24,059 nt of DNA, taken from positions 1 through 24,059 of the IMG/VR virus record IMGVR_UViG_3300032011_000131; one strand, written 5' to 3'. Under the pieces are notes generated by a model. That model had not been told where the DNA came from, searched no databases, and worked only from the letters and a program-made list of their open reading frames with translations. Both the position numbers and the translations under genes were made by a program. Source of the DNA: a virus. How positions within the stretch are numbered: the stretch's first letter is position 1; every line of letters starts with the position of its first letter. Shown here one piece after another: positions 1 to 24,059 of the stretch.

Positions 1-1
1 T

Positions 2-1582
2 GCCTTTGCTTCTTATCTTGATTTAGAAGCAGTCGCTAAAACTGACGCTGATTTAATAATGAAATATAGGGAAATGGCCGAACATCCCGAATGTGATATG
101 GCAATTGAAAATATTATTCAAGAAGCCATCGTTACCAACCAAGCAAGAAACCCCGTTGATTTAGATTTAACTCATACAAATTTATCAAAAAATCTTCAAG
201 ATAGAATTTCGGAAGAATTTGAAATTGTCTTGAAATTACTTGATTTTAATAATCAAGCATATGATATTTTTAAGCGTTGGTATATTGAAGGTAGAATCTT
301 TTATCATGTAATGATAGATCCAAAAGAAATTGAAAAAGGAATTCAAGAATTAAGATTAATTGATTCTTTTAAAATTAAAAAAGTTAGACAAATAATCCCA
401 GATACAAAAACTCCACCTGGTGTTTTCAAATTACCTAAATTTGAAGAGTATTATTTGTTCAATGAAAAAGGATTATTAACACCAAGTCAAATGGGTGTTA
501 AGGTAGCTCCAGATTCTATGATAATGGCACATTCAGGAATAATGACAAGAGATAAGAAATTCGTTGTTTCTCATTTACATAAAGCCATTAAAGGATTAAA
601 TCAATTAAGAATGTTGGAAGATGCTGTCGTAATTTATAGAATAGCAAGAGCACCAGAACGAAGAATATTCTATATTGATGTAGGTAACTTGCCCAAGCAA
701 AAAGCTGAGCAGTATCTAAAAGATATTATGACAAGATATAAAAATAAGCTTGTATATGATGCCTCGTCCGGTGAAATTAAAGACGATAGACGACATCAAT
801 CGATGTTAGAAGATTATTGGCTTCCACGAAGAGAAGGTGGAAGAGGAACGGAAATTTCTACTTTACCTGGTGGACAAAATCTAGGTGAAATGGAAGATGT
901 TGATTATTTCAGAAAGAAATTATATCAATCATTAAATGTTCCTTTATCCCGATTAGAAGCTGATACACCTTTTGTATTAGGTAGAGCATCTGAAATTAGT
1001 AGAGATGAATTAAAATTTTCAAGATTTATTGATAGAATTAGAATAAGATTTTCGCATCTGTTTTTTCAAATAATGGAAAAGCAATTGATTCTTAAAAACG
1101 TTATTCATACATCTGAATGGCCAAAATTAAGAGAAACTATCAGATTTAATTATGCACTGGATAACCACTTTGCAGAATTAAAAGAACAAGAATTAATGGC
1201 TGATAGATTAAATATGATGAGAGACGTAGAAGAATTAGTTGGAAATTATTATTCTAAGCAGTTTGTTAAAGATAAAATTCTTAGACTTACACCAGAAGAA
1301 CAAAAGAATATTGAAAAACAGATTAAAAAAGAAGAAAAAGAAGCTGAATCAGATGGGGATCAATATCCACCGCAAACAGGAATGCCTCCTGCGGTTCCAC
1401 CAGTTAATAAAATTAATGTACAACCTGGAGCGGATCCAAGTGGTGGAGCATTTACACCGGCAGATCAGGGTTTGGCAACATCTCAAGGAATGCAACAGGC
1501 CCAAGATGAAGTACAACCAGAATTGCTAGCAGGGGAAAATATATTAACGCTAAATAAGAAAAGAATATATGGTGGAAAATAA
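2..1582 (+). CDS. 20: Portal vertex protein gp20 (5' truncated by window)
   Basis: T4 gp20-type portal: it forms the dodecameric ring at the unique head vertex through which DNA is packaged and to which the tail attaches. The frame is open to the left edge (codons from base 2 read AFASYLDLEAV), so the ATG at 59 is internal and the true start lies outside the window. About 526 residues are visible, against 524 in T4, so the complete protein is somewhat longer than T4's. The recognisable middle includes ARAPERRIFYIDVGNLP and, later, a stretch around LPGGQNLGEMEDVDYF and YQSLNVPLSRLE, typical of T4-like portals. The C-terminus is a low-complexity Pro/Gln/Gly tail. Identification also rests on the downstream gp21-gp22-gp23 order. 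High certainty for the family. Confidence 0.95.
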   Translation, partial: AFASYLDLEAVAKTDADLIMKYREMAEHPECDMAIENIIQEAIVTNQARNPVDLDLTHTNLSKNLQDRISEEFEIVLKLLDFNNQAYDIFKRWYIEGRIFYHVMIDPKEIEKGIQELRLIDSFKIKKVRQIIPDTKTPPGVFKLPKFEEYYLFNEKGLLTPSQMGVKVAPDSMIMAHSGIMTRDKKFVVSHLHKAIKGLNQLRMLEDAVVIYRIARAPERRIFYIDVGNLPKQKAEQYLKDIMTRYKNKLVYDASSGEIKDDRRHQSMLEDYWLPRREGGRGTEISTLPGGQNLGEMEDVDYFRKKLYQSLNVPLSRLEADTPFVLGRASEISRDELKFSRFIDRIRIRFSHLFFQIMEKQLILKNVIHTSEWPKLRETIRFNYALDNHFAELKEQELMADRLNMMRDVEELVGNYYSKQFVKDKILRLTPEEQKNIEKQIKKEEKEAESDGDQYPPQTGMPPAVPPVNKINVQPGADPSGGAFTPADQGLATSQGMQQAQDEVQPELLAGENILTLNKKRIYGGK

Positions 1583-1748
1583 CGGTAGAGAAATTATAGC
1601 AACAATTATTGATGATATTGTTGCAGGTAGAGATTACAATGCAATGACTTCAGTTCAGGATGTATTACAAAAAAATACTTCTGGAAGAGTAACAGATTTT
1701 AAAAAAGATCAAGCAGAAACAATGTTCAAGGAAAAGAAAGATGTTTAA
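1569..1748 (+). CDS. Small head-module protein, 59 aa, unknown function
   Basis: ATG at 1569 overlaps the end of the portal gene by 14 bases, and the TAA at 1746-1748 overlaps the start of the next gene by 8, so this reads as a coupled gene in a continuous operon. The product starts MVENNGREIIATIIDD, is charged and probably helical, and ends KEKKDV. In T4 the same position, between gp20 and gp21, holds the small prohead core proteins gp67 and gp68. A role as a small internal core protein is therefore a positional guess; I see no convincing sequence match. The upstream AAGAAAAG is a weak ribosome binding site, consistent with coupling to portal translation. Confidence 0.7.
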   Translation: MVENNGREIIATIIDDIVAGRDYNAMTSVQDVLQKNTSGRVTDFKKDQAETMFKEKKDV

Positions 1749-2079
1749 ATACGATAGTAAAACATTTTTACCATCAGATCAACGCGAACGTGAAATAACG
1801 AATGATGATTTTAAACAATTGTGGGAACAAGAGTTAAATGAAATCAGTGATGAAGAAAATCCTGAATTTATGTTTCAAACAATGCATATGAAACTTGTGT
1901 TGGCAATAGCAAATGGAAAAATTAACGCTAAAAAGGCAGCATTAGAAGAATTAGCCAATCGAGGTTATGATAAAAACGGCAAATGGGTTGGATGGGATGA
2001 AGATCCAGCACAAACCGCCCAAACTGCCAAAAAACGTGTAGGCGCTTTCCGCGCAATGCAAAAGAAGAGATTCGTATAA
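1741..2079 (+). CDS. Head-module hypothetical protein, 112 aa
   Basis: Starts inside the last codons of the preceding small gene. The product is charged. Its middle (NGKINAKKAALEELANRGYD, then KNGKWVGWDED) is a pattern I recall from small proteins of other marine T4-like phages, but I know of no assigned function. It occupies the slot of T4 gp68 (prohead core), so a scaffold or core role is possible. The C-terminus is basic (KKRVGAFRAMQKKRFV), which would suit contact with DNA or with the acidic scaffold; that is inference. The gene's final codons overlap a T4-type late promoter serving the next gene. Confidence 0.75.
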   Translation: MFKYDSKTFLPSDQREREITNDDFKQLWEQELNEISDEENPEFMFQTMHMKLVLAIANGKINAKKAALEELANRGYDKNGKWVGWDEDPAQTAQTAKKRVGAFRAMQKKRFV

Positions 2080-2082
2080 ATA
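2075..2082 (+). promoter_or_regulatory. T4-type late promoter (TATAAATA)
   Basis: Exact match to the T4 late promoter box, 25 bases before the ATG at 2108 and across the stop codon of the preceding gene. Such boxes are read by host core polymerase carrying phage gp55, which is encoded in this window. The downstream TTTAGGA is the ribosome binding site of the next gene. Confidence 0.75.
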
Positions 2083-2107
2083 AAACTATACACTTTAGGA
2101 AATAAAT

Positions 2108-2374
2108 ATGAAATTACTTGCAGCAAATACAGTTAGTACGGCAACAAATTTAAGCCTAGGTAATGCTACTGCCGTAGCCGTAACTACTACCGCCGTTACA
2201 TTAATTACTGTCATAGATAATACTGGAACAGCAGACGGCACAGACGGCACTGTAGTTGGTTCTATTTCATTACCAGCGGGTGTAACACAAGTTATTCAAA
2301 AAGATGCAGATCAGTATATTAAAGCCAGTGTTACAAATGCACAGTATACACCGGTTGCAAGAACAGGTTATTAA
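2108..2374 (+). CDS. Small Thr/Ala/Val-rich protein, 88 aa, possible head structural protein
   Basis: A short protein rich in Thr, Ala, Val and Gly, with alternating polar and hydrophobic residues (AVAVTTTAVTLITVID), which suggests an all-beta sandwich. It has no signal peptide or membrane segment. It has its own late promoter at 2075-2082 and an SD-like AGGA at 2097-2100, and lies between the gp68-position gene and gp21. Late expression and a beta-rich makeup are compatible with an abundant virion protein such as a head decoration or neck protein, but I do not recognise a defined family and make no functional claim. Confidence 0.75.
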   Translation: MKLLAANTVSTATNLSLGNATAVAVTTTAVTLITVIDNTGTADGTDGTVVGSISLPAGVTQVIQKDADQYIKASVTNAQYTPVARTGY

Positions 2375-2383
2375 GGAAAACAA

Positions 2384-3034
2384 ATGAAACTAATTTGCGA
2401 AGTAAATGAAGAAATAGAAACTCTGATTGAAGCAGAGGGAGACAAAAAAGGTTATTTCATTAAAGGTGTTTTCCTTCAAGCAGAACAGAAAAACAGGAAT
2501 GGTCGCATATACCCTATGGAAACTATGGCGAAAGAAGTTGATCGTTATAGTAACCAATATATTAAAACAAATAGGGCTTTTGGCGAACTAGGTCATCCAG
2601 ATGGACCCACCATTAATCTGGAAAGAGTTTCACACATGATTAAAGAGTTGAAGCAGGATGGACCCAATTTTACGGGTAAGGCGAAAATCATGGAAACTCC
2701 CTACGGGAAAATTGTTAAGAACCTAATTGACGAAGGTGCGAAGTTAGGTGTAAGTTCCAGAGGAATGGGTTCTCTGAAAACTGCAGGTGGTGCACAAATT
2801 GTGCAAAACGATTTTCATCTTGCAACGGCTGGTGATATTGTTGCAGATCCCTCCGCCCCCATGGCTTTCGTAGAAGGCATAATGGAAGGCAAGGAATGGG
2901 TTTGGGATAACGGTATTTTAAAAGAAGCTGAAGTACAAGAAATTAAAAACGTAATAGTTAAAGAATTTGCTAAGAAAACAAAGGACGAATCGGTTTACGC
3001 TGACTCCTTTGAAAAGTTTTTATCAAAGCTTTAA
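2384..3034 (+). CDS. 21: Prohead core protease gp21
   Basis: Serine protease of the T4 gp21 family, which sits in the prohead core and cleaves scaffold and head proteins during maturation. The product has 216 residues, close to T4's 212. The conserved blocks are visible: NRNGRIYP near residue 37, FGELGHPDGP with the likely catalytic His at 71, and GVSSRGMGSL with the likely catalytic Ser at 124/125. The SD is AAGGAAA, just before the ATG. It is followed, as in T4, by the scaffold and major capsid genes that are its substrates. In T4, gp21 also cleaves itself; this is not visible here. Confidence 0.95.
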   Translation: MKLICEVNEEIETLIEAEGDKKGYFIKGVFLQAEQKNRNGRIYPMETMAKEVDRYSNQYIKTNRAFGELGHPDGPTINLERVSHMIKELKQDGPNFTGKAKIMETPYGKIVKNLIDEGAKLGVSSRGMGSLKTAGGAQIVQNDFHLATAGDIVADPSAPMAFVEGIMEGKEWVWDNGILKEAEVQEIKNVIVKEFAKKTKDESVYADSFEKFLSKL

Positions 3035-3037
3035 TTT

Positions 3038-3045
3038 TATAAATA
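3038..3045 (+). promoter_or_regulatory. T4-type late promoter (TATAAATA) before scaffold gene
   Basis: Exact late box in the 45-base gap between gp21 and gp22. The ATG of gp22 follows at 3080, with the strong SD TAGGAGA at 3067-3073. Confidence 0.8.
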
Positions 3046-3079
3046 TATACAGTAACTAAAAAATCATAGGAGATTGTAA

Positions 3080-4372
3080 ATGTCTGAACAAGAAACTGTC
3101 CAAAAGCAGCAGTCTCTTGCCAATAGTGTGAACGAACTAGAGACTTTAGCTCAACAAGCATTGGAATTAGATGGCGAGGCAAGGGAAGAGCTCGTTGAAC
3201 AGATTAAAACACGATGCGAAGAAGAGGGTCTGTCTTCCCAAGAGACTGATGAGCTATTGGAAGAGATAGGTCTTGTTCAGGAAGCACGAGTGGTACAAGA
3301 GGCTGATAACAAACCTAAAGCTGGAAAGGGCGAATCTGCTGAAAAAGTAGAAGGCGACCATGGTAAGGAAAATCCAGATCCAAATCAAGTAAAAGGATCC
3401 GGAACCGCTATGGGCAACCCAGTTAAGGGAAAAGCAAAAAATAACGATAAGGGTGAATCAATGGAAAAGGTAAAAGAAGATTTATTGCCTAAAACAAAAG
3501 CCGGTATGATGGCAGCTGTTTATGAGAAATTAGGGAAACTGAAGAAAGATCAGATTTCTTCTAATTACGAATCCATTCTAAAATCCTTAGAAATAGTAAC
3601 AGAAGGCACAGAAGAGCCTACTGATACAAAGCCAATTGACGTCGCTGATGATATCAATGCATTAACCGAAGGTGAAGAACTTTCTGATTCTTTTAAAGAA
3701 AAAGCAAGTACTATTTTTGAAGCCGCGGTGCAAGCTAAAGTTAATTCAGTAATTATTGAAAGAGAGCAAGAGCTCGAAGAAAAAATGAAAGCTCAGCTCA
3801 CTGAAGAGATTGACGAATATAAAGAAGAACTAGTTAATAAGGTAGATAGCTATCTTAACTATGTTTCTGAAGAATGGGTCAAGGAAAATAAACTTGCCAT
3901 TGAAAAAGGAATCCGTACAGAATTAACGGAAGGATTCTTAGTTGGTCTTAAAAATCTATTTACTGAACACTACATTACAATCCCGGAAGAGAAAGTTGAT
4001 GTTGTAGACGATCTATTTACAAAAGTAGAAGGTCTTGAAGAACAACTCAATGATCAAATTCAGAAAAATGTAGAAGTTCAAACAGAACTTACCAAGTTTA
4101 AAAAAGAAAAGGTCTTAGGCACTATTACAAAAGACTTGACTGAAACCCAAAAAGAAAAAGTAGCGGACTTAGCTGAAAATGTTGAAGCTGACAATGCAGA
4201 GGACTTTGAACAGAAGGTTGAAGTACTGAAGGAAAATTATTTTCCAACAGAAGACAAAAAAGTCGCAATGGTCGAAGACGTAGAAACATCAAGTGATGAT
4301 GAATCCACTCCAACTAAATTACAAGAGGGAATGGATAAATACATGTCGGCTATTTCACGACAAGTTAGATAA
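3080..4372 (+). CDS. 22: Prohead scaffold (core) protein gp22
   Basis: Position between gp21 and gp23, a very acidic composition and long predicted helices or coiled coils (for example QELEEKMKAQLTEEIDEYKE) identify the major scaffold protein, which fills the prohead and is degraded by gp21 before DNA entry. At 430 residues it is longer than T4 gp22 (269) and similar in style to the longer scaffolds of marine T4-like phages. Residues around 75-130 form a Gly/Lys/Asp-rich, probably disordered linker (KGESAEKVEG and MGNPVKGKAK). The C-terminal part is again helical and acidic. The late promoter 3038-3045 and a strong SD indicate high late expression. Confidence 0.9.
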   Translation: MSEQETVQKQQSLANSVNELETLAQQALELDGEAREELVEQIKTRCEEEGLSSQETDELLEEIGLVQEARVVQEADNKPKAGKGESAEKVEGDHGKENPDPNQVKGSGTAMGNPVKGKAKNNDKGESMEKVKEDLLPKTKAGMMAAVYEKLGKLKKDQISSNYESILKSLEIVTEGTEEPTDTKPIDVADDINALTEGEELSDSFKEKASTIFEAAVQAKVNSVIIEREQELEEKMKAQLTEEIDEYKEELVNKVDSYLNYVSEEWVKENKLAIEKGIRTELTEGFLVGLKNLFTEHYITIPEEKVDVVDDLFTKVEGLEEQLNDQIQKNVEVQTELTKFKKEKVLGTITKDLTETQKEKVADLAENVEADNAEDFEQKVEVLKENYFPTEDKKVAMVEDVETSSDDESTPTKLQEGMDKYMSAISRQVR

Positions 4373-4401
4373 TAATAACAACAACAACTTTTTTAGTAGT
4401 T

Positions 4402-4409
4402 TATAATAA
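4402..4409 (+). promoter_or_regulatory. Possible degenerate late promoter before major capsid gene
   Basis: TATAATAA, 6 of 8 matches to the T4 late box, lies 19 bases before the gp23 ATG in an otherwise promoterless 56-base gap. It is followed by the SD TTAGGAGA, nearly the same leader as gp22. A strong promoter for the capsid gene is expected, but this match is imperfect and the gp22 promoter could suffice. Confidence 0.35.
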
Positions 4410-4428
4410 AACATTTAGGAGATTAACA

Positions 4429-5757
4429 ATGTTTTTATCTGAAAATTTACAAGAGAAGTGGGGTCCTGTTCTTGACCATCCTGATCTTCCTCAAATCAAA
4501 GACTCTTACCGAAAAGCTGTTACAGCAGTTCTGTTAGAGAATGAGGAGAAGTCGATCCAGGAAGAAGGCGGTTCTTCACTTTTATTTGAGAGCTCTCCTA
4601 CGAACCAAGTTGGTGCCGGTATGGGTACCACAGCTGGAAATATCAAGGGTTATGACCCAGTACTTATTTCTTTAGTTCGCAGAAGTATGCCTCTCTTAAT
4701 CGCATACGATGTTTGTGGTGTTCAACCTATGACTGGTCCGACTGGCTTAATTTTCGCCATGAAGTCCCGTTATGCAAGTCAGACTGGTTCAGAAGCACTT
4801 TTCAGTGAGTCTGATTCCGGAGTATCTGGATTGAAAGCTGGTGGAACTTCCGCTCATACATCAAATGGTAACCCAGCGGCTGCCGCTTCTAGTTCAACTG
4901 CATATCTCCCAGGTCGTGGAATGACTACGACTACAGGTGAAGCACTTGGCGATTCGGCTGCAAACGCTTTTGCTGAAATGGCCTTCTCAATTGATAAGGT
5001 AACTGTTACAGCGAAAACACGTGCTCTCAAAGGTGAGTACACGATGGAATTGGCACAAGACTTAAAAGCAATTCATGGTCTTGATGCTGAAACTGAACTT
5101 TCTAATATTTTAAGTTCAGAAATTCTGTCGGAGATTAACCGCGAAGTTATCCGAACAATTTACGGTAACGCCAAAACTGGTGCCCAAACCAACGTAGCCT
5201 CCGCCGGTACATTCGATATGGATGTCGATTCAAACGGTCGCTGGATGGTTGAGAAATTTAAGGGTCTCATGTTCCAGATTGAGCGCGAAGCTAATGCAAT
5301 CGGGCACGACACACGTAGAGGAAAAGGGAATATCCTTATGACTTCTTCGGATGTTGCTTCCGCACTGCAAATGGCAGGAGTGCTTGATTATCAATCTGCC
5401 GTTCCAGGTGGATCGTTGAATGTTGATGATACACAATCAACTTTTGCTGGTACTCTTAATGGTCGTTACAAAGTATATGTTGATCCATATGCAACTATTC
5501 AAGACACAAACTGGTTTGTGATTGGATATAAAGGTTCGTCAGCTTATGACGCAGGACTTTTCTACTGCCCATACGTTCCACTACAAATGGTACGTGCGGT
5601 TGGTGAGAATTCCTTCCAGCCAAAAATTGGATTCAAAACACGATACGGAATGGTATCGAATCCTTTTTCAACAGGAACCGCTGCATCCAGTGATGGATCA
5701 CTCACATATAACACAAACGTTTATTACAGACGATGTCTTGTCACAAACTTGATGTAA
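4429..5757 (+). CDS. 23: Major capsid protein gp23
   Basis: HK97-fold major capsid protein of T4 type, 442 residues (T4 gp23 is 521). The N-terminal region MFLSENLQEKWGPVLDHPDLP and the following blocks (YDPVLISLVRRSMPLLIAYD, GVQPMTGPTGLIFAMKSRYA, TVTAKTRALKGEYTMELAQDL) are characteristic. The N-terminal 50 or so residues up to the acidic stretch around LLFESS probably form the prohead propeptide removed by gp21; the exact cleavage site is not certain. Base composition is visibly richer in G+C and more codon-optimised than the neighbours, as expected of the most abundant virion protein. The SD AGGAG lies at 4417-4421. Confidence 0.97.
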   Translation: MFLSENLQEKWGPVLDHPDLPQIKDSYRKAVTAVLLENEEKSIQEEGGSSLLFESSPTNQVGAGMGTTAGNIKGYDPVLISLVRRSMPLLIAYDVCGVQPMTGPTGLIFAMKSRYASQTGSEALFSESDSGVSGLKAGGTSAHTSNGNPAAAASSSTAYLPGRGMTTTTGEALGDSAANAFAEMAFSIDKVTVTAKTRALKGEYTMELAQDLKAIHGLDAETELSNILSSEILSEINREVIRTIYGNAKTGAQTNVASAGTFDMDVDSNGRWMVEKFKGLMFQIEREANAIGHDTRRGKGNILMTSSDVASALQMAGVLDYQSAVPGGSLNVDDTQSTFAGTLNGRYKVYVDPYATIQDTNWFVIGYKGSSAYDAGLFYCPYVPLQMVRAVGENSFQPKIGFKTRYGMVSNPFSTGTAASSDGSLTYNTNVYYRRCLVTNLM

Positions 5758-5777
5758 TCTTGTATTAAATTAAGTGA

Positions 5778-5785
5778 TATAAATA
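5778..5785 (+). promoter_or_regulatory. T4-type late promoter overlapping the capsid terminator
   Basis: Exact TATAAATA whose last base is the first base of the terminator stem. A T4-like start site would fall near 5791, inside the 5' arm, so RNAs started here would lack most of that arm and could read through to the gene at 5832. Confidence 0.75.
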
Positions 5786-5823
5786 AGGGTAAGGGGTCTT
5801 AGATTTCCTTACCCTTTTTTTTT
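5785..5823 (+). terminator. Rho-independent terminator after major capsid gene
   Basis: Perfect 10-base inverted repeat AAGGGTAAGG (5785-5794) and CCTTACCCTT (5807-5816) with a 12-base loop, ending in a run of nine T at 5815-5823. It closes the head operon. Confidence 0.92.
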
Positions 5824-5831
5824 GAGGTTTC

Positions 5832-6347
5832 ATGGCAGCAACAAAACAACCAGACAACATAAACTATCTTTCGCCTACTGGATTCAGGTTCTCTTGTCAA
5901 GCTATGCCTGAAACTCAATTCTATTGCTCACAGGCAGTAATACCTGGAGTATCTATTACAGAAGTACCAGTAGCAACTCCCCACAGACAACATTGGGTGG
6001 CAGGTGATAATCTTATGTATGATGAATTTACTATTACAATGATAGTAGATGAATATATGCGTAATTGGCAAGAAATTCAGGAATGGATACTTGGATTAGG
6101 TAAGCCAGAAGGTTTTAAACAATATGAAAGAGCTGTAATAAAAGAAAGAATTAAAACACAAGGCTCTTTATTTGTACTCACCGGTTCAAAAAACCCAGCA
6201 TTAAGATTTGATTTTTATGATCTATGGCCAAAATCCATATCATCAATAAACTTTGATATTCAGGCCTCTGAGATTACATATGCAACAGCAGATGTAGCTT
6301 TTCAATATAACTATTATGAAATGACGAGATTAAACCCATCAATGTAA
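5832..6347 (+). CDS. gp19-like tail tube family protein
   Basis: A 171-residue protein (T4 gp19 is 163). Landmarks shared with gp19 as I remember it are FRFSCQAMPE near the start, IPGVSITEVPV, the block WVAGDNLMYDEFTITMIVDE, YDLWPKSISSINFD and a terminal beta hairpin with TATADVAFQYNYYE. These fit the tail tube fold. The canonical gp19 gene normally lies upstream of the portal, so this copy after the capsid gene is more likely a paralogue: a tube-like protein, tube initiator or terminator. It follows the terminator and late promoter; the SD is GAGG at 5824-5827. Confident in the fold family, less in the exact tail position. Confidence 0.7.
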   Translation: MAATKQPDNINYLSPTGFRFSCQAMPETQFYCSQAVIPGVSITEVPVATPHRQHWVAGDNLMYDEFTITMIVDEYMRNWQEIQEWILGLGKPEGFKQYERAVIKERIKTQGSLFVLTGSKNPALRFDFYDLWPKSISSINFDIQASEITYATADVAFQYNYYEMTRLNPSM

Positions 6348-6348
6348 T

Positions 6349-6792
6349 ATGAAATTAAGTGAAATACAGACGTTATGGCAAAAAGATTGTCATATCGACG
6401 ATACCAAATTAGATGTTGAATTATTAAAAATCCCCAATCTTCACAGTAAATACTTGGAGTTATATAATGATGAATGCCTCCAACAAAGAAAATATTTCTA
6501 CGAAAAAAAGAAACTTCTAAAATTAAAGACTATTTACTATGCTGGTAAAATGAGTCAAGGAGAATTAGAGGAACTCGGTTGGGAACCATTCATGTACAAA
6601 ATCATTAAAGGATATGAGCCTAAAATAGAAACATATCTTGGGGGTGATAATGATTTAATTAAAGCAGATGAAAAATTAGACTATATAAAACAGAAAGTAG
6701 ATTTTCTAGAGTCAATTATCAAGTCCCTAAATACTAGAGGATATAATATTCGATCAGCAATTGACTTTTTAAGATTTACAATGGGATCATGA
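6349..6792 (+). CDS. uvsY: Recombination mediator UvsY
   Basis: A 147-residue homologue of T4 UvsY (137), the mediator that loads UvsX recombinase onto gp32-covered single-stranded DNA. Similarity to T4 runs along the length: the N-terminus MKLSEIQTLWQKDCHIDDTK matches the T4 MRLEDLQEELKKDVFIDSTK pattern, followed by the helical central part and the C-terminal helix with IIKSLNTRGYNIRSAIDFLRF against T4's DAIKSRGFAIKHIQDMRAF. It starts one base after the preceding stop codon and overlaps uvsW by ATGA, the same uvsY-uvsW pairing as in T4. Confidence 0.92.
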   Translation: MKLSEIQTLWQKDCHIDDTKLDVELLKIPNLHSKYLELYNDECLQQRKYFYEKKKLLKLKTIYYAGKMSQGELEELGWEPFMYKIIKGYEPKIETYLGGDNDLIKADEKLDYIKQKVDFLESIIKSLNTRGYNIRSAIDFLRFTMGS

Positions 6793-8237
6793 AATTAAGT
6801 AAAGTAGATGATGTACATATGTTTATTGATTGCGATGCTTCACAGTCTGCAGAGCTAAACGATTACTTTACTTTTGAAATTCCAAATGCAAAATTTACTC
6901 CATCATATAGAAATGGTTTCTGGGATGGAAAAATTAGATTATTCGATGTTAGAAAAAGGCAACTGTACTATGGACTATATGAATACGTTAAAAAGTTTTG
7001 TGAAACCGGAGACTATGAGTTACAAATTGATGAAGGCGTTACGGTCGGGGATCATAATTTTAGTGATATTGATTGCACTAGATATAGTGAGCGACTTAAT
7101 TTAAATCTAACTCCGAGAGATTATCAATTACAAGCTGTCAGGCATTGTATTAATATGGATAGATGTTTACTTCTATCACCGACAGCATCTGGTAAATCTT
7201 TCATAATATATTTGTTACTCAGGTATTTTAATACAAGGAGTCTAATAGTGGTGCCAACTGTATCACTAGTACAACAAATGTATACCGATTTTCAAGAATA
7301 TAGTGATGATTGGAATGTTAAAGAACATTGCCATTTAATCACTGCTGGTGTAGAAAAAGAAACCGATAAACAAGTTGTAATCTCTACATGGCAATCTATC
7401 TATAATTTGCCTAAAGATTACTTTAAAGAGTTCCGCTTTATGGTTGGCGACGAAGCACATTTATTTAAAGCAAAATCTTTGACTTCAGTAATGAGTAAGC
7501 TAAAAAACTGTCGTTGGAAGTTTGGAACTACTGGAACTTTAGATGATTCCCAAACTCATAAATTAATCCTTGAGGGGTTATTTGGTCCTGTTTTTCAAGT
7601 TACACAAACAAAAGATTTAATTGATGCAGGATACTTAGCTCAATTTAATATACAATGTATAATATTCAGATATACACAAGAAGAAAAATTAGAAGCTAAA
7701 AAGTTTAATTATCAAGATGAAATTTCTTTTCTTATTAATCATGAAAAACGAAATAAATTCATTCGTAATCTTGCATGCGATCAAACAGGAAATACATTAT
7801 TATTGTATCAATTCGTTGAAAAACATGGTGAAATATTATATAATATAATACAAGAAAAGGTAAATAAAGATAGAAAAGTATTTTTTGTATATGGAGGAGT
7901 AGATGGAGCAGATAGGGAAGAAATTAGAAAAATCACAGAAAAAGAAACCGATGCGATTATTGTGGCTTCATTCGGAACTTTTTCTACTGGTATTAATATT
8001 AGGAATCTTCATAATATCATTTTTGCCAGTCCTTCTAAGTCTAAAATAAGAAACCTACAATCAATAGGTAGAGGATTGCGAAAAGGAAGTAAAAAGGAAG
8101 AAGCTACTTTATATGATATTGCTGATGATTTATCTTATAAAACGTATACTAATTATACACTCAAGCATTTTAAAGAGAGAATCTCTCAATATAATGAACA
8201 ACAATTTAAATATCGTATGTTTCATATTGGAATCTAA
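6789..8237 (+). CDS. uvsW: UvsW DNA/RNA helicase
   Basis: Superfamily 2 helicase of 482 residues (T4 UvsW is 503). UvsW unwinds branched DNA and R-loops and moves replication from origin-dependent to recombination-dependent initiation. Visible motifs: Walker A SPTASGKS at residues 130-137, VVPTVSLVQQM (Ia), DEAH at 221-224, GTTGT (III), ASFGTFSTGINI (V) and QSIGRGLRKG (VI). The N-terminal 100 residues match the small DNA-binding domain of UvsW (FWDGKIRLFD). The start overlaps uvsY by 4 bases, indicating translational coupling. Confidence 0.95.
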   Translation: MKLSKVDDVHMFIDCDASQSAELNDYFTFEIPNAKFTPSYRNGFWDGKIRLFDVRKRQLYYGLYEYVKKFCETGDYELQIDEGVTVGDHNFSDIDCTRYSERLNLNLTPRDYQLQAVRHCINMDRCLLLSPTASGKSFIIYLLLRYFNTRSLIVVPTVSLVQQMYTDFQEYSDDWNVKEHCHLITAGVEKETDKQVVISTWQSIYNLPKDYFKEFRFMVGDEAHLFKAKSLTSVMSKLKNCRWKFGTTGTLDDSQTHKLILEGLFGPVFQVTQTKDLIDAGYLAQFNIQCIIFRYTQEEKLEAKKFNYQDEISFLINHEKRNKFIRNLACDQTGNTLLLYQFVEKHGEILYNIIQEKVNKDRKVFFVYGGVDGADREEIRKITEKETDAIIVASFGTFSTGINIRNLHNIIFASPSKSKIRNLQSIGRGLRKGSKKEEATLYDIADDLSYKTYTNYTLKHFKERISQYNEQQFKYRMFHIGI

Positions 8238-8290
8238 ATTATATATTCCTCTGTGGCAACAACATATTTATTATAACATATTTAAATAAA

Positions 8291-8333
8291 AAGGTCAAGG
8301 GAAAAATAAAAAAAATAAATCCTTGATTTTATT
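8291..8333. terminator. Imperfect inverted repeat, possible terminator after uvsW
   Basis: TCAAGG (8295-8300) pairs with CCTTGA (8321-8326) around a 20-base A-rich loop, and flanking A and T runs extend the pairing past a small bulge. The T-rich 3' side could end transcription, but the stem is short and the loop long. The non-coding gap 8238-8351 contains only this repeat and the promoter-like site that overlaps its right arm. Confidence 0.35.
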
Positions 8334-8351
8334 ACAGAAATAGGGTATAAT
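8323..8351 (+). promoter_or_regulatory. Sigma70-like promoter before glycosyltransferase-like gene
   Basis: TTGATT (8323-8328), a 17-base spacer and TATAAT (8346-8351): 10 of 12 consensus bases with ideal spacing, in the only sizeable gap of this region. The -10 box touches the ATG at 8352, so a transcript from here would start within the gene. It may serve downstream genes including gp55, or the real start codon may be further in. Confidence 0.5.
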
Positions 8352-9674
8352 ATGTCATTAAAGAAAAAATCTATCGAAGTTTTATTTGAAGATGGTAGGA
8401 TATTGTTACCGAATAATAGGTGGACACCTTATCATCAATTAGAACACGAATATATTCATGAGAATAGTATTGATTCAGTATTCAGAAATACTGTTAATTT
8501 AGAATTATCTAAATGGGTTAGTGTTCTCGTAGATTATGGATATGGGGATATAGTTTGTAATTTAAATTATTGGTTATGGCTAAATGAAATAAGACCTATT
8601 AAAATAAAGATTTTAATTGACAATACCCATGAGAAAAAAGGTTTTAATAATAAAGAAACCACAAGAGATAAAATTGAATATTTAATACATAAACAATGGC
8701 AATCAAATATTGAATATAAGTATGTTACAATACGAAGATCTTTTGGTAATATGTTAAGGACTTATAAAAGTGCGTTCCGAGGTAAGGGATTAATGAAACA
8801 TTGCGACAAGACTTACCGGGCAATGTGGTATAAGTATGTACCTGTTAATTTAGAACAATATTGGTTTACTCCTCTTTCAATGCAATTAGAATGGTACCCA
8901 ACAAAATCACAATGGGAAGAGAACATCCATAAAGACCCAAAGAAAAAATCTGCAGTATTATATAGATATTCACCTCCTAGAGATTGGGATTTAATTACAA
9001 ACTATTCTTTTGCAAATATTGGTGATAAAATGATATCACAAGATGAAAAGGTGGTTAATAAGTATTGGACTAATTTAGAAAAAGCTTTAAAGAAAGAAGG
9101 TTATGCAATTGAATATCTTGATTATACTATGACACCAAATCAATTATTTACAAAAATATCTAAAGCTACAATGTTGATTTCATCTAGAGGTGGTTTTTCA
9201 TACTTAGCACAGCACATTGGAACCCCTACGGTTACAATTTTTCCTCCTGCGAATACAATTCTTAATAGAAATTATGCGGGCCAGCATATTCAATTTCATA
9301 ATAGATCAATTAAATTATTCGAACCAGAACATATTGCAAAAGTTGAAATTGATGAATTATCTAAAAGAAGTACATTAGAAAAATCTACAGCGTATTGGAA
9401 ACAAACAGTATATAATACTCTTGAAAAAATGCAAAAATTAGAAGATGATGTTAGTTCATTTAGTCATCATACATCAAAAGTTTATAGAGAAGCATTACAA
9501 AAAGACGCAAATGAACAACCTAAGGAAGATTTAAGTAAAATACTCCCCACTATTCAATCAAAAGAGAATGAAGATTGGGAAGGAAAAACCGTGAAAGCAA
9601 CTATTAAAAAGGCTTTAACTAAAAAACCTAAAAAATCTAAAAAGAAAAATGTGAAAAGTGGCAAGAAAAACTAA
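8352..9674 (+). CDS. Putative glycosyltransferase-like protein (GT-B / heptosyltransferase-like C-terminal half)
   Basis: A 440-residue protein between uvsW and gp55. Residues of about 268-300 contain ATMLISSRGGFSYLAQHIG followed by TPTVTIFPP, which resembles the nucleotide-sugar site of GT-B enzymes of the heptosyltransferase (GT9) type, where a D-G-x-x-H-L-A-x-x-x-G-T-P pattern is usual. The N-terminal half is rich in Trp and Tyr and not recognised. The last 35 residues are a Lys-rich tail (KKPKKSKKKN) that looks disordered and may bind nucleic acid. AGGG at 8342-8345 is placed well as an SD for the ATG at 8352, although a promoter-like -10 box abuts that ATG. It could modify DNA bases, virion proteins or the cell surface; the substrate is unknown. 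Confidence 0.6.
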   Translation: MSLKKKSIEVLFEDGRILLPNNRWTPYHQLEHEYIHENSIDSVFRNTVNLELSKWVSVLVDYGYGDIVCNLNYWLWLNEIRPIKIKILIDNTHEKKGFNNKETTRDKIEYLIHKQWQSNIEYKYVTIRRSFGNMLRTYKSAFRGKGLMKHCDKTYRAMWYKYVPVNLEQYWFTPLSMQLEWYPTKSQWEENIHKDPKKKSAVLYRYSPPRDWDLITNYSFANIGDKMISQDEKVVNKYWTNLEKALKKEGYAIEYLDYTMTPNQLFTKISKATMLISSRGGFSYLAQHIGTPTVTIFPPANTILNRNYAGQHIQFHNRSIKLFEPEHIAKVEIDELSKRSTLEKSTAYWKQTVYNTLEKMQKLEDDVSSFSHHTSKVYREALQKDANEQPKEDLSKILPTIQSKENEDWEGKTVKATIKKALTKKPKKSKKKNVKSGKKN

Positions 9675-9801
9675 AGGTATTATTCATAGTAGAAAGAGAG
9701 GTGTGAAAAAGAGAACTAGTATAGGTATATCTCGACGTTCAACACCTAAAAATAAATCTAAAAAAGCTAACTGGAAAAAATATAGGGGGCAAGGAAAATA
9801 G
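9658..9801 (+). CDS. Small highly basic peptide, 47 aa
   Basis: GTG start at 9658, overlapping the preceding gene by 17 bases; an in-frame stop at 9652-9654 excludes an earlier start. The product begins MARKTKGIIHSRKRGVKK and ends WKKYRGQGK, with a central RTSIGISRRSTPKNK. I recall similar 45-60 residue Arg/Lys-rich proteins ending in YRGQG in marine T4-like phages, without a known role. The ending and the density of Lys/Arg fit a nucleic-acid or ribosome-binding peptide; that is inference. It is too short for routine gene finders and easily missed. It ends 3 bases before the gp55 ATG and carries that gene's SD (AAGGA, 9791-9795). Confidence 0.7.
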   Translation: MARKTKGIIHSRKRGVKKRTSIGISRRSTPKNKSKKANWKKYRGQGK

Positions 9802-9804
9802 ATT

Positions 9805-10395
9805 ATGGCTAAAAAGAAATCAATACATTATGTAGATAATAAAAAGTTCCATGAGGAAATGGTTGCTTATAAAACCCATTGTGCAGACGTGAAAAATGAT
9901 GATCCTGAAGCATTGATTCCAATTATACCAGATTATATCGGTGATTGTTTTATGAAGATAGCGGAGAGATTAAGTTTAAGACCTAACTTCGTTAATTATG
10001 CATTCAGAGATGAAATGATATCAGATGGCATTGAAAATTGTGTTCAATCTGCTCATAACTTCAATCCAGAAAAATCATCCAACCCTTTTTCATATTTTAC
10101 ACAAATCATTTACTACGCCTTTATAAGACGTATTCAAAAAGAAAAGAAACAACTATACATAAAATATAAGACCATACATAATAATAGTATGATATCAGAT
10201 AGTGTTTCAATTTCTGATCATGATACTGAAGGAGCATATAATGTTGAAGTATTATCTGAAGAACAAAAAGCTAACATATATAAATTTGTAGGCGATTTTG
10301 AAGCTGCTAAAGCTTCTAAGAAAAAACAAAGTCCTAAAACAGGTGCAAATACATTAATCCCACATATGGTAGAGGCTACTGAATCCACGTCATGA
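9805..10395 (+). CDS. 55: Late transcription sigma factor gp55
   Basis: A 196-residue homologue of T4 gp55 (185), the minimal sigma factor that directs host RNA polymerase to TATAAATA late promoters together with the sliding clamp. Matches to T4 are clear in the N-terminal half: HYVDNKKFHEEMVAYKT, RPNFVNYAFRDEMISDGIEN, then HNFNPEKSSNPFSYFTQIIY and AFIRRIQKEKKQ (the sigma region 2-like core). The C-terminus ends IPHMVEATESTS; T4 carries a short clamp-binding tail there, which I cannot align. It overlaps gp47 by ATGA. Four TATAAATA boxes in this window are its likely targets. Confidence 0.92.
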   Translation: MAKKKSIHYVDNKKFHEEMVAYKTHCADVKNDDPEALIPIIPDYIGDCFMKIAERLSLRPNFVNYAFRDEMISDGIENCVQSAHNFNPEKSSNPFSYFTQIIYYAFIRRIQKEKKQLYIKYKTIHNNSMISDSVSISDHDTEGAYNVEVLSEEQKANIYKFVGDFEAAKASKKKQSPKTGANTLIPHMVEATESTS

Positions 10396-11435
10396 TATCA
10401 GCTATTATCACCGATACTCATTTCGGTGCAAGAAACGACAGTTTAGCATTCAGTAATTATTTTGCTAAATTTTATACCGATATATTTTTTCCTTATTTAA
10501 AAAAGCATAATATAAAACACCTTATTCATATGGGTGATGTATTTGATAGACGAAAGTTTATCAATTATAAGTCATTATATGATGCACGTAAATACTTTTT
10601 TGATCCTTTAGAAAGTAATGACATTGAATGCTGGATGTTAGCAGGCAATCATGATACTTTCTATAAAACAACAAATGAGGTAAATTCGGTAAGTTTACTT
10701 TTAAAAGATTATCCAAATATTCAAGTTTTTGACAAGGCCATCGAGATGGAAAATTGTGTTTTAATGCCTTGGGTATGTAATGATAACTATGAAGAAAGTA
10801 TTAAGATAATAAAAAATACTAAACACGATTTAATGTTTGGTCATCTTGAAATTATTGGTTTTGAAATGATTCCAGGACAGTTTAGTCCAGAAGGATTAGA
10901 TCGTAAATTATTTAATAAGTTTGATATGGTGTTTAGTGGACATTTTCATCATAAAAGTGATAATGGAACTGTTTATTACACGGGAAATCCCTATCAAACT
11001 AATTGGTTAGATTATAAGGACCCACGCGGGTTTCATATTTTCGATTTCGATTCGAGAGAATTAACGTTCATTCAAAATCCATATGAAATGTTTCATAAAT
11101 TTCATTATAATGATGTAGAATGGACTAATGAAGAAGTCAATCAGATGGATTTTGATGATTGGCAACAATGTTATGTAAAGATTATTGTTGAGAATAAAAC
11201 GAATCCATTTCTTTTTGATATTATTTTAGACAAAATGTATAAGTCCGGAGTTGGTAATATTAGCGTAGTTGAAGCATTCGCAGAGCTTGATAACGATGTT
11301 GATATTGTCGATGAGGCCCAAGATACAATAACAATTTTATCCACATATATTGAAGGGTTAGAAACAAGTGTCAATAAAAAAAGTCTTGACATTTTGATGA
11401 GAAACCTGTATAATGAATCATTAACCTTAGAGTAG
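10392..11435 (+). CDS. 47: Recombination nuclease subunit gp47 (SbcD/Mre11-like)
   Basis: Metallophosphoesterase subunit of the gp46-gp47 complex, which resects DNA ends for recombination-dependent replication and degrades host DNA. The product has 347 residues (T4 gp47 is 339). Metal-site motifs in order are DTHFG (D8, H10), HMGDVFDR (D49), LAGNHDT near residue 80, FGHLE near 150 and SGHFHHKSD near 180. The C-terminal part contains the expected capping domain. The start overlaps gp55 by 4 bases. The 3' end of the gene carries a perfect-consensus sigma70 promoter at 11386-11414. Confidence 0.95.
   Translation: MISAIITDTHFGARNDSLAFSNYFAKFYTDIFFPYLKKHNIKHLIHMGDVFDRRKFINYKSLYDARKYFFDPLESNDIECWMLAGNHDTFYKTTNEVNSVSLLLKDYPNIQVFDKAIEMENCVLMPWVCNDNYEESIKIIKNTKHDLMFGHLEIIGFEMIPGQFSPEGLDRKLFNKFDMVFSGHFHHKSDNGTVYYTGNPYQTNWLDYKDPRGFHIFDFDSRELTFIQNPYEMFHKFHYNDVEWTNEEVNQMDFDDWQQCYVKIIVENKTNPFLFDIILDKMYKSGVGNISVVEAFAELDNDVDIVDEAQDTITILSTYIEGLETSVNKKSLDILMRNLYNESLTLE
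11386..11414 (+). promoter_or_regulatory. Perfect-consensus sigma70 promoter inside gp47 3' end
   Basis: TTGACA (11386-11391), a 17-base spacer and TATAAT (11409-11414): all 12 consensus bases at ideal spacing. The start site would be near 11421, giving a short leader before the gene at 11437. It would drive the RHH-like gene, gp46, deformylase and perhaps the queD-queE genes early in infection with unmodified host polymerase. Confidence 0.8.
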
Positions 11436-11436
11436 C

Positions 11437-11748
11437 ATGAGTGACAACGCATCCTGGTTTTATGGTGAGCGCTTACCTGAAATAGCCAGAGAACATAATT
11501 GTTCGTTGAAAGAAGCAGAGAGAATATTTAGAGACGAGAAAGACATGTCAACCCCCGAAGAAACAAAATATGAAGAAGTTGAAATTGAATTAGAAAAAGA
11601 AGTTTTACACAATTTAATGTTAATGGCACATGAACGTGATATTTCATTAAATAAATTAATTGGCATAGCATTAGAAGATCAAATAAAACAATTCGAATAC
11701 AAATTTGAACATGGTCCAAGCCCGCAATTTTTAGCTGAAAATAAATGA
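11437..11748 (+). CDS. Small RHH-like protein between gp47 and gp46, 103 aa
   Basis: Starts one base after the gp47 stop and overlaps gp46 by ATGA. The C-terminal half reads as one beta strand followed by two helices (YEEVEIELEKEVLHNLMLMA, then SLNKLIGIALEDQIK), the layout of ribbon-helix-helix DNA-binding proteins. I recall similar small proteins between gp47 and gp46 in marine T4-like phages. The N-terminal 36 residues look like a helix-turn-helix-like or accessory segment. An internal ATG at 11545 would give just the RHH-like part. Possible roles are a transcription regulator or an accessory of the nuclease complex; neither is shown. Confidence 0.75.
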   Translation: MSDNASWFYGERLPEIAREHNCSLKEAERIFRDEKDMSTPEETKYEEVEIELEKEVLHNLMLMAHERDISLNKLIGIALEDQIKQFEYKFEHGPSPQFLAENK

Positions 11749-13457
11749 TTCTATTTAAAAATGTTCGTTACAAGAACTTTTTAAGTAGCGGAAATATATT
11801 TACAGATATACAACTGGACAGGTCTAAAACGACCTTAATTACAGGTGAGAATGGTGCTGGTAAAAGTACTATGCTGGATGCAATAACATTCAGTCTATTC
11901 GGTAGACCATTTCGTAAAGTTAATAAGCCTCAATTAGTAAATTCTATCAACGAAAAATCAACTGTTGTTGAGGCGGAATTTATGATTGGGAAAAAACATA
12001 TATTAGTTCGTAGAGGAATAAGACCCAACTTATTTGAGATTGAAGTTGATGGAGTTCAGCTACAACAAGATGCTAATATAAGAGATTTTCAAGAGTTTTT
12101 AGAAAAGAGTATTCTAAAGTTAAATTATAAGTCATTCACTCAAATTATAATTTTAGGAAATTCTTCTTTTGTCCCCTTCATGCAATTGAGGGCTCAAGAT
12201 CGAAGAGCTATTATAGAAGATCTTTTAGATATTCAAATATTTTCATCCATGAGCAATGTATTAAAAACATATGTGGCTGAAAATAAAGTAAGGTTAGATA
12301 ATAATAGATCTTCAAAAGATTTAGTTGAGAGTAAAATCAGCTTAAAAGGTGACTATATAACACAATTAAAGAATAAAACAAAAACATTAGTTACAAGATT
12401 TCAAAAAGAAATTAAATCCAATTTAGATCAAAAGACATCTCTGTTAAAAGAGATGGATGAAACAAATAATAAGGTCCAAGAGTTTTTAGGGCAAGTAAAC
12501 GATGCAAAACAGGTAAGCGAAAAACATGATAAACTTACAGAATATCAACGTTCCATTCTCCGAAATGTTGATTCCGAACAAAAGAATATCACCTTCTTTG
12601 AGTCAAACGATGACTGTCCGACGTGTAAGCAGAACATCGACCACGCCTTCAAACACAAGGAAATTATTCAAAAGCAAGAAAAGATTAAAGAATACGAAAA
12701 TGCTGTGTCAGAAATTGACGACAAATTGGATGAAGTTAGATCACGACTTCAAGCAATACAATCAATCCAAGAAGATATACAGTCTCACCAAACTAAAACA
12801 CAGACACTCAATAATAGTATAAGTGCAATTAATCAGTATGTTAATAAAATTGAAAAACAGATACAAGAAACAGAACAAGATACTGGTGATATAAAAGAGG
12901 AAAAGAAAAAATTAAAAGAATATCAAAAAGAATTAGATGATATTCTAGGAAAAAGGGAAACCCTTATAGACGATAATGAGTTATATTCTGTGGCTAGAAA
13001 TATTTTAAAAGATGAAGGTATTAAAGCGAGAATAGTTAAACAATATTTACCAATCATGAATAAATTGATTAACAAATATTTGACTCAAATGAATTTCTTT
13101 GTATCTTTTAATTTAGATGAAAATTTCAATGAAGAAATTAAATCAAGATACAGAGATGATTTTACGTATGACTCTTTCAGTGAAGGAGAGAAGATGCGAA
13201 TTGATTTAGCGTTATTGTTTACATGGAGAGCAATAGCTAAATTAAAAAATTCTATCAATACAAATTTATTAATATTAGATGAAGTATTTGATAGTTCCTT
13301 AGATGGTGAAGGCACAGATGAATTTATGAAGATAGTGAATGAACAAGGAAGTTCCACAAATGTGTTTGTTATCAGTCATAAAGGTGATACATTATATGAT
13401 AAATTTAGAGTTCATATGAAATTTGAAAAACGTAAAAATTTCAGTGTAATAGTATGA
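11745..13457 (+). CDS. 46: Recombination nuclease subunit gp46 (SbcC/Rad50-like ATPase)
   Basis: A 570-residue SMC-like ATPase (T4 gp46 is 560), partner of gp47. Visible elements: Walker A TGENGAGKST (residues 33-42), Q-loop region YKSFTQIIILG, two coiled-coil arms flanking the zinc hook CPTC (C291 and C294, within DDCPTCKQNI), the signature motif FSEGEKMR near residue 480, Walker B NLLILDEVFD near 507 and the switch His in VFVISHKG. All catalytic parts are intact. It is coupled to the preceding gene by ATGA and to deformylase by ATGA. Confidence 0.96.
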   Translation: MILFKNVRYKNFLSSGNIFTDIQLDRSKTTLITGENGAGKSTMLDAITFSLFGRPFRKVNKPQLVNSINEKSTVVEAEFMIGKKHILVRRGIRPNLFEIEVDGVQLQQDANIRDFQEFLEKSILKLNYKSFTQIIILGNSSFVPFMQLRAQDRRAIIEDLLDIQIFSSMSNVLKTYVAENKVRLDNNRSSKDLVESKISLKGDYITQLKNKTKTLVTRFQKEIKSNLDQKTSLLKEMDETNNKVQEFLGQVNDAKQVSEKHDKLTEYQRSILRNVDSEQKNITFFESNDDCPTCKQNIDHAFKHKEIIQKQEKIKEYENAVSEIDDKLDEVRSRLQAIQSIQEDIQSHQTKTQTLNNSISAINQYVNKIEKQIQETEQDTGDIKEEKKKLKEYQKELDDILGKRETLIDDNELYSVARNILKDEGIKARIVKQYLPIMNKLINKYLTQMNFFVSFNLDENFNEEIKSRYRDDFTYDSFSEGEKMRIDLALLFTWRAIAKLKNSINTNLLILDEVFDSSLDGEGTDEFMKIVNEQGSSTNVFVISHKGDTLYDKFRVHMKFEKRKNFSVIV

Positions 13458-14023
13458 GAGAATTAGTACCAGAAGAACATAATTTACTTATTCAAGAAAC
13501 CATTCCATTTAGCCGTCTGGCTCCTCCAATGGATGCTCGTCAACTTCAAGATGAATTGATTGAAGGTATGTATCACTATAATGGTGTGGGATTATCAGCA
13601 AATCAAATAGGATACAAATATAAAGTATTTTCAATGAATCATGAAGGCCAATCAATGGCGATATTTAATCCAGAAATAATAGAAGTATCCGATGAATTAG
13701 TTTATGAAACAGAAGGATGTTTGAGTTATCCAGGATTATATGTTAAAATATTAAGGCCGAAAAGTTTATCAGCATCATGGGAAGATGCATCTGGTTTAAA
13801 TTTAACAGGATATTTTTCAGATCTTTCAGCACGCATTTTCCTACATGAAATGGACCATATGGAAGGTAATATATATTATGAGAGAGCTAAAATTGTTCAT
13901 TTACAAAGTGCTAGAAGAAAACGTAGGACTAATCTTAAACAATTAAGAAAGCAGAGCCCGGAGTTATGGCAAAGTCATATAAACAACAAAAAACTAAGGA
14001 AAAATTTAGTAAAGATATCTTAG
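13454..14023 (+). CDS. def: Peptide deformylase
   Basis: Metalloenzyme that removes the N-formyl group from new proteins. All three family motifs are present: GVGLSANQIG (44-53), EGCLSYPG with metal ligand C89, and HEMDH with ligands H131 and H135 and catalytic E132. At 189 residues it is near bacterial length and carries a basic C-terminal tail (RRKRRTNLKQL) that could contact the ribosome. Marine T4-like phages are known to carry deformylases, thought to help process phage or photosystem proteins; no photosystem gene is seen here. The start overlaps gp46 by ATGA. Confidence 0.93.
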   Translation: MRELVPEEHNLLIQETIPFSRLAPPMDARQLQDELIEGMYHYNGVGLSANQIGYKYKVFSMNHEGQSMAIFNPEIIEVSDELVYETEGCLSYPGLYVKILRPKSLSASWEDASGLNLTGYFSDLSARIFLHEMDHMEGNIYYERAKIVHLQSARRKRRTNLKQLRKQSPELWQSHINNKKLRKNLVKIS

Positions 14024-14133
14024 AAAACCATTCTAAGAAACAACGGCGATTCGGTAAGGAATTGGCCAATAACTACGTCGAATTAGACGACGAATTTGAA
14101 GAGGAATATGAGCACAATCACACTAGGGAATAA
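13966..14133 (+). CDS. Small overlapping ORF, 55 aa, charged
   Basis: Starts within the last 58 bases of the deformylase gene in another frame (SD CCCGGAG just upstream of 13966) and runs over the start of the QueD gene. The product begins MAKSYKQQKTKEKFSKD, with a basic first half and an acidic end (LDDEFEEEYEHN). It fills the otherwise empty 84 bases between the two flanking genes, which supports a real gene. No family is recognised. The bipolar charge suggests a small nucleic-acid or protein-binding factor; that is inference. Confidence 0.6.
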   Translation: MAKSYKQQKTKEKFSKDILENHSKKQRRFGKELANNYVELDDEFEEEYEHNHTRE

Positions 14134-14638
14134 TCAATCTAGAACATACAAGTATAACAGTACAAAGGAATATGTAGATAAGTTTCCGGTTGCTTATCGA
14201 CAATGGAGAGCTGATAGTCATTGTAATGTTATTCATGGTTATAGTTTTACTATGAGATTCTTTTTTGGTACAGATCATTTAGATGTTAGAAATTGGGTAG
14301 CAGATTATGGTGGTATGGGAGAACTTAAACAATTTTTAGATGACCAGTTTGATCATACATTATTAGTAGCAGAAGACGATCCTCATATTGATTGGTATAA
14401 GGAAGCAAAGAAAAAAGGTATCGCAAATCTTATTACGTTACCTAAACTCGGATGTGAAGGTCTATCAGATCAATTATACAAATATGTAAATGGTATATTC
14501 ATTCCGGATATGTGGGGGCCAGGCGAAGCAGATAGGCTTTGGTGTTATAGAGTAGAAGTACGAGAAACAGAAAGCAATATGGCTTGGCGTGAAGGACACA
14601 GAGAATGGGGTGAAGATTTATTTGAAGATGTAACATAA
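14108..14638 (+). CDS. queD: QueD-like 6-carboxytetrahydropterin synthase family protein
   Basis: T-fold enzyme of the 7-deazaguanine pathway, converting dihydroneopterin triphosphate to 6-carboxytetrahydropterin. The 176-residue product has WRADSHCNVIHGYSF (catalytic-type C39, H43), FDHTLL near residue 80 and the C-terminal VEVRETESN with the substrate-binding Glu. The usual HGH zinc pair reads HGY, and no His occurs at the usual place 10-15 residues before the Cys, so the metal site departs from the textbook one. The ATG at 14108 is preferred over the TTG at 14096 because GAGGA lies just upstream. It is followed 7 bases later by the QueE-like gene, supporting pathway assignment. The product may serve DNA deazaguanine modification or tRNA queuosine. 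Confidence 0.85.
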   Translation: MSTITLGNNQSRTYKYNSTKEYVDKFPVAYRQWRADSHCNVIHGYSFTMRFFFGTDHLDVRNWVADYGGMGELKQFLDDQFDHTLLVAEDDPHIDWYKEAKKKGIANLITLPKLGCEGLSDQLYKYVNGIFIPDMWGPGEADRLWCYRVEVRETESNMAWREGHREWGEDLFEDVT

Positions 14639-14645
14639 AGGTAAT

Positions 14646-15497
14646 ATGTCAAAATTAAGATATTCTGAAATGTTTTATAGCATTCAGGGTGAAGGAAAGT
14701 TTGTAGGAGTACCAAGTGTATTTTTAAGATTATTTGGTTGTAATTTTGAATGTCCAGGTTTCGGACAGGAAAGAGGTAAACCCCTTCTTCCACGTGATGA
14801 GATGCCTTGGAAAAAAATTGATGTAAGTAAATATAAATCTGTACAAGAATTACCAGTTGTGCATATTGGATGTGATAGTTCGGCTAGTTGGGCTAAAGAA
14901 TATATGCATCTTTCTGTGTTTGAACAAGCTGATGATATAGCTGAAAAATTATTAGAGTTAACTCCCAATAATAGTTGGGATAATGATGGCCAAGATATTC
15001 ATTTAATATTAACTGGCGGTGAACCACTAATGTGGCAAAAACAATTACCAGATTTATTAAATGCTCCAGCTATGAAAGGGCTTAGAAATATTACATTTGA
15101 GACTAATAGTACATTTCCACTCACCGAAGATTTTTATCAATGTTTAATGAGAAAGAGTTCTGTTGATGTAACATGGTCTTGCAGTCCTAAATTAAGTATT
15201 AGTGGAGAGGAACATGAAAAAGCAATTAAACCAGAGAATTGGGATCAATATAGTACAATAGCTCACAGTAATCTTTATTTAAAATTTGTTGTTCAAGATG
15301 AAGAAGATTTAAATGAAATAGCAGATATACAACATCGAGAACAATTAAAATACGATATATATTGCATGCCTTGTGGAGGGACTAGTGAAATGCTAGCTAA
15401 AACAAAATTCAATATTGCTGAAAAAGCTATGGCAAGAGGGTGGAGATATTCGCCCAGATTACATGTAGATTTATTTGGTAATAGGTGGGGCACATGA
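14646..15497 (+). CDS. queE: QueE-like 7-carboxy-7-deazaguanine synthase (radical SAM)
   Basis: Radical SAM enzyme that contracts 6-carboxytetrahydropterin to 7-carboxy-7-deazaguanine. QueE hallmarks are MFYSIQGEGKFVGVPSVFLR at the N-terminus and LTGGEPLMW (GGEP SAM motif). The cluster motif is unusual: C32 and C36 are present, but the third Cys of CX3CX2C is Phe39, and the probable third ligand, C76, comes after a 39-residue insertion in GCDSSASW, the equivalent of the canonical CDTxxSW. I recall the same split in other T4-like phage QueE proteins. 283 residues against about 210-220 for bacterial QueE; the insertion accounts for much of the excess. Together with QueD it supports a phage deazapurine route; QueC and FolE are not in the window. 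Confidence 0.85.
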   Translation: MSKLRYSEMFYSIQGEGKFVGVPSVFLRLFGCNFECPGFGQERGKPLLPRDEMPWKKIDVSKYKSVQELPVVHIGCDSSASWAKEYMHLSVFEQADDIAEKLLELTPNNSWDNDGQDIHLILTGGEPLMWQKQLPDLLNAPAMKGLRNITFETNSTFPLTEDFYQCLMRKSSVDVTWSCSPKLSISGEEHEKAIKPENWDQYSTIAHSNLYLKFVVQDEEDLNEIADIQHREQLKYDIYCMPCGGTSEMLAKTKFNIAEKAMARGWRYSPRLHVDLFGNRWGT

Positions 15498-16244
15498 ATG
15501 AAAATTTATGTTAGTGGTCCTGGTGTTTCTATAGCGGCCAGAGGAATAGGTTTAGAACGATATACATATTGGTCTAAACGTTCTGAGATGGAAGAAAACG
15601 GATCTGGAACAGGAGAAGATTTGTTTAATTATTCTTGGAATATATCAGATCGCGATAGAATGAATGTTCCGGAAGACGTAGATTTTTTAGAAGATAAAGC
15701 ATGGAATGATCCTGGAAATTGGGTTATAAATGCATGCAATTATGAATTAGCTGATATATGCATAGAAGATGGTGGTGTAGTTAATAGATATCGACCACAT
15801 GATATTCCTCACGTAAAACATGTATTAGTAAAGTTTAAGCCCCAATTACGTCCGAAAGGATGGGATCTACCCGGACAGCAAGCTGCTGCTCCTCCTCTCA
15901 ATCATCATACCCACCGTTATTTTTTTTATACAGCCTTTTCATCTGAAATAGGTAATTGGCAACATAAACAATATAATATCTCAATACCTCTTGAAAAGTT
16001 TAGATTACAAATAATAGAGGTCTCAAACAGAAATTGGATCGTAGGTCTGGAAACAACACAAAAACGAAGACAACAGATCTATACGAAAGAAATGTGTGTA
16101 GATAGACTTCCTGTTAGAAATCGTGTATTCTTAGAAGACTGGATGAAGGCAACCAACTTACCTTTAGACTATGATATGTTTACAGGTAATCATAAGAGAG
16201 ATTGCTCTAATTTTAAAATTCATAATAGATATTTTTGGGAATAG
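15498..16244 (+). CDS. Hypothetical protein, 248 aa
   Basis: Begins immediately after the queE stop, with a good SD (AGGTGGGG, 15483-15490). The product starts MKIYVSGPGVSIAARGIGLE and contains several Trp and His residues, including PPLNHHTHRYFF in the middle, and ends NFKIHNRYFWE. There is no signal peptide, membrane segment or motif I can name. The N-terminus recalls a nucleotide or deoxyribosyl-binding strand-loop, but not enough to assign. Position after queD-queE and before the late structural promoter suggests it belongs to the same transcription unit as the deazapurine genes; a role in that pathway is only a positional guess. Confidence 0.8.
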   Translation: MKIYVSGPGVSIAARGIGLERYTYWSKRSEMEENGSGTGEDLFNYSWNISDRDRMNVPEDVDFLEDKAWNDPGNWVINACNYELADICIEDGGVVNRYRPHDIPHVKHVLVKFKPQLRPKGWDLPGQQAAAPPLNHHTHRYFFYTAFSSEIGNWQHKQYNISIPLEKFRLQIIEVSNRNWIVGLETTQKRRQQIYTKEMCVDRLPVRNRVFLEDWMKATNLPLDYDMFTGNHKRDCSNFKIHNRYFWE

Positions 16245-16253
16245 ATGAGGTAT

Positions 16254-16261
16254 TATAAATA
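16254..16261 (+). promoter_or_regulatory. T4-type late promoter for the tail-fibre/structural module
   Basis: Exact TATAAATA in the 36-base gap before the ATG at 16281, followed by the SD TTAGGAGAAA. It marks the switch from the nucleotide-metabolism genes to late structural genes. Confidence 0.8.
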
Positions 16262-16280
16262 GTACATTAGGAGAAATTAT

Positions 16281-16664
16281 ATGGCATCTATTGTAAATTT
16301 ATTTGTTGATCAAGGCTCGGATTATACTTTAACATTAACAGTTAAAGATGATGATGGAGATGCAACAGATATAACTGGCTATACCGTTGAAGCTTATTTT
16401 CAAAAATGGACCGGTTCAAACAAAGTACACAAATTTACCCCAACCGTAACAGACGCGACCAACGGTAAATTACAAATAAAATTATTAGGGTCTGAATCAG
16501 ATGATATCGCATCAGGCCGTTATAATTATGATGTTGTTATAAACAATTCGGATAATGATATAACCCGCCGTGTTATCCAAGGTCAAGTAACGTTAAATCC
16601 CACAGCAAGCCCTAAAGGCGCAACATTATTGGAATCAGGTAATAAATTATTACTTGAAAGTTAG
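16281..16664 (+). CDS. Virion structural protein with Ig-like / BppU-type beta domain
   Basis: A 127-residue protein: MASIVNLFVDQGSDYTLTLT, then VKDDDGDATDITGYTVEAYF, followed by RYNYDVVINN and RVIQGQVTLNP. This pattern (input strand, D-x-T-G-Y-x-V, closing Y-x-Y-D-V-V) is that of a small immunoglobulin-like fold seen at the N-terminus of phage baseplate upper proteins and in short structural proteins of marine phages. It is controlled by the late promoter at 16254-16261. It probably forms part of the baseplate or a fibre attachment; exact location unknown. Confidence 0.6.
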   Translation: MASIVNLFVDQGSDYTLTLTVKDDDGDATDITGYTVEAYFQKWTGSNKVHKFTPTVTDATNGKLQIKLLGSESDDIASGRYNYDVVINNSDNDITRRVIQGQVTLNPTASPKGATLLESGNKLLLES

Positions 16665-16672
16665 GAGTGTGA

Positions 16673-17962
16673 GTGGCTGAGTCAACATTCTCAGGACAAT
16701 ATACAGGTTCTTATGAAGGTTCCTATGAAGGTTCGTATACGGGAGAGTATTCTACCAGTTACGAAGGTTCTTATGGAGGATATGAAGGAATTTACTCTGG
16801 TCAATATGAAGGCTCATATGAAGCAGCATATGCAGGACTATATTCCGGCACATATTCACAAGCATATTCATTAAGAATAGGTGATGTTCATGTAGTAACT
16901 TCAGGTGGCCATGCAACTCTATCATCTGGGGGCACATCATCTCCCTCAACAGTAACAACAAAATCTTCCGGGTCAGTAGAAGCCACAGTCACTTCTGGTG
17001 GAGGAGCATCTATTGTTGGCGGTTTTAATCAACCTGGAAAATCAGTAACAACTCGGATTGCTTCAGACGATACCGTAGTTCATTTAGGTATAGTTGATTT
17101 AGAAAATCTAACAGTCAACTTAAAACCTGCACCTACGGAACCTGGAGAAAGTCCTGTCGGCTTAGGTTCTAATACTCAACCTTTTGGTGATTTATATCTT
17201 CAAGGAAATACTTTAACATTATCTACACGATCACTTGGAATAACAGAAATTGATGGCCACGAATATTTTAATTTTGGTTCTAATACTATTATTGGTGCAA
17301 CACATATTACTGGTGATAAATTACTAGCCTTTGCAGATCAATTAAAAATATCTCAATTAACTGATGTTAATTTAACAGGTATATCAGATGGACAGATGTT
17401 AAAATGGGATGCCGCGGCAGCTAGATGGACACCCGGTTCATATATTGATTCTATAGATATTACCGGACTTTCTATAGAAGAACATGCCGATGTGGCGGCC
17501 TTTACTGCATCTGATAATGATGTATTTCAATTTGATTCAGGATTAGGCAAGTGGACAGCAGTATCTCCCACTGGTGTTCTTGATGGCGCGCTTTTAACAC
17601 CGAATGCAGTGACGGTCAATTCATATATGCAGATGGTCACAACACAAGTTACTGCATCAACAGCCGGCACACATGTGGTCGATCAGTTTTCAATAAATAC
17701 ATATAGATCTGCTAAATATCTAGTACAGGTTGAAGATAATACCTTTGGTGATAAGGGTTACTGGATAGCAGAAGTTTTAATGACTCACAATGATACGGAT
17801 TCCGCATTAACAGTATGGGGTGAAGTCGAGTTGGGGGCAGTTGATATGAGTCCCACAATTGCAACTGATATTACCAATAGTTTATGTAGATTGAAAGTAA
17901 CAACAGGGTCGGATGATCAAACAGTGACTGCATCGCGATTCGCTGTAACCAAAAGTTCATAG
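16673..17962 (+). CDS. Tail-fibre-like structural protein with N-terminal Tyr-x-Gly-x repeat
   Basis: GTG start with SD AGGAG at 16663-16667. The 429-residue product begins with about 57 residues in which Tyr recurs every fourth position (15 Tyr; local units such as YEGSYEGSY and YSGQYEGSY). A Gly/Ser/Thr-rich segment follows, then LGSNTQPFGDLYLQGNTLTL, a pattern I associate with phage fibres and structural proteins. The C-terminal quarter (from about residue 320) looks like a beta sandwich ending KVTTGSDDQTVTASRFAVTKSS. A virion fibre or adhesin role follows from composition and the neighbouring fibre genes. The Tyr array has no known function that I can cite. Confidence 0.7.
   Translation: MAESTFSGQYTGSYEGSYEGSYTGEYSTSYEGSYGGYEGIYSGQYEGSYEAAYAGLYSGTYSQAYSLRIGDVHVVTSGGHATLSSGGTSSPSTVTTKSSGSVEATVTSGGGASIVGGFNQPGKSVTTRIASDDTVVHLGIVDLENLTVNLKPAPTEPGESPVGLGSNTQPFGDLYLQGNTLTLSTRSLGITEIDGHEYFNFGSNTIIGATHITGDKLLAFADQLKISQLTDVNLTGISDGQMLKWDAAAARWTPGSYIDSIDITGLSIEEHADVAAFTASDNDVFQFDSGLGKWTAVSPTGVLDGALLTPNAVTVNSYMQMVTTQVTASTAGTHVVDQFSINTYRSAKYLVQVEDNTFGDKGYWIAEVLMTHNDTDSALTVWGEVELGAVDMSPTIATDITNSLCRLKVTTGSDDQTVTASRFAVTKSS
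16697..16867 (+). repeat. Tyr-x-Gly-x protein repeat array (coding)
   Basis: Encodes residues 9-65 of the protein starting at 16673: 15 tyrosines, at spacing 4 except once at 3 (around GGYEGIY). The consensus is Y-(E/S/T)-G-(S/Q/x). The DNA copies vary at third positions, so the conservation is at the protein level. Confidence 0.85.
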
Positions 17963-17972
17963 GATGTAATAA

Positions 17973-19316
17973 ATGTCAGCACAACAGTTTAGATTAAAAG
18001 CAGGTTTAAAAACCGATGCGAATGTAACACTTCTTAATACTCCTACAGGGACAACTGCAACCAGTGGAAAAATGCTGGTATTAGATAACGGCGGTAATGT
18101 CCATTTTCGAACACACGCAGAAGTACTTTCGGACATAGGCGCCTCAGCAGGCGGCGTGGACTCAGTCATAGGTGGCAGTGGTATTACTGTTACCGGTACA
18201 ACAGATTCAACTGTTACGTTAGGTACACCCAGTACTTTAACCACGTCAACAACAGATGGTGTTACCACAAGTTCTCATACTCACGCAGTAACAACTGTAA
18301 GTGATGCTAAAACCACTGTTAGCGCTATCCTGGCGGCTAACTCAACAGGTGGTTTAAAAGTTAATGCTTTTTCCACAACAACTGCAGATTTTACTGGCGA
18401 TGTAACATTTTCTCAAAATGTTGCAGTATCTGGAAGTTTACAAGTAGATGGAACATTAACATATGTTAATACAACGAATTTATCTGTTTCAGATCCATTA
18501 ATTACATTATCTGCTAATGGAGATGCCGCAACATCTACAAACGATCAAGGGTTATTAATCAATAGAGGAACTCTTGGTAATGTTGCAATTATATGGGATG
18601 AATCAGCAGATGAATTTGCTCTTATAGATACTGATGATGGCGGCGATACTGCAGGAAATATAACAATTGCAGATTATTTTAATCTCCGGATTGGTGCACT
18701 TAATGTTGAAGATACTGTTACCGTGACCGGAAGAACACTTGTAGATGATGCAACAGATGCAACAAGCGGGACTGATGGTTCTTTACAAACAGATGGTGGA
18801 TTGAGTGTTGTTAAAAATGCATACGTTGGTGCTGATCTAACAGTTGCTGGAGCCACTAATTCAACATCTAATACTACGGGATCTGTTATCTTTACTGGTG
18901 GAGCAGGTATTGCTAAATCTGTTACAGTTGGTGAAGACATTACTGTTTGGAATCAATGGCATTATAAAGATGTTGGAACTGATTTAGTGGCCAGTGCATC
19001 TATTTCTAATGCTGCTAATACATATATGTTACAGATACCTTTAGCTACATATACGGCATGTGAACTTATTTTAAAATTGAAAGCCGGCGCAAATGAGACA
19101 GCAGTAGAAAAAGTTATGATATGTGAAAGCGGCAGTGGTATAGTTGATCATACAATATATGCTTCTTTAGGACATGCTATTAGTCATACTTTAACTTGTG
19201 AAACTACGGATGGTTCAGGTGATAATACCGGCACATCTCATATGGCTTTAAAAATAGATAACTCTGACGGCGTAACAGTAACCGTTAAAATGATTGCAAA
19301 ATTAATAAAAGTATAA
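17973..19316 (+). CDS. Tail-fibre-like protein, MSAQ-type N-terminus
   Basis: 447 residues, Thr/Ser/Gly/Ala-rich with many short beta-forming segments. The N-terminus MSAQQFRLKAGLKTDANVTL closely resembles that of the next gene. Repeated modules are visible: DATDATSGTDGSLQTDGG near residue 258 is echoed by NSTSNTTGSVIFTGGAG near 296, each followed by a VG-x-D-(L/I)-TV strand. Around residues 155-215 there is a block (SVSDPLITLSANGD and IIWDESADEFALIDTDD) that I recall from fibres of marine phages. The C-terminal 100 residues are a likely beta-sandwich tip or trimer domain. Probably a fibre subunit; the receptor is unknown. Confidence 0.7.
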   Translation: MSAQQFRLKAGLKTDANVTLLNTPTGTTATSGKMLVLDNGGNVHFRTHAEVLSDIGASAGGVDSVIGGSGITVTGTTDSTVTLGTPSTLTTSTTDGVTTSSHTHAVTTVSDAKTTVSAILAANSTGGLKVNAFSTTTADFTGDVTFSQNVAVSGSLQVDGTLTYVNTTNLSVSDPLITLSANGDAATSTNDQGLLINRGTLGNVAIIWDESADEFALIDTDDGGDTAGNITIADYFNLRIGALNVEDTVTVTGRTLVDDATDATSGTDGSLQTDGGLSVVKNAYVGADLTVAGATNSTSNTTGSVIFTGGAGIAKSVTVGEDITVWNQWHYKDVGTDLVASASISNAANTYMLQIPLATYTACELILKLKAGANETAVEKVMICESGSGIVDHTIYASLGHAISHTLTCETTDGSGDNTGTSHMALKIDNSDGVTVTVKMIAKLIKV

Positions 19317-19320
19317 AATT

Positions 19321-19863
19321 ATGTCAGCGCAGAAGTTTAAAACTAAAGCAGGGCTACAGGTGGCTACCTCAGCATTATTGGAATGCACCACAACAGCCCA
19401 AACCGTTCTCCCTCAAGCAAATACTACGTATAATATTGGCTCTACTGCTATGACGTATAGTAATATGTACGCCACTACTTTTAATGGTAGAGCAACAGCA
19501 GCAAATTGGTCGGATTTAGCTGAAAAATATCAAGCTGATAAAAAATATGAACAAGGGACTGTGTTAGCAATAGGTGGCACAAAAGAAGTAACTTTGTTTA
19601 AAAAAGATATGCCCCTAGCAGGAATAGTATCAACTAAACCAGGTCTCCAATTAAATTCATCTGATAAAACAAAATCATGGCCTTTTATATGTTTAAAAGG
19701 ACGTGTTCCTTGTAAAATTACAGGTCCCTGCAAAAAAGGAAATTATATTGTGGCTCATGATAATGGTACAGGGAAAGCCCGTGCAACTGTAACTGATGCA
19801 CATCAATTAATAGGCATAGCCCTAGCAGATAGCGATGGAGAAACTGTTGAAGTGAAAGTATAA
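19321..19863 (+). CDS. Fibre-associated protein with C-terminal adhesin-type beta domain
   Basis: 180 residues. It begins MSAQKFKTKAGLQVATSALL, matching the preceding gene's start, which suggests a shared attachment segment. From about residue 62, WSDLAEKYQADKKYEQGTVL, then VSTKPGLQLN and LIGIALADSDGETVEVKV, resembles a C-terminal domain of phage fibres and appendages (peptidase G2 or chaperone-like 'DLAE-Y' domain), with a Gly/Lys core (GRVPCKITGPCKKGNYIVAH). The ATG lies 4 bases after the previous stop, so translation is probably coupled. I regard it as a fibre tip or appendage protein. Confidence 0.65.
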   Translation: MSAQKFKTKAGLQVATSALLECTTTAQTVLPQANTTYNIGSTAMTYSNMYATTFNGRATAANWSDLAEKYQADKKYEQGTVLAIGGTKEVTLFKKDMPLAGIVSTKPGLQLNSSDKTKSWPFICLKGRVPCKITGPCKKGNYIVAHDNGTGKARATVTDAHQLIGIALADSDGETVEVKV

Positions 19864-19864
19864 C

Positions 19865-20392
19865 ATGGCGCAAGTGAATGATATACCTACCATTTTTAAT
19901 GAAAATAGAGGATCATGTTATAGAAAAATTTCTGATGCTCCATGGTGGTCACATTTAGATTTTGATAGCGAAGAAGATGAAGACTTAATGTTTATTGAAA
20001 TCTGGTCTTCTGTGGTTTCCAATGAGCATTTTAAAGTATATAGAATAATAGATGCATCTGCTATAGATGATACCGATCCAGATAAAGAACGTATTCAAAA
20101 AGAATTTAAAGAGCCGGGTCCAGATTTTGTTCATCCAAGTGTTTACTGCAGAGGAAGAATATTAAATGATTTTGAGGATTTGGCCGCAAAATATGGCATC
20201 GATACATTTGAAACTTATATTAAAGATTTATATAATAATTATCCTACCATTGAAAATGAATCAACCATAGAATATATTACAAGAAATAATCAAAATACTC
20301 AGGTTTTCTTTCTTAGTCATAAATGGAAACTTATAGCGGAATTGTTTAGTTCAATTCATAATTATTTTGAAGATCGAGGTGTAATATTATGA
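19865..20392 (+). CDS. Hypothetical protein, 175 aa, acidic
   Basis: Begins one base after the previous stop and overlaps the next gene by ATGA. The product is acidic, with Trp/Phe-rich helices (MFIEIWSSVVSNEHFKVYRI, WKLIAELFSSIHNYFEDRG) and no motif I can name. No signal peptide or membrane segment. It is the first of three unknown genes between the fibre genes and the cysteine-repeat/radical SAM genes. The overlaps place it in the same transcription unit, so it may be a chaperone, assembly factor or virion component. Confidence 0.75.
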   Translation: MAQVNDIPTIFNENRGSCYRKISDAPWWSHLDFDSEEDEDLMFIEIWSSVVSNEHFKVYRIIDASAIDDTDPDKERIQKEFKEPGPDFVHPSVYCRGRILNDFEDLAAKYGIDTFETYIKDLYNNYPTIENESTIEYITRNNQNTQVFFLSHKWKLIAELFSSIHNYFEDRGVIL

Positions 20393-20976
20393 CTCAAGTT
20401 GAGAGAATGAAAATATTTAAAAAAGCCTGGAAAGAATCAATTGTAACTTCAGTTTATCCTGAACATCCAGAAGGGGCTGCAATAGGTAATGCGGCATTTT
20501 TATTTTCTATTTCTAAGCAATTATTCCCTGATAATAATTTAGCCCATCAAATTAATCTTGCAAATTTAGAAAGACACCTTGGTGATATAAGATCAATTAG
20601 ACATGATATGATACATTTAATAGGTCAACAAATATATTATTTCACAGAGGCAAACGATATTAAAGAATGTGAAGCTGGTTCAACTTTTTTCTATATGCAG
20701 GGTGAGAATTCAAGATTACTTAAAAAAACTGGTTTGAGACTTAATACTGGTATACATTTAGGAGATGGTTATTGGCTTGAAAATTCAATGGGCAGCTCAT
20801 TTACTTGGGATAAATATAAATATGATAATGAATTTGAGCCAAGATTAATTTTCGGTGGAAGATTCAACTATAATCCTACGGTACATGTTGATAATGTTTA
20901 TTCTAGGCCAAATAATTTAGGAGATAATAATGATGAAGTTGTGTGGCGAGATTTTTGGGATGGCATATGTCCGTAG
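20389..20976 (+). CDS. Hypothetical protein, 195 aa
   Basis: Coupled to the preceding gene by ATGA. The first half is helical (MTQVERMKIFKKAWKESIVT, then ANLERHLGDIRSIRHDMIH). The second half is richer in Gly/Asn/Trp and aromatic residues (LRLNTGIHLGDGYWLENSMG), with an Asp/Asn-rich end. Two His occur in HDMIH. No family is recognised. Its end overlaps the following gene by 10 bases. Location in the late structural operon favours a virion-related or assembly role. Confidence 0.75.
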   Translation: MTQVERMKIFKKAWKESIVTSVYPEHPEGAAIGNAAFLFSISKQLFPDNNLAHQINLANLERHLGDIRSIRHDMIHLIGQQIYYFTEANDIKECEAGSTFFYMQGENSRLLKKTGLRLNTGIHLGDGYWLENSMGSSFTWDKYKYDNEFEPRLIFGGRFNYNPTVHVDNVYSRPNNLGDNNDEVVWRDFWDGICP

Positions 20977-21350
20977 ATCCTAATAATCCTCTAGAAATAA
21001 TAGTAGATTTAAGTATATCGGATAATGATTTTGTCATTGTAAGTGATGTTGAACCTGTTCCTGATTTGTCGTTTTTTGATCAAATTAGAGTCTTTACTGA
21101 TCACTTGACTGGTTGGGTAGAACCTAAATCGGATAATTCACATAAATTAGATTTAAAATATACGGCGAATAATGATTCAATTCCAAAATATGTATCTTGC
21201 GGTGGACAATGGGCTGAAACACAATGTTGGCATTTTGATTTTGATCCTTTAATATATAATGAAGTACTAAATATATTAAGTGATAAAAGTTTGACTTACC
21301 TAGAAATAGGTAATAATCCCGCACATGCAATTGTAATATCTGAGGAGTGA
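20967..21350 (+). CDS. Hypothetical protein, 127 aa
   Basis: I chose the ATG at 20967 because GGGA at 20957-20960 is a correctly spaced SD. The GTG at 20943 in the same frame has no SD and would deepen the overlap with the previous gene. The product starts MSVDPNNPLEIIVDLSISDN and has a central Trp/Cys/His segment (SCGGQWAETQCWHFDFDP) with two cysteines. No family is recognised. It ends one base before the ATG of the cysteine-repeat protein, so it is likely co-translated with it. Confidence 0.7.
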   Translation: MSVDPNNPLEIIVDLSISDNDFVIVSDVEPVPDLSFFDQIRVFTDHLTGWVEPKSDNSHKLDLKYTANNDSIPKYVSCGGQWAETQCWHFDFDPLIYNEVLNILSDKSLTYLEIGNNPAHAIVISEE

Positions 21351-21351
21351 T

Positions 21352-21987
21352 ATGAGTGGACCTTTAGCATGTCCTACAAATTTGACAAATCTACCTGCTC
21401 AAGCCGGCTCGCTGGTTGAGGAGACAGATTTTACTACAATGAGAGATTCTATCAATGCTGAATTGACAAGAAGATCTATAAGTAATTCCTCATGGACTGG
21501 CTATTCTGATCCTGTTCTTGCTGCATTATTTAATGAAATGAGAACATCCATTGCTAATAATTTGGGTGGTACAACTCCTACTACTAGTGTCGCAATTCAA
21601 GCAGCCGTTTCTGCCACTGATCAGATTTTGGCATCACAGATAGAAACACTTGAATCCAATCTTGATGAATGGAAAGTTTTATGTATTTGTAACTGTAATT
21701 TTTGTCCCTGTAATTGTGATTTTTGTCCGTGCAATTGTGACTTCTGTCCTTGTAACTGCGACTTCTGTCCTTGCAACTGCGACTTCTGTCCTTGTAACTG
21801 TAATTTTTGTCCCTGTAACTGTAACTTCTGCCCGTGCAATTGTAATTTTTGTCCCTGTAACTGTAACTTCTGTCCGTGTAATTGTAATTTCTGTCCATGT
21901 AATTGTAATTTCTGTCCGTGCAACTGTAACTTCTGTCCATGTAACTGTAACTTCTGTCCGTGTAATTGTAACTTCGGGCCCAAATAG
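21352..21987 (+). CDS. Cysteine heptad-repeat protein, candidate radical SAM substrate
   Basis: 211 residues in two parts. Residues 1-112 form an ordinary, probably helical domain (DFTTMRDSINAELTRRSISN; ATDQILASQIETLESNLDEW), reminiscent of N-terminal parts of phage structural proteins. Residues 113-210 are exactly 14 tandem heptads: CNCNFCP once, CNCDFCP four times, CNCNFCP eight times, and a last CNCNFGP followed by K. That gives 41 Cys in 98 residues. It is followed 9 bases later by a SPASM radical SAM gene. The layout (N-terminal domain as possible recognition or leader part, repetitive Cys core, adjacent maturase) matches a RiPP-type precursor. Alternatively it is a virion protein with a metal-binding or disulfide-rich stalk. 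I recall CxCxx-type repeats in marine phage structural proteins but cannot verify this. The modification is inference. Confidence 0.9.
   Translation: MSGPLACPTNLTNLPAQAGSLVEETDFTTMRDSINAELTRRSISNSSWTGYSDPVLAALFNEMRTSIANNLGGTTPTTSVAIQAAVSATDQILASQIETLESNLDEWKVLCICNCNFCPCNCDFCPCNCDFCPCNCDFCPCNCDFCPCNCNFCPCNCNFCPCNCNFCPCNCNFCPCNCNFCPCNCNFCPCNCNFCPCNCNFCPCNCNFGPK
21688..21981 (+). repeat. Tandem 21-base repeat encoding CNC(N/D)FCP, 14 units
   Basis: Fourteen in-frame 21-base units with no interruption. Units vary mainly at synonymous third positions (TGT/TGC, AAC/AAT, TTT/TTC, all four CCN), apart from the Asp block in units 2-5 and Gly for Cys in unit 14. From unit 6 to 13 the Pro codon alternates (CCC, CCG, CCC, CCG, CCA, CCG, CCA, CCG), a higher-order 42-base pattern. 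Confidence 0.95.
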
Positions 21988-21996
21988 AGAAATAAT

Positions 21997-23292
21997 ATGA
22001 CTCAATCACATAATTTAGAAACTGTAGCTCCGAATCAGATGTATACTCCACCACCTGGTGGATGGACTCCCCCATCACAGCAACCTGGAGCAAAACGAAA
22101 TAACGGGCAGATGCCCGGATTTAATCCAATGCAGAGTTTTAATTTCGATGTAAACGTAACGAGTGAATGTAATCTTGCTTGTACTTACTGTTCGGAAGGA
22201 GAATCTTGTGGTCTTTCTTCTGCTTTTCAAGAACCAACCGAAATGACCCCCAAGCAAGTGGTCGAGGCAGTAAGAACTTTAGACTATAACAAATACAAAG
22301 ATGTGAATGTTTATTGGTGGGGAGGTGAACCATTTGCCAATTTCCATTTTACAAGCACAGCCATGAAGTTATTGAAAGATGACAAAAAAGTTAATTTCAT
22401 GTATTATACAAATGGGACTTATCTGAAAAAATATAAAAAACAACTTAGAGATATTAGAGATATGCTCGGTAAAAGACACGATTACCCTCATCAAGATAGG
22501 TTACATATACAAATTTCTTTTGATGGGGAACCTATCAATACAAAAGAAAGAAGAACAAAAAAGGGCGAAAGCAAAAAATTATCGGCATCTGTTCTTAAAA
22601 TATATGATGAACTAAAACAAGATGGATTTTCTGTGGGAATGAAACCTACTATTTCATCCAGGAATTTTAAATATCTCTTTGAAGTTTGGAAATGGCATTA
22701 TGACCGTGGAGAACATTATGGACCCACTCCTGATACTCATAGTGTGAATCCAGATAGACCAGAAGGGGCAGTTGAATCAGAAGAATTTGCTCAACATATG
22801 AAAGACTTGAGAGTTAACTTAATGAAGATTGTTAAATATTGTATAGATAACAATATAGAATTAGCACAATCTTTCAGATGGTTTAAGAGAGAAAAACAAA
22901 ATTGTTCAGCAGGAATAAATTATCTATCATTGGATCTTGATGGTAAAACTTACCCATGTCATGGTTGCATGTATCGACAAAGGGAAGATCATCATAGAGG
23001 GGATATTAAATCTAATACTTTACAAAAACTTGTTGATGAAACAACTGCAACATATCAATCATATTTAAATGATTTTAGAACAGATGGCACCTTAGCATGT
23101 AATAGTTGTACTGCAGATTTTTGTTTGAAATGCCCAGCAGGTTCTTTCGATGCATCAGATACAAAATATCCTGATAAAACATTAGGGCAAAAATGGCAAG
23201 ATCATACAGCAAATCATCAATTGTGCACTGTATGGAAAACTTTAGAACCAGTATCTAAAGCATATCGACAATTAACAGGTCATAGATTATGA
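21997..23292 (+). CDS. Radical SAM/SPASM peptide-modifying enzyme
   Basis: A 431-residue enzyme. Residues 1-45 are Pro/Gln/Gly-rich (YTPPPGGWTPPSQQPG), an unusual extension before the radical SAM barrel. The SAM cluster motif is C58, C62, C65 (ECNLACTYC); WWGGEP is the SAM-binding motif near residue 109, and HIQISFDGEP a later barrel strand. The C-terminal SPASM region has C303, then G316-x4-C321, C324, then C368-x2-C371-x4-C376-x2-C379, and C410: ligands for two auxiliary Fe-S clusters, with slightly shorter spacing than the usual CX2CX5CX3C. This family makes thioethers, C-C bonds, epimers or formylglycine in peptides and proteins. The cysteine-repeat protein just upstream is the obvious candidate substrate. 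It overlaps the next gene by ATGA. Confidence 0.93.
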   Translation: MTQSHNLETVAPNQMYTPPPGGWTPPSQQPGAKRNNGQMPGFNPMQSFNFDVNVTSECNLACTYCSEGESCGLSSAFQEPTEMTPKQVVEAVRTLDYNKYKDVNVYWWGGEPFANFHFTSTAMKLLKDDKKVNFMYYTNGTYLKKYKKQLRDIRDMLGKRHDYPHQDRLHIQISFDGEPINTKERRTKKGESKKLSASVLKIYDELKQDGFSVGMKPTISSRNFKYLFEVWKWHYDRGEHYGPTPDTHSVNPDRPEGAVESEEFAQHMKDLRVNLMKIVKYCIDNNIELAQSFRWFKREKQNCSAGINYLSLDLDGKTYPCHGCMYRQREDHHRGDIKSNTLQKLVDETTATYQSYLNDFRTDGTLACNSCTADFCLKCPAGSFDASDTKYPDKTLGQKWQDHTANHQLCTVWKTLEPVSKAYRQLTGHRL

Positions 23293-23663
23293 TCATAGGA
23301 GATGCGACGAATTGTAAAATAGCATCAGAAAAGGGATGTCAAGGATGTATTCATAGTGATGAAGATAAAATAGAATATGGAAATTGTCGTGAAGATGATT
23401 TATCATTTGATGAAATTTTTATAAACTTTAATTTCAAAGATCAATTATCATCACATCATAAAAAAATATCTTCTTCAGAAGTACAACACCAAATATATGA
23501 AGCATATGAAGAAAAAAATATGTATAAATTGAGAGTCGCACTTAAACATTATTTAAAAAATAAAGAAAAATATATTGAAGAAAGATCAATGTCGGAAAAA
23601 GAATTTTACGAAAAATATAATTACCATGTTAGGAATAATAACTTATGCCTGAATACCATTTAG
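23289..23663 (+). CDS. Small four-cysteine protein between the two radical SAM genes, 124 aa
   Basis: Translationally coupled to the SPASM enzyme (ATGA). The N-terminal 33 residues hold C9, C17, C20 and C33 (pattern CX7CX2CX12C, in the segment NCKIASEKGCQGCIHSDEDK), a plausible Zn or Fe-S site. The remainder is charged and helical (YEAYEEKNMYKLRVALKHYL, KNKEKYIEER), with a fifth Cys near the end. No homology to known RiPP recognition elements is evident by eye. Context suggests an accessory or partner of the radical enzymes, such as a chaperone, electron carrier or second substrate. Function is unknown. Confidence 0.75.
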   Translation: MIIGDATNCKIASEKGCQGCIHSDEDKIEYGNCREDDLSFDEIFINFNFKDQLSSHHKKISSSEVQHQIYEAYEEKNMYKLRVALKHYLKNKEKYIEERSMSEKEFYEKYNYHVRNNNLCLNTI

Positions 23664-24059
23664 AAGTATCTGTAACAGAAAAATGTAATCTTGGTTGTCC
23701 TTATTGTTATATTGCAAATCAAGACAAATTTATGACTACTGAAATTTTCGATAAAGCATGGCCTGAATTTATAAAGTTAGTAGATAGATCACATGCTGAT
23801 GCCAGAGGTAAATTTCACCTAACTTTTTTTGGCGGGGAACCTCTTTTAAATATGCCTGTAATTAAACATGCTACGAAAAAATGTAGATCAGGTGAATATG
23901 CTGAAAGACTTCATGCATTATCAATTATATCAAATATGACATTAATTAATGATGAGATTGCTGACTGGCTTGAAGAAAATCGAGTAGGGATTAGTTGGAG
24001 TTTTGATGGAATATCATCAAATGAATCCAGACCTGTTATTAAAAACATGGGAGAAAATA
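23645..24059 (+). CDS. Second radical SAM enzyme (3' truncated by window)
   Basis: ATG at 23645, overlapping the preceding gene by 19 bases, open to the window end (138 codons visible). Cluster motif C14-x3-C18-x2-C21 (EKCNLGCPYCY), FFGGEPLLN near residue 62 and ISWSFDG near 125 are the standard barrel motifs of peptide-modifying and anSME-like radical SAM proteins. The cluster motif follows almost immediately after the start, so there is no N-terminal extension, unlike the first enzyme. Whether it has a SPASM or twitch C-terminus lies outside the window. It is the third radical SAM gene here, after queE and the SPASM enzyme. Confidence 0.9.
   Translation, partial: MPEYHLEVSVTEKCNLGCPYCYIANQDKFMTTEIFDKAWPEFIKLVDRSHADARGKFHLTFFGGEPLLNMPVIKHATKKCRSGEYAERLHALSIISNMTLINDEIADWLEENRVGISWSFDGISSNESRPVIKNMGEN

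Follow-up and report, generated by a model that had tools for sequence, protein, structure and literature searches.

The window analyzed here, a single stretch of 24,059 nucleotides, holds a T4-like run of structural and replication genes, in which those for portal, head protease, scaffold, major head protein, and tail tube are followed by a helicase, SbcC/SbcD, a QueE-type radical-SAM gene, and then fiber-type genes. At its right end lies a cassette (Table 1) comprising a gene for a protein with a C-terminal Cys array, a radical-SAM/SPASM enzyme (enzyme A), a small four-Cys protein, and a second radical-SAM/SPASM enzyme (enzyme B). The gap between the array gene and the ATG of enzyme A is 9 bases. 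In relatives, a third radical-SAM gene (enzyme C) lies past the position matching the window end. In the closest relative, L013, enzyme A is 93% identical to that of the window, the three small genes preceding the array gene are kept with the cassette at 56 to 64% identity (function unknown), and a homolog of the four-Cys gene, shortened to 71 amino acids, occupies the equivalent position. The array protein has 211 residues in the window and 197 in L013, and the difference of 14 residues equals two heptads. This gene set is shown. An initial annotation had claimed a 14-heptad Cys repeat protein, a gap of 9 bases before a SPASM radical-SAM gene, and then a coupled four-Cys gene and a second radical-SAM gene. 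The last two claims held, and the first holds if the degenerate fourteenth unit is counted, 13 being perfect. Its count of two enzymes was an understatement, as the usual set is three and enzyme C was missed past the window end.

Table 1. Positions of the cassette and of other features mentioned in the text. Positions without an L number are those of the window.
Feature	Position	Strand	Remarks
QueE-like radical-SAM gene	14646-15494		PHROG 2076, 1.9e-58
Fiber-type protein	16673-17962		First ~65 residues a Tyr-Gly-rich repeat (GSYEGSYEG...)
Tail-fiber-type protein	19321..19863	+	PHROG 19602 tail fiber, 2.2e-18; context upstream of cassette
Three small genes (175, 195, 135 aa)	19865..21350	+	Between fiber gene and array gene
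Array gene, 211 aa	21352-21987	+	N-terminal part plus Cys array
N-terminal part, residues 1-112	21352..21687	+	Helical; G-x-I-x-A-x-x-x-N-x-L type motifs common to relatives
Cys array, from residue 113	21688..21984	+	13 CNC[ND]FCP units plus degenerate fourteenth, CNCNFGP; proposed radical-SAM substrate
Enzyme A, radical-SAM/SPASM, 431 aa	21997..23292	+	Pfam Radical_SAM and SPASM
Small four-Cys protein, 124 aa	23289..23663	+	Overlaps both A and B; role unknown
Enzyme B, radical-SAM/SPASM, N-terminal 138 residues	23645..24059	+	ORF to 24058, truncated by window end
Full-length enzyme B relative	L013:9492-10718
Truncated array gene	L073:10662-10877
B, A, and array protein	L064:461-5178		Contig binned as Thermoplasmata
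Short Cys-Asn array protein and SPASM enzyme	L067:1596-3339		Clostridium rectalis contig
Divergent arrays	L092:10566-11255; L211:9142-9645		CQCNYC; CHSNCHSN
Array protein with apparent Hint/intein-type domain	L205:9904-10566		Resemblance judged by eye
Other Cys-repeat proteins at single-enzyme loci	L106:6126-6701; L120:7368-7931; L130:1915-2311; L134:5059-7938; L142:6719-7816; L143:5783-7225; L126:6219-7928

Two further genes of the window were noted outside the cassette. Relatives of the QueE-like gene in L224 and L225 are 95 to 96% identical to it and have surroundings in common with the window, and the Tyr-Gly-rich repeat that opens one fiber-type protein of the window is missing from the syntenic genes of these two contigs.

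The N-terminal part of the window array protein is likely to be a virion-attachment or fiber part. Codon differences between the repeat units of the array that follows it comprised 230 synonymous and 36 nonsynonymous changes, and all 36 nonsynonymous differences were N/D at heptad position 4, indicating that the peptide repeat stays constant while the DNA drifts. The repeat is not a low-complexity artifact. Across 274 heptads from the window and its relatives, position 2 was N/D in 95%, position 4 was N/D in nearly all, and position 5 was Y/F in 95%. A Pfam search with the window array protein returned no match of any kind, Peptidase_S74 included. AlphaFold placed helices at residues 24-40, 57-71, and 94-108 (pLDDT about 70 to 77), with a pLDDT of 58 for the whole protein; the array protein of L061, which carries an S74 domain, was modeled at a pLDDT of 72 with its array below 50, and neither model gave a reliable array fold. 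A viral fold search supported S74 only ("intramolecular chaperone auto-processing"), and no match at E 0.001 was obtained in a PDB search with the L061 model or a viral search with the window model. PDB matches of the array to the C-terminal heptads of RNA polymerase II (E 1e-17) were rejected as a compositional artifact of two seven-residue repeats.

Enzyme A matched Pfam Radical_SAM at 3.6e-14 and SPASM at 3e-4, the latter exactly at the cutoff. Its core motif is CNLACTYC, and the seven Cys residues of its SPASM region were invariant in an alignment of 21 relatives. The window fragment of enzyme B gave a Pfam radical-SAM match (4.1e-12), and full-length B relatives, such as that of L013, have a seven-Cys SPASM region that is likewise invariant in the B alignment. 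Enzyme C combines a radical-SAM core with a C-terminal four-Cys motif. For all three enzymes, the best NCBIfam family was the PapB ranthipeptide maturase (NF047865), with every score below the curated cutoff of 340 bits (79.7 for window A; 142.5 for B and 79.9 for C at best among those scanned). Maturases of the SPASM type with a variety of chemistries, cyclophane-forming enzymes included, also scored on A, B, and C, and because no enzyme reached any curated maturase cutoff, family membership cannot give the chemistry. Among solved structures, the one nearest in sequence to A and B was PDB 5wgg, which we take to be CteB. With PapB as the best family, at scores well under the cutoff, a thioether is the likeliest chemistry for the three enzymes, but this is inferred. 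The Cys-Asn/Asp or Cys-Phe linkages suggested in the initial annotation remain candidates on the same inferential footing.

The linkage of arrays and enzymes was examined from both sides. A degenerate DNA pattern for the heptad retrieved 10 stretches from IMG/VR, and a broader pattern retrieved 58 stretches on 57 distinct contigs; these stretches, and then the whole records, were analyzed by ORF and HMM. Both A and B were present in 49 of the 57 contig records, L037 being counted among the positives though its A relative was weak (92 bits). In five of the eight exceptions (L006, L011, L019, L031, and L033), the array lies near the contig end, on the side that bears the enzymes in relatives. 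A different SPASM enzyme adjoins the array of L046 (Clostridium rectalis), only C is present in L054, and no enzyme was found in the 43.8 kb of L023, which has a heptad-like array. Enzyme C was found in most heptad contigs, with L043 and L048 lacking it in the sequence available. Many repeat relatives without a radical-SAM neighbor, the outcome that the initial annotation had set as a check on its idea, were thus not what we saw, and its reading of a protein modification system is supported.

In the reverse direction, profile-guided scans were run with A and B, without use of the repeat. A Cys array was found near 59 of 65 nonredundant A loci, some array types being assigned by reading the sequences and not by a fixed pattern. 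Two of the six array-less loci are cut by a contig end, L073 has a truncated array gene, and L090, L181, and L183 are unexplained. The L073 gene stops before the repeat and has a start resembling that of the L041 array gene, reflecting either assembly collapse or true loss. At hexad-type loci (described below), the array gene is typically 0 to 28 bases downstream of the enzyme gene. As controls, we examined loci of two other window proteins. None of 24 loci of the QueE-type radical-SAM protein had a Cys-dense or heptad ORF, indicating that radical-SAM genes in general are not tied to arrays. None of 80 loci of the major head protein had a heptad ORF, and 6 had a Cys-dense ORF, every one on the strand opposite the head gene. 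The count overstates the strength of the head-protein control, because many of its contigs were short.

Gene order varies among lineages while the array-enzyme linkage persists, and the constant partner of the enzymes is the array gene, not any other fiber gene. A single enzyme set can accompany several tandem array proteins with differing N termini (four in L027, three in L036). Co-occurrence extends from phages of Campylobacter to uncultured ones whose enzymes are about 25% identical. The system also occurs outside any single group of marine T4-like phages. The linkage is shown; that the Cys array is the substrate of the enzymes is strongly supported but is an inference. Two further loci were also recorded. 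L064, which has B, A, and an array protein, may be an archaeal virus or a binning error, and the short Cys-Asn array protein of L067 sits beside a single SPASM enzyme near apparent phage tail genes.

Array type matched the enzyme set. A loci with C carried the heptad C-[ND]-C-N-[YF]-C-[TP], while those without C mostly carried a two-Cys hexad (e.g., CICNSD-CSCNNV-CSCHND-CGCNY). When A was clustered at 50% identity, there were 12 heptad and 0 hexad cases with C versus 2 heptad and 11 hexad cases without it (Fisher p 2e-5); clustering at 40% identity gave a p of 0.007. Two of the unclustered heptad loci without a nearby C are those of Campylobacter phages, which have C elsewhere in the genome. 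The match itself is shown, but clustering does not fully remove shared descent from the association. With that caveat, it is possible to infer from the match that the C-x-C-[ND] core is the target of A and B and that the extra aromatic-Cys element is the target of C.

Other repeat types were seen as well. Divergent arrays lie beside A, B, and C relatives in L092 and L211 and may show array and enzymes changing together. In phages with a single, weaker PapB-like radical-SAM gene, other Cys-repeat proteins adjoin it (Table 1), among them (TC)n runs, CxxC arrays, SGGC arrays, and Cys-rich ends of long fiber or collagen-like proteins. The theme of a Cys repeat with a radical-SAM enzyme could possibly extend well beyond the heptad.

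Array proteins range from about 125 to 534 residues, with up to 22 units, fiber-type N-terminal parts, and S74 in many. In 8 of 10 array proteins chosen for testing, a Pfam Peptidase_S74 domain starts at the array end or within a residue of it. Others end with the array or in a short SDxRLK-type remnant. The L012 array protein has a glycine-rich domain, and in L066 and L031 a long collagen-like gene is followed directly by the array gene. The S74 junction is shown, and it lends support to the earlier suggestion of a fiber-associated protein. Location of the array protein in the virion is moderately supported by this junction and by the fiber neighbors, without proteomics, and for the phage of the window it is inferred. 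In L205, the Cys array is followed, where S74 would be, by a region that resembles a Hint/intein-type domain by eye.

Searches of cultured phages led to Campylobacter. The window array protein gave no tblastn match in phage records, with low-complexity masking of the repeat the probable reason, and it was replaced as query by gp140 of Campylobacter phage CP220, with its non-repeat parts unmasked. This protein has six heptads (CDCNYCT/CNCNYCT) and a similar motif ahead of the array. Among 50,697 phage records, tblastn found A in 15, B in 32 (15 from Campylobacter phages, the rest weaker gut-phage matches), and C in 16 (15 from Campylobacter phages), and it found the array protein only in 15 Campylobacter records. 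Each of these 15 either has relatives of all three enzymes or is part of a split genome in which they are present; IBB_35 was deposited as separate contig records, so genes of one phage fall on different records. In CP220, A lies 2.2 kb from the array gene, and the genes for B and C are at other places in the genome. The CP220 paper noted a 21-bp repeat in CPT_0180 and, separately, 11 radical-SAM proteins, proposing metabolic roles without linking the two (PMC2853527); we matched CPT_0180 to gp140 by its annotated repeat and gene order. That study identified 11 virion bands, none of them the array protein (PMC2853527), which is a weak negative.

The cassette resembles PapA/PapB and the ranthipeptides (SCIFF/CteB) in placing a radical-SAM/SPASM enzyme gene beside the gene for a Cys-repeat protein, here the putative substrate, and PapB joins Cys to Asp/Glu at multiple motifs in each chain (PMC9413430). 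Unlike those systems, the putative phage substrate is a fiber-like protein, and there are two or three different enzymes. Judged as a ribosomally synthesized peptide system of the ranthipeptide/sactipeptide kind, the cassette has radical-SAM enzymes with SPASM or auxiliary-cluster Cys and a Cys-rich putative substrate encoded near them, but its array proteins, judged by their length and fiber-type N-terminal parts, do not match the short, leader-bearing precursor, processed and exported, of that kind. QhpD, which acts in quinohemoprotein amine dehydrogenase maturation, is a SPASM enzyme whose substrate is a protein subunit and not a small natural-product peptide. Its family was the second-best curated match for B. 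The QhpD system differs from the cassette in having a bacterial enzyme subunit as substrate, a single maturase, no tandem repeat, and no virus. The endosialidase-type S74 chaperone of other fibers and spikes directly follows the array in many relatives, whereas the window array protein has none, and known S74 fibers are not known to have a radical-SAM partner. CP220, a cultured phage, resembles the window in its heptad type and in having relatives of all three enzymes and differs in that its enzymes are not clustered beside the array gene. Metallothioneins resemble the array in Cys spacing only.

We consider it likely (probability about 0.72) that this is a phage-encoded maturation cassette whose radical-SAM enzymes cross-link the C-terminal Cys array of a tail-fiber or adhesin protein, probably through Cys thioethers. 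This reading is inferred from genomes and no chemistry is shown: no mass, structure, or mutant data stand behind it, and the array models are of low confidence. In the proposed scheme, the array protein would be made as a fiber part with a C-terminal tandem Cys-Asn repeat, on which A, B, and usually C would act inside the infected cell. A and B would serve both main array types, with C needed for the heptad only. The likeliest product would be thioethers joining Cys sulfur to carbons of neighboring residues (Asn/Asp or aromatic). The purpose, also inferred, may be a rigid, reduction-proof tip able to form in the reducing cytoplasm, where disulfides form poorly. In many relatives, the S74 chaperone after the array would trimerize the fiber and remove itself by cleavage, so that the mature protein would end in or close to the array.

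An unlikely alternative keeps the array as substrate but has the enzymes act without making Cys thioethers, for instance by epimerization, by forming a cyclophane that joins the aromatic residue to a neighbor, or by changes at the Asn/Asp beta carbons, with the Cys residues serving as thiols, disulfides, or metal ligands. The range of SPASM maturases scoring on the enzymes favors it, as do positions 2 and 4 (Asn/Asp) and position 5 (Tyr/Phe), which are conserved nearly as well as the Cys residues. Against it, A, B, and C all score best with a curated family that links Cys to Asp, and every array type is defined by its Cys positions, also beside more distant enzymes. We regard as less likely still a metallothionein-like or iron-sulfur-binding array linked to radical-SAM genes for some other reason, such as action on another fiber protein. 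The C-x-C and C-x-x-C spacing is metallothionein-like and Cys content is very high; however, the enzyme set predicts array type, the linkage outlasts changes in gene order, and the array gene is the constant partner. To our knowledge, no radical-SAM enzyme loads metals into such a repeat.

We consider it very unlikely that the array is an ordinary disulfide-bonded, Cys-rich fiber tip beside radical-SAM genes that serve accessory metabolism and share a variable locus with it. Fiber loci are indeed variable and gather accessory genes, and the window has a QueE-type radical-SAM gene unrelated to the array, but the QueE loci lacked arrays and the co-occurrence of arrays with the enzymes reaches across phages, Campylobacter and uncultured, whose enzymes are about 25% identical.

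Within the cross-linking reading, we lean modestly toward a bolder version, in which a broad range of tailed viruses use a combinatorial radical-SAM set, matched to repeat type, to cross-link the tips of their own receptor-binding fibers; the tip would then be a covalent solenoid or cage whose geometry is unknown. That radical-SAM enzymes can act on Cys repeats is established; a viral fiber substrate with matched enzyme sets appears to be new. We know of no earlier case of radical-SAM maturation of a virion structural protein, and our literature search, outside which most subscription papers and preprints fell, turned up no published link between phage radical-SAM genes and fiber Cys repeats. 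The cross-linking idea is directly testable in cultured phages.

If the reading is correct, part of the attachment apparatus of a virus is made by radical chemistry. The unusually many radical-SAM genes of Campylobacter group II phages, ascribed to host metabolism by those who discovered them, would then be explained at least in part. The reading would also define a family of cross-linked repeats, genetically encoded and tunable in length, and these natural fibers with matched enzyme sets would allow the division of one repeat between two enzymes to be compared with its division among three.
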